From Winogradskyella wandonensis (lineage in GTDB: Bacteria; Bacteroidota; Bacteroidia; Flavobacteriales; Flavobacteriaceae), in assembly GCF_004346845.1 (NCBI RefSeq), contig NZ_SMGI01000001.1, positions 653,116 to 717,115 of the forward strand: 64,000 nt of DNA. The letters are read 5' to 3'. The position numbers and the translations under genes were made by a program. The stretch's first letter is position 1. Each line of letters opens with the position of its first letter. The notes under the pieces were generated by a model. The model made no database searches and was not told the origin of the DNA. It worked only from the letters and a program-made list of their open reading frames with translations. Below, in pieces: positions 1 through 64,000 of this stretch.

Positions 1-1697
1 ACAATATCCGCAGGACAATCGATAGTAGGCGGTTCATTATCCGTTACTACAACATTGAAAGAGCATTCTGCAGTTAGACCAGCAGTATCGGTTACCTCAA
101 AAGTCACAAGAGTAGTTCCAACAGGGAAAGCGCTACCAGACGGAAGGCCAGCAGTTTGTATTACAGAAGCCACAGCACAGTTATCATCACCAGCAGGCGT
201 AGCGAATGTCGCTACAGCCGAGCAGTTACCAGCATCGACGTTTAGGTTAATATCCGCAGGACAATCGATAGTAGGCGGTTCATTATCCGTTACTACAACA
301 TTGAAAGAGCATTCTGCAGTTAGACCAGCAGTATCGGTTACCTCAAAAGTCACAAGAGTAGTTCCAACAGGGAAAGCGCTACCAGACGGAAGGCCAGCAG
401 TTTGTATTACAGAAGCTACGCCACAGTTATCATCACCAGCAGGCGTAGCGAATGTCGCTACAGCCGAGCAGTTACCAGCATCGACGTTTAGGTTAATATC
501 CGCAGGACAATCGATAGTAGGCGGTTCATTATCTACTGCTGAAACTGTTTTTGTTATTGTCTGACTATTACAGTCGGCAATAGAACCATCAGCATCAGAA
601 ATTGTCAGTGTCACCGTATAGTCGTCTATATTATCATTTGCAGGAAATGTGTGTGTTGGATTTTTATCAGTACTAGTTGTGCCATCACCAAAATCCCAAG
701 AATAGGTAATATCATTAACACCTGGAGGATTAGGATACGGGTCATTAGATGTTGCGTTAAAATTTATAGTATTGCCGCAGGCATCTGGTGAAAACGTGAA
801 ATCTCCTGTAATGGCTGGTAAAAAATCAAGATTTATATCTGTAAATATTGTTGCAGAAGCGTTTATACAATCAGGACCTAAGGGAAAAACAACAGTAATT
901 CTAAATGTATAATTACCTGGGGTCGATACTGTAACGGTTGTATCTTCAGTATTATTAGGAGAAAACGTAGCCGTACCAGCTTGCGGTACAGGCGCTAGAG
1001 TCCATGTATATGATGTAACTGATATACCATCTTGTAGTCCATTAATAGTGGCGTCTAAGAAAGCCGAGTCGAAACAAACATCATTTCCAACTCCACCTAT
1101 TACCGCAACATTAGGGTCTATTCGTGGTGTACCACCAACATTAATTAATTCAGCGAAGGTATAACATACATTACCACCACCAGAACATGCCGAATATTTA
1201 ACAGAACCTATAATTATGGCTTTGTTATTACCACATGAGTTAGTTGTAGAACCAATGGCACCAGTGGTAGAGCCTACGTCAGTGACATTATCTATAACTA
1301 AGCCAGTGTCTTGGGGCAGTATTAAATCTGTATTATTTGTTGCCCATAGTATTTGGCCTTGGTCCTGAATAGTTATTCTATTAATATGATTAGGAATAAC
1401 TTGTGTTCCGTTTAGAATAACAGCATAACCAGCAGGAATTATAACTTCCGTACAATTGTTTAAAACAGTTGTAGAATTAAGCCACGAAATAAAATCAGCA
1501 CCAGTAATTTGATACTGATTAAATCCATTTATTCCATTGATGTAACCAAAATCTCCACTTTGTAAGATGTTTGGTTGATTGGCATCATTTACATCTAGAG
1601 TACATTGAGCATTTAAATTAGTTATACTCAATAGACTAAAAGCTAAAACGAAGTACAGGTTGTACTTCCAAATTTCCCTTAATGTAGTAGTTCTCAT
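1..1697 (-). CDS. Secreted PKD/HYR-repeat surface protein, N-terminal part
   Basis: The frame is open from the ATG at 1697 to the window edge (565 codons seen), so the C-terminus is missing. An N-terminal hydrophobic stretch (about residues 10-28) ending NLNAQC looks like a signal peptide. A unique region of about 250 residues follows. Next comes a PKD-like domain (motif SWDFGDGTTSTDKNPTHTF), then HYR domains of 82 residues marked by DNEPPTIDCPADI and GLTAECSFNVVVTDN. HYR and PKD domains are extracellular Ig-like folds in adhesins and giant surface proteins. Flavobacteria usually export such proteins by the type IX system, but the sorting domain would lie outside the window. An adhesin or matrix role is inferred from architecture only. 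No co-directional neighbour is visible. Confidence 0.85.
   Translation of the reverse strand, partial: MRTTTLREIWKYNLYFVLAFSLLSITNLNAQCTLDVNDANQPNILQSGDFGYINGINGFNQYQITGADFISWLNSTTVLNNCTEVIIPAGYAVILNGTQVIPNHINRITIQDQGQILWATNNTDLILPQDTGLVIDNVTDVGSTTGAIGSTTNSCGNNKAIIIGSVKYSACSGGGNVCYTFAELINVGGTPRIDPNVAVIGGVGNDVCFDSAFLDATINGLQDGISVTSYTWTLAPVPQAGTATFSPNNTEDTTVTVSTPGNYTFRITVVFPLGPDCINASATIFTDINLDFLPAITGDFTFSPDACGNTINFNATSNDPYPNPPGVNDITYSWDFGDGTTSTDKNPTHTFPANDNIDDYTVTLTISDADGSIADCNSQTITKTVSAVDNEPPTIDCPADINLNVDAGNCSAVATFATPAGDDNCGVASVIQTAGLPSGSAFPVGTTLVTFEVTDTAGLTAECSFNVVVTDNEPPTIDCPADINLNVDAGNCSAVATFATPAGDDNCAVASVIQTAGLPSGSAFPVGTTLVTFEVTDTAGLTAECSFNVVVTDNEPPTIDCPADI
3..494 (-). repeat. Tandem 246-bp repeat encoding 82-residue HYR domains
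   Basis: Two complete units (3-248 and 249-494) align without gaps. By eye they differ at only three clustered bases near 167-172 versus 413-418, which changes NCA to NCG in the protein. A partial third match runs from 495 for about 38 bases before diverging. Near identity at synonymous positions indicates recent tandem duplication or gene conversion. The array may continue beyond base 1, but the match already breaks at bases 1-2. Confidence 0.9.
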
Positions 1698-2119
1698 AAC
1701 AGTTCTTAGTTATATCTTAACAGTCCTAAAAAGACTATAATTCTTATGTATAGCATTTTCAACCTTAGTAAATAAGGTCAATACTAATTACAATATGTTA
1801 TGGGGGAAGAAATTAAAATACTCTTTGAGAGAGTATCTTTTGAATATTGATAATAGCTTAACAAAGCAACTAACAACAGTTTGTTTAAGCAAATAAAACT
1901 CGTTAAATGCTCATATATTCGACAAGAAGCAATGATTTACCATTAGTCGATTTTTTTGTACTTTTAATCGCCTTAAAGTTGTATTTAGTCTTGTTTGTTT
2001 TCTGAAAAATTTAGGTTTTAATCATTTTTTTTAAGCCGTAATCATCTAATTAGTGATAAGAATGGATAGCTTTAAGTTGTAACACTGACGCATTAATAAA
2101 AAATGTAAATTCAATTTGA
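1698..2119. other. Divergent intergenic region, no gene seen
   Basis: This stretch separates the leftward HYR-protein gene from the rightward polyphosphate operon and should hold both promoters. I see no convincing open frame and no structured RNA family. The only clear structure is a small hairpin at 1818-1836 (ATACTCT, 5-base loop, AGAGTAT) without a T tract. The sequence is very AT-rich with several T runs around 1950-2030. Confidence 0.6.
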
Positions 2120-2608
2120 ATGAAGAGACTAATTTTAGTTAGACACGCTAAGTCGTCCTGGAAATACAACGTATCAGACAAAGAAAGGCCTTTAAAACAA
2201 AGAGGAGTAGATGATGCACTCCTCATTTCTAAAGAATTTTCTGGCAAGGGCATTATTGTAGATGCCGTTTACACTAGTCCGGCCAAGAGGGCACATACTA
2301 CATGTACTATTTTTAAGCAAAATTTAAATTGGCCGAGTAGTAAAATCGAAATCGTAGACGATTTGTACGATTTCGGTGGTGAGTCTGTAATTAGGTATAT
2401 TAACAACCTAAGCGACAGCTTAAATACAGTTGCTATTTTTGGTCATAACCATGCATTTACGACCATTGCCAACCAAATGGGAGACAAGTATATTGATAAT
2501 TTACCGACTGCAGGTTTGGTACTTATTAAGTTTAATGTCGATTCGTGGAAATATGCCAAATATGGGCAGACAGAGCTTATTATGTTTCCAAGAGATTTTA
2601 GACCTTAA
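2120..2608 (+). CDS. sixA: SixA-like phosphohistidine phosphatase
   Basis: This is a 162-residue member of the histidine phosphatase (phosphoglycerate-mutase-like) superfamily. The catalytic RH motif is at residues 8-9 within LILVRHAKSSW, and the second catalytic histidine lies in the IFGHNHAFT segment. The short length and the RHAKS signature fit SixA, which removes phosphate from phosphohistidine. It is the first gene of a group with ppk1 (63 bases downstream) and ppx. PPK1 works through a phosphohistidine intermediate, so a regulatory link is possible, but that is inference. The ATG at 2120 gives the expected short N-terminus directly before the first beta strand. Confidence 0.85.
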   Translation: MKRLILVRHAKSSWKYNVSDKERPLKQRGVDDALLISKEFSGKGIIVDAVYTSPAKRAHTTCTIFKQNLNWPSSKIEIVDDLYDFGGESVIRYINNLSDSLNTVAIFGHNHAFTTIANQMGDKYIDNLPTAGLVLIKFNVDSWKYAKYGQTELIMFPRDFRP

Positions 2609-2647
2609 ATTTTTAATAATTCCTTAGCACTTCTTTTTTTGAACAAT

Positions 2648-2655
2648 TATATTTG
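2648..2655 (+). promoter_or_regulatory. Bacteroidota -7 promoter element before ppk1
   Basis: TATATTTG matches the TAnnTTTG -7 consensus of Bacteroidota housekeeping sigma factor promoters and lies 16 bases before the ppk1 ATG. No well-spaced -33 TTG is visible. The site would allow ppk1-ppx transcription independently of sixA. Confidence 0.45.
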
Positions 2656-2671
2656 AGGAAATCTTTCCTAC

Positions 2672-4729
2672 ATGACAAAAACCGAAAATAGTTATATAAA
2701 TAGAGAATTAAGTTGGCTTCAGTTTAACGCAAGAGTTCTACAAGAGGCTGCAGACAAAAACGTTCCGTTAATTGAGCGCTTAAGATTTATAGGTATATTT
2801 TCTAATAATTTAGATGAGTTTTTTAAAGTGAGATACGCAACGATTAAGCGTATAGACCAGGCGGGTAAAGGAGGAAAGAGTCAGCTTGGTGGTATAAAAG
2901 CCAGTGATTTACTCCAGAAAATTACTGAAACAGTTATAGAGCATCAAAGTACGAGTTTAGAGATATTAGATAGTATTCATTCGGAATTAAAAAAAGAGAA
3001 TATTTATATTATTAATGAAACTGAAATCGAAGAATTTCATCACGATTATATAAAAGACTATTTTTTTCAGAAGGTCAGTCCGGCTTTAGTTACAATTATA
3101 TTAAACGACCAGATAGAGTTACCGTTGCTAAAGGATACAGCAGCTTATCTTGCAGTAAAAATGGAATTGACTAATGATGCACAACAATATGCTTTGTTAG
3201 AAATATCCAAGTCCATGGACAGGTTTGTAGTTCTGCCAGAGTATAATGGTAAGAGCTACATTATTTTAGTAGACGATTTGCTACGCTATTGTTTAAAAGA
3301 TATTTTCAACATTTTTGATTATAAGTCCATTACCGCTAACATGATTAAAATCACCAGAGATGGAGAGCTCGATTTCGATAGTGATTTAAGCAAGAGTTTT
3401 ATGGCTAAAATCTCCGATAGTGTAAGAGACCGCCAGATAGGAGAACCTGTGAGGTTTGTATATGATAAGACGATTGAGGAGGACACGTTAGAATTTTTAA
3501 TGGATAAAATGGGTATCGATTCTAAAGACAGTGTTATTCCTGGTGGCCGCTACCATAATCGTCGAGATTACATGGGGTTTCCAAGTTTAGGAAGAAACGA
3601 TTTACTCTACAGTGAAATAGAACCGCTTCCCATAAAAGGTTTAAGTCTTACCCAAAGCATTTTTAGTACTATTTCTAAAAAAGATTATATGGTACACGCG
3701 CCATATAATACATTTTCTTACGTCGTAAAGTTTCTTAGAGAAGCTGCGCTAGACCCTAAAGTACAATCGATTAAAATTACCATTTATCGCTTAGCCCAAA
3801 TTTCTCATGTTGCAAGTTCCTTAATTAATGCGGCCAAAAATGGTAAGAGAGTAACTGTCTCCATAGAGTTAAGAGCACGTTTTGATGAAGAGGCAAATAT
3901 TAAATATGCCGAGCAAATGCAAAGCGAAGGTGTGACTATGTTATTTGGAGTTACTGGTCTTAAAGTACATAGTAAAATGTGTGTTATCGAGAGAGAAGAA
4001 GGTTCTAAAATTAAGCGCTATGGCTTTGTTAGTACCGGAAACTTTAATGAAAATACCGCTAAGTTTTATACGGATTTTACGCTTTTAACATCCGACCAAA
4101 AATTACTAAAAGATTTAAATAAGGTTTTCAATTTTCTAGAAGTAAATTACAAGATATATAGGTATAAGCATATTATAACATCACCTCATTACACAAAAAC
4201 CAAACTATTCGGACTAATCGATAAAGAAATCGAAAAAGCAAAGAGTGGAAAAGCAGGTTACATTCGATTAAAGATGAATAGCATTAGTAGCTACAACATG
4301 ATTGATAAGCTATATGAAGCAAGTAGAAATGGCGTAAAAATACAAATGATTGTACGAGGCATCTGCTGTTTAGTGCCAGGGATTGAAGGAATGAGCGAAA
4401 ATATTGAGGTTATAAGTATTGTTGATAAATTTTTAGAACATACCCGATTATATATTTTTGGTAATAATACCGATTCAAAAATATACATTTCGTCTGCGGA
4501 TTGGATGACAAGAAATATCGAGACTAGAGTTGAAGTTACATGTCCAATTTACGATGAAGACATAAAGGCAGAGTTACTAGATATGTTCGATATATATTGG
4601 AGCGATAATGTAAAAGCAAGAGTCATTAACCAAAGTCAAGATAATAGTTATAGGATAACCAATACCCAGAAAAAGATTCGTTCGCAATTCGAAGTGTACG
4701 ACTATTATAAAAATAAACTGAACGATTAG
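2672..4729 (+). CDS. ppk1: Polyphosphate kinase PPK1
   Basis: The 685-residue length is typical of PPK1, which polymerises the ATP gamma-phosphate into inorganic polyphosphate, reversibly. The N-terminal domain opens with YINRELSWLQFNARVLQEA, a PPK1 hallmark. The two phospholipase-D-like catalytic domains follow. His433 in GLKVHSKM corresponds to the autophosphorylated histidine of E. coli PPK (His435). Further family motifs are GRYHNRRDYMGFP and GFVSTGNFNENTAKFYTDFT. The ATG at 2672 matches the usual start. The stop is one base before the ppx start, so the two are very probably co-transcribed and translationally coupled. Confidence 0.97.
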   Translation: MTKTENSYINRELSWLQFNARVLQEAADKNVPLIERLRFIGIFSNNLDEFFKVRYATIKRIDQAGKGGKSQLGGIKASDLLQKITETVIEHQSTSLEILDSIHSELKKENIYIINETEIEEFHHDYIKDYFFQKVSPALVTIILNDQIELPLLKDTAAYLAVKMELTNDAQQYALLEISKSMDRFVVLPEYNGKSYIILVDDLLRYCLKDIFNIFDYKSITANMIKITRDGELDFDSDLSKSFMAKISDSVRDRQIGEPVRFVYDKTIEEDTLEFLMDKMGIDSKDSVIPGGRYHNRRDYMGFPSLGRNDLLYSEIEPLPIKGLSLTQSIFSTISKKDYMVHAPYNTFSYVVKFLREAALDPKVQSIKITIYRLAQISHVASSLINAAKNGKRVTVSIELRARFDEEANIKYAEQMQSEGVTMLFGVTGLKVHSKMCVIEREEGSKIKRYGFVSTGNFNENTAKFYTDFTLLTSDQKLLKDLNKVFNFLEVNYKIYRYKHIITSPHYTKTKLFGLIDKEIEKAKSGKAGYIRLKMNSISSYNMIDKLYEASRNGVKIQMIVRGICCLVPGIEGMSENIEVISIVDKFLEHTRLYIFGNNTDSKIYISSADWMTRNIETRVEVTCPIYDEDIKAELLDMFDIYWSDNVKARVINQSQDNSYRITNTQKKIRSQFEVYDYYKNKLND

Positions 4730-4730
4730 T

Positions 4731-5636
4731 ATGCTGAAGATTGAAAAATATGGAGCTATCGACATTGGTTCTAACGCTGTAAGGCTTTTGGTAACCAGTA
4801 TTATAGAGCAAGAAGATAAGCCAGTAATCTTTAAGAAAAACGCATTAGTTCGAGTTCCTATTAGGCTTGGTGCAGATGTGTTTATTTCGGGTTCAATTTC
4901 AGATTATAACATTCAAAGAATCAAAGATACGATGACCGCGTTCTACTTGTTAATGAAGTCTCATGGCATCGCAAAATACAAAGCATGTGCAACATCGGCT
5001 ATGCGAGAGGCATCTAATGGAGCAGAAGTTTGTAAATTGGTAGAAAAGGAAAGTAATATAAAAATTGATGTTATTGATGGCGAAGAGGAGGCCACAATTA
5101 TAGCTGCAACAGATTTACACAAGTTTATAAATCCAGACAAAACCTATTTATACGTAGATGTTGGTGGTGGTAGCACTGAATTCTCTATTATTCACAATTC
5201 CGAGAAAGTCGAATCTAAATCGTTCCGAATAGGAACGGTACGCTTGTTAAACGATAGTGTTAAAAACGAAACTTGGCGAGCATTGGAAAACTGGATTAAA
5301 AGCAATACTAAGAGTTTTGATAAAATTGAGCTTATCGGTTCTGGAGGAAACATCAATAAAATTTTTAAAATATCTGGAAAAGATATTGGTAAGCCTCTGT
5401 CTTATTTTTATTTAACAAGCTATTATAACGAGCTACAAAATTACAGTTACGAAGAACGAATCACCGAACTAAATCTTAATCAAGATAGAGCAGATGTAAT
5501 TATACCAGCGTTGCGCATATATCTTTCTGCAATGAAGTGGAGTGGAGCTAAGGACATACTTGTACCAAAAATTGGGCTGTCAGATGGTATTATAAAAAGT
5601 ATATACTATGAATCGATAAAGAGTATAGATTTGTGA
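4731..5636 (+). CDS. ppx: Exopolyphosphatase, Ppx/GppA family
   Basis: This 301-residue ASKHA-fold phosphatase begins YGAIDIGSNAVRLLV (phosphate-1 motif). It carries DVGGGSTEFSII (phosphate-2) near residue 142 and LIGSGGNINKIF near 202. Family members hydrolyse polyphosphate from the end, or pppGpp to ppGpp. The protein is the short form, without the C-terminal HD-like domain of E. coli Ppx. Placement one base after ppk1 strongly favours a polyphosphate role, forming a synthesis and degradation pair. No strong terminator is seen in the 97 bases after it. Confidence 0.93.
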   Translation: MLKIEKYGAIDIGSNAVRLLVTSIIEQEDKPVIFKKNALVRVPIRLGADVFISGSISDYNIQRIKDTMTAFYLLMKSHGIAKYKACATSAMREASNGAEVCKLVEKESNIKIDVIDGEEEATIIAATDLHKFINPDKTYLYVDVGGGSTEFSIIHNSEKVESKSFRIGTVRLLNDSVKNETWRALENWIKSNTKSFDKIELIGSGGNINKIFKISGKDIGKPLSYFYLTSYYNELQNYSYEERITELNLNQDRADVIIPALRIYLSAMKWSGAKDILVPKIGLSDGIIKSIYYESIKSIDL

Positions 5637-5733
5637 TGATTACCGTTTATCCTGTTTTTTTTAACAAAAGTCTAATAATTAGACTACTATAACATATTCA
5701 ACTTATATTCGTATTGATAAATAATCAACTCTT

Positions 5734-6273
5734 ATGAAAAAAATTGTACTTACGTCGTTTTTATTGCTATCACTAGCTTTTTGTTTTTCTCAGGGATATG
5801 AAACAACACGTTATGGTGTTAGGGCTGGTGTAAATATTTCTAATTTAGATTTTGATCCTGCTCCTGTATCGAGAAACATGCATAGAAATGGTTTTTATTT
5901 TGGTGGCTTTGCAGAGTTTTCATTATCAGAAACCTTGTGGCTAAATACAGAATTGCAATGGTCCGCAGAAGGTGCTAAGGAAGAGGATTGGAGAGCTAAT
6001 TATCTCAATTTACCTATTCAACTAAGATTTCAGATTGGAAATAATTTTATGATTGGTGCTGGACCACAAATTGGCGTAAAAACATGGAAAAGTGCGGATG
6101 CTTACGATACAATAAGATTTTCAGGTGTTGGCGGTATAGAATATAAGTTTTTAGAAGATTATTTTATAGACGTGCGTGCTGGCTATGATTTTAAGAACTT
6201 ACTAGACGAAAGTTTAGCTCCTTTAGAGGCAACGCAATTCACAATTCAGGTAGGTGTAGGAATAAAAATCTAA
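5734..6273 (+). CDS. Small outer-membrane beta-barrel protein (PorT-like)
   Basis: The 179-residue protein has a cleavable signal peptide (MKKIVLTSFLLLSLAFCFSQ). The rest is a series of alternating beta strands, with YGVRAGVNISNLDF at the mature N-terminus and TQFTIQVGVGIKI at the C-terminus. This pattern is typical of the outer-membrane beta-barrel (porin family/PorT-like) small barrels that are common in Bacteroidota. The substrate or function cannot be told from sequence. It is the last rightward gene before a shared terminator and lies 97 bases beyond ppx, so it may have its own promoter. Confidence 0.75.
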   Translation: MKKIVLTSFLLLSLAFCFSQGYETTRYGVRAGVNISNLDFDPAPVSRNMHRNGFYFGGFAEFSLSETLWLNTELQWSAEGAKEEDWRANYLNLPIQLRFQIGNNFMIGAGPQIGVKTWKSADAYDTIRFSGVGGIEYKFLEDYFIDVRAGYDFKNLLDESLAPLEATQFTIQVGVGIKI

Positions 6274-6294
6274 TAAGTACAAATGATATTAAAT

Positions 6295-6329
6295 AAAAAG
6301 CCTCTTGTGATGTAAACAAGAGGCTTTTT
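6295..6329. terminator. Bidirectional terminator between OMP gene and miaE
   Basis: The inverted repeat AAAAAGCCTCTTGT (6295-6308) and ACAAGAGGCTTTTT (6316-6329) is perfect, with a 7-base loop. A-rich and T-rich flanks suit termination on both strands of these convergent genes. Confidence 0.93.
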
Positions 6330-6911
6330 TTATCCGTGTATGGTCTCTTTATTGCCTAACGACTTCATAATTTTAGCTTCGTAATCTAACAGTGCTTGCC
6401 ATTTAGCATTTACTTCTTTTTTATCACCGTATTGTCTGGCAAATTTTAGAAACATTGTGTAATGGCCAGCTTCACTAATCATTAACTTTCGGTAGAATTT
6501 TGCTAGTCTTTTATCTGCAAGTTCTTCAGAAAGCAATCTAAAACGTTCGCAACTTCTAGCTTCTATTAGAGCAGCATAAAGTAATCTATGAACCAGTTGA
6601 GTTGTTCTACTTCCGCCTTTTGGGAAAAACTTTAGTAGTTGTAAAACATAATCATCTTTTCTGTCTCTGCCAAGTGTCCAACCACGTTCTATAATTAAGT
6701 CGTGCACCATTTTAAAATGACTCATTTCTTCGTTCACCAAATCAGTCATTTCCTTTACAAGTTCTGTATATTCTGGGAAGCTTACAATTAAAGAAATTGC
6801 TGTACTTGCCGCTTTTTGTTCGCAATAAGCGTGGTCGGTTAAAATATCTTCGATGTTTTTTTCAACAATATTAACCCATCTTGGGTCAGTTGGTAATTTT
6901 AAACCTAGCAT
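6330..6911 (-). CDS. miaE: tRNA-(ms2io6A)-hydroxylase MiaE
   Basis: This 193-residue ferritin-like diiron monooxygenase hydroxylates the isopentenyl group of 2-methylthio-N6-isopentenyladenosine at position 37 of tRNAs. The diiron ligand pattern is visible: an early Glu in DHAYCEQKAAS, the NEEMSHFKMVHD motif, EARSCERF, and SEAGHYTMF. The length is standard for the family. The gene lies one base after the lipoprotein gene's stop and is the last member of the leftward group dnaX-lipoprotein-miaE. The stop overlaps the base of the shared terminator. Confidence 0.93.
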   Translation of the reverse strand: MLGLKLPTDPRWVNIVEKNIEDILTDHAYCEQKAASTAISLIVSFPEYTELVKEMTDLVNEEMSHFKMVHDLIIERGWTLGRDRKDDYVLQLLKFFPKGGSRTTQLVHRLLYAALIEARSCERFRLLSEELADKRLAKFYRKLMISEAGHYTMFLKFARQYGDKKEVNAKWQALLDYEAKIMKSLGNKETIHG

Positions 6912-6912
6912 T

Positions 6913-7476
6913 TTATAGTAAATTTTCTTTTGTCAAAGATAAGGTGTAATTACCATTTTTATCAATAGAGAGCTTCATCGATTTGCAATCGTACGATTCT
7001 ACGGTACATAAATTAATATCTAGAACAACCTTATTCTCATAGTTTTGATACTGATTTAACCATACACCTCTTATGTTAGACAATAATGCAAAATCTTTAA
7101 TTGTGTTATTTTCTGATATTAAGAAGTCCTTATCAATAATATCTTCAAAAACCTTTTTATTCTTATGGAAGATAACGACCTCGCTATTTATGGCTCTATA
7201 TTTTTTGTTATAAGTTATTGAGTCTTTAAGCTCTGACTTAGGGATATAAGTTTTCATATTTGTAAATGTTTTAATCTTAACATTAAAACCATTACTTAAA
7301 GTGGTATCAATATCTATTTCTCTGTAAGCTTCAGGTATGTAATTAGTTTCTTCTATATAATGTGAAGTTGTATAAGTTTTAATACTTTCTGATAACGAAC
7401 GTTTCATGGTTTTTCTTCCCTCACAGGCTGTAAGGCCAATAAGAGCCATGCATAAAAGAAGTATAGGGGTTCGCAT
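6913..7476 (-). CDS. Uncharacterised lipoprotein
   Basis: This is a 187-residue protein with a lipoprotein signal peptide: the hydrophobic segment ends LIGLTAC, giving a lipobox Cys near residue 18, followed by EGRKTMKRS. The mature part is predicted mostly beta and polar, and I recognise no family. A function cannot be assigned. It sits 4 bases after dnaX and 1 base before miaE, so it is probably co-transcribed with them, though nothing suggests a shared role. The start at the ATG preceding RTPILLLC is required for the signal peptide. Confidence 0.7.
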   Translation of the reverse strand: MRTPILLLCMALIGLTACEGRKTMKRSLSESIKTYTTSHYIEETNYIPEAYREIDIDTTLSNGFNVKIKTFTNMKTYIPKSELKDSITYNKKYRAINSEVVIFHKNKKVFEDIIDKDFLISENNTIKDFALLSNIRGVWLNQYQNYENKVVLDINLCTVESYDCKSMKLSIDKNGNYTLSLTKENLL

Positions 7477-7480
7477 AGTT

Positions 7481-9223
7481 TTAAACGTCTAGTCCAAAAG
7501 TTTTCTTTAGGAGGTCTATATTAGGGTTTTTCTCTTTTAGTTTTTGATATTTTTCTTGCGGTGTAAAAGCATACTTTTTAGCAACTTCTTCATTCACAGT
7601 AATTTTAAGATGAAGGTCGTAATTTTTACACGCTTTTCTAAGATAGGCTAGAAGTGGATATTGTGCGCGTTCCAATTCAATCTTATTGGTGTTATTGGAA
7701 TAGGTGATGCAAATTGCAGTATCGTCTAGCTTTGGCACCTCCATTTCCATTATAGAAGCCATTATCTTTTCACCTTTTTTATGAAGTGATTTTATATAAG
7801 CGTTCCAAGCATCTAAAAATTGTTCTTGAGAGACAGGTTCTTTCGGTAAATTTTCCTCGTCGATAACAACATCCATTTGCTTAATTAGATGCTCTTTTTT
7901 CTCACGGATACTTTTAAGCGAAAGTCCAGATGTAACTTTTGTCGGATTATTTATAGATAGTTTGGGTAGCGGTATTGATTCCTGAGGTTCACTATGTTTA
8001 GTAATCTCCGTTGTATTCGTATTTAATTTTAAAGTTTCTCTTTCTTTAGTAGGTTCTGATTGTTGTTCTGATTTAGATTCAGGTTTTGCCACAGGTATTG
8101 GGACAATTCCTTTAGCTTTAAAATAAGAAGGCGGAATTATGTAATGTCTGCTATTTTTTTTTTCTCCATCGAAAGTGATAGAGGCCAATTGCATTAAAGC
8201 TAACTCAACAAGCAGTCTTTGGTTTTTACTGTTTTTATATTTTAAGTCACAGTCGTTAGCAATGTCAATACCTTTAATTAGTAAGTTCTGAGAGCATTTC
8301 TGAGACTGCTCTATATATTTGGTTTTTGTGTCGTCTCCGACTTCTAGAAGTTCTATAGTTGATGGGTTCTTGCAAACCAATAAGTCTCTAAAATGTGAAG
8401 CTAAACCAGCAATATAGTGATGTCCGTCGAATCCTTTTGAAAGAACCGTATTAAAATGAACGAGTAATCCGGGAATCTTATTTTCTAAAATTAAATCTGT
8501 ACTTGTAAAATACGTTTCGTAATCCAGAACATTTAGATTTTCTGTAACCGCTTGGCGTGTTAAATTTTTACCAGAAAAACTAACCACACGGTCAAAAATA
8601 GACAATGCATCTCGCATAGCGCCATCTGCTTTTTGAGCGATAATATGCAAGGCATCGTCTTCGGCCGTGATACCTTGTTCTTCTGCGATGTATTTAAGAT
8701 AGTCTTTGGCGTCTTTTACCGTAATTCGCTTAAAATCAAAAATTTGACAACGAGAAAGAATCGTAGGAATTATTTTATGCTTTTCTGTAGTTGCTAAAAT
8801 AAAAATACAATGCTTTGGTGGTTCTTCTAGCGTTTTAAGAAAAGCGTTGAATGCAGCTTGGGATAGCATATGAACCTCGTCAATGATATAGACTTTATAT
8901 TTACCGACCTGTGGTGGAATACGCACTTGGTCTGTTAAATTTCTTATATCGTCAACTGAGTTATTAGAGGCGGCGTCTAGCTCAAAAATATTAAAGGCAA
9001 AATCTTCATCTTCACTTGTAAGACCATCGCTATTTATCATTTTAGCTAGGATACGAGCACAGGTAGTTTTACCAACACCACGCGGTCCAGTAAATAACAA
9101 AGCTTGGGCCAAGTGATTATTTTCAATAGCATTTAAAAGCGTATTTGTAATAGCCTGCTGACCCACAACATCTTTAAATGTCTGAGGTCTATACTTCCTG
9201 GCCGATACTACAAAATGTTCCAT
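7481..9223 (-). CDS. dnaX: DNA polymerase III subunit tau/gamma
   Basis: This 580-residue clamp-loader ATPase opens and loads the sliding clamp. The AAA+ domain carries Walker A GPRGVGKTT (residues 46-54), Walker B/DEAH-like IIDEVHMLS, and the SRC sensor motif in TILSRCQIFDFKRI. The collar domain ends near residue 350 (LLVELALMQLAS). A proline/glutamate-rich linker (about 375-440) leads to the tau-specific C-terminal part. Two oddities stand out. The four zinc-binding cysteines expected between Walker A and the ELDAAS motif are absent (residues 64-78 contain none). A run of ten A residues at codons 354-357 is flanked by stops in both other frames. It heads the operon dnaX-lipoprotein-miaE. 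Confidence 0.96.
   Translation of the reverse strand: MEHFVVSARKYRPQTFKDVVGQQAITNTLLNAIENNHLAQALLFTGPRGVGKTTCARILAKMINSDGLTSEDEDFAFNIFELDAASNNSVDDIRNLTDQVRIPPQVGKYKVYIIDEVHMLSQAAFNAFLKTLEEPPKHCIFILATTEKHKIIPTILSRCQIFDFKRITVKDAKDYLKYIAEEQGITAEDDALHIIAQKADGAMRDALSIFDRVVSFSGKNLTRQAVTENLNVLDYETYFTSTDLILENKIPGLLVHFNTVLSKGFDGHHYIAGLASHFRDLLVCKNPSTIELLEVGDDTKTKYIEQSQKCSQNLLIKGIDIANDCDLKYKNSKNQRLLVELALMQLASITFDGEKKNSRHYIIPPSYFKAKGIVPIPVAKPESKSEQQSEPTKERETLKLNTNTTEITKHSEPQESIPLPKLSINNPTKVTSGLSLKSIREKKEHLIKQMDVVIDEENLPKEPVSQEQFLDAWNAYIKSLHKKGEKIMASIMEMEVPKLDDTAICITYSNNTNKIELERAQYPLLAYLRKACKNYDLHLKITVNEEVAKKYAFTPQEKYQKLKEKNPNIDLLKKTFGLDV
8154..8163 (-). other. A10 slippage-prone run in dnaX
   Basis: The coding strand reads GA(10)T across codons E354-K-K-N357. 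One extra A in the mRNA gives GAA AAA AAA AAA TAG, a stop at once, for a 357-residue product. One missing A gives five new codons and then TAA, for a 361-residue product. Either product ends just after the collar domain, where a gamma-type subunit would end. Thermus thermophilus dnaX makes gamma by transcriptional slippage on an A run. That slippage happens here is inference. Confidence 0.6.
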
Positions 9224-9240
9224 AAAAAACTACTGAATTA

Positions 9241-9248
9241 CAAATTTA
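9241..9248 (-). promoter_or_regulatory. Putative -7 element for dnaX
   Basis: Read on the minus strand, TAAATTTG matches TAnnTTTG and lies 17 bases upstream of the dnaX ATG. No convincing TTG is seen at the -33 distance. Confidence 0.45.
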
Positions 9249-9312
9249 ATAATAAGGATGAAATAGTAATTTTCAGAGGACTAAATTTAATAGGAGTTAT
9301 TAACAATTTAAT

Positions 9313-9320
9313 TACTTTTG
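9313..9320 (+). promoter_or_regulatory. -7 promoter element for rnpB
   Basis: TACTTTTG matches the Bacteroidota TAnnTTTG element and ends 4 bases before the predicted 5' end of RNase P RNA at 9325. Position and fit agree with a start of transcription at the RNA's own 5' end. Confidence 0.7.
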
Positions 9321-9324
9321 CAGC

Positions 9325-9650
9325 AGTAAATCGCCTTATCGCTCGCGTTCTAAACCAAGTTTAGTACTTGAGAGGAAAGTCCGAACACCATAGTGCATTA
9401 TAGTGGTTAACAGCCATCCACCGTGAGGTGAGGAAAAGTGCAACAGAAAGAATGTACAGGTAATGCTGTAGTGAAATCAGGTAAACTCTATAAGGTGCAA
9501 TGTCATGTAAACCAGCGTTAAGGGCTGCACGTCCGATTGCTGGAGGGTAGACAGCTAGAGTTTATTGGTAACAATAAATGTAGATAAATGATAAGGGTAC
9601 TGGTATGATTTGTCAGAGCCAGTATACAGAATTCGGCTTATAGATTTACT
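9325..9650 (+). ncRNA. rnpB: RNase P RNA, bacterial class A
   Basis: The catalytic RNA trims 5' leaders from pre-tRNAs. Conserved signatures are visible in order: GAGGAAAGTCCGAAC at about 9370 (P4 5' side and J3/4), ACAGAAA near 9440, the GCTGGAGGGTAGACAGC-like hairpin, and ACAGAATTCGGCTTATAG near 9625 (P4 3' side). The ends pair through AGTAAATC (9325-9332) and GATTTACT (9643-9650), which form helix P1 and set the boundaries. The length of about 326 nt is usual for this family. Confidence 0.97.
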
Positions 9651-9656
9651 AATTTT

Positions 9657-9697
9657 AACAAGCCTTTTACTATGGTAGAAGGCTTTGTTATTTTTTA
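9657..9697 (+). terminator. Terminator after rnpB
   Basis: AACA-AGCCTT (9657-9666) pairs with AAGGCTTTGTT (9679-9689), with one bulged base, followed by a T-rich tract. It overlaps the rsmD stop codon on the other strand and may serve both convergent transcripts. Confidence 0.85.
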
Positions 9698-10233
9698 GCC
9701 GCTTCAAAAAAGCTAAACGTATTTCCGCCGTAACTTTTAGATAAATTGTAATAGTCTAGCTTGCTTAAATCTGTATGTTTAGAATGTTCTACTATTAGTA
9801 ATCCATCCTCTTCAAGTAATTTATTGTTAAATACAAATTCTGGTATTTTAGCAAATGCTTCCAAGCCAAAATCGTATGGAGGATCTGCAAAGATTATCGT
9901 AAATTGTTGTTTTGAATTTTCAAGGAACTTAAAGACATCACTTTTTACAGTTTTTATAGGCATGTCAAAATCCTCCGCTGTTTTATTTATAAACTTTATG
10001 CAGCCAAAATTAGCATCAACAGCCAAAATATTTTCTGTACCACGAGAGGCAAATTCGTAGCTAATATTACCAGTTCCCGAGAATAGGTCTAAAACAGATA
10101 TATCATCAAAATAGTATCTATTATTCAGAATATTAAATAAGGCCTCTTTAGCCATGTCTGTGGTAGGCCTTACAGGCAATTGCTTAGGAGCTTGTATTTT
10201 TCGACCCTTAAACTGTCCTGAAATTATTCGCAT
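9688..10233 (-). CDS. rsmD: 16S rRNA (guanine966-N2)-methyltransferase RsmD
   Basis: The 181-residue SAM-dependent methyltransferase carries the RsmD N-terminal signature MRIISGQFKGRKI followed by PVRPTTDMAKEALFNIL. The SAM-binding segment is VLDLFSGTGNISYEFASRG, and the catalytic motif is FADPPYDFGLEAF (DPPY). It modifies G966 of 16S rRNA in the small subunit. It overlaps the upstream DUF3822 gene by 26 bases, which implies coupled expression. This is a common neighbour pair in Flavobacteriia. Confidence 0.95.
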   Translation of the reverse strand: MRIISGQFKGRKIQAPKQLPVRPTTDMAKEALFNILNNRYYFDDISVLDLFSGTGNISYEFASRGTENILAVDANFGCIKFINKTAEDFDMPIKTVKSDVFKFLENSKQQFTIIFADPPYDFGLEAFAKIPEFVFNNKLLEEDGLLIVEHSKHTDLSKLDYYNLSKSYGGNTFSFFEAAKK

Positions 10234-10993
10234 TAAAGCTGTTTTTAATTAAAAAATCTTTAGAATTTTCTAAGATAGAGACGTGTCTTATATATTTGTA
10301 GGCTATTTGGTAAAATTCATCTTCCTTACTTATATCACCCGTAAACTTTAATTCTATACTATCTGGATTAAGGTGTTTTTGCTCGCAAGTAAAAAGCAGA
10401 TAATAAATGAAATCTTCTGGTGTCGTAAATTCAAAATAATTGTAAAATTCTACAGAATTTCCTCTTCTAAGAAGAACTTGCATGGATTGGTTTTCCATAT
10501 TCACAAAAAGAACCGCATCATCCACTTCCTCCGAAATACAGCCTGTTGCCTCTATAAAAATAGTAGAGGCGTGGGTATAAGAGAATTCACCAAAGGTTTC
10601 AAAAATGTAATTATTGATATTAATGTAGGGAACGTAAACCGATACCATTTGGTTGTCTTTTAGTACATCCGAGGCAATAAAGTCTGTTTTTAAGATTTTA
10701 GAATTATACTTTAGATATTCGGCATTCAAAGCTTCGTCATAAAGGGCATAAGGAACTAGACTAGCGAGTTCGTTATAGTGTATAACACTAACGCTATTAA
10801 ATTCTTCTGAAAAGACGGTATTAGAGGCTAACTCATCTTTTAGCCGATTAAGTACATCAAAAGGTGTTAGTTTCTCTCCAAAAGACATAGAACTTAGATG
10901 TTCTAACTTTTGAGACGATTTATTAAGAACGCAAAAAGAAAGTCCATTCAATTTAACTTGAATGGACATATCTTTAAATTGTTTTTTAGTCAA
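10208..10993 (-). CDS. DUF3822 family protein
   Basis: This 261-residue protein of unknown function matches the DUF3822 group that lies next to rsmD in Bacteroidota, as far as I recognise it. Its alternating strands and segments such as DDAVLFVNMENQSMQVLLRRG recall the ASKHA (actin/hexokinase-like) fold, but I see no intact ATP-binding signature. The gene overlaps rsmD by 26 bases and follows the membrane-protein gene by 2 bases, so the three are one transcription unit. A role alongside RsmD or coenzyme A metabolism would be speculation. Confidence 0.7.
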   Translation of the reverse strand: MTKKQFKDMSIQVKLNGLSFCVLNKSSQKLEHLSSMSFGEKLTPFDVLNRLKDELASNTVFSEEFNSVSVIHYNELASLVPYALYDEALNAEYLKYNSKILKTDFIASDVLKDNQMVSVYVPYININNYIFETFGEFSYTHASTIFIEATGCISEEVDDAVLFVNMENQSMQVLLRRGNSVEFYNYFEFTTPEDFIYYLLFTCEQKHLNPDSIELKFTGDISKEDEFYQIAYKYIRHVSILENSKDFLIKNSFNANNFRTV

Positions 10994-10995
10994 AA

Positions 10996-11724
10996 CTATT
11001 CTTTTTTGTTTTTGGCAAAGTTTTTAGGCCAGTTACCAGCTGTGCTAATTTCGTTCATAGAACCTACAACTATTTTTGGTCCATTAACACCGTCCACAGA
11101 CACCGTTTGCTTTTCATTAGCTACCAAGTTCTTATCCTGGTCGTGTAACACAACGGCTTTGTCAACGCTAGCTTCAAAAACAGGAATATCATCTATAGTA
11201 CCAGCTTTTAATTCAAACTTAGCACCTTCTGCACCGACACCAACATTCATAATTTTGGTATGGTCTACTTTTTTAAATAGAGAATCTTTAACCGAATAAT
11301 AATCTAAGGTATCGATTAACGTTATTGTTTTAAACATATCAATACCATAACGGCGACTTTGCTCATCATCTCTGACTGTACTGTCGCGTCTTTGTGTAAT
11401 TGGCACTTGAGCCGTATCGATAAAACGAATTAAATTATCGTACTTATCTGTATACTTTCCGTTAACATCTTTGTAGGCTATTTGTGCTTTTTGAATATCT
11501 ATAAGTCTATCTACAACAACTTGATAGCGCTCGTCTTTAATTTTCTCAAATCTTAACTCGTCATAAACTGAATTAAAAGTAATGTAGCCCAAATAAACAA
11601 TTAAAGCCCAAAGTACTAAGTTTAGAACTGGCTTAATTTTTTTAGGAACAAATTTATCTATTAACCAAACGATTAGTATAGTTAGGAGAATAATAGCAAC
11701 AATTGCGAGAATTACTTTTAACAT
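10996..11724 (-). CDS. Conserved membrane-anchored protein of unknown function
   Basis: The 242-residue protein has two hydrophobic segments at the N-terminus (about residues 3-24 and 33-52), then a long soluble domain. The first part of that domain (residues 55-95, FEKIKDERYQVVVDRLIDIQKAQIAYK) looks like an amphipathic helix. Because the segment resembles the pilin-like KYTDNYDNL region of flavobacterial conserved proteins, this may be a structural envelope protein; I cannot name a family. It is the first gene of the operon with DUF3822 and rsmD and has a well-formed promoter upstream. Confidence 0.7.
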   Translation of the reverse strand: MLKVILAIVAIILLTILIVWLIDKFVPKKIKPVLNLVLWALIVYLGYITFNSVYDELRFEKIKDERYQVVVDRLIDIQKAQIAYKDVNGKYTDKYDNLIRFIDTAQVPITQRRDSTVRDDEQSRRYGIDMFKTITLIDTLDYYSVKDSLFKKVDHTKIMNVGVGAEGAKFELKAGTIDDIPVFEASVDKAVVLHDQDKNLVANEKQTVSVDGVNGPKIVVGSMNEISTAGNWPKNFAKNKKE

Positions 11725-11751
11725 AGTTAGTTTATTTTATTAGGTCTTTCG

Positions 11752-11779
11752 CAAATCTACAATTTTTTTTTGTTCACAA
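11752..11779 (-). promoter_or_regulatory. Promoter of the rsmD operon
   Basis: On the minus strand a TTG (11777-11779) and TAGATTTG (11752-11759) are separated by 17 bases, matching the Bacteroidota -33/-7 promoter layout. The start codon lies 27 bases further downstream. Confidence 0.6.
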
Positions 11780-11871
11780 AAACATAATAAATAAAAATAA
11801 TTAAGGACAACTTGTGCAACGCATAAAAGTGAATATATAATAGTATCTTGCCATTTAGTTTTACAGTATTA

Positions 11872-13302
11872 ATGATAGAAAAACCATCAGATTTTTACAG
11901 ACTAATTAAGTCTAAGTTTCCTTTTCAACCTACTGAAAAACAAGATATTGTATTAATGCAATTATCCGAGTTTATTTTTGATAAGAATCCCAGTTCGTTA
12001 TACTTACTAAAAGGGTTTGCAGGAACAGGGAAAACTAGCATTATCGGAACAATGGTGGCCCATTTATGGCAAGCAAAAGTAAGTGCAGTTCTTTTAGCCC
12101 CAACCGGACGTGCTGCAAAGGTTATTTCTAACTACTCTAATAAGGAAGCCTTTACTATTCATAAAAAGATTTACTTTCCTAAGAAAGAGAAAGGTGGAGG
12201 CGTAAAGTTTGTTATGCAACCTAACAAGCATCGTAATACCATTTTTATTGTAGATGAAGCCTCTATGATACCGGATACACCAGCAGACTCAAAGCTTTTC
12301 GAAAATGGTTCGCTTTTAGACGATTTAATTCAGTATGTGTATTCTGGGCATAAATGTAAATTGCTGTTAATAGGCGATACGGCACAATTACCACCTGTTA
12401 AGTCTGAGTTAAGTCCAGCACTGGATGCTTCAAAATTAGACCTAAATTATAATAAAGCTGTGCAGTCCGTAGAGTTGGATGAAGTGGTGCGCCAAGAGCA
12501 AGATTCTGGCATATTAGATAATGCCACAGAGTTAAGAGCAGTTTTAGAAAGTAATTTTTATGACAGCTTTAAATTTAATGTGAATCCTTACAAAGATATT
12601 GTAAGGCTTATTGATGGTCACGAAATCATGGACGCTATAAACGACTCGTACAGTAATTTAGGATACGAGGAAACCGCCATTATTGTTAGGAGTAATAAAC
12701 GTGCAAATTTATACAACCAACAAATCCGTAATAGAATTCTTTTTAATGAAAGTGAGTTGTCAGCAGGAGATTATCTCATGGTGGTTAAGAATAATTATTT
12801 TTGGATAAAACCAACGACCGAAGCTGGTTTTATTGCTAATGGTGATATTATCGAGGTTTTGGAGATTTTTAGTATTAAAGAACTCTACGGTTTTAAATTT
12901 GCCGAGGTTAAAGTAAAAATGGTCGATTATCCTAGAATGCGTCCTTTTGAGACGGTTTTACTTTTAGATACTATTTCTTCCGAAAGTGCATCTTTAACTT
13001 ACGATGAGTCTAATCGACTCTATCAAGAAGTTGCTAAAGACTACGCCAACGAAGCATCAAACTACAAGCGTTTTTTGGGTGTAAAGAATAATAAGTTTTT
13101 TAATGCTTTACAAGTTAAGTTTTCTTATGCCATTACTTGTCATAAGTCTCAAGGTGGACAATGGCATACTATTTTTGTTGAGCAACCCTATTTGCCCAAT
13201 GGACCAGACAGAGATTATATTAGATGGTTATATACGGCTGTAACAAGAGCAAAAGAAAAGTTATATCTCATTGGTTTTAAGGATGATTCTTTTGTAGAAT
13301 AG
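11872..13302 (+). CDS. RecD-like ATP-dependent DNA helicase
   Basis: This superfamily 1B helicase is 476 residues long from the chosen ATG. Motifs in order are Walker A GFAGTGKTS, the APTGRAAKVIS motif, Walker B FIVDEASMI, LLLIGDTAQLPPV (motif III), and the UvrD-C2-type C-terminus AITCHKSQGGQW...YTAVTRAKEKLYLIG. It resembles stand-alone RecD/Dda-type helicases, which lack RecB and RecC partners. A role in repair or fork processing is inferred from the family. An upstream TTG at 11848 would add eight residues, but the ATG at 11872 fits relatives better. No operon partner is evident; kdsB follows after 48 bases with its own promoter-like site. Confidence 0.9.
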   Translation: MIEKPSDFYRLIKSKFPFQPTEKQDIVLMQLSEFIFDKNPSSLYLLKGFAGTGKTSIIGTMVAHLWQAKVSAVLLAPTGRAAKVISNYSNKEAFTIHKKIYFPKKEKGGGVKFVMQPNKHRNTIFIVDEASMIPDTPADSKLFENGSLLDDLIQYVYSGHKCKLLLIGDTAQLPPVKSELSPALDASKLDLNYNKAVQSVELDEVVRQEQDSGILDNATELRAVLESNFYDSFKFNVNPYKDIVRLIDGHEIMDAINDSYSNLGYEETAIIVRSNKRANLYNQQIRNRILFNESELSAGDYLMVVKNNYFWIKPTTEAGFIANGDIIEVLEIFSIKELYGFKFAEVKVKMVDYPRMRPFETVLLLDTISSESASLTYDESNRLYQEVAKDYANEASNYKRFLGVKNNKFFNALQVKFSYAITCHKSQGGQWHTIFVEQPYLPNGPDRDYIRWLYTAVTRAKEKLYLIGFKDDSFVE

Positions 13303-13322
13303 CTTTTATCAATTCAAACTAT

Positions 13323-13330
13323 TATTTTTG
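13323..13330 (+). promoter_or_regulatory. Putative -7 element for kdsB
   Basis: TATTTTTG matches TAnnTTTG, 20 bases before the kdsB ATG. No -33 TTG is seen at normal spacing. Confidence 0.4.
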
Positions 13331-13350
13331 ATTAACAAAACAACCTTTAG

Positions 13351-14082
13351 ATGAAAGTTATTGCTATGATTCCTGCGCGTTATGCAGCTTCACGATTTCC
13401 TGCAAAATTAATGCAGGATTTAGCTGGTAAAACGGTGATTACTAGGACTTATGAGGCGACAGTTGCTACAGGCTTATTTTCAGAAGTCTATGTTGTTACA
13501 GATAGCGCAGTTATTTTCGATGAAATCACGTCGAATAATGGCAAAGCGATTATGAGTATAAAGGAACACCAGTCTGGTAGTGACCGAATTGCAGAAGCTG
13601 TAGCAAATATCGATTGTGATATCGTAGTCAATGTGCAAGGCGACGAGCCTTTTACAGAGCGTCAGAGCTTAGCTAAAGTATTAGATGTTTTTAAGGATGA
13701 TCAAGAAAAAGTTATCGATTTAGCTTCCCTTATGGTAGAAATTAAAGATTGGGAAGAGATTGAAAACCCAAATACGGTAAAAGTAATCGTAGACCAGAAT
13801 AATTTTGCACTTTATTTTTCTAGAAGCCCTATTCCTTATCCACGTGATAAAAGCATTACATCACGATATTTTAAACATAAAGGAATTTATGCCTTTAGAA
13901 AGCAAGCGTTATTAGATTTTACTGTTTTGCCTATGCAGTTTTTAGAGGCTACCGAAAAGATAGAATGTATTAGGTACTTAGAATACGGAAAGCGCATTAA
14001 AATGGTAGAAACTAATGTACAAGGTGTAGAAATTGATACACCCGAAGATTTAGAACGTGCTAAAAAACTTTGGGCAAATTGA
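13351..14082 (+). CDS. kdsB: 3-deoxy-manno-octulosonate cytidylyltransferase
   Basis: The 243-residue nucleotidyltransferase activates Kdo (or a Kdo derivative) with CTP for transfer to lipid A. Family motifs are [21 protein letters not shown] (N-terminal CTP site), [10 protein letters not shown] (metal site), [12 protein letters not shown], and [13 protein letters not shown]. The length is typical. Because a KdnB-like oxidase lies two genes downstream, the true substrate could be 8-amino-Kdo, as for the Shewanella enzyme; this is inferred from context. The downstream HAD gene overlaps its stop codon. Confidence 0.95.
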
Positions 14083-14786
14083 ATGTAGATTACAGAAATA
14101 TAAAAGTTATTGGGTTTGACGCAGACGACACACTCTGGGTTAACGAAACCTATTTTAGAGACGCAGAGCAGGAGTTTGCTCAGTTATTATCTCAGTTTGA
14201 AACAGCAAATAAGATAGACCAAGAGCTTTTTAAAATGGAAATGAAAAATCTACCGATTTACGGTTACGGTGTAAAAGGTTTTGTGCTTTCTATGGTAGAA
14301 ATAGCTTTAGAATTGTCTAACTATACCGTATCTAGTAAAACAATAGAGAAAATATTAGATATTGGTAAAGACATGATAAACAAGCCTGTAGAAATATTAG
14401 AGGATGTTGAAGATACTTTAAAATCACTATCTAAAGAATACAAACTAATTTTGGCTACAAAAGGCGATTTACTAGACCAAGAACGGAAATTAGAGAAATC
14501 AGGATTGATAGATTATTTTCATCATATCGAAGTGTTGAGCGAGAAGGAGGCTACAAACTATTCCAAGTTACTAGGGCATTTAGATATTAAGCCGTCAGAG
14601 TTTCTAATGGTGGGCAATTCTTTAAAATCCGATATTTTGCCTTTGGTAGCAATTGGAGCCAAAGCTATTCATGTACCGTTTCATACAACATGGCAGCACG
14701 AAAGAGTGTCTAAAAAAGAAGCGGATGATGCAGATTACGTAACTGTTAAGTCTATAGGCGAAATCCCTAAACTTTTAAGTTCTTAG
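14070..14786 (+). CDS. HAD-family hydrolase
   Basis: The 238-residue haloacid-dehalogenase-type phosphatase has motif I FDADDTLW near residue 16, motif II in LILATKGD, and motif IV in [20 protein letters not shown]. The insertion after motif I is a helical cap (C1), so it is a YjjG-like enzyme and not the capless KdsC. No ATG is available at the 5' end. TTG at 14070 gives the longest frame. TTG at 14079 would overlap the kdsB stop as TTGA and is equally plausible. Translational coupling with kdsB is likely, but the substrate is unknown. Confidence 0.85.
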
Positions 14787-14850
14787 GGTAAATATGTATT
14801 AGCAAACATCAATATTATTTAAAACTATAGGTAGAACGTGTAAGTATTTA

Positions 14851-14858
14851 TATTTTTG
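14851..14858 (+). promoter_or_regulatory. Putative -7 element for kdnB
   Basis: TATTTTTG matches TAnnTTTG and lies 17 bases before the kdnB ATG. It suggests that kdnB and the acyltransferase gene can be transcribed separately from kdsB. Confidence 0.4.
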
Positions 14859-14875
14859 TTTTAGAAATTGAATTA

Positions 14876-15958
14876 ATGAGTTATAAGAATTTTCCGATGG
14901 TTTCTCGTGTCATGTTTGGCAGAGGTAGTTTTAATCAATTAGATGAAATTATCTCAGCTAAACGTAAAGGTCGTGAAACTCCTTTTATATATTATGTCGA
15001 TGATGTTTTTAAAGGAAATCATTGGTTAACTTCTAGGATTAGTTTATCTTATAAGGATAAAATAATATACGTTCCAACAGCAGAGGAACCCAAAACCTCG
15101 CAAATAGACGAGTATGTCGAAGATTTGATTTTAGAATTTAGCGAGCGCCCATCTGGTATTATTGGTATTGGTGGTGGCATAGTTTTAGATATTGCAAAAG
15201 CCGTATCACTAATGCTAACAAACCCAGGAGAATCTAAAGATTATCAAGGTTGGGATTTGGTAAAAAACCCAGCAATTTATCATGTTGGAATTCCTACAAT
15301 ATCTGGCACAGGCGCTGAAGTGTCTAGAACAACAATACTAACTGGGCCAGAACGTAAATTAGGGATTAATAGCGATTACACACCTTTCGACCAAGTTATT
15401 TTAGACCCAGAATTAACCAAAGATGTACCAAAAGACCAATGGTTTTATACGGGTATGGATTGTTTTGTGCATTGTGTAGAATCGCTCAACGGAAGTTATT
15501 TAAATGCCTTTAGCCAATCTTACGGTGAGAAAGCTTTCCAAATATGTAAAGAGGTATTTCTAAGCGATAATCTTAATGCGGAAGAAGCTCAAGACAAATT
15601 AATGATGGCGTCTTGGCATGGTGGTATGAGTATCGCTTACTCTCAAGTCGGTGTGGCTCACGCTATGAGTTATGGACTCGGGTTTTTATTGGGCATAAAA
15701 CACGGTTTAGGTAATTGTATCGTTTTCGACCATTTAGAAGAATTTTATCCAGATGGCGTTAAATTGTTTAAAGAGATGAAACAAAAGCATAATATCGAAT
15801 TACCTAAAGGCGTTTGTGCTAATCTCGAGGACGAAGAGTTTGATATTATGATTGATGTAGCCTTAAGTCTTGAACCTTTGTGGGAAAACGCTGTTGGTAA
15901 AAATTGGAAAGAGACTATAACTCGTAAAAAATTAAAAGCGCTTTATCTAAAAATGTAG
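14876..15958 (+). CDS. kdnB: Kdo 8-oxidase KdnB-like, iron-alcohol-dehydrogenase fold
   Basis: The 360-residue member of the iron-dependent alcohol dehydrogenase superfamily has an N-terminal Rossmann-like part (GIIGIGGGIVLDIAKAVS) and a helical metal-binding domain. From memory, the start MSYKNF and the blocks FGRGSFNQLD, AKAVSLMLTNPG, GIPTISGTGAE, DQWFYTGMDC and GGMSIAYSQVG closely match Shewanella oneidensis KdnB. That enzyme oxidises C8 of Kdo so that KdnA can add an amino group, giving 8-amino-Kdo in LPS. Position next to kdsB supports this. No kdnA aminotransferase is in the window. Alternative: a generic Fe-ADH, judged less likely. Confidence 0.85.
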   Translation: MSYKNFPMVSRVMFGRGSFNQLDEIISAKRKGRETPFIYYVDDVFKGNHWLTSRISLSYKDKIIYVPTAEEPKTSQIDEYVEDLILEFSERPSGIIGIGGGIVLDIAKAVSLMLTNPGESKDYQGWDLVKNPAIYHVGIPTISGTGAEVSRTTILTGPERKLGINSDYTPFDQVILDPELTKDVPKDQWFYTGMDCFVHCVESLNGSYLNAFSQSYGEKAFQICKEVFLSDNLNAEEAQDKLMMASWHGGMSIAYSQVGVAHAMSYGLGFLLGIKHGLGNCIVFDHLEEFYPDGVKLFKEMKQKHNIELPKGVCANLEDEEFDIMIDVALSLEPLWENAVGKNWKETITRKKLKALYLKM

Positions 15959-15959
15959 T

Positions 15960-16508
15960 ATGAAGGCGCTTGCAAGGTTTCTATATTTTAAGGTATTTGG
16001 CTGGAAAGTCGTTGGAAACACTAATTTTTCGAAGGACACAGTTAAAAAAGCGGTTATCATAGCAGCACCTCATACCAGCTGGCACGATTTTTTTGTTGGG
16101 CTTTATCTTAGAAAAATTACTGGAGTTAAAACCAATTTTATTGGAAAAAAAGAACTGTTCGTATGGCCTTTTAATTATTATTTTAAAGCCATAGGTGGAC
16201 GTCCCGTAGATAGAACGCCAGGACAAAATAAAGTTGAAGCTATAGCAAAATTATTTGAAGGCGAGGACGAATTCCGATTAACTCTTGCGCCAGAAGGTAC
16301 GCGAAAGAAGGTGAGCGAGTGGAAAACAGGTTTTTATTATATCGCAAAAGTAGCCAATGTTCCAATTATCATGTTTACTTTAGATTTTAAGAATAAGCAA
16401 AATAAAATTTCAGAACCTTTTTATCCAACGGATGATAAGGATGCAGATTTTGCATTTATGCATGCTTTTTATGAGGGTGTTGTAGGAAAGGTGCCTGACT
16501 ATTCCTAA
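15960..16508 (+). CDS. PlsC-like 1-acylglycerol-3-phosphate acyltransferase
   Basis: The 182-residue acyltransferase has the HX4D catalytic motif in APHTSWHDFF (His about 37), the acceptor-binding block GGRPVDR, and APEGTRKK (EGTR). Short members of this family acylate lysophosphatidic acid or other lysophospholipids at the membrane. It starts one base after the kdnB stop, so it is co-transcribed with it. That suggests an envelope-lipid function, but the exact substrate cannot be told. A strong terminator follows about 90 bases later. Confidence 0.87.
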   Translation: MKALARFLYFKVFGWKVVGNTNFSKDTVKKAVIIAAPHTSWHDFFVGLYLRKITGVKTNFIGKKELFVWPFNYYFKAIGGRPVDRTPGQNKVEAIAKLFEGEDEFRLTLAPEGTRKKVSEWKTGFYYIAKVANVPIIMFTLDFKNKQNKISEPFYPTDDKDADFAFMHAFYEGVVGKVPDYS

Positions 16509-16595
16509 ATCTAGTTTGGCACAAGGTTTGATTTATTATAAATGTAATGAAACATAAAATAAACCCCAGTGTCAATAGAAAGAAACATTACCATT

Positions 16596-16629
16596 AAAAA
16601 AGGCTATCATGAGAATGATAGCCTTTTTT
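16596..16629. terminator. Bidirectional terminator
   Basis: AAAAAAGGCTATCAT (16596-16610) and ATGATAGCCTTTTTT (16615-16629) form a perfect 15-bp stem with a GAGA tetraloop. It lies between the convergent acyltransferase and metalloprotease genes. Confidence 0.95.
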
Positions 16630-16649
16630 CAATACGTAGTTTTGAACTT

Positions 16650-19244
16650 TTATTTAACTTCTTTCAAAGCATTATCAATAAGCGTTCTTAAATGTTGTTT
16701 ATGCGCCTTAGATGATACATCACCTGTAGGAGCTGCCAATGTTCTAATATTTTTTAAGTTATAAAGCGCCATAGATTTTGCATTATTTGTAAATCTACCA
16801 CTTTGTTTACCCGTAAGCATATCTATAAGCATGTTAGTGTATTCTAATTGTAAATTCTGTCTGAAAGAATTTACATTTCCATAGATATCAGCTTTAAAAA
16901 TAGCGTTATTTAAGTCCGTCATAAAACTAGATAACTTATACTTATTTCCATATAACTCACTGTCAGTAATACGTTGCAAAGTATTTGGGTGAAGAATATG
17001 AATTAAAACGCCTCTTTGATAGTTTAATACTTGATTGTGAATTTTTGGGTCTTCTGGTCCACCAAAGAAGTTGTAACCTCTACGTTGCATGGCTAAATAG
17101 TTATACAAATCGTTAGGTGCATCAAATGCATCTGGCGCAAAAACATAAGTTTTAAGGGCGTCCATTGCACGTTTCTGGTCTTCTAAACTCACAGGCGTGT
17201 ATGGCTTAGCAGCTCCAGGTTGTCCTACCATAGCACGGTCTACATAAACACCACCAATAAATCTTGAAATAACATTACCAGCTGTAGCGCGTTGCCCGCT
17301 AAGAATATAATAGGCACGACGCATTTCTTGGAAAGATTCTCCTCGCTTTGCAAACTTAGTCTTAATGTTACCCATCATTTGGTCAACAAGTTTAAATCTG
17401 TCAATAGAATATCCAATTTGGTCATTAGATAAATCACCAATCATTACACGTGGGTCAATAGCTTTTCCTGGAGCACGCATATCATCTGCATCATTTCCAA
17501 AAATAAGTTCTGGTTTAGTAGACTGACTTAAAAGTGCTTCTTTTTCGGCTCCAGTTTTAAAAGGTGTATACCCAAACTGAATTGCCCAAACATCATATGG
17601 TCCTACAGAGGTGTCGTAATATTGACCTTGCTTGCTTCTGTCTAATGTTAAGTTAATACCTGCATAATCCATTACAGAACCTGTAAGGCATTTACCCTCT
17701 ATAAAATCTGCATCTGCTAATTGTTCTGGTGAGAATAATTGACTAGCTTTCATATTATGATTAAGGCCAAGGGTATGTCCAACCTCATGCATAATTAAAG
17801 CTAACATGGCTTCTTTTTTCATGCGCGCCATTTCTAAATCATCAGCTCCAGCAACTTCTAAAACAGCTTGACCAAACATGGTGTTTTCATGCATCAAATG
17901 TCCCATTGAACAGAACACTATATTCTCTCTTAAGAATTCTGAAGGGTCAAAAGCTTGTGGCTTGGCAGACAAATCAAATAGCTTATCGTACATTACTCTA
18001 TTAGTAAAGTGAACATACTCTAACATTATATCTGCACCCATAATCTCACCTGTTTTAGGATTTACAAAACTTGGTCCATAACCACCAAAAGGAGGATTTG
18101 GAGAAGATGTCCAGCGTAATACGTTATAATTGATATCCCCAGCATCCCAGGTTGCATCATCTGGTTGCATTTTTACCACCATAGCGTTTTTAAAACCAGC
18201 TTTTTCAAAAGCTTTGTTCCACTCTAAAACCCCTTGCTTTATAGTTTCTCTCCATTCTACAGGTGTAGAATTTTCCATCCACCATGTAATTGGTTTTACG
18301 GGCTCAGAAATCGCAGCATTTGGGTCTTTCTTTTTAAGATTCCAACGGTGGACTAAATCTCTGTAAGGAGTAGAATTTGTCGCAGTTTGGTCTTCAACCT
18401 GCGTGGTAAAATAACCAACTCTTGGGTCATCTAAACGTATTTCGTAATCATTATCAGGCATGGCAATAAAACTGTGAAATACTTGTACACTAACATTTCT
18501 TCCATCCGCGATAGCTGCAGAACCACCGTTTAAAACTGATGGATTAGAATACACATATTCAACTTCTAAGTTGGTATTGTCTTCATAATTATTTATAGCT
18601 TTTACAGTAGTTTTATTTTTGTCAAGGTTTCCTAGTGAAAAAGCAAAAGGTGATTGGCCAGGAAAACGTGGACGTTTTAATTGTCTTAATGTCTCTTTTA
18701 AGAAAATATCATCGGCTTTTATAAGATACTCTCCGGTTTCCTTGTCATATACTTCCACTTTAATAGAAGCCATTTTTCCGTTTGTAACATTTGCATCTTT
18801 TGAACGTGATATGGCATTATTTTCATCGAAGTAAAACGAGGTGTTTTGTCCTTCAAACTCTAGTTTATTAAAGTTCTTATTCACTTTAAAAACCTTTGAG
18901 CCACCATATGCACCACGGTATAAACCTGCATCTGTACTACCGTTAGAAACTTGACTAAAATAAATATATTCTTTGCCAATTTGGTCTTCTTTTACAATCA
19001 TATGCATAGTGCCAGTGATTGTATCTTGATAAATGGTAAAAAGACCTTCAATCTTTTTACTGGACTTAGTTAAGTCTTTGATTGATTTTTCTTTTTTCTT
19101 AGGAGGAGTAGGAGCAGCTGCTTCAGTCTTATCATTTTTTCTTTTTTTCTTGCGTTGTGCAAAAGAATTTTGCGGCATTATAAAAGCACACAAAAGTAGA
19201 GCCATAGTCATAAGTTTTATGGCTTTGATTGATGTCATTTTCAT
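16650..19244 (-). CDS. Secreted zinc metalloprotease, DUF5117/DUF5118 type
   Basis: The 864-residue protein starts with a signal peptide ending NSFAQ, followed by a lysine-rich stretch. Its middle carries the metzincin-type zinc motif HEVGHTLGLNHN at about residue 486, with Glu as the catalytic base. The layout (DUF5118-like N-terminal segment, DUF5117, then the DUF4953 peptidase region) is that of a large Bacteroidota family of presumed periplasmic or surface proteases. The substrate is unknown. The gene stands alone between a strong terminator on its 3' side and the NTF2-like gene, which lies 103 bases upstream of its start. Confidence 0.9.
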   Translation of the reverse strand: MKMTSIKAIKLMTMALLLCAFIMPQNSFAQRKKKRKNDKTEAAAPTPPKKKEKSIKDLTKSSKKIEGLFTIYQDTITGTMHMIVKEDQIGKEYIYFSQVSNGSTDAGLYRGAYGGSKVFKVNKNFNKLEFEGQNTSFYFDENNAISRSKDANVTNGKMASIKVEVYDKETGEYLIKADDIFLKETLRQLKRPRFPGQSPFAFSLGNLDKNKTTVKAINNYEDNTNLEVEYVYSNPSVLNGGSAAIADGRNVSVQVFHSFIAMPDNDYEIRLDDPRVGYFTTQVEDQTATNSTPYRDLVHRWNLKKKDPNAAISEPVKPITWWMENSTPVEWRETIKQGVLEWNKAFEKAGFKNAMVVKMQPDDATWDAGDINYNVLRWTSSPNPPFGGYGPSFVNPKTGEIMGADIMLEYVHFTNRVMYDKLFDLSAKPQAFDPSEFLRENIVFCSMGHLMHENTMFGQAVLEVAGADDLEMARMKKEAMLALIMHEVGHTLGLNHNMKASQLFSPEQLADADFIEGKCLTGSVMDYAGINLTLDRSKQGQYYDTSVGPYDVWAIQFGYTPFKTGAEKEALLSQSTKPELIFGNDADDMRAPGKAIDPRVMIGDLSNDQIGYSIDRFKLVDQMMGNIKTKFAKRGESFQEMRRAYYILSGQRATAGNVISRFIGGVYVDRAMVGQPGAAKPYTPVSLEDQKRAMDALKTYVFAPDAFDAPNDLYNYLAMQRRGYNFFGGPEDPKIHNQVLNYQRGVLIHILHPNTLQRITDSELYGNKYKLSSFMTDLNNAIFKADIYGNVNSFRQNLQLEYTNMLIDMLTGKQSGRFTNNAKSMALYNLKNIRTLAAPTGDVSSKAHKQHLRTLIDNALKEVK

Positions 19245-19347
19245 AATTAATAATTTGGTTTAGTGGTAAATAGATGTATTCCTTAGAAGAATAGTTCAAC
19301 AAGATATAAAATATGAGTTTTGCTATAAGTTAACGAGTGTTAAAAGA

Positions 19348-19812
19348 TTAGTGCTTTTTTTCAAACTTGTCTAGTAATGCGTTAGTCTGTTTTTGAAGTT
19401 TTCTTTTGAAAAATGATGTGCCACCCAAAAGCCATCCTTTAAATCCAAATGCTTGTGTTGCCCATTTATGCAAATTAAACCTATCTGTATGTCTTATAAT
19501 TAAGCCATCCTTAAACTCAAATTCTGCAGAAATTTTATTATGAACTTCACGTCCTGTTTTACTAAAAATATAGTCTGCTTCCCACGTTGCAAACACTTTA
19601 TCGTCATAAATATTTATATCATAAAATTTAACTTTAAAATCTTTACCTTTTTGGGAAGCGCATAACATGCGCCACACATTCTTAGCATCTTTGCCTTTTA
19701 CAACACCAAAAGCTGGGTCTTTAAAAACTACCTCTTGATGATAACAACTCGTCATAGCTTCTGAATCCAGCTTCTGAAAAGCATCGTAAAATTTCTCTAT
19801 TAAATCAATCAT
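19348..19812 (-). CDS. NTF2-like (SnoaL-type) protein
   Basis: The 154-residue cytoplasmic protein has the cone-shaped NTF2 fold pattern. An N-terminal helix (LIEKFYDAFQKLDSEAMTSCY) is followed by strands containing FKDPAFGVVKGKDAKNVWRML, then WEADYIFSKTGREVHNKISA and FEFKDGLIIRHTDRFNLHKWA. Such proteins include ketosteroid-isomerase-like enzymes and binding proteins, and I cannot name a substrate. It lies downstream of yebC, but a terminator separates the two, so it is probably its own unit. Confidence 0.8.
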   Translation of the reverse strand: MIDLIEKFYDAFQKLDSEAMTSCYHQEVVFKDPAFGVVKGKDAKNVWRMLCASQKGKDFKVKFYDINIYDDKVFATWEADYIFSKTGREVHNKISAEFEFKDGLIIRHTDRFNLHKWATQAFGFKGWLLGGTSFFKRKLQKQTNALLDKFEKKH

Positions 19813-19821
19813 ATTTCAATA

Positions 19822-19850
19822 TAAAAAAAGCCTTTTTTTAATAAAGGCTT
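19822..19850 (-). terminator. Terminator after yebC
   Basis: On the minus strand AAGCCTTT (19850-19843) pairs with AAAGGCTT (19835-19828) and is followed by a run of T residues. It lies 28 bases after the yebC stop codon. Confidence 0.85.
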
Positions 19851-19877
19851 GATAATGAAGATAAATCATTAATCGAT

Positions 19878-20624
19878 TTATTCTACAGATTCTGCCATAG
19901 TATGATACACGTTTTGTACGTCATCATCTTCTTCAATCTTTTCTAAAAGCTTCTCTACATCTGCAATTTGTTCTGGTGTCAACTGCTTTGTGACTTGTGG
20001 GATACGCTCAAAACCAGAGGAAAGGATTTCAATATTATTTTCTTCTAAATAAGACTGAATTTTACCGAAGCTTTCGAAAGGTGCGTAAATCATTACACTC
20101 TTCACTTCGTTTCCATCGTCGTCTTCATCGGTGTCTTCAAATATTTCTTCTACACCAAAATCAATCAGTTCTAGTTCTAGTTCTTCTAAATCAAGCTCTT
20201 CACCTTTAATTTTAAAATTACACGTATGGTCAAACATAAAAACTACAGAACCTGAGGTGCCTAAGCTACCATCGCACTTATTAAAATAACTTCTTACATT
20301 AGCCACGGTTCTGGTATTATTATCTGTGGCGGTTTCTACTAAAATGGCGATGCCGTGAGGAGCATAACCTTCGAATATTACTTCTTTGTAGTCGCCTTGA
20401 CTTTTATCGGATGCCCTTTTTATAGCACGTTCTATATTGTCTTTAGGCATGTTAACAGACTTTGCATTTTGTATTACTGCTCTAAGTCTACTATTGCTAT
20501 CTGGGTCTGGTCCACCTTCTTTTACAGCCATTACAATATCTTTACCAATACGCGTAAAGGCTTTACTCATTGCTGACCAGCGCTTCATTTTTCGTGCTTT
20601 TCTAAATTCGAAAGCTCTTCCCAT
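19878..20624 (-). CDS. yebC: YebC/PmpR (TACO1) family protein
   Basis: The 248-residue protein begins MGRAFEFRKARKMKRWSAMSKAFTRIGKDI, close to the family's AGHSKW-type start. Further blocks are AVKEGGPDPDSNSRLRAVI, NMPKDNIERAIKR and EGYAPHGIAILVE. The family was described as a transcription regulator (PmpR), and more recent work ties relatives to relief of ribosome stalling at proline-rich sequences. The first residues differ from the usual GHSKW start, as is normal for the Bacteroidota branch. It has its own promoter-like element and terminator, so it is monocistronic. Confidence 0.93.
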   Translation of the reverse strand: MGRAFEFRKARKMKRWSAMSKAFTRIGKDIVMAVKEGGPDPDSNSRLRAVIQNAKSVNMPKDNIERAIKRASDKSQGDYKEVIFEGYAPHGIAILVETATDNNTRTVANVRSYFNKCDGSLGTSGSVVFMFDHTCNFKIKGEELDLEELELELIDFGVEEIFEDTDEDDDGNEVKSVMIYAPFESFGKIQSYLEENNIEILSSGFERIPQVTKQLTPEQIADVEKLLEKIEEDDDVQNVYHTMAESVE

Positions 20625-20646
20625 AGTTTCTAAATTTTTATGATGC

Positions 20647-20654
20647 CAAATTTA
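20647..20654 (-). promoter_or_regulatory. Putative -7 element for yebC
   Basis: TAAATTTG on the minus strand matches TAnnTTTG and lies 22 bases upstream of the start codon. No clear -33 TTG is visible. Confidence 0.45.
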
Positions 20655-20672
20655 AATAATTATCTTCTTTTT

Positions 20673-21698
20673 TTAGTCATTAGGAATATGACGACTTAAA
20701 AAGTTTTGATTAACAGTGTTTAGGTTATTTATTACCTCGGCTCTTTTCTTATTTAACTTTGCGTTAGTGTCGTTGTAGGTTTTTACACCTTTATTCATTT
20801 CGTTCACTTTATTGTTATAGTCGTCAATTTGTTTTTTTGTACGTTTTCGCTCGGGTGTTTTTTCTAATGTGGCTTTAATCTTTTCAAAATTTTCATTTAA
20901 GATTAAAAAATCTGTGATTTTAGGAATATTAATTTCTGCTTCATCTTTAAAAAACTCGAAAGTCTTTTTTGTAGCGTCTATAATTGAAGTATCTTGATTA
21001 TATGGCTCTATGTCTTTTAATATAGAAAGTCCTTCTTTTGCGCTCTCGCTTAAGGCATTTGCATTTTGTTGTATGCCAGCTACATCACCTTTGTTTAAGG
21101 CATCCATTAGGTAAACTTCGTTAATAAAAACCTTAAAATAAATAAGATATAGCTCTTTGTAATACTTAAAAACAGTATTAGAGATTTTCATCTTTTTACT
21201 TAAATCTGTTTCAGATTCTATTATTTGAATGTTGTGCTTATTTGCAAATGTGTAAAGGTTAGTTTCGTAAGTTTTCTGAATCTCCTCTAACTTTTTATCA
21301 GCCAATTCTTGTGCCAACATATAGGCTTCCATAGCATCATAGGACTGCTCTGCCACGGCTTTCATATCTATGATTTTAGCATAATCGTCATTTAGTAAGT
21401 CTTTGTTAAACTGAAGTTTTTCTAGTAATTGGGTCTTAAAAGTATCACCATCATACCCATTTGCTTTATCTATTTTGCCCATGGCTCTATCGATAGTTTT
21501 TACCAATGATTTTCTTTTATTTTCTACCGCTCTATCACTTTTGCCATGCGCAACTGCCTTGGTGTATTGCCACATCTTTTGGGTAATGTTTTCTTGATGT
21601 TCGCCCACAAAATCTAGGTAAGCATTTGCAGAATCAAAGGATTGAGCAGAAACAAATGAAACACTGATTAATAGTAAAATAAAGGTAATTTTTCTCAT
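20673..21698 (-). CDS. Secreted helical protein of unknown function
   Basis: The 341-residue protein has a signal peptide (cleavage expected after FVSAQ). The mature chain is almost entirely predicted alpha-helix with many Lys, Asp, Glu and Asn and no cysteine, so it is likely a periplasmic or surface helical bundle. It may belong to the LIC11966-like surface protein group, but that is a weak impression. It starts 2 bases after the stop of the tail-specific protease and is probably co-transcribed with it, so it could be a partner or substrate-handling factor. That link is inference. Confidence 0.7.
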   Translation of the reverse strand: MRKITFILLLISVSFVSAQSFDSANAYLDFVGEHQENITQKMWQYTKAVAHGKSDRAVENKRKSLVKTIDRAMGKIDKANGYDGDTFKTQLLEKLQFNKDLLNDDYAKIIDMKAVAEQSYDAMEAYMLAQELADKKLEEIQKTYETNLYTFANKHNIQIIESETDLSKKMKISNTVFKYYKELYLIYFKVFINEVYLMDALNKGDVAGIQQNANALSESAKEGLSILKDIEPYNQDTSIIDATKKTFEFFKDEAEINIPKITDFLILNENFEKIKATLEKTPERKRTKKQIDDYNNKVNEMNKGVKTYNDTNAKLNKKRAEVINNLNTVNQNFLSRHIPND

Positions 21699-21700
21699 GA

Positions 21701-23752
21701 TTAATTTTGATTAAGTATGTCTTGAAGCACATTAACTGCTTCATAGATATATAGGTCTTTTGAAAGTGATTGTAGTAGTTGCCTATTTAATTCTTCTTCT
21801 ATTTGGTTATACGCTAACCGTTCTTTAGTTGAAGACGTGTTTTTAAAGTCTAGATACTGCTTCTGGCTGTTGTTAAAATTAGAATACGCTAACCAGACTT
21901 GTTTAAAATTGTCAGCATCCTTATAAATACCATCTAAAGTTAACGGCACTGTTGCTTTACGATTAATTACGTTGGTGAGCATATTTCTGTTGATAGATTT
22001 AATTTCTTTAAAAGCACTATTCTTAGAAATTCTGTCAGTGCTTTTAGCTTTTATAGTTTCAAGATTATAAAGTTTCAAAGGCTTGAAGGGTAAGGTTGTT
22101 TCTACAGTTTCATTTTCTAAAGCATATTTATAAAAACGCTCCTCTGTTTCAAAATCATCATAAAAATCGGGCATTTCTACATCTGGTTCTACACCTTCTA
22201 TTTGATGACTCTTTCCTGTAACTCTAAAAAATTGTTGGATTGTTAGTCTGCAAAAGCCTAAATCTTTATCTATACCTAAAGGAATTATTTGTTGCGAAGT
22301 TGCTTTGCCATGGGTCTTGCTACCTATAACAATTGCTCTTTTGTAATCTTGCATTGCCGCTGCAAAAAATTCTGAAGCAGATGCACTAAAATGGTCCACT
22401 AAAATAACGATTGGTTTGTAAAACGCCATACCACGATTTGGGTCTCTAACGGTATACAAACCATCCAACCTGTCTTTTGTAATAGCTACAGGACCGCGGT
22501 CTATAAACATTCCCGATAATTCCGAAGCCTCTTTCATCGAGCCTCCGCCATTAGACCTTAAATCGATAATTAACCCTTCGATACCTTCTCTTTGCAAAAG
22601 GTAAAGCTGCTTAGCCACATCATTGGTAAGACCTAAGCCATCGAACGTCTCTAAATCTGTATAAAAACTAGAAATTTTGATATAACCCAAAGGCTTATCG
22701 CCACCAATAACATAACCATTTACTGTATTTTCTTCTACCTTAAGCTCTTCTTTGGTAAGTGCTATTGTTTTTATGGCGCCAGATTTCTTTTTTATTTTGA
22801 AGTCTATTTTATCTATAGTTTCATCATTTAAAAAAGCAATGATATCATCATTAGAAATACAATCTGTTTTTAGTTCTGAAACTTCTGATTTTAAAGAGAT
22901 TATTTCATCTCTAACATCAAAACCACCACTTTTAAACGCGGGACTTCCTGAAGCTATAGTGCCTATTACAATCTGACCATTATCGTCCTTAAATGTCGTT
23001 ATCCCAAAAGAACGTTGACTGTTAGATACGCCTTGCTCGAACAAGGATTTATCCGAAGGATTAAAGTAGGATGAATTGGGGTCTTGGTACTGCAAATAAG
23101 CATTAAGAAATGCCTCTTCGACCATTTTTTTTACACCACCATTTCTATTTTCAATCTCGTTAAGGAAGCAAATCTCTTTTTCGATAATTTCTGGTCTAAA
23201 CTGTTTTTCCAGGGTATTAAAATTTTCTTTTAGATTCTGTAAAACCGAATCATGTTCTAAAAGCCTATAGATAAGTTCGTAGCGGACACGTTTATTCCAG
23301 AACCGCTTCACGGCATTATCGTCCTTAAAATAGCGCGTCACCTTTCCGCCATTAAAATAAAGGCTGTCTTTGCCTGTATAATCTAAATTCGCATCTTTTA
23401 AGCCTTCGAGATAGGTTTTAGAATCACTTATTCTAGCCTGAATTGTGTTTGTATATTTATCTAAAAAACCACATTTTTTCTTAGAAATATAATCATCAAT
23501 TTTATAAGCGTCAGAATTAAAAGCTGCGGTATCAGATTGTTTAAACAGTCGTTTTTTTTGGTCTAAGGATTCTATAAATAAATTATAGATTCCAACAGAA
23601 AGACTGTCGTTTAAAGGTTTTGGATTGTAATGAAACGTATTTACAAGTTTTGAAACAGCTTCAACTTTATTACAGATTGAATTACTTTGGCTGTTTAAGT
23701 TTGTACTTACTAAACCAATAATAAAAACTAGAAATTTTAAAATTTTATGCAA
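21701..23752 (-). CDS. prc: Tail-specific (C-terminal processing) protease, S41A
   Basis: The 683-residue periplasmic serine protease has a signal peptide ending TNLNSQ, a helical N-terminal region, and a PDZ domain containing IGTIASGSPAFKSGGFDVRD. The S41 core follows, with LIIDLRSNGGGSMKEASELSG and HFSASASEFFAAAMQDYKRA, which holds the catalytic Ser. The general-base Lys lies in SKTHGKATSQ. A C-terminal extension (DUF3340-like) completes the Prc/Tsp layout. These enzymes degrade proteins from their C-termini and act on peptidoglycan hydrolases and lipoproteins. It lies 3 bases after the PCD gene and 2 bases before the helical-protein gene. Confidence 0.95.
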   Translation of the reverse strand: MHKILKFLVFIIGLVSTNLNSQSNSICNKVEAVSKLVNTFHYNPKPLNDSLSVGIYNLFIESLDQKKRLFKQSDTAAFNSDAYKIDDYISKKKCGFLDKYTNTIQARISDSKTYLEGLKDANLDYTGKDSLYFNGGKVTRYFKDDNAVKRFWNKRVRYELIYRLLEHDSVLQNLKENFNTLEKQFRPEIIEKEICFLNEIENRNGGVKKMVEEAFLNAYLQYQDPNSSYFNPSDKSLFEQGVSNSQRSFGITTFKDDNGQIVIGTIASGSPAFKSGGFDVRDEIISLKSEVSELKTDCISNDDIIAFLNDETIDKIDFKIKKKSGAIKTIALTKEELKVEENTVNGYVIGGDKPLGYIKISSFYTDLETFDGLGLTNDVAKQLYLLQREGIEGLIIDLRSNGGGSMKEASELSGMFIDRGPVAITKDRLDGLYTVRDPNRGMAFYKPIVILVDHFSASASEFFAAAMQDYKRAIVIGSKTHGKATSQQIIPLGIDKDLGFCRLTIQQFFRVTGKSHQIEGVEPDVEMPDFYDDFETEERFYKYALENETVETTLPFKPLKLYNLETIKAKSTDRISKNSAFKEIKSINRNMLTNVINRKATVPLTLDGIYKDADNFKQVWLAYSNFNNSQKQYLDFKNTSSTKERLAYNQIEEELNRQLLQSLSKDLYIYEAVNVLQDILNQN

Positions 23753-23755
23753 AGT

Positions 23756-24046
23756 TTATTCGTCTTCAGGCACAACAATATTTTCTATAGCCTGCGCTAA
23801 TTTAAAATCTTTATCGGTAACGCCGCCTGCATCATGAGTGGATAGTGATATTTTTAAAACATTATAAACGTTAGACCAGTCTGGATGATGGTTAAGCGCT
23901 TCGCACTCAAATGCAATACGGCTCATGGCGCTAAAGCAATCTTTAAAGTTTTCAAACTCAAACTCTGCATGGATGGCATCATCGTAGTAGTCCCATTCTG
24001 GTAAATGAAGTAATCGTTTTTCTATAGTTGATTCGTCTAATTTCAT
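23756..24046 (-). CDS. Pterin-4a-carbinolamine dehydratase
   Basis: The 96-residue protein (PCD/DCoH, PhhB family) contains the active-site pattern CEALNHHPDWSNVYN followed by LSTHDAGGVTDKDFKLA. The enzyme dehydrates 4a-hydroxytetrahydrobiopterin so that the cofactor can be recycled after aromatic amino acid hydroxylation. The length is normal. It lies 3 bases upstream of the protease gene, an arrangement that looks like an operon without an obvious shared pathway. No phenylalanine hydroxylase gene is in the window. Confidence 0.93.
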   Translation of the reverse strand: MKLDESTIEKRLLHLPEWDYYDDAIHAEFEFENFKDCFSAMSRIAFECEALNHHPDWSNVYNVLKISLSTHDAGGVTDKDFKLAQAIENIVVPEDE

Positions 24047-24096
24047 AGCACAGTAATTTTAGACTGAAATGTAATACATATTGTTGTTTTTACAAA

Positions 24097-24927
24097 CTAT
24101 TTCTGAAGTTCTTCTAAAACGGTTTCACTTGTTATTTGAAGGTGTTTAGGTAATAAATTATACTTTGGTAACACCGCCAAATAACGGTCGTCATTGGTTG
24201 TGTAGACGTTTTTAAAAGAGACTTTAGTGGGGAATATGCTGGCTACTAATTCTTTAACAAATTCGTCGTGATGTACCAAATCAACACTTCCTAAGTGAAA
24301 GACTCCAGATTTTTTTCGGTTAATGATATAATGAATTTGCTGTGTCACTTTTTTATCGAGTGTCACATTCATTATTAAGTTAGGAAACAACTCTACAGAT
24401 GCTTTATCCGAAATCAATTGTCTTATCTCTTGTATTCTAGGACAATTAGTGCCAAAAACCATTGGCAGGCGTAATATGGCGTATTGCCGTTTTGGCATAC
24501 GCATTAGCATATTTTCAATTTTTATTTTAAAATGCCCATAAATACTATGGCTTAGGGTTTTGTCTGTCTCGTAACTTGGATATTTGCTGTATGCGTCAAA
24601 TGCATTGGCAGATGATAGAAATATTATTTTTGAGCCGTATTCTAAAGCATATTCGGCAAGATGTGCATGCGCTATAGTCTGTGCATGAAAATCGCCACGT
24701 AAAGCCGAAACGATGATATCTGGTTTTGTGGCTTCTAAAATGTCGTAGATGTCATCTTCTTCAATGTTATATTGAAAAAAATGTTTATTCCTCTCGAATT
24801 CCCTTTTTGGTGTAAAATAAGTGCCGTAGGTATTAAAGTAAACACAAAGTTCTTTATAAATAGCATTGCCCAAGTAACCACTAGCACCAAGAACCAAGAT
24901 TCTATATTTCTTTTCTATCTTCTTCAT
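24097..24927 (-). CDS. NAD(P)-dependent epimerase/reductase, RmlD-like SDR
   Basis: The 276-residue extended short-chain dehydrogenase has a Rossmann fold starting at ILVLGASGYLGNAIYKEL (GxxGxxG-type). The segments IIFLSSANAFD and KIKIENMLMR hold the expected central Ser region, but the usual YxxxK pair appears altered: SIYGHFKIK supplies Tyr and Lys. RmlD relatives reduce dTDP-4-keto sugars; a sugar-nucleotide substrate is plausible but unproven. It lies downstream of gcvT (27 bases) and may be read from the same promoter. Confidence 0.75.
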   Translation of the reverse strand: MKKIEKKYRILVLGASGYLGNAIYKELCVYFNTYGTYFTPKREFERNKHFFQYNIEEDDIYDILEATKPDIIVSALRGDFHAQTIAHAHLAEYALEYGSKIIFLSSANAFDAYSKYPSYETDKTLSHSIYGHFKIKIENMLMRMPKRQYAILRLPMVFGTNCPRIQEIRQLISDKASVELFPNLIMNVTLDKKVTQQIHYIINRKKSGVFHLGSVDLVHHDEFVKELVASIFPTKVSFKNVYTTNDDRYLAVLPKYNLLPKHLQITSETVLEELQK

Positions 24928-24954
24928 TAATCTTACAACGCTAAGAACAGAAAT

Positions 24955-26037
24955 TTAGCCTTTATAAAATGGTAATTTTACCACAGTAGCAGGAATTGCT
25001 TTTTTACGGACTTGGATGTTAATTTTACTATCCGCCGAAGCAAAAACGCGCGGTACATAACCAAGACCTATACCAATACCTAAACTTGGACTCATGGTTC
25101 CAGACGTTACACGTCCAATAGTTTTTCCTGAGCTATCGACAATATCATAGCCGTTACGTGGAATACCACGCTCGTCCATTTTAAAGCCTACGAGTCTGTT
25201 TTCTGGTTTACGCTCTTTTTCGGCTTGTAGTGCTTCACTATTTGTAAACTCTTTATTGAATTTGCAAACCCAGCTCAATCCCGCTTCAATAGGTGAAGTC
25301 GTATCATCGATATCGTTACCATAAAGACAGTATCCCATTTCTAAACGTAGTGTATCTCTCGCTGCTAATCCGATGGGTTTAATGCCAAAATCGGCTCCAG
25401 CTTCAAGCACTTTATCCCAAATCTGTTTCACTTCAGAGTTTTTGCAATAAATCTCAAATCCGCCACTACCAGTGTAACCTGTAGCCGAAATGATTACGTG
25501 TTCTATTCCTGCAAAATCACCAACGACGAAATTGTAGAAATTGATTTCTGATAAATTATGACTAGATAGAGATTGCATGGCCTCAACAGCTTTTGGGCCT
25601 TGAATGGCAAGTAATGAATAATCCTCGCTTAAGTCACGCATTTCGGCACCGACATCGTTTTTTGATGAAATCCAGTTCCAATCTTTTTCTATATTACTAG
25701 CGTTAACAACTAGGAGGTAAGTTTCCTCTTTAATCTTGTAGATAATTAAATCGTCAACAATTCCGCCATCATCATTTGGTAAGCAACTGTACTGTGCTTT
25801 ACCGACTTCTAATTTTGACGCATCATTACTAGATACTTTTTGGATTAAATCTAGGGCGTTTGGTCCTTCGATTAAAAATTCTCCCATGTGAGATACATCA
25901 AATACGCCAACCGCATTTCTAACGGTTTCGTGTTCTATGTTTACACCTTCGTATTGTACAGGCATATTGTAGCCTGCAAAAGGCACCATCTTTGCACCTA
26001 AAGCTATATGAGTATCTGTTAATGCAGTATTTTTCAT
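24955..26037 (-). CDS. gcvT: Glycine cleavage system T protein (aminomethyltransferase)
   Basis: The 360-residue tetrahydrofolate-dependent enzyme takes the aminomethyl group from the H protein and releases ammonia and methylene-THF. Family blocks are [25 protein letters not shown] (with the catalytic Asp region), [20 protein letters not shown] and [21 protein letters not shown]. The length is standard. P and H protein genes are not in the window, as is common in Bacteroidota. A perfect palindrome lies directly upstream of the start. I looked for a glycine riboswitch upstream and saw none. Confidence 0.96.
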
Positions 26038-26043
26038 GATTTA

Positions 26044-26062
26044 CGTTTCAAATTTTGAAACG
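26044..26062. promoter_or_regulatory. Palindrome upstream of gcvT
   Basis: CGTTTCAAATTTTGAAACG is a perfect 9+1+9 palindrome, 7 to 25 bases before the gcvT start codon. It could be an operator or a leader hairpin. The inner 13 bases recur at 30158-30170 upstream of doxX. Confidence 0.45.
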
Positions 26063-26176
26063 CTAAATTAAGGATTTTTTGGACGAATGTATGGCCTGTA
26101 AAATAGATTTATTTTTTGTAAATCCTGCTAATTTTTAATTTAAAAAAGAAAAATGTCTAAGATTCAAATTTTATAT

Positions 26177-26731
26177 TCATTGTTTTATTTTTTCCCAATA
26201 ATTATAAAGACTTGTTTTATGAATCTTATATGCCTCTGGCATAGTCTTGGTCGGTGAAAGAGTAAATGAAATATCACTATCAAAATACCAGAAATTTTCT
26301 TTTAAACTTCCTTTTTCTGTGCTAATATTCCAAGAGTCAATATTAATAAGTGCGTACTCATTGCTATCGGATACATAATCAATAGCATAGTCTTCGAGTT
26401 GTTTTTGATGATTATACTTTAATTGAATTTTAGCATTAAGTTGATTATTATTTTTATCGCTTATTAATTCAATAGTTTTAAATTCATAATCTTTAAACTC
26501 ATCACGCCAAGATGGCACTTCATCTTTTGGACGACCAATTTTAAGTAATTGATTATAAATATTAATACTGTCTTCAGCACTTCGACTTAAGGCGAATAAG
26601 TTCTCCTGTGTAATTGAAATTATGCGTTGCTTTGTGTCAATATTTACGGTTGTAGTTACTGAAAAAATACTGCTATTTTCTATTCCGAAAAATGTACCTA
26701 TTGCAAAGAATATAATTTTTATTTCTCTCAT
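26177..26731 (-). CDS. Uncharacterised secreted or anchored protein
   Basis: The 184-residue protein starts with a short hydrophobic segment (IKIIFFAIGTFFGIENSS) that may be a signal or anchor. The rest is polar and mixed alpha/beta, with many Asn, Asp, Glu and Lys. I recognise no family. It is the last gene of the five-gene LytS/LytTR group, 10 bases after the helical protein gene, and is probably an output or accessory of that system. The start codon is uncertain because the hydrophobic region is short. No terminator is obvious after it. Confidence 0.6.
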   Translation of the reverse strand: MREIKIIFFAIGTFFGIENSSIFSVTTTVNIDTKQRIISITQENLFALSRSAEDSINIYNQLLKIGRPKDEVPSWRDEFKDYEFKTIELISDKNNNQLNAKIQLKYNHQKQLEDYAIDYVSDSNEYALINIDSWNISTEKGSLKENFWYFDSDISFTLSPTKTMPEAYKIHKTSLYNYWEKIKQ

Positions 26732-26741
26732 TTTTTTAACC

Positions 26742-27221
26742 CTAGTTAATTCGTAATTGGTTTAATGATACTTGATAATCATACTGCAAATCTTCATGAA
26801 ATGTCGAAATCTTTTTCTCAACAGCGTTGATTTGCCGTTGGTACAAATTATCAAGGGTTCGGTTACGATGAATGTTAGGTTTTAACCGATTAAGACGTTC
26901 GCAAAAGTAGAGTAGAAGTTCAACTTCCGTCGTTTTGGTAAGGCTGTAACGACTAAAGGTTTTTATCTGGCGCAGAATTTTTCGGATGGTTTTTTTCATG
27001 TAGAAATAACTGTCCGTATTCATACTTTCAAATTGCGCGTCTAGGGTTTCTTTAATACTCTCTATATAACCTTCTTCATCGTGAGCCTGAAAGAGTAAAT
27101 AGGTAAGCAGTTCCTTGTTTTCTTTCTTAAATCGCCCTAGTCGTAAGCATAATTGTAATAATTCTTCTTTAGGAAGATGTTGTAATTCCTTTTTTATGGT
27201 AACTATAGACTCAGCCTTCAT
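26742..27221 (-). CDS. Uncharacterised helical protein
   Basis: The 159-residue cytoplasmic protein has no membrane segment. Nearly all of it is predicted helix, with basic and hydrophobic heptads such as MKKTIRKILRQIKTFSRYSL and LLLYFCERLNRLKP. There is no recognisable catalytic or DNA-binding motif. It starts one base after the stop of the response regulator, which implies coupled translation and perhaps a regulatory or scaffolding role with it. I do not recognise the family. Confidence 0.65.
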   Translation of the reverse strand: MKAESIVTIKKELQHLPKEELLQLCLRLGRFKKENKELLTYLLFQAHDEEGYIESIKETLDAQFESMNTDSYFYMKKTIRKILRQIKTFSRYSLTKTTEVELLLYFCERLNRLKPNIHRNRTLDNLYQRQINAVEKKISTFHEDLQYDYQVSLNQLRIN

Positions 27222-27222
27222 A

Positions 27223-27912
27223 TTACAAATCTAAGGCTTTTAAAACTTTTGATTTGTAGGTTTGTCCTATAGGAATTTTATGTCCAGAAATCTGAATTTG
27301 ATTTCCCGAAAGTTGCTCCATTTTATTCAAATTAATACTAAACGATTTGTGAACTCTGATGAAATGAGTTGGTAATTGCTCAATAAAACCAGAAAATGTA
27401 CTGTGCGTTACTATCGTTTTGTCTGCCAAATGCACTTTTACATAATCTCCAAAGGCTTCAATAACAGCAATGTCTGAAAAGAAGACTTTATGCAGTGCTT
27501 TATTTTCTTTTAGAATCAAGAAATCTTGTTTTGGCTGAAGTGCTTTTTCATTCAGAACTTTATTAATCGCCGTTAAAAATCGTTCGTAAGCAATTGGTTT
27601 TAAAAGATAGTCGGTAGCATTGACCTCAAAACCCTCTACAGCATATTGCGGATAAGCGGTTGTGAAAATTACAGCTGGCGGATGCTGTAAACTTTTATAA
27701 AAATCCAATCCAGTTTGTTTTGGCATATTAATATCTAAAAATAACAAGTCCACTGCCGAATTGAGTTGTAGATATTTAAAGGCTTCCGCAGCATTACTGC
27801 AAGTTTGTTTAAGCTCTAAAACTTCGGTTTCTGAAACAAAATGCTGCAACACTTTTTGAGACGATAATTCGTCATCAACAATAATACAGGTTATGCGGTT
27901 TTGGTTATTCAT
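27223..27912 (-). CDS. LytTR-family response regulator
   Basis: The 229-residue protein has a receiver domain (acidic pocket in IIVDDELSSQ, phosphoacceptor Asp in LLFLDINMP, Lys in DYLLKPIAYERF). A C-terminal LytTR DNA-binding domain (about residues 130-229, with IEAFGDYVKVHLADKTIVTH and FIRVHKSFSIN) completes it. LytTR regulators bind imperfect direct repeats. It overlaps the histidine kinase gene by 8 bases, so the two form a cognate LytS/LytR-type pair. Likely targets include its own operon. Confidence 0.93.
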   Translation of the reverse strand: MNNQNRITCIIVDDELSSQKVLQHFVSETEVLELKQTCSNAAEAFKYLQLNSAVDLLFLDINMPKQTGLDFYKSLQHPPAVIFTTAYPQYAVEGFEVNATDYLLKPIAYERFLTAINKVLNEKALQPKQDFLILKENKALHKVFFSDIAVIEAFGDYVKVHLADKTIVTHSTFSGFIEQLPTHFIRVHKSFSINLNKMEQLSGNQIQISGHKIPIGQTYKSKVLKALDL

Positions 27913-28966
27913 TCTTTAGATTCAGAGTGACTATAAAGGTTTGCGCTGTGTTTTCGATATTAAGATTATGCCTATTTGGATAGACCAAATTTAGATTATT
28001 CTTCAAATTTTCTAAGCCCACGCCAGAATAGTTGTCGTCTATACTCTGTTGATTATTTCCATTTGAATTTTCGATTCTAAACATAAAATCATCACTTTTT
28101 TGAATAAACTCTATCTTAATTTTGTCTAAGGTATTATCTTCAGAAAATCCGTATTTATACGCGTTTTCTAAAAGTGGTAACAAAAGCATAGGATATATTT
28201 TGAAGGTCTCATCTTCGATATCTACAATGACATCAACCGTATTTTCTGAGTGTCCACGATATTTTTGAAACGAAATATAGTTGTGCAGTAATTCTAATTC
28301 GTCTTTAAGTGAAACACGCTCTGTGTCCGAATCGTAAATAATGTAACGTAGAATGTCCGAAAGTTCTACAATAGCAGTTTTTATATTCTCCTTTTTTTCT
28401 AATGCCATGGCGTAAATAACATTTAGTGAATTGAATAAAAAATGCGGATTTATCTGAGCTCGTAAGGCTGATAATTGTGTTTGTATTTGCTGATTTTGAA
28501 GTTTTAATAGCTTGTTCTCATTGGTGTTGTAATACAACCAGTCTTCAGCCAATTTAAGGAGCGTTGTTGCAATTAAAACAATGCCATAGGTTAAGTAAAT
28601 ATTGGTTTTAGACAAATAGGAGATAAAGAAATATTTAGAAAATAAAATATCTAGAATTGAATTAAAAAACTGTGCGTTTAGAAATGAAAACACACCAAAA
28701 TTCAGAATAAAAAGGAGGATATATATGGCATAGCGTTCTTGTTTTAAAAACTTGGGTATTAGTATGTAAAAGTTGATGGAAACAGGAACTATTACCACGA
28801 CTAAAAAGCCTAATGTGTATATATAATCTGCAGTAATTGGAGTTTTTCCTTTTGAAAAAATAAAGAGTAAAATAAGAAATGCCAAAAACCACAGAATGCC
28901 ATTAAATAATAGCGGTCTGTGGTAATTGCTGCGTTGTAATATGGTTTTAATATTAAGGCTTTGCAT
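27905..28966 (-). CDS. LytS-like membrane sensor histidine kinase
   Basis: The 353-residue kinase has four predicted membrane segments in the first 150 residues, then a coiled helix and the His_kinase (LytS-type) domain with the phosphoacceptor in INPHFLFNSLNVIYAMALE. The ATPase region is short, with LLLPLLENAYKYGFSED (N-box) and NSNGNNQQSIDDNYSGVGLENL (G-box). No extracellular sensor domain is visible, so the signal may be sensed in the membrane. It overlaps the response-regulator gene by 8 bases and the upstream lipoprotein gene by 14. Confidence 0.93.
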   Translation of the reverse strand: MQSLNIKTILQRSNYHRPLLFNGILWFLAFLILLFIFSKGKTPITADYIYTLGFLVVVIVPVSINFYILIPKFLKQERYAIYILLFILNFGVFSFLNAQFFNSILDILFSKYFFISYLSKTNIYLTYGIVLIATTLLKLAEDWLYYNTNENKLLKLQNQQIQTQLSALRAQINPHFLFNSLNVIYAMALEKKENIKTAIVELSDILRYIIYDSDTERVSLKDELELLHNYISFQKYRGHSENTVDVIVDIEDETFKIYPMLLLPLLENAYKYGFSEDNTLDKIKIEFIQKSDDFMFRIENSNGNNQQSIDDNYSGVGLENLKNNLNLVYPNRHNLNIENTAQTFIVTLNLKNE

Positions 28967-29609
28967 TGTTTGGCTTTAATCTTCTAATATCATCATTATC
29001 CCATTTATCTTCAAAATCTGAGACCATAAATTTCTTTAGAAAATTATGCAGTTCATCACTTGAGGCAGTTAAGACCAAATCTTCGTCGATACCAGTTCTT
29101 TCGTGCTTAATGCGTAATCGTTTTTCAGTTATCAGTTTATTGACTGCCTTTTCTGATAACCATTTTAAAGTAAAGCCTTCATTTGTGATATCTACAAAAG
29201 CGGTAGAATGGGTTTTTAATAGGTGCTGCGCAACTAATTTATTTAAATCATCACTATCGTATTCAAAAGGTGTAAGGTCTATAAAAAGGTGTTTATTTAC
29301 CATAAAGGGCATGGCGATAAACGAGGCTTCAGTATCTTTCTTTTTATACTTAATGTAATACCCATCTTTAAAGCGTTCAAAAGCCTCTTTCGATTCTTTA
29401 GATAACGTTGTATTTGGGTCTGTTTCTTTTTCCCATTCGTCTTTAAACGAGCGAATATCCCATTGTCCGTTTTTATTATCTGTCCAATTGCCTACAAGCT
29501 TTCCAGAATAATTTATGCTTGATTTTGTATAAAACGGCTGAATAGATTTTACAATACAAGAGCTAAATAGCAAAACACATAAACTCACTAATACTAATCT
29601 CGTTTTCAT
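28953..29609 (-). CDS. Uncharacterised lipoprotein ahead of a sensor kinase
   Basis: The 218-residue protein has a lipoprotein signal: MKTRLVLVSLCVLLFSSCIVKSIQPFYT, with the lipobox Cys near residue 18. The mature part contains WTDNKNGQWDIRSFKDEW and YIKYKKKDTEASFIAMPF, which suggest a mixed beta domain. I recognise no family. The gene is first in the five-gene group and overlaps the kinase gene by 14 bases, so it is a good candidate for the envelope stress or ligand input of that kinase. That role is inference. A strong palindrome lies 45 bases upstream. Confidence 0.75.
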   Translation of the reverse strand: MKTRLVLVSLCVLLFSSCIVKSIQPFYTKSSINYSGKLVGNWTDNKNGQWDIRSFKDEWEKETDPNTTLSKESKEAFERFKDGYYIKYKKKDTEASFIAMPFMVNKHLFIDLTPFEYDSDDLNKLVAQHLLKTHSTAFVDITNEGFTLKWLSEKAVNKLITEKRLRIKHERTGIDEDLVLTASSDELHNFLKKFMVSDFEDKWDNDDIRRLKPNNAKP

Positions 29610-29653
29610 AATTTTTGATTTTAAAAGTTTCAGCTAAACTCTTATAAAAGACA

Positions 29654-29693
29654 ATGAGTTGCAACGTTTTTCGACAAACACGTTGCAACTCAT
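29654..29693. promoter_or_regulatory. Perfect 14-bp inverted repeat upstream of lipoprotein-kinase operon
   Basis: ATGAGTTGCAACGT (29654-29667) and ACGTTGCAACTCAT (29680-29693) are perfect inverses with a 12-base spacer. It lies between the doxX stop and the lipoprotein start. The spacing and the lack of a clean T tract make an operator as likely as a terminator. Confidence 0.6.
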
Positions 29694-29718
29694 GTCAAAC
29701 ACTTTGAAATTATAAGTT

Positions 29719-30102
29719 CTAGCGTCCCTTTCTTCCGTCTATAGAGAATTTTCCTGGACCAGCCAAAAAGATAATCACAAAAGCAATTAAATATAATAAT
29801 GCCATTTCTTTACGTGCTAATGGGTCGCTACCGTGAACAATAAATGCTGCGACGGCCATTGTAATAGCCGCCGGAATTGCAGCAAACTTAGTTTTTATGC
29901 CAAAAATAATTAGTACTGGTGCTAATACTTCGCCAACAAGACAAAGGATTAACGATGCCGTTGCACCAATACCTAGTGGGTCTGCAAACTCTATTGGTCC
30001 GCTTAGTTTATCGAGTTTTGGAATACCATGATTTATTAGCATTAGTGCTGAGAATCCAACTCTATGGATAAATAACGCTAGGTCGTTGTAGTTTGTTTTC
30101 AA
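29719..30102 (-). CDS. DoxX family membrane protein
   Basis: The 127-residue protein has four predicted membrane helices, with the DoxX features RVGFSALMLINHGIPKLDKL, LCLVGEVLAPVLIIFG and ALLYLIAFVIIFLAGPGKFSIDGR. DoxX-like proteins are small quinol-oxidase-associated or redox-linked membrane proteins, with little firm function. The only in-frame start near the expected N-terminus is TTG at 30102. A second DoxX protein lies at 32006-32500. Confidence 0.88.
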   Translation of the reverse strand: MKTNYNDLALFIHRVGFSALMLINHGIPKLDKLSGPIEFADPLGIGATASLILCLVGEVLAPVLIIFGIKTKFAAIPAAITMAVAAFIVHGSDPLARKEMALLYLIAFVIIFLAGPGKFSIDGRKGR

Positions 30103-30157
30103 AATAATGGGTTTTATTAATTAGTTATCGTCTAAATATAGACAGAAATATTAAACC

Positions 30158-30170
30158 TTCAAATTTTGAA
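30158..30170. promoter_or_regulatory. Palindrome upstream of doxX, shared with gcvT
   Basis: TTCAAATTTTGAA is an inverted repeat identical to the inner 13 bases of the gcvT palindrome at 26044-26062. It lies 56 bases upstream of the doxX start. An AT-rich palindrome can arise by chance, so a common regulator is only a possibility. Confidence 0.3.
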
Positions 30171-30200
30171 GTTTTTAAAACATGTGTTCTACAATTACGT

Positions 30201-31094
30201 CTATTCAAATAGATTGACGACTTTACCTTCGTCTTCTGGCATAATAATCACTAATAGTTTTTTAAAGCCCAATGCGTTTTGTTTGTAAACTTTTGTGCCT
30301 ACCGACCATTTTTCTTTACGTTTAGAGTTGGGCATCATAGGGAAACCATAACAAAAATAACTACCGTCTGCTTTTGGTCCTTTAACGATAAATTGATTTC
30401 TGTTAGACGAATTGTTTTTTATTTTAAAAGATATCCACTTTATATCTTCTTTTTTCATCTTGTAATTTGAAGACGATTCTACCATGCCGCCAGACTTCGT
30501 TTTTATTTTATTGTCTTTTGGAAGTTGTGTATAAAGTAATTTTCCATCGTTTGAAACATCTGCCCATAAATATTTGGTTGGGTTGACTTTTATAGTCCCA
30601 GAATCCCAAAGGTTTAAGAAAACCTTTTCTGCCTCTATGTTTGATGCGTCTATTTGACCTATTTCTGTGCCCAAACGTAGCTCTTTTGTTTTTCCTTCTA
30701 TAATTACCTTGCCAATATTGGCATTAACTCTTAAAATAGCATTGTTTACATTGGTAATTATGGTTTTGTCGTGCGTATCGTGCACCACGCGCTTTAGGTT
30801 GGGCGCACCAATTTTGATGATAATCTTTTGAGTAGGTGCAATCCATTTTAGCTGACTAAAGTGAATGGTGCCATCTACAATTTCTGTATCAATATATTTA
30901 AATAGGTTAGAGTCTGCCGTGATTTCCAAGCTTTCGCTCGCGGAATTATCAATGGTAATATTGGCGTATAAATCTATTTTTATAGTTTCAACATTTTCAA
31001 ACGGAAATGCTCGTGTTTCTACATTTTTGTTTCCTTTTATTTGTGCTAGACCTGCAAATCCTACAAACATTAGCAATAAGCTTAACTTTTTCAT
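30201..31094 (-). CDS. Secreted DUF2807 (head GIN) domain protein
   Basis: The 297-residue protein has a signal peptide (MKKLSLLLMFVGFAGLAQ). A beta-helical repeat region follows, starting at RAFPFENVETIKIDLYANITI, with repeated beta turns such as LRVNANIGKVIIEGKTKELRLG. This matches the DUF2807/putative auto-transporter adhesin head GIN family, common in Bacteroidota envelopes. The last 90 residues (after about 205) are outside the usual domain and carry KGPKADGSYFCYGFPM. It follows the 127-residue lipoprotein gene by 8 bases. Confidence 0.8.
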   Translation of the reverse strand: MKKLSLLLMFVGFAGLAQIKGNKNVETRAFPFENVETIKIDLYANITIDNSASESLEITADSNLFKYIDTEIVDGTIHFSQLKWIAPTQKIIIKIGAPNLKRVVHDTHDKTIITNVNNAILRVNANIGKVIIEGKTKELRLGTEIGQIDASNIEAEKVFLNLWDSGTIKVNPTKYLWADVSNDGKLLYTQLPKDNKIKTKSGGMVESSSNYKMKKEDIKWISFKIKNNSSNRNQFIVKGPKADGSYFCYGFPMMPNSKRKEKWSVGTKVYKQNALGFKKLLVIIMPEDEGKVVNLFE

Positions 31095-31102
31095 ATTACG
31101 AA

Positions 31103-31486
31103 TTATTTTTTTGTGGTTTTTGCTTTAGGATTATTGATAGTTGCTTCATAAGTGAAGTTTTCAGGCTCATATTCAAATTTTATCGAACGGTTTGGCTGAT
31201 TTTGTAATTCGTATTCGTCATTATTTACAAATTTGAATTTGATATCGTATTGCGCCGCTTGAAATTCTACTTTAGCTTCATAAATACTGTCATTGTTTTC
31301 ATCTGTAAGCGGAACTAACGCTTTCCAAGCCGGACTTGTAAACTGACCTCTCACGCCTGGATTAGTAATATTATCTAAACCTCTCATATCTACTTTAAAT
31401 GTGATGGTTTTGAGATGTGTTTCTTGTACGCAACTTGTTATAAATAAGATTGCGATTAGAACTAAAAGTGATTTATAATTTTTCAT
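31103..31486 (-). CDS. Small lipoprotein with starch-binding-like (CBM20/SusE-type) domain
   Basis: The 127-residue lipoprotein has its lipobox Cys in LFITSCVQETH (near residue 19). The mature domain reads TFKVDMRGLDNITNPGVRGQFTSP followed by DENNDSIYEAKVEF and DIKFKFVNNDEYEL. This is the beta-sandwich pattern of CBM20/48-like or SusE-type carbohydrate-binding modules, so glycan or surface binding is possible. It lies between the 161-residue secreted protein gene (12 bases upstream) and the DUF2807 gene (8 bases downstream), suggesting one transcript. Confidence 0.7.
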   Translation of the reverse strand: MKNYKSLLVLIAILFITSCVQETHLKTITFKVDMRGLDNITNPGVRGQFTSPAWKALVPLTDENNDSIYEAKVEFQAAQYDIKFKFVNNDEYELQNQPNRSIKFEYEPENFTYEATINNPKAKTTKK

Positions 31487-31498
31487 AAGTTCTTTATT

Positions 31499-31984
31499 TT
31501 AAAGTTTAGTGTAACTGTAAGTGTTTCTTACAAATTTTTCATCACTGTCTAGATATGAGACTTCTTTTGTCACAGTATATGTTGAATCCGTTAAAGTATG
31601 CGTGATAAACATATCGGCCTTTTTACCATTATCTCTACTTTGGTAGGTGGTCACTAGAGTTTTTGTTCCGTTTTCTTCTTTAAAACTTAGCACTTTCTCA
31701 TTGCCAAAATAGGTGCCGTTTTTTTTGATTTTCACAGAGCCTTTGTGGTTTTTGCTTGGCTCGTAAGTGTATTGTACGTTGGAGATTAACTTGTCACCTT
31801 CAATCTTAAACTGCATAGTAGCATCTACAGTTTCTTGTTTGCCAGATTGGTAGTCTTTGTAAGTTAAAGTGCCTTCCCAACTGGTATTGTTCATACTTTC
31901 AAAATCTGAAAGTGAAATGGTGTCTTGTGCGTTAATAGTTATTACTGTGAACAGTAAAGCGAATGTTGTTAATAGAGTTTTCAT
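31499..31984 (-). CDS. Uncharacterised secreted protein
   Basis: The 161-residue protein has a signal peptide (MKTLLTTFALLFTVITINAQ). The mature part is strand-rich with SWEGTLTYKDYQSGKQETVDATMQF and ISNVQYTYEPS, reminiscent of lipocalin-like or DUF1579-like small beta-barrels. I would not assign a family. It lies 21 bases after the DoxX gene at 32006 and 12 bases before the small lipoprotein gene, so it belongs to the same envelope-protein cluster. Confidence 0.65.
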   Translation of the reverse strand: MKTLLTTFALLFTVITINAQDTISLSDFESMNNTSWEGTLTYKDYQSGKQETVDATMQFKIEGDKLISNVQYTYEPSKNHKGSVKIKKNGTYFGNEKVLSFKEENGTKTLVTTYQSRDNGKKADMFITHTLTDSTYTVTKEVSYLDSDEKFVRNTYSYTKL

Positions 31985-32005
31985 ACTATGTTGTTTTTTA
32001 AATGA

Positions 32006-32500
32006 TTATTTTAATTTTTTACTGATAAGAAAGTCAAGTCCAAAGCGTCCTGAACCCAATGTTAAGTTGTAAATAGCAACCCATAAAAAGCCCATTGCAG
32101 GTAGCATATTCCAAGCAGGTCCATTCCATTTTTGTAGAAAAATAGCAACGAGCATGGTACACATAATTAAGAAAGAAGAGATACGCGTGCCAATACCCAA
32201 AGCCAATAGAATTCCGCCTACAGCTTCGCTAAAAGCGCCCATCCAAGCAAAAAAGATGGGGAACATAGCAAATATGCCGCCGTAAGCTTTAACATCTTCT
32301 GGGAACCAGGCAGCAACTTCGAATAAGTTGAGATTTTGACTATCTGGCGTCCATGGCACACCAAATTTATCGGCACCAAAACCAATAGAGAGTCCAATTC
32401 CGCATCCAAATCTGATGATAAAGAAGACTAAATCTGAAAACCAGTTTTTCTGAACAGTAGGTTTAATTAAAAATTTGAGGAGAGATTTTAAGCGTGTCAT
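32006..32500 (-). CDS. DoxX family membrane protein
   Basis: The 164-residue membrane protein has about four helices. DoxX features are FIIRFGCGIGLSIGFGADKFGVPW, MGAFSEAVGGILLALGIGTRIS and MLPAMGFLWVAIYNLTLGSGRFGLDFL. Longer DoxX members like this one are often next to regulators and redox genes. It is the first gene after the AraC-type regulator (119 bases downstream of that gene's stop) and the likely head of the 32500-30201 cluster. Confidence 0.88.
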   Translation of the reverse strand: MTRLKSLLKFLIKPTVQKNWFSDLVFFIIRFGCGIGLSIGFGADKFGVPWTPDSQNLNLFEVAAWFPEDVKAYGGIFAMFPIFFAWMGAFSEAVGGILLALGIGTRISSFLIMCTMLVAIFLQKWNGPAWNMLPAMGFLWVAIYNLTLGSGRFGLDFLISKKLK

Positions 32501-32619
32501 CGTATTTGTGTTTTAAAGCTGACATACATCAGCGAGATTGATGACACAAATTTGCGACACAAACGCTCCGTGAACGACTTAAAGCGTACTAGAACGTCCT
32601 AAATACGATTTGAGACGTC
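32501..32619 (-). promoter_or_regulatory. Control region between AraC-type regulator and DoxX gene
   Basis: The stretch holds a pair of direct repeats, GACACAAA, at about 32543 and 32556 on the plus strand. It also has several near-palindromic pieces around 32570-32610 (CGTACTAGAACGTCC). These could be sites for the regulator encoded just upstream. No clear -7 element was found, so the call is tentative. Confidence 0.3.
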
Positions 32620-33792
32620 TTATTTTAGTTGTGTTTTTAAATATTCGGTAGGAGAGAAGCTCGTTAGCTTTTTAAATACTCTATTGAAAGTAGCCTTGCT
32701 ATTAAAACCACATTCTTGGGCAATACCAAGTAAGGATAATTGTTGTTGTTTATTTTCTTTCAGCATAGTTTTAAACGCTTCAACACGGTAGCCATTTACA
32801 AAATCGTTGAAGTTTTTGTTGTAGCCCGAATTTATAGTTTCGGAAAGTTGTCCTCTAGTCATGTTCGCCATTTTGGCTAAGTCTGATAAATTAAGCTCAG
32901 GATTTAAATAGGCTTTTTGTTCTACCATTAAATGATTCACCGTAGCAATATCGTCTTCAGAAACAGATTTATGCTCTATGTTATCTCTTTCTTCTGGAAT
33001 TCCAATAGTCTTTGGAGAGAAGCTAAAGTCTAATTTATTCAGTTTTGTGGTGTCTGTAAAGTAACCTTTAATACCAACAAATAAGGTCACCAAAGCAGCC
33101 AATAAGTTGAGCCACCAACGTTCTTGATATCCCAATTCCATAAAACGAGAACCGATAATATCTTGAACGGTACCGTAAAGAAATAGCGTGCTAAAGAGTA
33201 TTAAGAAAGTTAAAATCCAATTAAGTTCTAGCTTATACGTATTTGAAAAATACTGCATAATCTTTTTACGGTAGCTATAAAATAGTTGAAACGTAAATGC
33301 TAAATACAGCAACATAAACGGAGGTTCTATGTAAGACATGATGCTTAAAATGTATTCCTCATCTAAGGAGATTTTAAGCACACCATTCTGCGTACCACTA
33401 AATCCAGGTTGCAGCGCATCATAAGTGTAAATTGAAAATCGGTAGACTACGAAAGCTATTGCCAAAGCAAAATGCCACCAATAGCTTTTTTTGAATTTAA
33501 AATTTGAAGTCGTAACAGACTTGACATACAAGTAAATCAATGGCGCTAATGCAATGCCAATATTTATAAGAAAGTAATTGATTTTTGTAGTTCTAAAAGC
33601 ATCATACCATCCCATAAATCCTAGAGTATAACAAGTCTGAGAGTATGAGGTAAGTAATAGAATGCATCCTAAAAATAAATCTGAAAGGTTACGCTTTTTA
33701 AAATACCTACCGAATAGAAGACACACAAAAACAAGGCCTTGCAAAGCCAAAATTAAAAGCGGTAAACTCCAACGGTTAAAATCTGGAAACAT
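32620..33792 (-). CDS. AraC-family regulator with membrane sensor domain
   Basis: The 390-residue protein has an N-terminal membrane part of about seven or eight hydrophobic segments (residues 10-245) and a C-terminal AraC-type helix-turn-helix pair. The latter covers about residues 285-390, with LSDLAKMANMTRGQLSETI and LLGIAQECGFNSKATFNRVFKKLTSFSPTEYL. This layout is common in Flavobacteriia, where such proteins presumably sense a ligand at the membrane and regulate transcription directly. Its likely targets are the DoxX/lipoprotein cluster immediately downstream. Confidence 0.92.
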   Translation of the reverse strand: MFPDFNRWSLPLLILALQGLVFVCLLFGRYFKKRNLSDLFLGCILLLTSYSQTCYTLGFMGWYDAFRTTKINYFLINIGIALAPLIYLYVKSVTTSNFKFKKSYWWHFALAIAFVVYRFSIYTYDALQPGFSGTQNGVLKISLDEEYILSIMSYIEPPFMLLYLAFTFQLFYSYRKKIMQYFSNTYKLELNWILTFLILFSTLFLYGTVQDIIGSRFMELGYQERWWLNLLAALVTLFVGIKGYFTDTTKLNKLDFSFSPKTIGIPEERDNIEHKSVSEDDIATVNHLMVEQKAYLNPELNLSDLAKMANMTRGQLSETINSGYNKNFNDFVNGYRVEAFKTMLKENKQQQLSLLGIAQECGFNSKATFNRVFKKLTSFSPTEYLKTQLK

Positions 33793-33893
33793 TCTGTGCT
33801 TGATTTAAAACCTAAATGTATCTATTTTACGAGAGAATTGAAAAATGAATACGGCTCAAATTGTTTCAAAGGCAAACTACAGGAAAAATTCCA

Positions 33894-34637
33894 TCAATTT
33901 TCACAATAACGTTCATAATCATCAGCTATTTTTCTAAAAGCTTTTCCGCTTCTTGGAAAGTAATCCCCATTTTGAGCATTTTCAACAATTTTTGGACAGG
34001 TTTTAAAGAAGCGTTTTACAGATTTTTTAAAAGCTTTATGATTATTATAATTTAGAAAATAGGTGTCGCTTTCATAAACTGGTTTTTCTTTCTTTTGAAA
34101 GTAAACTATCTGCGAAGTTGCGTAATAATTTGAACTTATATCTTTAAAAATTCGAGCTTTGCTATTTTCATAATATAACGTACGCAGACTATTGGCTATA
34201 GCACCTTTTATATTTCTTAAGAAGAACACCTGTATAGTATCGTCTATAGCATAATTAGTAGATAATATTCTTTTTTTCTGAATAGAATCTAGGTTAGGGT
34301 CTAAGTCAAGCATTTTAAAAGATAAGTCTTTGAGCTTTGAAGTATATATTGTTGCAGATTTTACTTTTATGTCTTTCCATCCTTTAACAACATTTTCTTT
34401 AGGCTTTTCCTTTACAAATACAATTGATTTGGCATCTATAGGGTTAACAAAACCAAAACCTGATACTGTTTCATTATTAACAGATGTATAGGTCAATGAA
34501 TCAAAAGCAATTCTAGGTTGTTCTTTTTTTAGACTTCTACTCGTAATATAGAATTGTGCATGTAGTTTGTTTGTGTAACTAAGAAGTATTAACGTAATAA
34601 ATAATAGACTGTAAATGTTTATTGACCTTCTGCGCAT
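33894..34637 (-). CDS. Uncharacterised secreted protein
   Basis: The 247-residue protein has an N-terminal signal peptide (residues 1-27, ending NKLHAQ). The mature part is mixed alpha/beta, and the C-terminus has a helical, cysteine-containing end (KRFFKTCPKIVENAQNGDYF). No recognised family. Its start is uncertain between MRRRS and later methionines. Neighbours are the AraC regulator gene downstream and the ppk2 genes upstream, neither of which informs its function. Confidence 0.6.
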   Translation of the reverse strand: MRRRSINIYSLLFITLILLSYTNKLHAQFYITSRSLKKEQPRIAFDSLTYTSVNNETVSGFGFVNPIDAKSIVFVKEKPKENVVKGWKDIKVKSATIYTSKLKDLSFKMLDLDPNLDSIQKKRILSTNYAIDDTIQVFFLRNIKGAIANSLRTLYYENSKARIFKDISSNYYATSQIVYFQKKEKPVYESDTYFLNYNNHKAFKKSVKRFFKTCPKIVENAQNGDYFPRSGKAFRKIADDYERYCEN

Positions 34638-34755
34638 AAAATTGTTCTTTACTATTTTTTATCAATATTAATAAATGATTCTTGATTAATAAAATGAGCT
34701 GTACACATAATTTTTACTGTGTCTTGACGATTACAAGCCTTTGATTAGATTGTAA

Positions 34756-34875
34756 TTATTCTTGAGTTGTTTCTGCTACCACTTTTGTAATAACTCCATT
34801 TTCGGCTGTGTATTTATCATATTCATTAGTGCCTCTTATATGATTTTTAGCAAGATGTCTTAATCTTCTAATAAT
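34756..34875 (-). pseudogene. Out-of-frame coding-like tail after ppk2
   Basis: A 39-codon stretch without ATG opens inside the last codons of ppk2 in another frame. It runs past the ppk2 stop and ends at TAA (34756-34758). It translates to a peptide ending DKYTAENGVITKVVAETTQE with ordinary composition. It may be the true C-terminal extension of PPK2 lost by a one-base shift, the remnant of another gene, or chance. I cannot decide without homologues. Confidence 0.3.
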
Positions 34876-35669
34876 TTACGCATGGACTTATGACGTATTC
34901 TGTCTAAGTCTTTAGTTTCATAAGGTATTTCTTTAAGTATATATTCAAATGCAGCAATACGAGCATTGGTCTTTCTATTAGCTTTTATAATTTTCCAAGG
35001 TGCATATTGTTGTGTCTTTTCAAACATAGCTTCTTTGTAGGTTGTATACTCATCCCAAAGAGATAATGCACGTCTGTCTACTGCACTATATTTCCATTTT
35101 TTAATAGGAGAACTAATAATGTCTTTAAACCGACGTTCTTGTTCGGCTTTAGTAATAGAAAAGTAGAGTTTTAGTAGATAAATACCAGAGTCTTGAATCA
35201 TTTGTTCAAACTCGTTTACTTGTTTCATAAAAATATCATACTCTTTTTTGGTACAAAACTCATTTACGGGTTCTACTACAGCACGGTTATACCAGCTACG
35301 GTCAAAGAATACAATTTCGCCATTGTTTGGTAGCCTATTGATGTAGCGTTGAAAATACCATTGTCCTTGCTCAGTTTCATTAGGTTTAGGTAAAGCTACA
35401 ACTCTAATAGCTCTTGGCGGAAGATGTTGTATTATACGACGTATGGCTCCACCTTTTCCGGCTGCATCTCGTCCTTCAAAAAGAATAACAACTTTTTTAT
35501 TGTTTTTAGCAACCCATTGCTGAAGTATTAGCATTTCTTCTTGCAAACGAGACAAGCGTTTTTCGTACTTAACATTGCGTATAGCTTTATTAGTATCTAA
35601 TCGATCTAGCCTTAACAGTGCTTCTAATCCCTCTTTTGAATTGATAATTTTTAAATCTTTTTCTATCAT
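34860..35669 (-). CDS. ppk2: Polyphosphate kinase 2 (second copy in tandem)
   Basis: The 269-residue class I/III-like PPK2 uses polyphosphate to phosphorylate nucleotides. Walker A is LFEGRDAAGKGGAI (residues near 63-76) and Walker B is VFFDRSWYNRAVVEP. The lid motif SITKAEQERRFKDI and WKYSAVDRRALSLWDEYTTYKE are family hallmarks. It shares clear similarity with the gene 10 bases upstream. Its stop is overlapped by an out-of-frame coding-like stretch at 34756-34875. It may recycle ATP or GTP from polyphosphate made by PPK1. Confidence 0.93.
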   Translation of the reverse strand: MIEKDLKIINSKEGLEALLRLDRLDTNKAIRNVKYEKRLSRLQEEMLILQQWVAKNNKKVVILFEGRDAAGKGGAIRRIIQHLPPRAIRVVALPKPNETEQGQWYFQRYINRLPNNGEIVFFDRSWYNRAVVEPVNEFCTKKEYDIFMKQVNEFEQMIQDSGIYLLKLYFSITKAEQERRFKDIISSPIKKWKYSAVDRRALSLWDEYTTYKEAMFEKTQQYAPWKIIKANRKTNARIAAFEYILKEIPYETKDLDRIRHKSMRKLLED

Positions 35670-35679
35670 GATGAAGGGT

Positions 35680-36534
35680 TTAACGGTCTAATTGAATTGT
35701 ATTTCTAAAATAGCGCTGTACTACATTTGGGTCCGGTAAAATTGTTTTGCAGTTTTTGCCTTTATTATCGTAGTCAAAAAGACTTAAAACATATTTTATA
35801 CTCTCAAGTCGTGCTTGTTTTTTGTTATTTGATTTTACAATAACCCAAGGTGAAAAGGAATTATGTGTCCTAGAAAACATTTGATTTTTATAAGTTGAAA
35901 AATCATCCCATAATTCTTGACCTTTTTCATCTACAGGACTAAATTTCCATTTTTTTAATGGATTATTTAAACGTTTTTCAAAACGCCGTTGTTGCTCTTC
36001 TTTAGATACGGAAAACCAAAATTTTATAATTGTAGTGCCAGATTCATGAAGCATGTTTTCAAACTCTGGTACTTGTATCATAAATCGGTTATATTGTTTT
36101 TTGTCACAAAATCCCATGACAGGCTCAACAACAGCGCGATTATACCAACTACGATCAAAAAATACAATTTCTCCTGCGTTTGGTAATTCTTTAATGTAGC
36201 GATTAAAATACCATTGATTTTTTTCTACTTCTGTAGGTTTGTTTAAAGCTACAATCCGCATTGCTCTAGGGTTTAAATGTTCTTTAAAACGTTTAATTGT
36301 ACCACCTTTTCCAGAAGCATCTCTGCCTTCAAAAATGATGGCTATTTTTTTATTTTCTTTCTGAACCCAACGCTGAAATTCAACCAACTCTGCTTGAAGA
36401 GGTAGTAGTTCTTGTTCGTATTCAAATTTCTCAAGAGCAGATTTATAAATCGGATTATGTTCTTTATTTGCTGTTAGGTATGCAACTAAATCTGTATTTG
36501 TTTTTAGAGTTTTTAAGAGTTCTTCTGTAAGCAT
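35680..36534 (-). CDS. ppk2: Polyphosphate kinase 2 (first copy in tandem)
   Basis: The 284-residue PPK2 has Walker A IFEGRDASGKGGTIKR and Walker B VFFDRSWYNRAVVEPVMGF. The lid is SVSKEEQQRRFEKRL, and WKFSPVDEKGQELWDDF follows. Single-domain PPK2 enzymes phosphorylate NDP or NMP with polyphosphate. Compared with the second copy, the C-terminus is extended to ILPDPNVVQRYFRNTIQLDR, so the two are diverged paralogues that may prefer different nucleotides. Substrate preference cannot be read from sequence alone. Confidence 0.93.
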   Translation of the reverse strand: MLTEELLKTLKTNTDLVAYLTANKEHNPIYKSALEKFEYEQELLPLQAELVEFQRWVQKENKKIAIIFEGRDASGKGGTIKRFKEHLNPRAMRIVALNKPTEVEKNQWYFNRYIKELPNAGEIVFFDRSWYNRAVVEPVMGFCDKKQYNRFMIQVPEFENMLHESGTTIIKFWFSVSKEEQQRRFEKRLNNPLKKWKFSPVDEKGQELWDDFSTYKNQMFSRTHNSFSPWVIVKSNNKKQARLESIKYVLSLFDYDNKGKNCKTILPDPNVVQRYFRNTIQLDR

Positions 36535-36625
36535 ATATTTAGTTGAGTATGTGATATAAGAATTAAACTTACTATAATTAGAAATACTGGTATATGATAA
36601 AAATCATAATGACTTTATAAAAAAC

Positions 36626-36764
36626 AAAAGAGGCTGTCTGAACAGTAATTTTTTCTGTCATTTCGAGCGTAGTCGAGAAAATTAAAAGATTGAATTTCAA
36701 TACATTTCGACTCCGCTCAATGTGACAGATTTACTTATACTATACTTTTCAGACAGCCTCTTTT
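36626..36764 (-). repeat. Palindromic intergenic element, copy A
   Basis: Outer arms AAAAGAGGCTGTCTGA (36626-36641) and TCAGACAGCCTCTTTT (36749-36764) are perfect inverses. Inside lie two half-sites with CGAGCGTAGTCGA and TCGACTCCGCTCA (about 36663-36719). A near-identical copy lies at 60592-60731 and a diverged one at 50181-50306. The element begins 22 bases after the stop of the E1 dehydrogenase gene. It has no coding capacity. Confidence 0.9.
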
Positions 36765-36785
36765 AATATTATACAAAAAATAAAC

Positions 36786-39203
36786 TTATCTCAGCTTAGG
36801 GAAATCCGTTGGATTCACCTCGTGCATCACCTCGTAAACGGCTTCAAATACATCCTCGACAGATGGTTTCGAAAAGTAATCGCCATCAGTACCATAAGCA
36901 GGTCTGTGCGGTTTGGCAGCTAATGTTTTTGGTTGGCTGTCTAAATGTTTGTAAGCGTTCTGTTTGTTTAGTATTTCGTCTAAGATATAAGCCGAAGCAC
37001 CGCCAGAAACATCCTCGTCAATTACCATTAAACGGTTGGTTTTAGCAATACTTTTAACGATATCGTGATTAATATCAAACGGAAGTAGCGACTGTACATC
37101 AATAATTTCGGCATGTATGCCTACTTCTAATAATTCTTTTGCCGCTTGCTCAACTATACGTAACGTAGAACCGTAAGAGACTAAAGTAATGTCTTCACCT
37201 TCTTTAATGGTTTCTACAACTCCAATAGGCGTTTTAAATTTACCAATGTTATTTGGCATTTTTTCTTTAAGACGGTAACCATTTAAGCATTCTACAACTA
37301 AAGCAGGCTCGTCACTTTCTAAAAGTGTATTATAGAATCCTGCAGCTTTGGTCATATTTCTTGGTACAAGCACATGAATACCACGTACTAAATTAAGGAT
37401 GCCTCCCATTTGTGAGCCTGAATGCCAGATACCTTCTAAACGGTGACCACGTGTTCTTACAATTAGTGGTGCTTTCTGGCGCCCTTTTGTACGGTAATGT
37501 ATAGTTGCCAAATCGTCACTCATTAATTGTAACGCATACAAGATGTAATCTAAGTACTGAATTTCTGCAATAGGTCGCAAACCACGCATGGCCATACCAA
37601 TACCAGAGCCTAAAATGGTAGCTTCTCTAATACCTGTATCCGCAACTCTTAGTTCGCCATATTTGGCTTGTAAACCTTCTAAACCTTGGTTAACGTCACC
37701 GATATGCCCAGCGTCTTCGCCAAAGATTAAGGCTTCTGGGTAATTGCTAAAAATAGCATCGAAATTATCACGCAATACCACACGACCATCAACCTCTTCG
37801 GCATTTGCATCGTATGTTGGTAAGACTTCGGTTTGATTAAGTGCTTTTTTATTTGAATGGCTTAATAAGTGCGAACTGTATTTGGGTTGAATTGTATTAA
37901 TATAAGTAGTTATCCAGTTTTGAAGCTCTGTCTTTTCGGCAGAAGCTTCAGAAACCACAAAGCGTAAGGCTTTACGTGTTGCCGATAATATATCTTTACG
38001 AATAGGCTCGTCTATAGCCTCTAAATCGTTTTTAAGTTTGGTAATAAACACACCGTTAGCACTAGAGTTAGCAACGCGGTCTAATAAAGAAACGGCTTCG
38101 TCTCTTTCAGCCTTTATAGGGTTTATAAATGCAGACCAAGCGGCTTTTTTGCCGTCTCTTACGGCTTTTTTAATATCTTTTTCGATGGCTTTTAATTCCT
38201 CGTCGCTGGCAATATTATTGGCAATCATCCATTGGCGCATCTGCGCATTACAGTCGTATTCTGCTTCCCAAGCTAAACGCGCTTCGTCTTTGTAACGCTC
38301 ATGAGAACCAGAGGTTGAGTGGCCTTGTGGCTGCGTTAATTCTTGCACATGAATCATAACAGGAACGTGTTCTTTTCGCGCCACTTGAGATGCACGCTGA
38401 TACGTGTCTATCAATTCAGGATAGTTCCATCCATTAACTCTGAGAATTTCGTAACCATTTCCGTTTTCATCACGTTGGAAACCTTTAAGAATTTCAGAAA
38501 TATTCTCCTTAGTCGTTTGGTGTCTTGCATGCACAGAAATACCATACTCGTCATCCCAAATGCTAATCACCATTGGAACTTGTAAAACGCCAGCAGCATT
38601 TATAGTTTCAAAAAACAGACCTTCACTTGTACTAGCGTTACCAATAGTTCCCCAGGCCACTTCGTTTCCTTCTTTAGAAAATTTAGTAGCATCAATATCT
38701 TTTACATTTCGGTATATTTTAGAAGCCTGTGCTAGACCTAATAGTCTTGGCATCTGTCCAGCGGTAGGAGAGATATCCGCACTTGAGTTTTTCTGCTCAG
38801 TGAGGTTTTTCCATTCGCCATTTTCGTCTAAACTATGTGTGGCAAAATGGCCTCCCATTTGGCGACCAGCTGACATTGGTTCGTCCTCCAAATTGGTATT
38901 GGCGTATAATCCTGCAAAAAACTGTTCAATCGATAATTCGCCAATAGCCATCATAAAGGTTTGGTCGCGGTAATATCCCGAACGAAAATCACCGTTCTGA
39001 AATGCCTTTGCCCAAGCAATTTGTGGAACTTCTTTACCGTCGCCAAAAATTCCAAATTTTGCCTTACCTGTTAATACCTCGCGACGGCCTAAAAGGCTAC
39101 ACTCACGACTGGTGACTACAGTTTTGTAATCATTTAAAACTTCTGCTTTAAAATCTTCAAATGTAATCTCAGTTTTGGTATTGGTATTTGGCTTCATGTA
39201 CAT
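36786..39203 (-). CDS. Fused E1 alpha/beta 2-oxoacid dehydrogenase
   Basis: The 805-residue protein joins the E1 alpha (about residues 1-430) and E1 beta (about 460-805) subunits of a thiamine-diphosphate-dependent 2-oxoacid dehydrogenase. It belongs to the branched-chain or generic 2-oxoisovalerate type. The TPP region is GNASTSEGLFFETINAAGV, and EIQYLDYILYALQLMSDDLATIHYRTKG is typical of the beta part. It decarboxylates branched-chain 2-oxoacids and passes the acyl group to an E2. E2 and E3 genes are not adjacent. A strong promoter lies just upstream, and a palindromic element follows the stop. ATG at 39203 is the first of two close starts (MYMKPN). Confidence 0.92.
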   Translation of the reverse strand: MYMKPNTNTKTEITFEDFKAEVLNDYKTVVTSRECSLLGRREVLTGKAKFGIFGDGKEVPQIAWAKAFQNGDFRSGYYRDQTFMMAIGELSIEQFFAGLYANTNLEDEPMSAGRQMGGHFATHSLDENGEWKNLTEQKNSSADISPTAGQMPRLLGLAQASKIYRNVKDIDATKFSKEGNEVAWGTIGNASTSEGLFFETINAAGVLQVPMVISIWDDEYGISVHARHQTTKENISEILKGFQRDENGNGYEILRVNGWNYPELIDTYQRASQVARKEHVPVMIHVQELTQPQGHSTSGSHERYKDEARLAWEAEYDCNAQMRQWMIANNIASDEELKAIEKDIKKAVRDGKKAAWSAFINPIKAERDEAVSLLDRVANSSANGVFITKLKNDLEAIDEPIRKDILSATRKALRFVVSEASAEKTELQNWITTYINTIQPKYSSHLLSHSNKKALNQTEVLPTYDANAEEVDGRVVLRDNFDAIFSNYPEALIFGEDAGHIGDVNQGLEGLQAKYGELRVADTGIREATILGSGIGMAMRGLRPIAEIQYLDYILYALQLMSDDLATIHYRTKGRQKAPLIVRTRGHRLEGIWHSGSQMGGILNLVRGIHVLVPRNMTKAAGFYNTLLESDEPALVVECLNGYRLKEKMPNNIGKFKTPIGVVETIKEGEDITLVSYGSTLRIVEQAAKELLEVGIHAEIIDVQSLLPFDINHDIVKSIAKTNRLMVIDEDVSGGASAYILDEILNKQNAYKHLDSQPKTLAAKPHRPAYGTDGDYFSKPSVEDVFEAVYEVMHEVNPTDFPKLR

Positions 39204-39218
39204 TAATTTTTGGTCTTA

Positions 39219-39249
39219 CAAAAGTAAGGTTTCTTACGATGTTAAGCAA
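39219..39249 (-). promoter_or_regulatory. Promoter of the E1 dehydrogenase gene
   Basis: On the minus strand a TTG (39247-39249) and TACTTTTG (39219-39226) are separated by 20 bases, the expected Bacteroidota layout. The ATG is 15 bases downstream of the -7 element. Confidence 0.65.
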
Positions 39250-39350
39250 TATGAAAATGTGTTATAATTTTGAATTATTCTTAGTAAAACACCGTTATTT
39301 CGATAATTATTAAAAATAATATCGAAATTTAACATTTCAGTAAGAATATG

Positions 39351-42191
39351 TTAATACCATTTTCTTCGAAATAAGCCCAAGAGTACTTGTGGGTCAATGG
39401 TAAACATAAAGCGGATTTTTTGGTCGTAATTGTCTTGACCAATTTCCCAGCCGTTGTTAGAGTAGAGCGGAAAGAAAATTTCGAAATAATCCTCTACTAA
39501 ATTAAGGCGTATGCCAGAATCGTAAACAAATTTAGCGCTATTAAATTTGTTTTTAAGAAAACCAACATCTCCGTAAAACTGAATATAACGCCATATAGAC
39601 GTACTAAAATTAGCTGTTGCCATCCATTGATTGGCAAAGGCTGTGTCTAATTGCGATTTAAAACCACCTTCGGCAATAATGATTTGCTGGCTAAATAGTC
39701 CTGCGGCTTCAGAACGTCCTAAATAATTAAAATCGAATAAATAATCCGTTGGTCTATCTAGTGCAAAACTGAAAAAATTAGAATTGGGGTCATTGTTATT
39801 AGTTAAAAACGTACCTGCAAATAAGCGAAGATTTACATTTCGGTTATTTTTAGTGAGTTTTCTAAACTCGTAATTCACAGCGAATTTGCTAAACTTACTG
39901 GACACCTGAAAATCGGCAAAAAAGCGTGAAAAGTTAATGAGTCCAGGACTAGATTTTACGTAACGTAAGTTTAAAACACCATAGTCAGGTTCGTCAGTAA
40001 TCTCATCGATAATAGCGTCAGGACCAATACTTCTGGCAATATCGACATAACGAAGCGATATGACATGACGCTTATCGGACCTTAAATCGTCTTTATCCCT
40101 AAAACCAAACGAAATATTTGGGCGAATACGCCTAAAAAATGCATCCTGGGCAAAGGATTGGTAGCTGGCATCTACACCATAGGTAATATTGAACAAATTG
40201 GTATTTTCTAGGTTATGGGTATAAAATACAGTTCCTGAGCCTGTTAGCGATTTTGAGTTTAGCGCGTATTGTGGCGAAAATCTGTAATTAAGTCGTTTTC
40301 TTAAAATGGTTTTGTTGTAAACTTTTGCGCCTAAAGTAAATCCGTCGTAAATGTTTTTAAATTCCGCCAATGGCATAAAAAACACCTGATTGTAATAGGG
40401 GTCTTCCACATCTTTAAACAGTCTAAACTGCAGTGGTTTTGCCCAAAACGAAGAGCCATTGGTCGATTTGTAATTATCGCGTTGATTAAACTCTGGAACT
40501 ACATTGTCGTAGTCTAACACCAAGCGTTCTGTATCGTAATTCGGAATTTTTAAGGTTTTGGTATCGCTAACACTATCTATCCATATTTTGTTTACAACCG
40601 AATCATTCCTTAGGCTAAATAAAGAAATAGGCATGTTATTATTGCGCTTATTCTTTATAGTAAGTTGAATTGAATCTTCAGAAGCTCTTACTTTAGTTAA
40701 CTTAAAATCTATTTTCTTTCTCGTGTCTAAGTAATCTGTAAAAAACCACTTTAAACTTTTACTAGATTTGGAAGTAATGAAGCGTTCAAATTCCTCTGTT
40801 TTTACACTTTCTAGTTGATGGTCTGCTAGATACGATTTTACTAAACTCCTAAAATCGATATCTGTGGCATAATCGTCTAAATAGTTAAAACCAATACCCG
40901 TTTTGTAGCGTCCAGCAATATTTGCATTAAATTTGGTCAACTCGTCTTTAGGCAGCGTAATGGGTTGGTCGTTATTTTTTCTGGCAGCTTCCATAGAGTA
41001 TAAGAAATACTGAAAATTGTAATCTAAATCTGCTAAATGAAATGCTCTGATACCCCATACATTAGCTAAGGTTCCTAAGAGTTTACTATCTGGATAAAAG
41101 TCTTCGACATATTTTATTAAAAAGTAAATTATTAAACCATCGTTTAACCAATGGTCTTTTCGTGGATTTACCAGATGAACGTTATAAATGTATTTATTAA
41201 GTGCCGTTTTTAGTAGCTTAAGTTCGTACTGAAAATCATTCTTAAAAGGTCTTAAGAAACTAGGTAGTTGATTAAGTCCGTAAAGTGGGTTTTTGTTATA
41301 GTCTATTTGGCTAACTAATAAGCGGTCATGCGGATAATCGCCAAGATTATCTACTAGAAATTTAGTAACTCTATCGGTTATAATAGCCTTGTCTTGGGGC
41401 GAAAGTCCTTTTTCGAAAATATCTGAAACTAGCGTGAAATCATCAGTAGTAACTTGCTGAAACGATGTAATCTTGTTTAAAGACAAGTAGGTGTCAACTC
41501 TATCCTTACCTTCTAAAATAGCTGTTTTTGTGTCGCCTGTTGTTGTTAAGCCAACAGTATTTAATTCTGTGGTTAAATGATATGACTTCGGATAACTTAG
41601 TTTAATAGAAACATCCGATTTTGGGATGTACATATCGTCTAAATTCTTGTTACTGTAGTAGTGCCACTCACCATCGTAAACGGCTGGAGTGAGATACCAG
41701 TACTTTAATTCAAAATTTTGATTTTCTGTAAAACCGTAATCTGTAAACGAAGCATCGGGTAGTGTAAGTGTATAATTAAGATGAAGTGTATATGCTTCGT
41801 TTGGTTTTAGAGGCACATCTAACTCCACTTTTAAGACATCGATTTGGTTTTCTATATTTTCGTTATAGAGATTAGTCCCTGTATCATTGGTTAGCTTGGT
41901 TATTACTGTAAAACCTCTCTGACTATTTTTAGCCAAGTGAAACTTAGTGCTAAATTCTTCTTCAAATCGTTTTGCCAAGGCAGTAGATTTGGTCGCGTAA
42001 CTGTTATTCCAATTATTTAAATAAACGGTGTTTAGCGTATCTTTCGATGTGTTCTTATAAACAATCGTTTGACTAATTTGAATCGATTTAGTTTCTGGAT
42101 AAACAGTACCCTTCAACGCTATCTTATTCTGAGAAAAACCCAAAAAGATAAAGAAGCAAGCAACTAAGGTTATAAGACTAAGTTTATTCAA
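39351..42191 (-). CDS. Degenerate M1-type metallopeptidase fused to predicted outer-membrane barrel
   Basis: The 946-residue protein has a signal peptide (to about residue 21, ending FLGFSQ). An M1 (gluzincin) N-terminal beta domain and catalytic-like domain follow. In place of the zinc site, the HEXXH motif is missing; the region reads LKTALNKYIYNVHLVNPR and is followed by W348-L-N-D351, where active enzymes have WLNEG with a zinc-binding Glu. Residues from about 590 to the end are beta-rich and finish RRKWY, typical of an outer-membrane barrel. It is likely a non-catalytic surface protein. The start is TTG at 42191, only 7 bases after the LOG gene's stop, so co-translation is likely. Confidence 0.8.
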   Translation of the reverse strand: MNKLSLITLVACFFIFLGFSQNKIALKGTVYPETKSIQISQTIVYKNTSKDTLNTVYLNNWNNSYATKSTALAKRFEEEFSTKFHLAKNSQRGFTVITKLTNDTGTNLYNENIENQIDVLKVELDVPLKPNEAYTLHLNYTLTLPDASFTDYGFTENQNFELKYWYLTPAVYDGEWHYYSNKNLDDMYIPKSDVSIKLSYPKSYHLTTELNTVGLTTTGDTKTAILEGKDRVDTYLSLNKITSFQQVTTDDFTLVSDIFEKGLSPQDKAIITDRVTKFLVDNLGDYPHDRLLVSQIDYNKNPLYGLNQLPSFLRPFKNDFQYELKLLKTALNKYIYNVHLVNPRKDHWLNDGLIIYFLIKYVEDFYPDSKLLGTLANVWGIRAFHLADLDYNFQYFLYSMEAARKNNDQPITLPKDELTKFNANIAGRYKTGIGFNYLDDYATDIDFRSLVKSYLADHQLESVKTEEFERFITSKSSKSLKWFFTDYLDTRKKIDFKLTKVRASEDSIQLTIKNKRNNNMPISLFSLRNDSVVNKIWIDSVSDTKTLKIPNYDTERLVLDYDNVVPEFNQRDNYKSTNGSSFWAKPLQFRLFKDVEDPYYNQVFFMPLAEFKNIYDGFTLGAKVYNKTILRKRLNYRFSPQYALNSKSLTGSGTVFYTHNLENTNLFNITYGVDASYQSFAQDAFFRRIRPNISFGFRDKDDLRSDKRHVISLRYVDIARSIGPDAIIDEITDEPDYGVLNLRYVKSSPGLINFSRFFADFQVSSKFSKFAVNYEFRKLTKNNRNVNLRLFAGTFLTNNNDPNSNFFSFALDRPTDYLFDFNYLGRSEAAGLFSQQIIIAEGGFKSQLDTAFANQWMATANFSTSIWRYIQFYGDVGFLKNKFNSAKFVYDSGIRLNLVEDYFEIFFPLYSNNGWEIGQDNYDQKIRFMFTIDPQVLLGLFRRKWY

Positions 42192-42198
42192 ATTATAA

Positions 42199-42885
42199 TT
42201 AGAAATTAGGGCTTAAATCTGATTTTTCGTAGAAATTGTTAAGAATACTTACAACCTCGTCAGCAGTATCAACAACATGAATTAAGTCTATATCTTTAGG
42301 ACTAATATTACCTTCTGTTAGTAATGTGTTTTTTATCCAATCGACCAAACCACCCCAAAATTTAGTACCTACAAGCACAATAGGAAAGGTGTCTATCTTG
42401 TGCGTTTGTATTAGTGTAATTGCTTCAAAAAGTTCGTCTAACGTACCAAAACCACCAGGCATAACTACGAAGCCTTGGGAGTATTTTACAAACATAACTT
42501 TACGAACAAAGAAATAATCGAAATCTAAACTTTTATCAGAATCTATATACGGATTATCGTGTTGCTCAAAAGGTAATTCTATATTTAATCCTACCGAAGT
42601 TCCGCCTGCAATATGGGCGCCTTTATTACCAGCTTCCATAATACCAGGTCCGCCACCTGTAATAACACCATATCCACTATCTACAATTTTGCTCGCTACT
42701 TCTTCGGCAAGTTGATAATAATCGTGCTCTGGTTTTGTACGTGCGGAACCAAAAATAGAGACACAAGGCCCAATTTTACTTAGCTTCTCATAACCATTGA
42801 CGAACTCGCCCATGATTTTAAAAATTGCCCATGAGTCATTTGTTTTTATCTCGTTCCAGCCTTTATAGTGTTTTCCTTTTCTCAT
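42199..42885 (-). CDS. LOG-family (TIGR00730) Rossmann-fold protein
   Basis: The 228-residue protein has the lysine-decarboxylase-like/LOG signature: GYGVITGGGPGIMEAGNKGA and MPGGFGTLDELFE (PGGxGTxxE). Plant LOG enzymes release active cytokinins from nucleotide monophosphates. Bacterial relatives are phosphoribohydrolases of broad or unclear substrate. No cytokinin pathway genes are nearby. It directly precedes the degenerate peptidase gene and follows uvrA at 42 bases, so the three may be one transcript. Confidence 0.93.
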   Translation of the reverse strand: MRKGKHYKGWNEIKTNDSWAIFKIMGEFVNGYEKLSKIGPCVSIFGSARTKPEHDYYQLAEEVASKIVDSGYGVITGGGPGIMEAGNKGAHIAGGTSVGLNIELPFEQHDNPYIDSDKSLDFDYFFVRKVMFVKYSQGFVVMPGGFGTLDELFEAITLIQTHKIDTFPIVLVGTKFWGGLVDWIKNTLLTEGNISPKDIDLIHVVDTADEVVSILNNFYEKSDLSPNF

Positions 42886-42927
42886 ATAATACTATTTGTA
42901 GTGTGCGTTTTACGTAATCGTAACTCG

Positions 42928-45756
42928 CTAATTTAATTCTTTCTTTAAGAATTTAGCTGTGTAGCTTTTTTTATTTTTAATTAGTTCTTCTGGGGTTCCT
43001 TTAGCAACAACTTGTCCGCCACCTTTACCGCCTTCGTAACCAATGTCTATAATATAATCAACGGTTTTTATGACATCTAAATTGTGCTCTATAATTAATA
43101 CGGTGTTGCCTTTGTCTGCTAATTTATTTAATACTTTCATTAATACGTTAATGTCTTCAAAATGTAAGCCTGTTGTTGGCTCATCGAGAATGTAAAACGT
43201 ATTTCCTGTATCGCGTTTGCTTAGTTCTGTTGCTAGCTTTATACGCTGGGCTTCACCACCAGAGAGTGTTGTACTTTGTTGACCCAAAGTAATATAGCCT
43301 AGTCCAACGTCTTTTATGGTTTTTAGTTTTCTGAAAATTTTAGGGATATGCTCAAAAAAATCTACAGCTTCGTCAATGGTCATATCCAGTACATCACTAA
43401 TAGATTTGCCTTTGTAACGAATCTCTAAGGTCTCACGATTAAAACGTTTGCCTTGGCAGGTTTCGCACTCGACATAAACGTCTGGAAGGAAATTCATTTC
43501 TATAACTTTTAAACCACCACCTTGGCAGGTTTCGCAGCGTCCACCAGCAACGTTAAAGCTAAAGCGTCCTGGTTTATAACCGCGAATCATAGCTTCAGGA
43601 ATTTGTGCAAAAAGCTTTCGGATTTCATCAAACGTTTTGGTGTACGTCGCAGGATTACTTCGTGGCGTCCTACCAATAGGCGATTGGTTAATATCAATAA
43701 CTTTATCGAGATGTTCTAATCCTTTAATGCTTTTATAAGGCATAGGTTTTTTAACACCGTTGAAATAATGAGCGTTAAGGATAGGGTAGAGTGTCTCGTT
43801 AATTAACGTAGATTTACCACTTCCAGATACACCTGTCACGCCTATCATTTGACCCAATGGAAATTCTACTGACACATTTTTAAGATTGTTACCAGTACAG
43901 CCCTTTAACACTAACTTTTTACCATTACCACTACGACGCTTTTTGGGTATGCCAATTTCTTTTTTGCCATTAAGGTATTTCGCAGTAAGCGTGTCTTGTT
44001 TTTGAAGCTCTGCAGGTGTTCCTTCACTAATAATTTCACCACCATGTTTACCTGCAAACGGCCCTATATCTATAACATGGTCTGCACGTTCTATCATGTC
44101 TTTATCGTGTTCTACAACAATAACAGAGTTCCCCACATCACGAAGCGAAACTAGCGAATTGATTAACTTTTCATTATCACGCTGGTGTAAACCAATACTC
44201 GGTTCGTCCAAAATGTAAAGTACACCGACCAATTGAGAGCCAATTTGTGTTGCTAAGCGTATGCGTTGTGCCTCACCACCAGAAAGCGACTTAGAACTCC
44301 GGTTTAACGATAAATACGTAAGACCAACATCTAATAAAAACTGAACACGACTTTTAATTTCTTTTATAATCTCTCCTGAAATTTTGTTTTGTTTATCCGT
44401 GAGTCTTTCGGGGAGATGTTCTATCCATTCGCCTAGCTCTATAATATCCATTTTTACAAGGTCAGCGATGCTTTTATCGTCCACTTTAAAATAAAGCGAT
44501 TCTTTACGTAAGCGAGAACCATTGCACTTTGGACACTCCACCTTATCCATAAAATCCTTTGCCCATCTAACCAGTGACGTCGAATTAGATTTATACTGGC
44601 TCTCTATAAAATTGGCAACACCTTCAAAATCAATATCGTAATTTCTGGCCACACCTAGCAGTTTGCTTTCAACTGTAAATTTTTCTTTTCCACCATAAAA
44701 AATCATTTGCTTGGCGTCTTCTGGGATGTCTTTCCAAGCCGTGTCTAGTGAAAAATCGAAACGTTGTGCTATGGTATCGAATTGCTTAAAAATCCAACTC
44801 TTTTTTTGCGGTCCATGCGGTGCTAAAGCTCCGTTTTTAATGGATAAAGAGTCGTCTGGCACTAGTTTTTTCTCATTTACAACGTACAACTCACCAATAC
44901 CGTTGCATTTAGGGCAAGCACCTTTTGGGGAGTTAAATGAAAAATTATTAGGCTCAGGATTTGGATACGATATCCCCGAAGACGGACACATTAAATTCCT
45001 ACTAAAGTAGCGCGGTTCGTTGGTATCTTGGTCTATAACCATGAGCACATCGTCACCATGATACATCGCTGTATTAATAGACTCCATTAAGCGTTTTTCG
45101 TTGTCTTTTGAATCGTCAATTTTTAAACGGTCAATAACAATTTCTATATCATGTGTTTTGTAGCGGTCGAGTTTCATACCCTTTTCGAGGTCAACAATCT
45201 CACCGTCGGTACGAACTTTTACAAAACCTTGTTTGGCAATTTGTTCAAACAACTCGCGATAATGTCCTTTACGAGAACGAATCACAGGTGCTAATATATT
45301 AATGCGTTTTCCTTTAAAAGATTCTAAAATCAAATCTTTAATCTGCTCATCGGAATAGCTTACCATTTTATCTCCAGTTTCGTAACTGTAGGCATCTGCA
45401 GCACGAGCAAAAAGGAGCCTTAGAAAATCATAGATTTCTGTAATGGTGCCAACGGTAGAGCGTGGTGATTTGCTTGTGGTTTTTTGCTCAATAGCAATTA
45501 CAGGAGATAGACCATCGATTTTATCAACATCAGGACGCTCTAAGCTTCCTAAAAACTGACGTGCATAGGCAGAGAATGTTTCGATATAGCGGCGTTGTCC
45601 TTCAGCATAAATAGTATCGAAAGCTAATGAAGATTTTCCGCTGCCAGATAATCCTGTAATAACAACTAATTTTTCACGAGGAATAGTAACATCTATGTTT
45701 TTTAGGTTGTGAACGCGGGCGCCCCTTACTTCAATAGAATCCTCGTATGTTGTCAT
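42928..45756 (-). CDS. uvrA: Excinuclease ABC subunit A
   Basis: The 942-residue ATPase detects DNA damage in nucleotide-excision repair. Two ABC modules are visible: Walker [15 protein letters not shown] at about residue 35, and [13 protein letters not shown] in the second half. Zinc-finger pairs CPKCNG and [14 protein letters not shown] occur (first near residue 275 and second near residue 740). Signatures [12 protein letters not shown] and [12 protein letters not shown] complete each module. The length is standard. Its promoter region is shared with the divergent 45946 gene. Confidence 0.98.
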
Positions 45757-45826
45757 AAACTGTGTAATTTTTCTTGTGAACTAGCAATGCCAACCGAAGC
45801 AATTTTTACTTTGGCCGACAAGTTTG

Positions 45827-45834
45827 CAAAGGTA
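45827..45834 (-). promoter_or_regulatory. Putative -7 element for uvrA
   Basis: TACCTTTG on the minus strand matches TAnnTTTG, 70 bases upstream of the uvrA ATG. No -33 TTG at normal spacing was found. Confidence 0.4.
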
Positions 45835-45945
45835 CGATTTTTAGTTGTTAATTTGGTAGGACCATTTACTATGAAATTCTTATAATTGTGTGAAAGTTTT
45901 GAAAACAATAGCTTTAATTTTAACGCATAACAAATATTATAAACA

Positions 45946-46473
45946 ATGAAATTACTAGGAATAGGCTCAAGAATAAATCACGCTGAATATGGAAAAGGTG
46001 TTGTTACTAATGTGACATCGCAACATTATTGGGTAACCTTTATTGAGAACGGTCTAGAAACTTTAGAATTAGATGAAGATTTTGAAGTAATTGAAGCCAC
46101 CGAAGATGACGTAGATACAGTAAGTTTCTATGAAGTTGAAAAAAGCCTTAAGACTATTCTTAAAAAATGGTCTGATGTATCTGAGGTTGTTTCAATAGCA
46201 GATAAATGGAAAGGCGGAAAACTTATTTTAGAACCAGGTGATACAAATCTTCAAGGAAAAGAAATGGGCATAGACACGTTTTTTCATAAGATAACGATGG
46301 TTCGCGATAGACTTAGAGTTATGGAGCAGAAAATTAATTCTAGTAAGAATTTGGACGAGCAAGAAAAAATAGACTTGCAACAATATATTACGCGTAGCTA
46401 CGGTAGTTTAACAAGTTTTAATGTGTTGTTTAAACTTAAAAGTCAGCAGTTTAAAGGGCAGTCTTCAAAATAA
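45946..46473 (+). CDS. Conserved protein of unknown function
   Basis: The 175-residue cytoplasmic protein opens with an SH3-like or KOW-like strand region (IGSRINHAEYGKGVVTNV and HYWVTFIENGLETLELDEDF). A helical middle and C-terminal part follow, with LKTILKKWSDVSEVVSIADKW and MVRDRLRVMEQKINSSKNLDEQEKIDLQQYI. The N-terminal layout resembles UvrD/RNA-polymerase-binding or other nucleic-acid-associated Tudor-like modules, but the match is not firm. It lies divergent to uvrA. I recognise it only as conserved in Flavobacteriia and do not name a function. Confidence 0.7.
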   Translation: MKLLGIGSRINHAEYGKGVVTNVTSQHYWVTFIENGLETLELDEDFEVIEATEDDVDTVSFYEVEKSLKTILKKWSDVSEVVSIADKWKGGKLILEPGDTNLQGKEMGIDTFFHKITMVRDRLRVMEQKINSSKNLDEQEKIDLQQYITRSYGSLTSFNVLFKLKSQQFKGQSSK

Positions 46474-46492
46474 GAAATATTAATTCCTGTAA

Positions 46493-46532
46493 AAACAAAA
46501 ACGCCGAGGTATTAGCTTCGGCGTTTTTGTTT
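46493..46532. terminator. Bidirectional terminator
   Basis: AAACAAAAACGCCGA (46493-46507) and TCGGCGTTTTTGTTT (46518-46532) form a 15-bp perfect stem with a 10-base loop. It lies between the convergent 45946 gene and the metalloprotease gene. Confidence 0.93.
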
Positions 46533-46552
46533 GAATTATTTTTTAATGGCGT

Positions 46553-49285
46553 TTATTCTATAATAAGTTTTCGTGTAACGCTTTTATCACCGTCATTTAC
46601 TTTCATAATGTAAATACCAGTACTTACATTGTTAAGATTAATTTGCTTATCAAATCTCGACGTTGCATTGTAGCTATTTTTATAAACTAATTTCCCTGAA
46701 ATGTCGTAAACATCTACATTGATGTCTTTTCCAGAATTAGAATTAAACTGAAGCGTAAAATCACCGCTATTAGGATTTGGGAATAAGGTGAAATCGTTAA
46801 GCTCAAAATTATCTGTATCTAATGTTATGTTTGTAGTTGTTGTACATAATTCTACAGACCATTCGTTTACAATTCCTGTGTCAACAGGTGCCAAATCTAC
46901 AAATACTAAATTCCAAACACCAGACCTGTCACTTCCGTCATAAAATGCACTCAAAGGACTATCTGGTGAAAACGTACCAACTGTGGGGCTTCCGCATACA
47001 ATAGGACCAGCACCATCCTGTAGAGTTACATTCATATCCTCATTTACCCCACAATTATTGAACCAAATATTAGCAAATCCATCTCCTGCAGGCTGCAATT
47101 GTAGTAACAAATCTCCGATTGCTGTATGCGAAACATTTGCACTTACTTTTAAATCAGTAACTGGCGTAGTTTCTGTAACTGTGATTGGAACAAAAACAAC
47201 ACCATTATTTGTTCCGTCATTATCAGGAATAGGAGTAGATATTGGTCCAGTTGTGTATGTATTACAAGTTTCTGTAACTGTAACAGTGGCACCAACTGAA
47301 AACGACTTAGAAATCGCAAAATAAATATTATCTACAGGCTCTATTTTAATTCTACAATAGGGCTCTTGAACAGACGGGAAAGTTATGGTTTCTGATCCAT
47401 CATTCGGTGTATTACTAGCTAGGATAGTACTAAAGGTTAAACCACCATCCGTTGAGAATAAAATATTTACATTATTCGTATTTATACCATTAGCTGTAGT
47501 GCCAGCTACGTCCCAGGTAATTGTTGTGCTTGAGCCTGAAGGAAAACTTTCGTTAGTTGTATTAGGAGCAGTAACAGCAAATGGTCCCGTATTAGCAACT
47601 GTGACGGTCATATCATCTCTATTGGTTTGTCCGCCGTTTGGTGATTGATTATCTCTAACCGTTAAGGCAAAATCCATTGTACGTGCTACGCTTGGGATAA
47701 CTTCCCACTGAGGCGTTAAATTATCTGCAAGTATGTCACTTAATTGTGGAAATGTTCTCTCACCGGTAGGTAATGAAGGTCTTGATCTAAACATTGGTCC
47801 ATCAGTATCGGTTGATGAAGGCTGTCCAGCCACAGTACCTGGATTTACTTGCTCCCAATTATAAGAAAGGACGGCACCACCATCAGGGTCACTTGCCGTA
47901 CCTGATAATGTAAAAGCTGTACCAAATGGTATAGTATAATCTTGTCCTGCATTTACTGTTGGTGCTGTATTGCCGTTTGATGTATTAACAGAACAGGTTG
48001 GTGAGGATGTAATTCTAGCATATATTTCATCTATACTTATGGCATTGAAATGGTCATCACTATTGTTTTGAATATTATCGCCGCCACAAATTCCAGCATA
48101 GGCCATAATGGTTGTGCCACTACCTGGTTCTACCGATGTTGAAGCATTTCTGTTCGTACCAGAGCAATTACCTTGACTACCATTAAAGGTATGGTTTGCC
48201 CCAAAATGATGTCCCATTTCGTGTGCAACAAAATCGACATCGTAAGGATCACCAACAGGACTTGGTAATCCAGTTACAGCTCTAGCTTTTGCATTAGAAA
48301 AACAAATTCCCCCAAGAATAGCAACTCCACCACCACCTGTTGTGAAAACATGGCCAACATCATAGTTTGCAGTACCAATTCTTGTATCAGTTATAGACTG
48401 GTTTTCACTTAAAAGAGCTCCTGGGTCATTATCAGTAAATCCGTCTGGCTCGACAAGAGATATTGTACTAGTGTTAGAAAATGGAGGGTCGATTATCTCA
48501 ACTAATTCCATAGTTAAAGATAAATCACGCTCAAAAAGACCATTTACACGAGTCATAGTTACGTTCATAGCGGCTAAGACGGTTTGTCTTTTTACTAAAT
48601 CTGAAGCCGTTTGCTGTCCCGCAGCATTAATATGAAAATTAGAATACTCTTGTGTTGACGATAAGGACAAACGAAATGTTCTTAAAAGACCATCATTAGC
48701 ATTTCTTTGACCCGAAACACGGTTAGTATCTGGTGTGTAAGGACTTTCTAAGGCCATTTCATCCGTTAATTGGCAGCCTATTCTATCGATATCTGAATAT
48801 AAATTTTCTTTTGCATAAAGAATATAAGCGTTTAAATCTTCTGTATAAGGGTCTATATAATATGTTTTGCCAATTGTGTAAATCGCTGCATGAAAACCAA
48901 ATATAGTGGTGCTAAAGCGCATCGTTACGCCAGGATTATCAATATTAATACCAACGTAAGATTGAATTTCTGGATGCTTTGCCGCAAACTCTGGTTCCAT
49001 TATGGAAGCATTATAAATCTGATAGCGCTCCAATTTCCCTTCGGCATTAGGGAATTTAATGTAAGTATTAGATTCTAAAGAAGAAGAACGGCTAACCGCA
49101 TTTCCTAGTTCGTTTTTAATACCTTCAAAATTAAGATTGTAAACATCAAATTTAGTAGGTGTCGAGCCTCTTTCTAATAATTGGCTCTGCTGAATTTTAC
49201 TTGCTGATGTTTTTGTCCAAAATGATTTTTTTTGCGAAAAAGCAAAAAAGGGCAAAATCAGTAAGAATAGGTAGATTTTTTTCAT
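46553..49285 (-). CDS. T9SS-secreted reprolysin-like metalloprotease
   Basis: The 910-residue protein has a signal peptide ending FFAFSQ, a propeptide-like region (to about 190), and a metzincin catalytic domain with HEMGHHFGANH near residue 355. A Fn3/Ig-like linker follows, then a proprotein-convertase P-domain (around residues 670-800, with TPIPDNDGTNNGVVFVPI). The C-terminal type IX sorting domain starts FELNDFTLFPNPNSGDF and ends KSVTRKLIIE. It is thus exported to the surface or medium by T9SS. Substrates are unknown; roles in polymer or protein degradation are likely. Confidence 0.93.
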   Translation of the reverse strand: MKKIYLFLLILPFFAFSQKKSFWTKTSASKIQQSQLLERGSTPTKFDVYNLNFEGIKNELGNAVSRSSSLESNTYIKFPNAEGKLERYQIYNASIMEPEFAAKHPEIQSYVGINIDNPGVTMRFSTTIFGFHAAIYTIGKTYYIDPYTEDLNAYILYAKENLYSDIDRIGCQLTDEMALESPYTPDTNRVSGQRNANDGLLRTFRLSLSSTQEYSNFHINAAGQQTASDLVKRQTVLAAMNVTMTRVNGLFERDLSLTMELVEIIDPPFSNTSTISLVEPDGFTDNDPGALLSENQSITDTRIGTANYDVGHVFTTGGGGVAILGGICFSNAKARAVTGLPSPVGDPYDVDFVAHEMGHHFGANHTFNGSQGNCSGTNRNASTSVEPGSGTTIMAYAGICGGDNIQNNSDDHFNAISIDEIYARITSSPTCSVNTSNGNTAPTVNAGQDYTIPFGTAFTLSGTASDPDGGAVLSYNWEQVNPGTVAGQPSSTDTDGPMFRSRPSLPTGERTFPQLSDILADNLTPQWEVIPSVARTMDFALTVRDNQSPNGGQTNRDDMTVTVANTGPFAVTAPNTTNESFPSGSSTTITWDVAGTTANGINTNNVNILFSTDGGLTFSTILASNTPNDGSETITFPSVQEPYCRIKIEPVDNIYFAISKSFSVGATVTVTETCNTYTTGPISTPIPDNDGTNNGVVFVPITVTETTPVTDLKVSANVSHTAIGDLLLQLQPAGDGFANIWFNNCGVNEDMNVTLQDGAGPIVCGSPTVGTFSPDSPLSAFYDGSDRSGVWNLVFVDLAPVDTGIVNEWSVELCTTTTNITLDTDNFELNDFTLFPNPNSGDFTLQFNSNSGKDINVDVYDISGKLVYKNSYNATSRFDKQINLNNVSTGIYIMKVNDGDKSVTRKLIIE

Positions 49286-49361
49286 GAGTAAATAAATTTA
49301 AGTGGCTAAAGTTAACAGATTTTAAGAAAAAAATGTGTTAATAAAGTCGTCAAAGTTATCC

Positions 49362-50129
49362 TCAATATTTAATTCCTTTAATATCAGTTAACTCTAAATC
49401 TAAGAATAGAAGCTTGTGTTGTGTTGGTAAGTTGGCCCCACTAGAAGTGGTTTTCCATTGATTCCAAGTAGCTTCTAAACCACTAATTGGTAAAATGTCT
49501 ACCCACATTTGATAACTTGTTGGCATACCTTTTTCATTGATATGCCAGAGATAAGAATCTCCTGGTGTGGTGCCTCCAGAAGTATAGGTTACAAGTAATG
49601 CGTCTTTATTGTCTTCTGTTTTTACCAGCTTTCTTATCGTTCCTTTATCGAATACTTTATAAGGTGCTACTAACCAAAACGAATCATTATTAAAATAAGA
49701 CTCTGCCTTGGTTATTAAATTTTGTTTCTCAATACCATTGTATTTTTGATTTGAAACAAATACACTTGATTTTTCTGGATTTTTTAGTTGAAGCATTACT
49801 GTAAAATCTTTCCATTTTACCTCACAACTATCAGCAGATTTATACCATTTATAGCTATGTATGCTTTTAAATGTCCACTCAATATAATCGGTATTTTTAT
49901 AAGCTTCATAATCAAGAGCGTTCAGCATTTTATGGGCTAGTAGGTCTGCTTTTGGGCTTTCGGTAGCTTCGGGTAGAGGCTCATTGTATTTTAAGTAAAT
50001 AAATCCAAAAAAGAGTAGTGTAGGAAGTGTAATAAAAATTACAGCACCGCCTATGAACTTTAATATTCTGATTAGCTTTTGCTTTGGTGAAAGCTTACTA
50101 AATGGCTTTATTTTTTTGAAACGAAACAA
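49362..50129 (-). CDS. Membrane-anchored protein of unknown function
   Basis: The 255-residue protein has a basic N-terminus (FKKIKPFSKLSPKQKLIRI) and one membrane helix (about residues 27-49), so it is N-in, C-out. The outer domain is mixed, with LLAHKMLNALDYEAYKNTDYIEWTF and HKLLFLDLELTDIKGIKY at the end, and I recognise no family. The only start is TTG at 50129, preceded by an in-frame stop, so the N-terminus is well defined. A -7-like element lies at 50151-50158. Confidence 0.7.
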   Translation of the reverse strand: MFRFKKIKPFSKLSPKQKLIRILKFIGGAVIFITLPTLLFFGFIYLKYNEPLPEATESPKADLLAHKMLNALDYEAYKNTDYIEWTFKSIHSYKWYKSADSCEVKWKDFTVMLQLKNPEKSSVFVSNQKYNGIEKQNLITKAESYFNNDSFWLVAPYKVFDKGTIRKLVKTEDNKDALLVTYTSGGTTPGDSYLWHINEKGMPTSYQMWVDILPISGLEATWNQWKTTSSGANLPTQHKLLFLDLELTDIKGIKY

Positions 50130-50150
50130 GATATTATTGATTTAGAACTT

Positions 50151-50158
50151 CAAAATTA
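50151..50158 (-). promoter_or_regulatory. Putative -7 element for the 49362-50129 gene
   Basis: TAATTTTG on the minus strand matches TAnnTTTG, 21 bases upstream of the TTG start. A -33 TTG is not seen. Confidence 0.4.
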
Positions 50159-50180
50159 CAATAAAGACTAAAAAAGAATA

Positions 50181-50306
50181 AGGATGTCTTAAAAAGTTTT
50201 AATCCCAACCAGTCAAGTTGAGCCTATCGAAACAGATATTGATTATCAAAATATTGAAATATTTCGACAAGCTCAATAAGACAGAGAATAGACTTTTAAG
50301 ACATCC
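50181..50306 (-). repeat. Palindromic intergenic element, diverged copy B
   Basis: Arms AGGATGTCTTAAAA (50181-50194) and TTTTAAGACATCCT (50293-50306) pair. The interior has the same pattern of half-sites as copies A and C (TCGACAAGCTCAATA and GTTGAGCCTATCGAA). It starts 25 bases after the stop of the tricorn-like protease gene. Sequence identity to A and C is low outside the core pattern. Confidence 0.75.
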
Positions 50307-50331
50307 TCACTCTAATAATTACTATAAAAAT

Positions 50332-53300
50332 CTAATTATCATTTTTATAACCTTCTGGACGTTTCCATCTAATAGGAGGAGCAGGCTCTGGTTTTAATTG
50401 AAATTCTTCGGTTTTTAATAGCTTCATGGCTTCTTCAACGGCACGCTCCAATTGTGGGTCGTTACCTTTAGATGTTTCTTTTGGATGCTGAATAACTTCA
50501 ATATCTGGAGCGACGCCTTCACCTTCAACAGCCCATTTACCATCTACATCATAAAATCCACCACGAGGTGCAACCATACGACCACCATCGATAAATCTTG
50601 GTGTATCCCATGTACCAACTAGTCCGCCCCAGGTTCTGGTTCCAATGAGCGGCCCAATATTTTTCATTTTAAACATATACGGCAACAAGTCACCACCAGA
50701 ACCTGCACGCTCGTTAATAAGCATTACTTTAGGACCCCAAATCCCTGCCATTGGCGTCGTCCAAGGCCTGTTGTCGTTAGCTTTGCTATTAAAATAGCCA
50801 AACAACTCTCTTGACATAATATCTATCATGTAATCTGCTGCGGAGCCACCACCGTTGTTACGCTCATCGATAACCGCACCTTTTTTATCTTGTTGTGCAA
50901 AATAGTAACGATTGAAAGAAGTAAATCCGCCACCTGATGTGTTTGGTACATAAACGTAAGCTAATTTCCCGTTTGATAATTTATCCACTTTACGTCTATT
51001 GCTTTCCACCCAATCGATGGTTCTAAGTCCGCGTTCATTTCTAATTGGTTTTATTAAAACGTCTCTTGAACCGTTTTCTGAAGGTTTAGAGTTTACTGTT
51101 ATAGTAATTTCTCTTCCCGCTGTTTGTTCTAAATGTTTGTAGATGTTTTCAGAACCTGAAATAGGTTTACCATTAATGGCTAAAATATAATTGCCTTGAT
51201 TAATATTTAAACCAGGTTTTGCCAATGGTGCATCAAGATTTGGATTCCAACGTTCACCGTTATAAATTTTTGAGATTTTATAACGTCCGTTAGAAACTTC
51301 AAAATCGCAGCCTAGTAGGCCAACAGGCACATTGTCTAAATCAGGGAAATCGCCTCCAGAGACATAAGAATGCCCTACGGCTACCTCACCACTCATTATA
51401 TCTACAACATAGTTGAGGTCTGTTCTATGGCGCACATGGTCTATCCAAGGCGAATACCATTGGTAAACCTCATCCCAAGGCGCACCATGTACATTGTCCA
51501 CGTACAAGAAATCTCGCATATAGCGCCAGCCTTCTTTAAAAATTTGATGTGCCTCTGCTTTAGGGTCTAATTTTATCTTTAGATTTGTTTTTAGGACATC
51601 TTTACCTGGTTTTGGAGCTGAAGACGTACTTGTTAGCATCCATTTTCCACCACTAAATAATAGAATTGATTTTCGGTCTGCTGAAATCACAATTTGGGTA
51701 ACGCCGTCGGCAAAGTCCGACGCTTCTTCTTTTTCTACATCGTAAGAATATAATTTAAACCCTTGTTTGTTCGGTATAGTTTCCGCTATAAATATTTTAT
51801 GTTTTGGACCTTTAGCAAGAGCTACATAGTTTCTTGCTGGTAAATCTAAGGCTACAGCTCTATCAAAAATGCCTTCTTTATCAATGCTTACTACAACGTC
51901 TTTTTTATCTTCGTTTTTCTTTTCGCTGTCATCGTCAGTTTTAACGTCTTCCAAATCATTTTTTGGAAGGTTTGGCGCTTTATCATTTTTGCTCAGTACA
52001 ATAGCATAAAGACTTCTTGCTAAATTGGCGCCTGGGTCGTAATTACTCATATCTAACCAACCAGACGATAAGCCGTAATTAGTACTTGCTAGTGTATAAA
52101 GGTATTTACCTGAAGCATCCCAAACAGGTGTAATGGCATCTGCTATTGGGTCTGTTAATTGAATGATTTCTTTAGAGTCTATATGGTAAGCAAAGATGGA
52201 TTTAAAATGACTTTTCTGTTGCTTGGCATAGGCAATCCACTTACTGTCTGGCGACCAAACAGGATTCATAGCTCTGTTTGGATGGGCATAACTATCTGTA
52301 TCTACAACATTTGTTTTTTTTGTTTCAAGATTTATAATCCAAATATTGTAATGTGTATCTGTGTAGGCTATGTGCTTTCCATCAGGAGACCAATCGGGTT
52401 GAAAATAAAACGTAGGATTTGGTAAAGTAATAGCTTCTATATTCTGGCCATCTTGGTCTGCCAACATCAGCTGGTATTCACCGCTTTTATCAGAAAACCA
52501 AGCAACTTTATCACCTTTTGGAGACCAAATTGGTGCACGGTCTGCAACACCAGGTGAATTGGTTAAGTTGGTCCAAGTACCATTTTCTTTAGGTACTGTG
52601 AAAATTTCGCCTCTGTGTTCAAAAATAGCGCGTTTGCCTGTTGGCGATACGTTAGGGTTGCTTAAACTTCTTGCTGAAATATCTTCCCATCTTGGCCTGT
52701 AAAAGTTGAGGTCGCCATTAACGGTGATGTTGAGTTGCTTTGTATTTCCGTTTGAAGGATTATAAACGTGTAAATAGCCACCTTGCTCATAAACAATTTG
52801 ATTGTCACTTGCATCTAAACTTTTGACATCAAATTTTTTATGAAACGTCACTTGTTTTTCTTCTTTTGTATCGGGATTAAAAGACCATATATTCATCGTA
52901 TAGTCGCGCTCCGACAAATAGTAAACCAATCCGTTTAACCAAACCGGGTCAAGATGACGTTCTTGGGTTGGCTGCTGGGTTCTTATCAGCGCTTTTGTTT
53001 TCATATTAACCACCCAAATTGGCATGGCTTGTCCACCACGATAATTTCGCCATTCTGCATCCCAACCTGTAATCGGTGTGTAGGCTAGATATTTTCCGTC
53101 TGGTGATAATTCGCCATAAGCAGCACGCGGAATATCAAGAGCCTCAGGTAAACCGCCATTGATATCTACTGCGAAAAATTTACTGGTCATTGTTGGTTGA
53201 CTCTCTCTTCCCGAACGAAACAATACTTTTCCATCAGGTGTCCAGCCTTGCACGAAGTCGCCATCAGGATGGTAGGTCAATCGTTTTGGTTCGCCACCTT

Positions 53301-53574
53301 CAGAAGGAATAACAAAAACGTCTATATTTCCATCGTATTGCGCTGTAAAAGCGATTTGCTTTCCGTCTTTAGAGAAATGCGGGCTAGATTCGTAGCCTTC
53401 GTCACTAGTTAGTCGAATGGCATTTCCGCCATTAACATCGGCCTTCCAAAGGTCATTGGCATAAACAAATACCACATCGTTTCCATGCAGTGTTGGTTGT
53501 CTAAGCAGTTGTGTGCCTTGAGCGTTAAGATTAAGCATAAGAAGTAGTGCTAAACCCGATAATAGATGTTTCAT
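50332..53574 (-). CDS. Tricorn-like S41 peptidase
   Basis: The 1080-residue protein has a signal peptide (MKHLLSGLALLLMLNLNAQ). Residues 20-600 hold beta-propeller repeats recognisable by their DGKxIAFT-type blades (for example FSKDGKQIAFTAQYDG and SPDGKHIAYTDTHYN). A PDZ domain with PGLNINQGNYILAINGKPI comes next, then the S41 catalytic region including VIDERNNGGGSAADYMID and INERAGSGGDLLPYMFK (catalytic Ser). Tricorn family proteases release short peptides, and in Bacteroidota they act in the periplasm. Amino acid order is standard. Confidence 0.94.
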   Translation of the reverse strand: MKHLLSGLALLLMLNLNAQGTQLLRQPTLHGNDVVFVYANDLWKADVNGGNAIRLTSDEGYESSPHFSKDGKQIAFTAQYDGNIDVFVIPSEGGEPKRLTYHPDGDFVQGWTPDGKVLFRSGRESQPTMTSKFFAVDINGGLPEALDIPRAAYGELSPDGKYLAYTPITGWDAEWRNYRGGQAMPIWVVNMKTKALIRTQQPTQERHLDPVWLNGLVYYLSERDYTMNIWSFNPDTKEEKQVTFHKKFDVKSLDASDNQIVYEQGGYLHVYNPSNGNTKQLNITVNGDLNFYRPRWEDISARSLSNPNVSPTGKRAIFEHRGEIFTVPKENGTWTNLTNSPGVADRAPIWSPKGDKVAWFSDKSGEYQLMLADQDGQNIEAITLPNPTFYFQPDWSPDGKHIAYTDTHYNIWIINLETKKTNVVDTDSYAHPNRAMNPVWSPDSKWIAYAKQQKSHFKSIFAYHIDSKEIIQLTDPIADAITPVWDASGKYLYTLASTNYGLSSGWLDMSNYDPGANLARSLYAIVLSKNDKAPNLPKNDLEDVKTDDDSEKKNEDKKDVVVSIDKEGIFDRAVALDLPARNYVALAKGPKHKIFIAETIPNKQGFKLYSYDVEKEEASDFADGVTQIVISADRKSILLFSGGKWMLTSTSSAPKPGKDVLKTNLKIKLDPKAEAHQIFKEGWRYMRDFLYVDNVHGAPWDEVYQWYSPWIDHVRHRTDLNYVVDIMSGEVAVGHSYVSGGDFPDLDNVPVGLLGCDFEVSNGRYKISKIYNGERWNPNLDAPLAKPGLNINQGNYILAINGKPISGSENIYKHLEQTAGREITITVNSKPSENGSRDVLIKPIRNERGLRTIDWVESNRRKVDKLSNGKLAYVYVPNTSGGGFTSFNRYYFAQQDKKGAVIDERNNGGGSAADYMIDIMSRELFGYFNSKANDNRPWTTPMAGIWGPKVMLINERAGSGGDLLPYMFKMKNIGPLIGTRTWGGLVGTWDTPRFIDGGRMVAPRGGFYDVDGKWAVEGEGVAPDIEVIQHPKETSKGNDPQLERAVEEAMKLLKTEEFQLKPEPAPPIRWKRPEGYKNDN

Positions 53575-53647
53575 GTTGGTCGATTTAATTATACCAACTA
53601 AAGATACAACTATGCGTTATATGAAATTATAAGACAATGTTAAAACC

Positions 53648-55351
53648 TTAAAAGCCAACTGCAGTATCGTCTCCGCGTTTGTCTGCGCCACCTTCTAAAT
53701 TACCATTTTCAAGCTTTAGAATGCCATCTACAATGCCAATAATAGGTGAACGTGACTCATTTATTATATAGCCTTTAGCTTCGAGTTGTTTGATAAGGTT
53801 TTTATCAAATGAATTGGGTTCCATTCTTATTTCGTCTGGTAGCCATTGATTATGGAATCTTGGAGCGTTAACGGCATCTTGCATGGTCATTTTAAATTCA
53901 TGCACATTTAAAATAGTCTGCAAAACCGAGGTAATTATTGTAGATCCACCTGGTGTACCAACCGTCATTAACAACTCGCCATCTTTTTCAACAATTGTGG
54001 GCGTCATAGAGCTTAGCATTCTTTTTTCTGGAGCAATACTATTGGCTTCGGCGCCAATAAGACCATAATAATTGGGTTCTCCAGGTTTAGAGCTAAAATC
54101 ATCCATCTCGTTATTTAAAAAGAAGCCTAAATCGTCTGCGTAGAGCTTAGAGCCATAACCTCCGTTTAAGGTCGTAGTAACGGCAATGGCATTTCCAAAT
54201 TGGTCTACAATAGAATAATGGGTGGTTTCGTCACTTTCGTAGCCAATAATCTGTCCGTGAGAGATGGAATCTACTGGCGTTGCTTGATTGAAAGAGAAGT
54301 CCTTCATTCTATTTTCTAGATAAACACTGCTAGTTAAGGTTTCCGTGGGTATTTCAACAAAATCAGGGTCGCCCAAATAATAGCTTCGATCTGCATAAGC
54401 ACGTTTTTCAGCTTCCACTAATACTTGGATGGTTTTTAATGAGTTATGTCCATAACCAGCTAAATCGAAATTTTCTATCATCGTCATAATCTGATTTAAA
54501 CAAATACCACCAGACGACGGCGGCGACATGGATGTGATGGTTAAATCATCATACATAAACTGAATGGGTTGACGCCATTTAGCTTCGTATTTTGCTAAAT
54601 CTTCTAGCGTTATAATGCTACCTTTTTCTTGAAGAAATGTCACGAGTTTTTCGGCTGTTTCGCCTTTGTAAAACTCATCTCGTCCATTAGTTGCAATACG
54701 GGTTAATGTTTCTGCTAAAGCGAAATTGAAGACTTTATCGTTTTCCTTTAAGTCTTTATTAAAGAGGATTTTTTTTCCATTAACAACTCTAAAAATGCTA
54801 TCGTAACTTTTAAATCTGTTCTCTTGGTTTTTGGTTACGACAAATCCATTATTAGCCAAATCTATCACAGGCAGTAAGATGGTTTTTACATCTAAGTTCC
54901 CAAAGCGTTCTTGAGCTTTGAAAATACCAGCGATTGTACCTGGAATTCCAATAGCTAGAGGACCAATAGTGCTTTTTCCTTTTATAACATTGCCCTCTTC
55001 ATCAAGGTACATGTCTTTAGTTGCTGCCAGAGGCGCTTTTTCGCGATAGTCTAATGCACCAACTTCTCCATTGGCTAATCGGTAAATCAAAAATCCGCCA
55101 CCGCCAAGGTTGCCAGCGTAAGGGTAGCTTACAGCCAGAGCTAGTTCTGTGGCCATCATGGCATCAAAGGCATTTCCGCCTTTAGCCATAATATCTGAGC
55201 CTATCTTTGATGCTTCTTTACGTGCGCTAACTACCATAGCATTTTCGGTAATTAGTCCTCTATTATTAATGGTGGTTTTGGATTCTTTAGTTGTCTCTTT
55301 GCAATTGAATAGTAGAGCTATTAGAAGTAATAAAAAAAGATGTTTTCTCAT
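53648..55351 (-). CDS. ggt: Gamma-glutamyltransferase
   Basis: The 567-residue N-terminal nucleophile hydrolase cleaves the gamma-glutamyl bond of glutathione and related compounds. It is made as a precursor that self-cleaves. The catalytic Thr starts the mature small subunit in THYSIVDQFGNAIAVTTTLN (about residue 375). The N-terminus has a lipoprotein-like signal, ALLFNCKETTKES, which suggests membrane anchoring in the periplasm. Other family blocks are GYGSKLYADDLGFFLNNEMDDF and MTVGTPGGSTIITSVLQTI. Its ATG overlaps the ACP phosphodiesterase stop by 4 bases. Confidence 0.94.
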   Translation of the reverse strand: MRKHLFLLLLIALLFNCKETTKESKTTINNRGLITENAMVVSARKEASKIGSDIMAKGGNAFDAMMATELALAVSYPYAGNLGGGGFLIYRLANGEVGALDYREKAPLAATKDMYLDEEGNVIKGKSTIGPLAIGIPGTIAGIFKAQERFGNLDVKTILLPVIDLANNGFVVTKNQENRFKSYDSIFRVVNGKKILFNKDLKENDKVFNFALAETLTRIATNGRDEFYKGETAEKLVTFLQEKGSIITLEDLAKYEAKWRQPIQFMYDDLTITSMSPPSSGGICLNQIMTMIENFDLAGYGHNSLKTIQVLVEAEKRAYADRSYYLGDPDFVEIPTETLTSSVYLENRMKDFSFNQATPVDSISHGQIIGYESDETTHYSIVDQFGNAIAVTTTLNGGYGSKLYADDLGFFLNNEMDDFSSKPGEPNYYGLIGAEANSIAPEKRMLSSMTPTIVEKDGELLMTVGTPGGSTIITSVLQTILNVHEFKMTMQDAVNAPRFHNQWLPDEIRMEPNSFDKNLIKQLEAKGYIINESRSPIIGIVDGILKLENGNLEGGADKRGDDTAVGF

Positions 55352-55950
55352 AAGCTGTATTCTTTTTCTAATGCTATTCGCTTTGTTTCAGTTTCTTGTT
55401 TTAGTTCCTCAAAGAAGAGTTTAAAGTCATTTTCAAAGGCGTCATAAAATTCCACAAGTTCCTTTGTTGCTTCATTCATGTTAGAGCGTCCTTTTGTTCT
55501 ACGATTCATGCCATCTAAAACTTTCTGAATACCTTCAATAGTGGCATAACTCAACAACCAGTTATCGTTTATCATAAAGGGCACTAGTTTTTTAAAGCGT
55601 TCAGGTAATATTTCAAAATGTCTTTTCAAACTGTTGTAAAAGTTCTGAATGTAAGCGTCCAAAGATTGCTCATTATAATCGCTCCAGTTTTTTGCTAAAA
55701 AATGGTCATAAAAAATATCTACAATGACACCGCTGTAATGGCCATAAGCTTTATGCAATCTTCTTGTGCTATCCCTAAAGTTGGGATGTGCATCTGTGTA
55801 AGAATCGATAAACCGATGCAATAAAATACCGACTTGCATTGCTTTAGGATAGTCTTTATAACGTCTTCCTCTTATGCCATCTGCGGCAAAATTGCCAATG
55901 GTCAATAGTTCGTTTTCTCCAGATAGGTAAATATGGGCTAAAAAGTTCAT
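55348..55950 (-). CDS. ACP phosphodiesterase-like protein
   Basis: The 200-residue protein begins MNFLAHIYLSGENELLTIGNFAADGI, the AcpH signature. HRFIDSYTDAHPNFRDSTRRL and YYDHFLAKNW follow. AcpH removes the 4'-phosphopantetheine group from acyl carrier protein, returning it to the apo form. The length and motifs fit well. Its stop codon overlaps the ggt start by 4 bases, so the two genes are co-translated, although their functions differ. Confidence 0.9.
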   Translation of the reverse strand: MNFLAHIYLSGENELLTIGNFAADGIRGRRYKDYPKAMQVGILLHRFIDSYTDAHPNFRDSTRRLHKAYGHYSGVIVDIFYDHFLAKNWSDYNEQSLDAYIQNFYNSLKRHFEILPERFKKLVPFMINDNWLLSYATIEGIQKVLDGMNRRTKGRSNMNEATKELVEFYDAFENDFKLFFEELKQETETKRIALEKEYSL

Positions 55951-55996
55951 TGCCCCGAATTTACAAATTCGTAATCATAAAATAGGATTAACTAAT

Positions 55997-56004
55997 TATA
56001 TTTG
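55997..56004 (+). promoter_or_regulatory. Putative -7 element for glmM
   Basis: TATATTTG matches TAnnTTTG, 17 bases before the glmM ATG. The -33 region has no clear TTG. Confidence 0.45.
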
Positions 56005-56021
56005 CCAAAAACAAAATAGAC

Positions 56022-57410
56022 ATGACTTTAATAAAATCTATATCAGGAATTCGTGGTACTATCGGAGGCGCTGTTGAAGAAAATTTAACACCTATTGATG
56101 CTGTAAAATTCGCAGCAGCATACGGCACATGGTTGAGACAACAACGTTCTAAAGAAAATTATAGAGTTGTAGTTGGTCGTGATGCGCGCTTGTCTGGAGA
56201 AATGATTCAGAATTTAGTGATGAACACACTTATTGGTATGGGAATTCATGTTATAGATTTAGGTTTGTCAACTACACCAACTGTTGAAATTGCTGTGCCT
56301 TTAGAACATGCTGATGGTGGAATTATTTTAACGGCAAGCCATAACCCTAAACAATGGAATGCGCTAAAGTTGTTGAATGCTAAAGGCGAATTTTTGAATG
56401 GTGAAGAAGGCAAGAAAATTTTAGAGATTGCCGAGTCTTCTGATATGAGGTTTGCTGAAGTTGATGATTTAGGAGTAATCACTAAAAATGATGCCTATAT
56501 AGATATCCATATTGATGAGGTTTTAGATTTGCCATTGGTAAATAAAGAAGCCATAGAGGCTGCTAATTTTAAAGTTGTTGTAGACGGTGTTAATTCCACA
56601 GGAGGTATCGCTATTCCTTTATTATTAGAACGTTTAGGTGTTGAAGCCGTAAAACTATATTGCGACCCAACGGGTCATTTTCCGCATAACCCAGAGCCAT
56701 TAAAAGAACATTTAGGAGATTTAGCAGATGCTGTTGTAAAAAACCATGCTGATTTTGGTATTGTTGTCGACCCAGATGTAGACCGTTTGGCATTTATGGA
56801 TGAAAAAGGTGAAATGTTTGGTGAAGAATATACGCTTGTGGCCTGTGCAGATTATGTGCTAAGCAAAACTCCTGGAAATACAGTGAGTAACATGAGTTCT
56901 ACCCGCGCTTTAAGCGATGTCACTAAAAATCATGGCGGTACTTACGAAGCTAGCGCTGTTGGTGAAGTAAATGTTGTAGACTTAATGAAAAAAAACAATG
57001 CCATTATTGGTGGAGAAGGTAATGGTGGTATCATTTACCCAGAATCGCATTATGGTCGTGATGCTTTAGTTGGTGTCGCTTTATTCTTAAGCCTTTTAGC
57101 CGAAAAGAAAATAGCGGTGAGCGATTTAAGAGCAAGCTATCCCAACTATTTTATGAGTAAAAAGAAGATAGAATTAACACCAGGTTTGGATGTAGATGGG
57201 ATTTTAAAAATAATGGAGTCTAACTACAGTCACGAAAAATTAACCACAATAGATGGTGTTAAGATTGATTTCGAAAATAGTTGGGTGCATCTTCGTAAAA
57301 GCAATACGGAACCGATTATTAGAATATACACCGAAGCACCATCACAAATTGAAGCTGATACGCTTGCTGATAGAATAATAGGAGAGATAAAAGCTATCGC
57401 AAATATTTAA
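56022..57410 (+). CDS. glmM: Phosphoglucosamine mutase
   Basis: The 462-residue phosphohexomutase converts glucosamine-6-phosphate to glucosamine-1-phosphate on the way to UDP-GlcNAc, peptidoglycan and LPS. The active-site Ser is Ser106 within TASHNPKQWN. DPDVDRLAF is the metal-binding loop, GEGNGGI is the sugar-binding loop, and RKSNTEPIIRIY is the phosphate-binding loop. Family members in Bacteroidota are often labelled GlmM, but dual glucosamine/phosphoglucomutase specificity is possible. No operon partner is clear; the aminotransferase follows at 28 bases. Confidence 0.92.
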   Translation: MTLIKSISGIRGTIGGAVEENLTPIDAVKFAAAYGTWLRQQRSKENYRVVVGRDARLSGEMIQNLVMNTLIGMGIHVIDLGLSTTPTVEIAVPLEHADGGIILTASHNPKQWNALKLLNAKGEFLNGEEGKKILEIAESSDMRFAEVDDLGVITKNDAYIDIHIDEVLDLPLVNKEAIEAANFKVVVDGVNSTGGIAIPLLLERLGVEAVKLYCDPTGHFPHNPEPLKEHLGDLADAVVKNHADFGIVVDPDVDRLAFMDEKGEMFGEEYTLVACADYVLSKTPGNTVSNMSSTRALSDVTKNHGGTYEASAVGEVNVVDLMKKNNAIIGGEGNGGIIYPESHYGRDALVGVALFLSLLAEKKIAVSDLRASYPNYFMSKKKIELTPGLDVDGILKIMESNYSHEKLTTIDGVKIDFENSWVHLRKSNTEPIIRIYTEAPSQIEADTLADRIIGEIKAIANI

Positions 57411-57438
57411 TATCTTCGTAAAACGTTAACAGTCAATT

Positions 57439-58950
57439 ATGTCAGTTGTTTCAACATCAGTTTCAAAGTCATCAACAGAACTCGAGCAGTATTTTAAAAA
57501 GTTCAGAGCGCAAATTGTTGGAATTGACCAAACGTTTGTTTCGCCTTATGGGGAACAGAAGATAATCTATACCGATTGGACAGCTTCTGGTCGTTTGTAT
57601 AGACCAATAGAAGAGAAGCTACTAAACGATTTTGGTCCTTTTGTAGCCAATACACATACCGAAACTACAGTATCTGGTACAGCTATGACACAGGCTTACC
57701 ACAAGGCGAAGCACATTATTAAAAACCACGTTAACTGTAATGAAGATGATGTCTTAATTGTCTCTGGTAATGGGATGACAGGCGTCATTAATAAGTTTCA
57801 GCGTATTTTAGGATTAAAGGTTCCAGAAAATTTAAAAGATTATACTAGAATTCCTGATGAAATGCGACCTGTGGTTTTTGTATCTCATATGGAGCATCAC
57901 TCTAATCATACCTCATGGTTAGAGACGATGGCTAAGGTTGAGGTTATTCCTCCAGGCGAAGATGGGTTATTTAGCTTAGAGAATTTAGAAAAACTACTTG
58001 TTGAGTATAAAGATTGTACCATAAAAATTGCCTCTGTTATTGCGGGCTCTAATGTTACTGGTATAGAAACTCCATATCATGATATTGCTAAATTAATGCA
58101 CCAAAATGGTGGCGTTTGCTTCGTGGATTTTGCGTGTTCAGGACCTTATGTAGATATTAATATGCATCCAGAGAATGAAGACGAAAACTTAGATGCTATC
58201 TTCTTTTCACCACATAAATTTTTAGGAGGTCCAGGTACATCAGGTGTACTAGTTTTTAGTAAGAAACTATATAAGAATATGGTGCCAGATTGCCCTGGTG
58301 GCGGTACAGTAAGTTGGACAAACCCCTGGGGAGAACATAAGTACATTGATAATATTGAAGAACGCGAAGATGGTGGCACGCCAGGATTTCTTCAAACTAT
58401 AAAAACAGCTCTTTCAATAAAGCTGAAAGAGCAAATGGGTGTTAGTAATATCCTAAAACGCGAGCACGAATTGGTTGATATTGTTTTTAATAGGCTAGAT
58501 GCGATAGACAACATAAATATTCTCGCAGGACAACATAAGGATAGATTAGGAGTGATTTCTTTCTATATTGACGACTTGCATTACAATCTTGGTGTAAAAT
58601 TATTAAACGATAAGTTTGGCGTGCAAACACGCGGTGGCTGCAGTTGTGCTGGTACTTACGGGCATTTTTTACTGCATGTAGACCAAAAAACATCCAAGGA
58701 ATTAACAGATGAAATAACCATTGGAGATTTGGTCAGAAAACCAGGTTGGATTCGCATGTCCATTCACCCAACAACAACTAACCAAGAAATTGAATACGTA
58801 TGCGATAGTATTATTGCTCTAGCCAAGCACCATAAAGAATGGGCTATGGATTACGTGTATTCTAAATGCACTAATGAATTTATTCACAAAAGTCAAATAG
58901 GGAAACCTTCTGAAATCACAGTAGTTAACAATTGGTTTAGCTTAGACTAG
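57439..58950 (+). CDS. Class V aminotransferase-fold PLP enzyme, NifS/SufS-like
   Basis: The 503-residue enzyme has the class V aminotransferase layout. The PLP Lys is in FFSPHKFLGGPGTSGVL, the cofactor region is FVDFACSGPYVDINMH, and FVSHMEHHSNHTSWLE is typical of cysteine desulfurase-like proteins. The Cys-containing loop RGGCSCAGTYGHFLL is near residue 400. It is longer than SufS/IscS (about 400) because of N-terminal and C-terminal extensions. Desulfurase, kynureninase-like or aminotransferase activity cannot be separated from sequence alone. It follows glmM by 28 bases. Confidence 0.85.
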   Translation: MSVVSTSVSKSSTELEQYFKKFRAQIVGIDQTFVSPYGEQKIIYTDWTASGRLYRPIEEKLLNDFGPFVANTHTETTVSGTAMTQAYHKAKHIIKNHVNCNEDDVLIVSGNGMTGVINKFQRILGLKVPENLKDYTRIPDEMRPVVFVSHMEHHSNHTSWLETMAKVEVIPPGEDGLFSLENLEKLLVEYKDCTIKIASVIAGSNVTGIETPYHDIAKLMHQNGGVCFVDFACSGPYVDINMHPENEDENLDAIFFSPHKFLGGPGTSGVLVFSKKLYKNMVPDCPGGGTVSWTNPWGEHKYIDNIEEREDGGTPGFLQTIKTALSIKLKEQMGVSNILKREHELVDIVFNRLDAIDNINILAGQHKDRLGVISFYIDDLHYNLGVKLLNDKFGVQTRGGCSCAGTYGHFLLHVDQKTSKELTDEITIGDLVRKPGWIRMSIHPTTTNQEIEYVCDSIIALAKHHKEWAMDYVYSKCTNEFIHKSQIGKPSEITVVNNWFSLD

Positions 58951-58953
58951 ATG

Positions 58954-59844
58954 TTATTTGAACTGTTCTGGAACTTTATCTCTATGTTTCCAGCGCTTAT
59001 GCGTCCATAAATAGTATTGTGGCGCTTCAAAAATTTGCGCTTCAACTAATTTGAAGAACTTATCTGTAATTTCATAATCTTCAAAATCGTTAGGATTTTC
59101 GGTTATTGTCTGAAATGTCGTTTGATAATAGCCTCTCTTTAGTCGTTTCACACTAAAAAATACGACAGCCATATCAAACCGTTTGGCAATTGTTTCGGCG
59201 CCAGTATGCATAGGTACTTTTATACCCATAAATTCATTCCAATGTAAAGCCTTTGTGGCTTTCGGTGATTGGTCGGAAGCAAAGCCATTTATAGTTAGTT
59301 CTCCTTTTTTTTGAGATTCGCTTAAAATTGTAAACGTTTCTTTCGTTGTAATTAGGTGCGAGTCGTATTTAGCTCTAATGCGTTTTACAAGTCTATCAAA
59401 ATATTTATTGGCTAATCGTTTATAAACCGCATAGCCTTTGTGATTAATTTGGGGCTGAAGAATAAAAATCCATTCCCAACTTCCATAATGGCCGCACATT
59501 AGCATAATGCTTTTTTTCTTAGCTTCTAAATCATGAATTAACTCTAGATTGGTGAATGTGTAGCGCTTTAGCATAGACGCCTCAGATATGGTCATAGATT
59601 TTATAGCCTCTAAAATCATGTCGCACAGATGACGGTAAAATTGACTGCAAATAGTTTCAATTTCATCGCGAGACTTATCAGGAAATACTAATCTTAGATT
59701 AGATTTAACCACTTTTTTTCTGTATTTAAATACTCTAAAAATAAAGAAGTAAAGTATATCAGATAATCCATAGAGCAGCCGAAATGGCAAGATTGAAATC
59801 AGCCAAAGAAAGGGATAGATTATGATATAGGCGAGTAGTTGCAT
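58954..59844 (-). CDS. LpxL/HtrB-like lysophospholipid acyltransferase
   Basis: The 296-residue membrane-bound acyltransferase has an N-terminal membrane helix (residues 1-30) and the catalytic H-x4-D/E motif in LMCGHYGSWEW. FASDQSPK and GAETIAKRFDMAVVFFSV are family features. LpxL/HtrB enzymes add secondary acyl chains to Kdo2-lipid A. Since kdsB is also in this window, a lipid A role is plausible. It is convergent with the aminotransferase gene (3 bases between stop codons) and divergent to rhomboid. Confidence 0.9.
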   Translation of the reverse strand: MQLLAYIIIYPFLWLISILPFRLLYGLSDILYFFIFRVFKYRKKVVKSNLRLVFPDKSRDEIETICSQFYRHLCDMILEAIKSMTISEASMLKRYTFTNLELIHDLEAKKKSIMLMCGHYGSWEWIFILQPQINHKGYAVYKRLANKYFDRLVKRIRAKYDSHLITTKETFTILSESQKKGELTINGFASDQSPKATKALHWNEFMGIKVPMHTGAETIAKRFDMAVVFFSVKRLKRGYYQTTFQTITENPNDFEDYEITDKFFKLVEAQIFEAPQYYLWTHKRWKHRDKVPEQFK

Positions 59845-59873
59845 TTAGCACTGTTTTAAAGCGCAAATATATT

Positions 59874-59881
59874 TATATTTG
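59874..59881 (+). promoter_or_regulatory. Putative -7 element for rhomboid gene
   Basis: TATATTTG matches TAnnTTTG and lies 19 bases before the rhomboid ATG. No -33 TTG at normal spacing is visible. Confidence 0.45.
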
Positions 59882-59900
59882 AAGTATAACAGTAAGATTT

Positions 59901-60554
59901 ATGCTCAATTTAAGTTTGGTTACGGTTGTTATCATTGCTGCAAATGTTATTGCGTCGTTTAAAGGCTTTGAAGACCGTCTTTTTTTTGAACGTTATAAGT
60001 TTAATGTAGGTAGTATAAAACGGAACGAGCACATTCGTATGTTCAGCTCTGGGTTTTTACATGCAGACACTACGCATTTGTTATTCAATATGCTTACATT
60101 ATACTTTTTTGCCAATGCAGTAATAGTTCCGCTCGGGAATTTCAATTTTATAATGATTTACGTGGCGAGTTTACTGTTTGGCAATTTACTGTCCTTATAT
60201 CTGCACAAAGATGAATACTGGTATAGTGCAATTGGTGCAAGTGGTGCTGTTACTGGGATTTTGTATTCTGCAATCTTATTGCAGCCTAATATGAGTTTAT
60301 ACATGTTCTTTATTCCTATTCCAATACCTGGTTATGTTTTTGGAATTGGTTACCTACTATATTCTATCTACGGCATGAAAAATCGAATAGGAAATATTGG
60401 TCATGACGCCCATTTTGGAGGCGCTATTGGTGGCTACGTTATTACCTTGTTGCTAAAACCATCACTTTTTGAAACCGACTTGTTTCATGTTGGGCTTTTA
60501 GCCATACCAATTATTATTTTATTTGTAATGTATAAAATGGGCAAGCTAAGTTAG
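59901..60554 (+). CDS. Rhomboid intramembrane serine protease
   Basis: The 217-residue protein has about six membrane helices. Catalytic Ser114 lies in IGASGAVTG (GxSG) and the partner His171 in DAHFGGAIGGY. The HADTTHLLFNMLTLYFF segment carries the conserved His/Asn pair of helix 2. The enzyme cleaves transmembrane proteins within the membrane. No substrate is evident. It is followed by palindromic copy C. Confidence 0.94.
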   Translation: MLNLSLVTVVIIAANVIASFKGFEDRLFFERYKFNVGSIKRNEHIRMFSSGFLHADTTHLLFNMLTLYFFANAVIVPLGNFNFIMIYVASLLFGNLLSLYLHKDEYWYSAIGASGAVTGILYSAILLQPNMSLYMFFIPIPIPGYVFGIGYLLYSIYGMKNRIGNIGHDAHFGGAIGGYVITLLLKPSLFETDLFHVGLLAIPIIILFVMYKMGKLS

Positions 60555-60591
60555 TCATAGGTTCTTGTAATAGCCCATTTCTTTAAAAAAT

Positions 60592-60731
60592 AAAAGAAGC
60601 TGTCTGAAAAGTATAGTTTATGTAAATCTGTCACATTGAGCGGAGTCGAAATGCATTGAAATTCAATGTTTTAATTTTCTCGACTACGCTCGAAATGACT
60701 GAAAACATTACTTTTCAGACAGCCTCGTTTT
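60592..60731 (+). repeat. Palindromic intergenic element, copy C
   Basis: Outer arms (AAAAGAAGCTGTCTGAAAAG at the left, ending TTTTCAGACAGCCTCGTTTT at the right) pair with one or two mismatches. The interior half-sites match copy A read on the minus strand, at roughly nine bases in ten by eye. It begins 38 bases after the rhomboid stop. No gene was found in 60555-60862; it holds this element, a tRNA fragment and hairpins. Confidence 0.9.
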
Positions 60732-60732
60732 A

Positions 60733-60759
60733 AGTCGGGATAACTGGATTTTTAGAACC
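60733..60759 (-). other. Partial copy of the tRNA-Pro 3' end
   Basis: AGTCGGGATAACTGGATTT repeats, with one mismatch, the tRNA-Pro 3' end (plus strand 60861-60879). The similarity extends through a GAACC after a 3-base insertion. It may be a decayed attachment site or a relic of a duplicated tRNA. Confidence 0.5.
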
Positions 60760-60780
60760 CAAATAAACCCTTATTGCAAA

Positions 60781-60855
60781 TTAAAGCTTTGCTTTAAAAC
60801 AAATAAAGCCTTGGATTTTTTAAGAAAGCGAGCTTTCTACAAAATCCCAAAGCTT
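60781..60855. other. Hairpin pair downstream of tRNA-Pro
   Basis: TTAAAGC-TTT-GCTTTAA (60781-60797) is a perfect short hairpin. A longer imperfect one occupies 60805-60855 (arms around AAGCCTTGGATTTT and AAAATCCCAAAGCTT). They are in the 3' region of the leftward tRNA operon and may act in termination or processing. Confidence 0.5.
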
Positions 60856-60862
60856 CATTTAG

Positions 60863-60936
60863 TCGGGATGACTGGATTTGAACCAGCGACCCCTAGCACC
60901 CCATGCTAGTACGCTACCAGGCTGCGCTACATCCCG
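60863..60936 (-). tRNA. tRNA-Pro (GGG)
   Basis: 74 nt. The acceptor CGGGATG pairs with CATCCCG. The anticodon stem CTAGC/GCTAG holds the loop ATGGGGT with anticodon GGG. The T arm GGTTCAAATCC is intact. CCA is not encoded. Confidence 0.97.
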
Positions 60937-61069
60937 AGAGTAATTCATATGAATTATCAAGACTTCAAAATATAAAAAACAAATTACAAGAACAGTCTTT
61001 TTTAAGCAGTCTGTTCAGGCGGAGTTTATCCCGAACTTGCTTCGGGGTTACATCCCGATATTTTAAAAC

Positions 61070-61100
61070 AAAAAAAGCCTTACACTTAGTAAGACTTTTT
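61070..61100 (-). terminator. Hairpin with T tract after tRNA-Arg
   Basis: On the minus strand AAGTCTTAC pairs with GTAAGGCTT (one mismatch), followed by seven T residues. It lies two bases after the tRNA-Arg 3' end. It may end transcription or process the tRNA precursor, which leaves open how tRNA-Pro(GGG), further downstream, is transcribed. Confidence 0.7.
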
Positions 61101-61101
61101 G

Positions 61102-61175
61102 TGATCGCGACAGGATTCGAACCTGTGACCGTCTGCTTAGAAGGCAGATGCTCTATCCAGCTGAGCTACGCGACC
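61102..61175 (-). tRNA. tRNA-Arg (TCT)
   Basis: 74 nt. The acceptor GGTCGCG pairs with CGCGATC (one G-U). The anticodon stem TCTGC/GCAGA encloses CTTCTAA with anticodon TCT. D and T arms are complete. CCA is not encoded. Confidence 0.97.
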
Positions 61176-61207
61176 ATTCAATCACGCTTAGCATGATGAA
61201 AAATTTG

Positions 61208-61282
61208 TCGGGGTGGCAGGATTCGAACCTGCGACCTCCGCGTCCCAAACGCGGCGCGATAACCGGGCTACGCTACACCCCG
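61208..61282 (-). tRNA. tRNA-Pro (TGG)
   Basis: 75 nt. The acceptor CGGGGTG pairs with CACCCCG. The anticodon stem CCGCG/CGCGG encloses TTTGGGA with anticodon TGG. The T arm GGTTCGAATCC is intact. Confidence 0.97.
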
Positions 61283-61308
61283 AAAACGGTTACCATTTCA
61301 AAAAATTG

Positions 61309-61392
61309 CGGAGAGACAGGGATTCGAACCCTGGCGACAGTTACCCGTCGACAGATTAGCAATCTGCTCCATTACCACTCTGGCACCTCTCC
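61309..61392 (-). tRNA. tRNA-Ser (GCT)
   Basis: 84 nt, with a long variable arm (GACGGGTAACTGTC). The acceptor GGAGAGG pairs with TCTCTCC (one G-U). The anticodon loop TTGCTAA gives anticodon GCT. It is the first tRNA of the leftward cluster. Confidence 0.96.
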
Positions 61393-61425
61393 AATAAATT
61401 AAGAACATTTCTTAAATTGCGGATG

Positions 61426-61456
61426 CAAATGTAACTTAACATATTAAAGAACGCAA
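61426..61456 (-). promoter_or_regulatory. Promoter of the tRNA cluster
   Basis: On the minus strand TTG (61454-61456) and TACATTTG (61426-61433) are 20 bases apart, a good Bacteroidota promoter. It lies 34 bases upstream of tRNA-Ser and could drive the whole Ser-Pro-Arg-Pro cluster. Confidence 0.7.
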
Positions 61457-61618
61457 CAATTTTTTAGAGTTTTTTATTTCATTCTTGCATCATGTACTTT
61501 ATTCCATTGAACATAGGAACTTTACTTTTAATATTTCTTTTTTTCTCTTTTTTAATCTCTTAAAATTTAACGCAATTTTTATAGGGTTAAATTTCTTTTT
61601 CAATAGTTTCGTAAAGCT

Positions 61619-62656
61619 ATGTTAAAAGACAACCAACTGATTAAGTTCACTAAAAAAGGAATTTATTGTCCCAAAGGGAAATTCTATTTAGACCCTTGGT
61701 ATCCTGTAGATTACGCTATTATTTCTCATGGCCATGCGGACCATGCACGATGGGGAATGAAACATTATTTATGCACAGATGACTCAAAAGCGATTTTAAA
61801 ACATCGATTGGGCGAAGCTATTAATATTCAGAGTATTCCTTACAGACAGTCAATAAGTATTAATGGTGTCAATGTGAGCTTTTATCCTGCTGGCCATGTT
61901 ATTGGTTCGGCTCAAATCCGACTAGAGTATAAAGGCTATGTTGTTGTATTTACTGGTGATTACAAAACCCAACCAGATTTTATAACCACACCGTTTGATT
62001 CTGTTAAGTGTCACACGTTTATTACTGAAAGTACTTTTGGTCTGCCTATATATCATTGGAAATCAGAAAAAAATCTTCAGAGCGAATTGCACGACTGGGT
62101 AAGAACCAATCAGTCTAATAATAGAACATCTGTGTTTTTTGGTTATTCTTTAGGTAAGGCACAACGTTTATTATCGCTTTTAGATGGTGCCGACGATATT
62201 TTTGTACACCGTTCAATTTATAATTTAAACGATGCAATTACTGGCTCTGGGATAGACTTACCTAAATCAAAATTATGGTCTGCAGATTTGGATAAAAATA
62301 GTCTTCAGAATAAAATAATCATTGCGCCACCATCGCTGCTAGGCTCTAAGATGCTCAAGCGTTTACCAAATCCTGCTACAGCGATTTGCTCTGGCTGGAT
62401 GCAAATTAGGGGTAATCGTCGTTGGCAGTCTGTAGATGCAGGTTTTGCCGTAAGTGATCATGCGGATTGGAATGGTTTAATTTCAGCGGTAAAAGCTTCA
62501 GAAGCAGAGCGAGTTTATGTTACTCATGGCTCTCAAGCCGTGTTTTCGAAATATCTTAATGAAATTGGTATAGAAGCCTACGAGCTAAAAACCGAATATG
62601 GTGATGAAGCCTTAGCAAAAGCCGAAAAGGAAACTGAAATAATAGAGCGGGAATGA
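61619..62656 (+). CDS. Ligase-associated MBL-fold DNA exonuclease
   Basis: The 345-residue metallo-beta-lactamase/beta-CASP-like nuclease carries the metal site SHGHADHARWG (HxHxDH) near residue 38. Further metal ligands lie in YPAGHVIGSAQI, VFTGDYKTQPDF and the late histidine in VSDHADWNGL. It corresponds to the ligase-associated exonuclease of the Lhr/ligase DNA repair cluster of Bacteroidota and other phyla. Its stop overlaps the DNA ligase start as ATGA, so translation is coupled. A -7-like TAGTTTCG lies just upstream at 61604-61611. Confidence 0.92.
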   Translation: MLKDNQLIKFTKKGIYCPKGKFYLDPWYPVDYAIISHGHADHARWGMKHYLCTDDSKAILKHRLGEAINIQSIPYRQSISINGVNVSFYPAGHVIGSAQIRLEYKGYVVVFTGDYKTQPDFITTPFDSVKCHTFITESTFGLPIYHWKSEKNLQSELHDWVRTNQSNNRTSVFFGYSLGKAQRLLSLLDGADDIFVHRSIYNLNDAITGSGIDLPKSKLWSADLDKNSLQNKIIIAPPSLLGSKMLKRLPNPATAICSGWMQIRGNRRWQSVDAGFAVSDHADWNGLISAVKASEAERVYVTHGSQAVFSKYLNEIGIEAYELKTEYGDEALAKAEKETEIIERE

Positions 62657-64000
62657 AGCAGTTTTCAGATTTAATAAGTACCATTGAGATTACGAATAAG
62701 ACCAATGCCAAAATCGATGCTTTGGTAAATTATTTTGATACAGCGCCAGATAAAGATAAATTGTGGTTAATAGCCTTATTTACAGGAAAACGTCCTTCTA
62801 GGCCTGTAAAAACAAGTCTTATGAAGGAATGGTGCATGGAAATTACAAACCTGCCGGAGTGGCTGTTTTTAGAAAGCTACAGTTCAGTTGGTGACTTAGG
62901 CGAGACAATGGCCTTGCTCTTACCAAATAATAGCTCTCATTTGGATTTATCGCTAAGCGAATGGATGACTGAATTAAAAGCCTTAAAACCTAAATCTGAT
63001 GACGAAAAAAAAGCATTTGTTTTAGAGGCTTGGTCTGGTTTAGGACAGCAAGAACGCTTAATTTTTAATAAGTTAATTGGCGGTAGTTTTAGAATAGGTG
63101 TTTCTAAAAAAACATTAGTTAATGCCTTAGCAAAGCTAACAGGAATTGACGCAAATCAATTAATGCATAGCATTATAGGTCATTGGGATATCGATTCAAT
63201 TACTTTTGAAGAGTTAATACACGGACAGCATATCAATTACGATAATTCCAAACCTTATCCGTTTTGTTTGGCTTATGCTTTAGAAAAAGAGTTACCAGAT
63301 TTAGGAGAACCTAAAGATTGGTTTGTAGAGCAAAAATGGGATGGTATCCGTGGACAAATTGTTAAGCGTAATGATGAGGTGTATATCTGGTCTAGAGGCG
63401 AAGAATTAGTCACGCAACAGTTCCCTGAATTGGTAGAAGCCATGTCTAATTTTAATGACGATTTTGTCATTGATGGCGAAATATTAGCTATTAAAGACAG
63501 TGCTGTTTTGTTATTTAACGATTTACAAAAACGCCTAAATAGAAAGAATGTCACTAAAAAATTATTAGAAGAAGTCCCTATTGGTTTTTACGCTTACGAC
63601 ATATTAGAGTTTAATGGAGAAGATATTCGCGAAAAACCATTTGCCGAACGACGACAAGTGTTAGAATTACTTTTTGGTTTGATGGCGTTACCTAGTCATG
63701 TAAAATTATCGCATTTGGTTAATTTTAAAAAATGGGAGGATTTATATCGTATTAGAGCCAATTCTAGAACTATTAATAGTGAAGGCTTGATGCTAAAGCA
63801 AAAGGCATCACCATACCATACTGGGCGAAAAAAAGGGGATTGGTGGAAATGGAAAGTTGACCCATTAACGATAGACGCTGTAATGATTTATGCCCAAAAG
63901 GGTAGTGGGCGGCGTAGCTCAAAATATACAGATTACACGTTTGCTGTAAAGAAAGATGATGCTTTGGTGACTATAGCTAAAGCGTATTCTGGATTAACAG
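62653..64000 (+). CDS. ATP-dependent DNA ligase, N-terminal part
   Basis: The frame starts at the ATG overlapping the exonuclease stop (ATGA) and stays open to the window edge (449 codons seen). The N-terminal domain begins MKQFSDLISTIEI. The nucleotidyl Lys is Lys228 in QKWDGIRGQ (KxDG). Further adenylation motifs are FVIDGEI, EGLMLKQKASPYHTGRKKGDWWKWK, and the OB-fold start. It seals nicks using ATP and belongs to the ligase clade that is paired with the exonuclease and often with an Lhr-like helicase and phosphoesterase. The C-terminus lies beyond the window. Confidence 0.95.
   Translation, partial: MKQFSDLISTIEITNKTNAKIDALVNYFDTAPDKDKLWLIALFTGKRPSRPVKTSLMKEWCMEITNLPEWLFLESYSSVGDLGETMALLLPNNSSHLDLSLSEWMTELKALKPKSDDEKKAFVLEAWSGLGQQERLIFNKLIGGSFRIGVSKKTLVNALAKLTGIDANQLMHSIIGHWDIDSITFEELIHGQHINYDNSKPYPFCLAYALEKELPDLGEPKDWFVEQKWDGIRGQIVKRNDEVYIWSRGEELVTQQFPELVEAMSNFNDDFVIDGEILAIKDSAVLLFNDLQKRLNRKNVTKKLLEEVPIGFYAYDILEFNGEDIREKPFAERRQVLELLFGLMALPSHVKLSHLVNFKKWEDLYRIRANSRTINSEGLMLKQKASPYHTGRKKGDWWKWKVDPLTIDAVMIYAQKGSGRRSSKYTDYTFAVKKDDALVTIAKAYSGLT

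Follow-up and report, generated by a model that had tools for sequence, protein, structure and literature searches.

Can a run of ten adenines just past the collar-encoding part of dnaX allow Winogradskyella wandonensis to make a short clamp-loader protein beside the full-length one, and would it be the RNA polymerase or the ribosome that slips there? The locus that raises this question was analyzed within a 64,000-nucleotide stretch of the genome (hereafter the window, to which positions refer unless another label is given). It has the following features:

7481–9223, minus strand: dnaX coding sequence, an ORF whose unslipped product is tau (580 aa)
8180–8560, minus strand: collar (domain III), residues 222–348, placed by PF12169 and by modelled helices to residue 347
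8156–8185, minus strand: synonymous-site freeze over codons 347–356 (nine of ten; codon 351 varies), from codon columns of 28 species
8164–8183, minus strand: RNA stem-loop of 7 bp abutting the run, from predicted fold and conservation
8177–8183, minus strand: 5' arm of the hairpin, CUCUAUC
8171–8176, minus strand: loop of the hairpin, ACUUUC
8164–8170, minus strand: 3' arm of the hairpin, GAUGGAG, with a 0-nt spacer to the run
8154–8163, minus strand: putative A10 slippage run, codons 354–357, from the sequence
8151–8153, minus strand: UAG ending a 357-aa product if one A is added; also in the frame of a −1 ribosomal shift
8137–8139, minus strand: UAA ending a 361-aa product if one A is lost or two are added
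7481–8150, minus strand: tau-only part (flexible linker and C-terminal region), from an AlphaFold model

The dnaX product contains the Pfam domains DNA_pol3_delta2 and DNAX_ATPase_lid, and E. coli gamma/tau was found as a PDB sequence match over residues 4–269 (E 1e-57). According to the alignment, a cysteine-cluster stretch of E. coli gamma/tau, presumably its zinc module, is absent from DnaX at residues 64–78 (8990–9034). The PF12169 match to the collar is weak (21.0 bits against a cut-off of 24.4; a second run placed it just above the cut-off). The AlphaFold model has a mean pLDDT of 76 and a pTM of 0.48, with blocks of 82–93 across residues 241–350. In this model the last collar helix comprises residues 335–347, the linker at 383–436 is of low confidence, and helices and strands are present from residue 436 onward. 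The A10 run starts about seven residues past the last collar helix, and the predicted short products end 10 and 14 residues past it; the preliminary description of this DNA, which had put the break at about nine residues, was therefore near the modelled values. The collar is retained in the predicted short product.

On the plus strand the run is seen as T10 at 8154–8163, corresponding to A10 in the mRNA within the codons GAA AAA AAA AAT. Its placement at codons 354–357 in the preliminary description was exact, and the outcomes predicted there were reproduced: UAG follows the run after 0 codons if a base is added (357 residues), and UAA after 5 codons if one is missing (361 residues). The 2.96-Mb genome contains 11 runs of at least ten A's on both strands (14 overlapping matches), of which just two lie on the sense strand of a long ORF, namely dnaX and a 966-aa sensor-kinase-like ORF. 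The occurrence of A10 in dnaX is well above chance. A third run, in an 80-aa ORF, was discounted. The 966-aa ORF has the domains Reg_prop, Y_Y_Y and His_kinase and carries its A10 at about codon 334 (L143:2001-2010; G000:C2:151790-151799, minus strand), where either slippage or chance may account for it.

We searched 31 genomes of the genus, and in 28 of them, W. wandonensis included, dnaX was readable across the site; the others gave paralogue matches only (G001), a partial gene (G009) or a contig end inside the run (G012). The G012 assembly breaks inside the dnaX run (G012:C18 end and G012:C26 start; L030), as a hard homopolymer would cause it to do. All 28 genes keep the run, 27 as A10 and one as A11 (L020). 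Codons 355 and 356 are AAA in every one of them and never AAG, whereas all 16 other invariant lysine columns mix AAA and AAG; the avoidance of AAG that had been suggested for close relatives thus withstands the comparison. At the protein level, E354, K355 and K356 are invariant across the genus. Residues 1–360 include 265 invariant degenerate codon columns; a single codon is used in all 28 species in 16 of these, and nine of the 16 are codons 347, 348, 349, 350, 352, 353, 354, 355 and 356. Relatedness alone is not the cause of this freeze, because the rest of the gene would then be equally frozen. The freeze spans the hairpin and most of the run, reaching about 20 nt 5' of the run.

Sampling the family at one genome per genus (110 genomes, of which 109 matched and were all examined) gave a run of A9–A13, mostly of ten, in 108 of 109 genera. 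Conservation of the run in relatives from Flavobacteriia, for which the preliminary description had called for an alignment, therefore holds in both the genus and the family. The sole genus without the run (L340) has a frame 0 that ends GAA AAG TAA and a tau tail in the −1 frame; perhaps it has switched to ribosomal −1 frameshifting, or else its assembly is in error.

The two nearby stops are conserved as well. They were scored in 89 family genes with tau in frame (90 minus L317, whose ORF ran off the stretch). In the frame entered by adding an A, a stop occurs within 0–2 codons in 85 of 89 genes; in the frame entered by losing one, the stop is at 5 codons in 62 genes and no farther than 6 codons in 80. 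Both stops are close (at most 2 and at most 6 codons, respectively) in 86.5% of the 89 genes, against 8.0% of 26,982 N-terminal and 8.6% of 16,985 tail control codon positions in the same genes. Outside this set, 136 of the loci numbered L032 and above that have a run of at least nine could be scored for both stops; in 121 of them neither stop is farther away than 9 codons, and in 108 neither is farther than 6.

The genomic reading frame of the tau tail varies among relatives. In the 108 family genera it is 0 in 90, +1 in 15 and −1 in three; one +1 assignment (L332) rests on a contig end, and the counts without it are 90, 14 and 3, while in one frame-0 genus (L344) the open tail has only 77 codons. 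The tau part is out of frame in 17 of 107 genera, so that tau itself would need slippage there. Flavobacterium and Chryseobacterium are among the relatives with tau out of frame, and for the split genes L042 and L044–L049 tblastn gave a second match that picks up at the run in a different frame. On a single-gene FastTree tree of 298 N-terminal sequences, the tau frame of 266 genes (L030, L087 and L332 dropped) requires at least 34 changes, with 16 changes within the family sample; for exact A10 genes alone (n = 208) the minimum is 23. The sets partly overlap (L039 and L289 are apparently one record), which adds no changes. Ten groups with two or more members are uniformly +1; groups of a single genome number 23 for +1 and six for −1, and mistakes in sequencing or assembling the homopolymer may account for these single-genome differences. 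That +1 outnumbers −1 agrees with slippage in which A's are mostly gained, as is reported for Thermus in the relevant passages of PMC5009743.

The first reading missed a hairpin directly 5' of the run. The 33-nt stretch upstream of the run folds at −7.5 kcal/mol (z −2.1). Throughout the genus this upstream stretch is within the most stable 5% of its own gene's windows (28/28), and the hairpin beats synonymous recoding (p < 0.05) in 27/28. The corresponding numbers for the family are 70/108 and 61/108 genera. An adjacent stem, defined as at least six consecutive paired 3'-arm bases ending 0–2 nt before the run, was found in 79 of 108 genera; among control windows, 1615 of 17,832 have one (9.1%). 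Its commonest form in the family, CUCUAUCA-CUUU-UGAUGGAG, has 8 bp and a 3' arm touching the run (36 of 99 rows), and 25 of the 79 genera have the stem without the canonical sequence. Non-canonical genera total 54, of which 17 are in the most stable 5% and 13 beat recoding; both of their p-value sets are shifted overall (KS 6e-13 and 1e-10), relatedness not being controlled.

Covariation was scored over the 99 genera that share the codon phase at which the run begins. Paired substitutions are found mainly at three inner pairs, e.g., CTCCATTG/CAATGGAG and CTCTGTCA/TGACGGAG. In 58 distinct rows the paired fraction is 70.0%, against a mean of 65.0% and a maximum of 68.3% in 1000 shuffles, and there are 34 double changes against a column-shuffle maximum of 32. 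This excess is real but modest, with relatedness not controlled.

The hairpin is not universal. Outside the family, recoding p-values below 0.05 were obtained for 30% of 71 named loci and for 38% of the 29 loci L112–L140, and for 2 of the 36 loci L150–L209, mostly from other classes, which is the background level; slippage outside the class would thus have to work without the hairpin. Downstream of the run, the 33-nt window beginning 3 nt past it is within the most stable 5% in none of the 28 genus genes and in 3 of the 108 family genera, and positions 8118–8153 fold at −0.1 kcal/mol. An Rfam scan gave one match, away from the site and below the gathering score (E 4.7). An intrinsic terminator was rejected: the hairpin precedes A's and not U's, and on the other strand the T run comes before the hairpin.

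The distribution of the run was also studied across Bacteroidota. The named-genome set comprised the best 80 of 593 confirmed candidates and is biased to close relatives; in it the closest named matches were a Flaviramulus MAG (74%) and a Flavobacteriaceae MAG (73%). A run of at least nine within 140 codons past residue 335 was found in 71 of these 80 loci, in one of them (L081) far down the linker. The run occurs in all three codon phases, both in the named Bacteroidota loci and in the family genera. From a phylum sample of 148 genomes (146 matched), 89 were examined besides W. wandonensis, i.e., 29 returned loci and 60 chosen ones (the seven remaining from the same class and about one per genus of the rest). 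The run was present in 29/29 of the former and in 36/56 of the latter, four of the 60 having had no usable alignment. A homopolymer search did not find it in the Bacteroidaceae loci or in several other lineages; L073, L074, L078, L091 and L099 (Bacteroidaceae and other Bacteroidales) have no long A run in the linker. On the tree, the presence of the run changes at least 14 times. In nine genomes (G163, G058, G175, G093, G054, G090, G124, G128 and G074), eight of them from family f15, the best match to DnaX leaves out the P-loop and begins at residue 70–75, possibly owing to an insertion or intein.

We consider it likely that the site serves as a cassette for programmed transcriptional slippage, from which the gamma form of DnaX results. 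The proposal in the preliminary description that gamma arises by slippage is supported by the conservation of the sequence; slippage by the polymerase, its stimulation by the hairpin, and the production and use of gamma are what we infer. While the polymerase copies A10, the 9–10 bp RNA-DNA hybrid would consist entirely of weak rA:dT pairs. The nascent hairpin of 7–8 bp, with its 3' arm reaching the start of the run, would form at the upstream edge of the hybrid in the fashion of an intrinsic terminator and may help to melt it, so that the transcript could realign by one or more bases. Transcripts with A10 (or 10 ± 3n) would give tau of 580 aa, and the remaining ones would reach UAG immediately or UAA after five codons, giving gamma of 357 or 361 aa that ends just past the collar. 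If every frame is made, the tau tail would be free to drift between genomic frames, and in relatives with tau one base out it is the unslipped transcripts that would give gamma.

Transcriptional slippage is favoured because the run exceeds a 7-nt ribosomal slip site and is found in all codon phases, because stops are kept in both frames when a −1 ribosomal shift needs only one, and because a hairpin adjoins the run on its 5' side with no 3' structure in the tested window. The evidence thus favours hairpin-assisted polymerase slippage over −1 ribosomal frameshifting of the E. coli type. Programmed −1 frameshifting on an A_AAA_AAA heptamer, as in E. coli dnaX and with the UAG as the gamma stop, appears unlikely to us, although the heptamer is present in frame inside the run, the shift would be equivalent to one extra base and lead to the immediate UAG, and a GGAG precedes the run. 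Among the 33 of 36 tRNA genes that were typed, the sole lysine tRNA is tRNA-Lys(UUU), so the tRNA set is compatible with this route. However, the length of the run is held at about ten and not at seven, the GGAG abuts the run and lies inside the hairpin, the downstream window is structured in just 3 of 108 genera, and stops are kept also in a frame that a −1 shift would not enter. Furthermore, AAG, which the passages of PMC5009743 on this point describe as the stronger bacterial site, is unused in the genus, and an upstream hairpin juxtaposed to an A6G site attenuates −1 shifting in a 70S system, according to the summary of results in PMC6321510.

A mixed or lineage-dependent mechanism, in which both polymerase and ribosome slip and +1 ribosomal slipping is helped by the refolding hairpin, is in our opinion quite improbable. 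It would accommodate the retention of stops in both frames, the background level of the hairpin in most loci outside the class and, from the same summary (PMC6321510), the stimulation of +1 shifting by upstream hairpins in a 70S system; however, no observation requires it, and nothing separates it from polymerase slippage.

Least credible of all is that there is no recoding; A10 would then follow from a conserved E-K-K-N where the genome is rich in AT, and the hairpin from conservation of the protein sequence. The invariance of E354, K355 and K356 agrees with it, but codons are frozen at the site and mixed elsewhere, the run is kept in every codon phase, the hairpin outperforms synonymous recoding, and 17 of 107 genera in the family encode tau in another frame; the split-gene clades contradict it unless every one of them is a sequencing error. 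Chance or AT-richness was rejected against the genome run counts, the codon freeze and the stop controls, and a decaying dnaX against the open reading of 28/28 genus genes.

How does the site compare with known systems? Larsen is said to have found in 2000 that dnaX of Thermus thermophilus undergoes transcriptional slippage on A9. The markers of the Thermus type are mRNAs of variable A number and gamma in an amount about equal to that of tau. The W. wandonensis gene has in common with it a sense A run of at least nine, a single tau ORF, close stops in both other frames and gamma that is expected from slipped mRNAs. It differs from the Thermus gene, whose slippage is described in passages of PMC1088944 and PMC5009743, in having A10, a conserved 5'-adjacent hairpin, a run about seven residues past the collar and a tau-tail frame that varies among relatives; slippage here is predicted.

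The preliminary description knew of no report in Bacteroidota and spoke of a new lineage, which was too strong. The passages of Antonov et al. (2013; PMC3711429) on split dnaX describe 17 such genes in 12 genera, nine of them with ten A's, and propose transcriptional realignment; three Chlorobi with shorter runs are named there, and the nine A10 species may include Bacteroidota. These split genes share the run length and the proposed mechanism with the site studied here and match its tau-out-of-frame relatives. According to the same passages, all 17 carry a −1 frameshift at the DNA level, whereas dnaX of W. wandonensis is in frame, and the text on split dnaX does not mention a hairpin. A stem-loop that stimulates transcriptional slippage is attributed to a Roseiflexus IS in a passage of PMC5009743 (citing Penno, 2015). 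Both there and here a short-loop stem lies directly 5' of the motif, with 6 bp in Roseiflexus and 7–8 bp in our case; however, according to that passage the Roseiflexus site is T5C5 in a transposase and loses one base, whereas here A10 lies in a replication gene and slipping is expected both ways.

As in E. coli, gamma would come from the same gene as tau and end past domain III, which is a prediction in our case. The SD-like stimulator of E. coli is spaced from the slip site; the GGAG that abuts the run in W. wandonensis has a different spacing and may be accounted for by the hairpin. The E. coli signal is described in a passage of PMC3711429 as A_AAA_AAG with an upstream SD-like stimulator and a 3' stem-loop, whereas there is no G in the W. 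wandonensis run and no 3' stem-loop in the 33-nt window tested.

Among the titles and abstract beginnings of openly licensed PMC literature, no paper was found that deals with slippage in dnaX of Flavobacteriaceae or with a hairpin at such a run in dnaX. As far as this literature was searched, what is new is that the in-frame form is widespread in Bacteroidia, that a hairpin adjoins the run and that the frame has flipped repeatedly. To our knowledge, hairpin-assisted slippage in dnaX would be without precedent among cellular genes.

We are inclined to think that the family and patches of the other Bacteroidia use hairpin-driven slippage in dnaX and make all frames from it, with a tau-tail frame that is nearly free and has flipped at least 23–34 times, mostly to the frame that one added A restores. 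That the site has been conserved for so long indirectly suggests a use for the short form. It is proposed that one gene gives both the long and the short clamp-loader protein by means of a stutter site. Annotators will see dnaX as broken or truncated in a sizeable share of the family, though the gene is probably intact. If the proposal is true, programmed RNA-polymerase slippage would belong to the permanent equipment of a replication gene in much of a major phylum, beyond Thermus, and dnaX would offer a natural example of a core coding region whose frame drifts as its decoding does not depend on frame.
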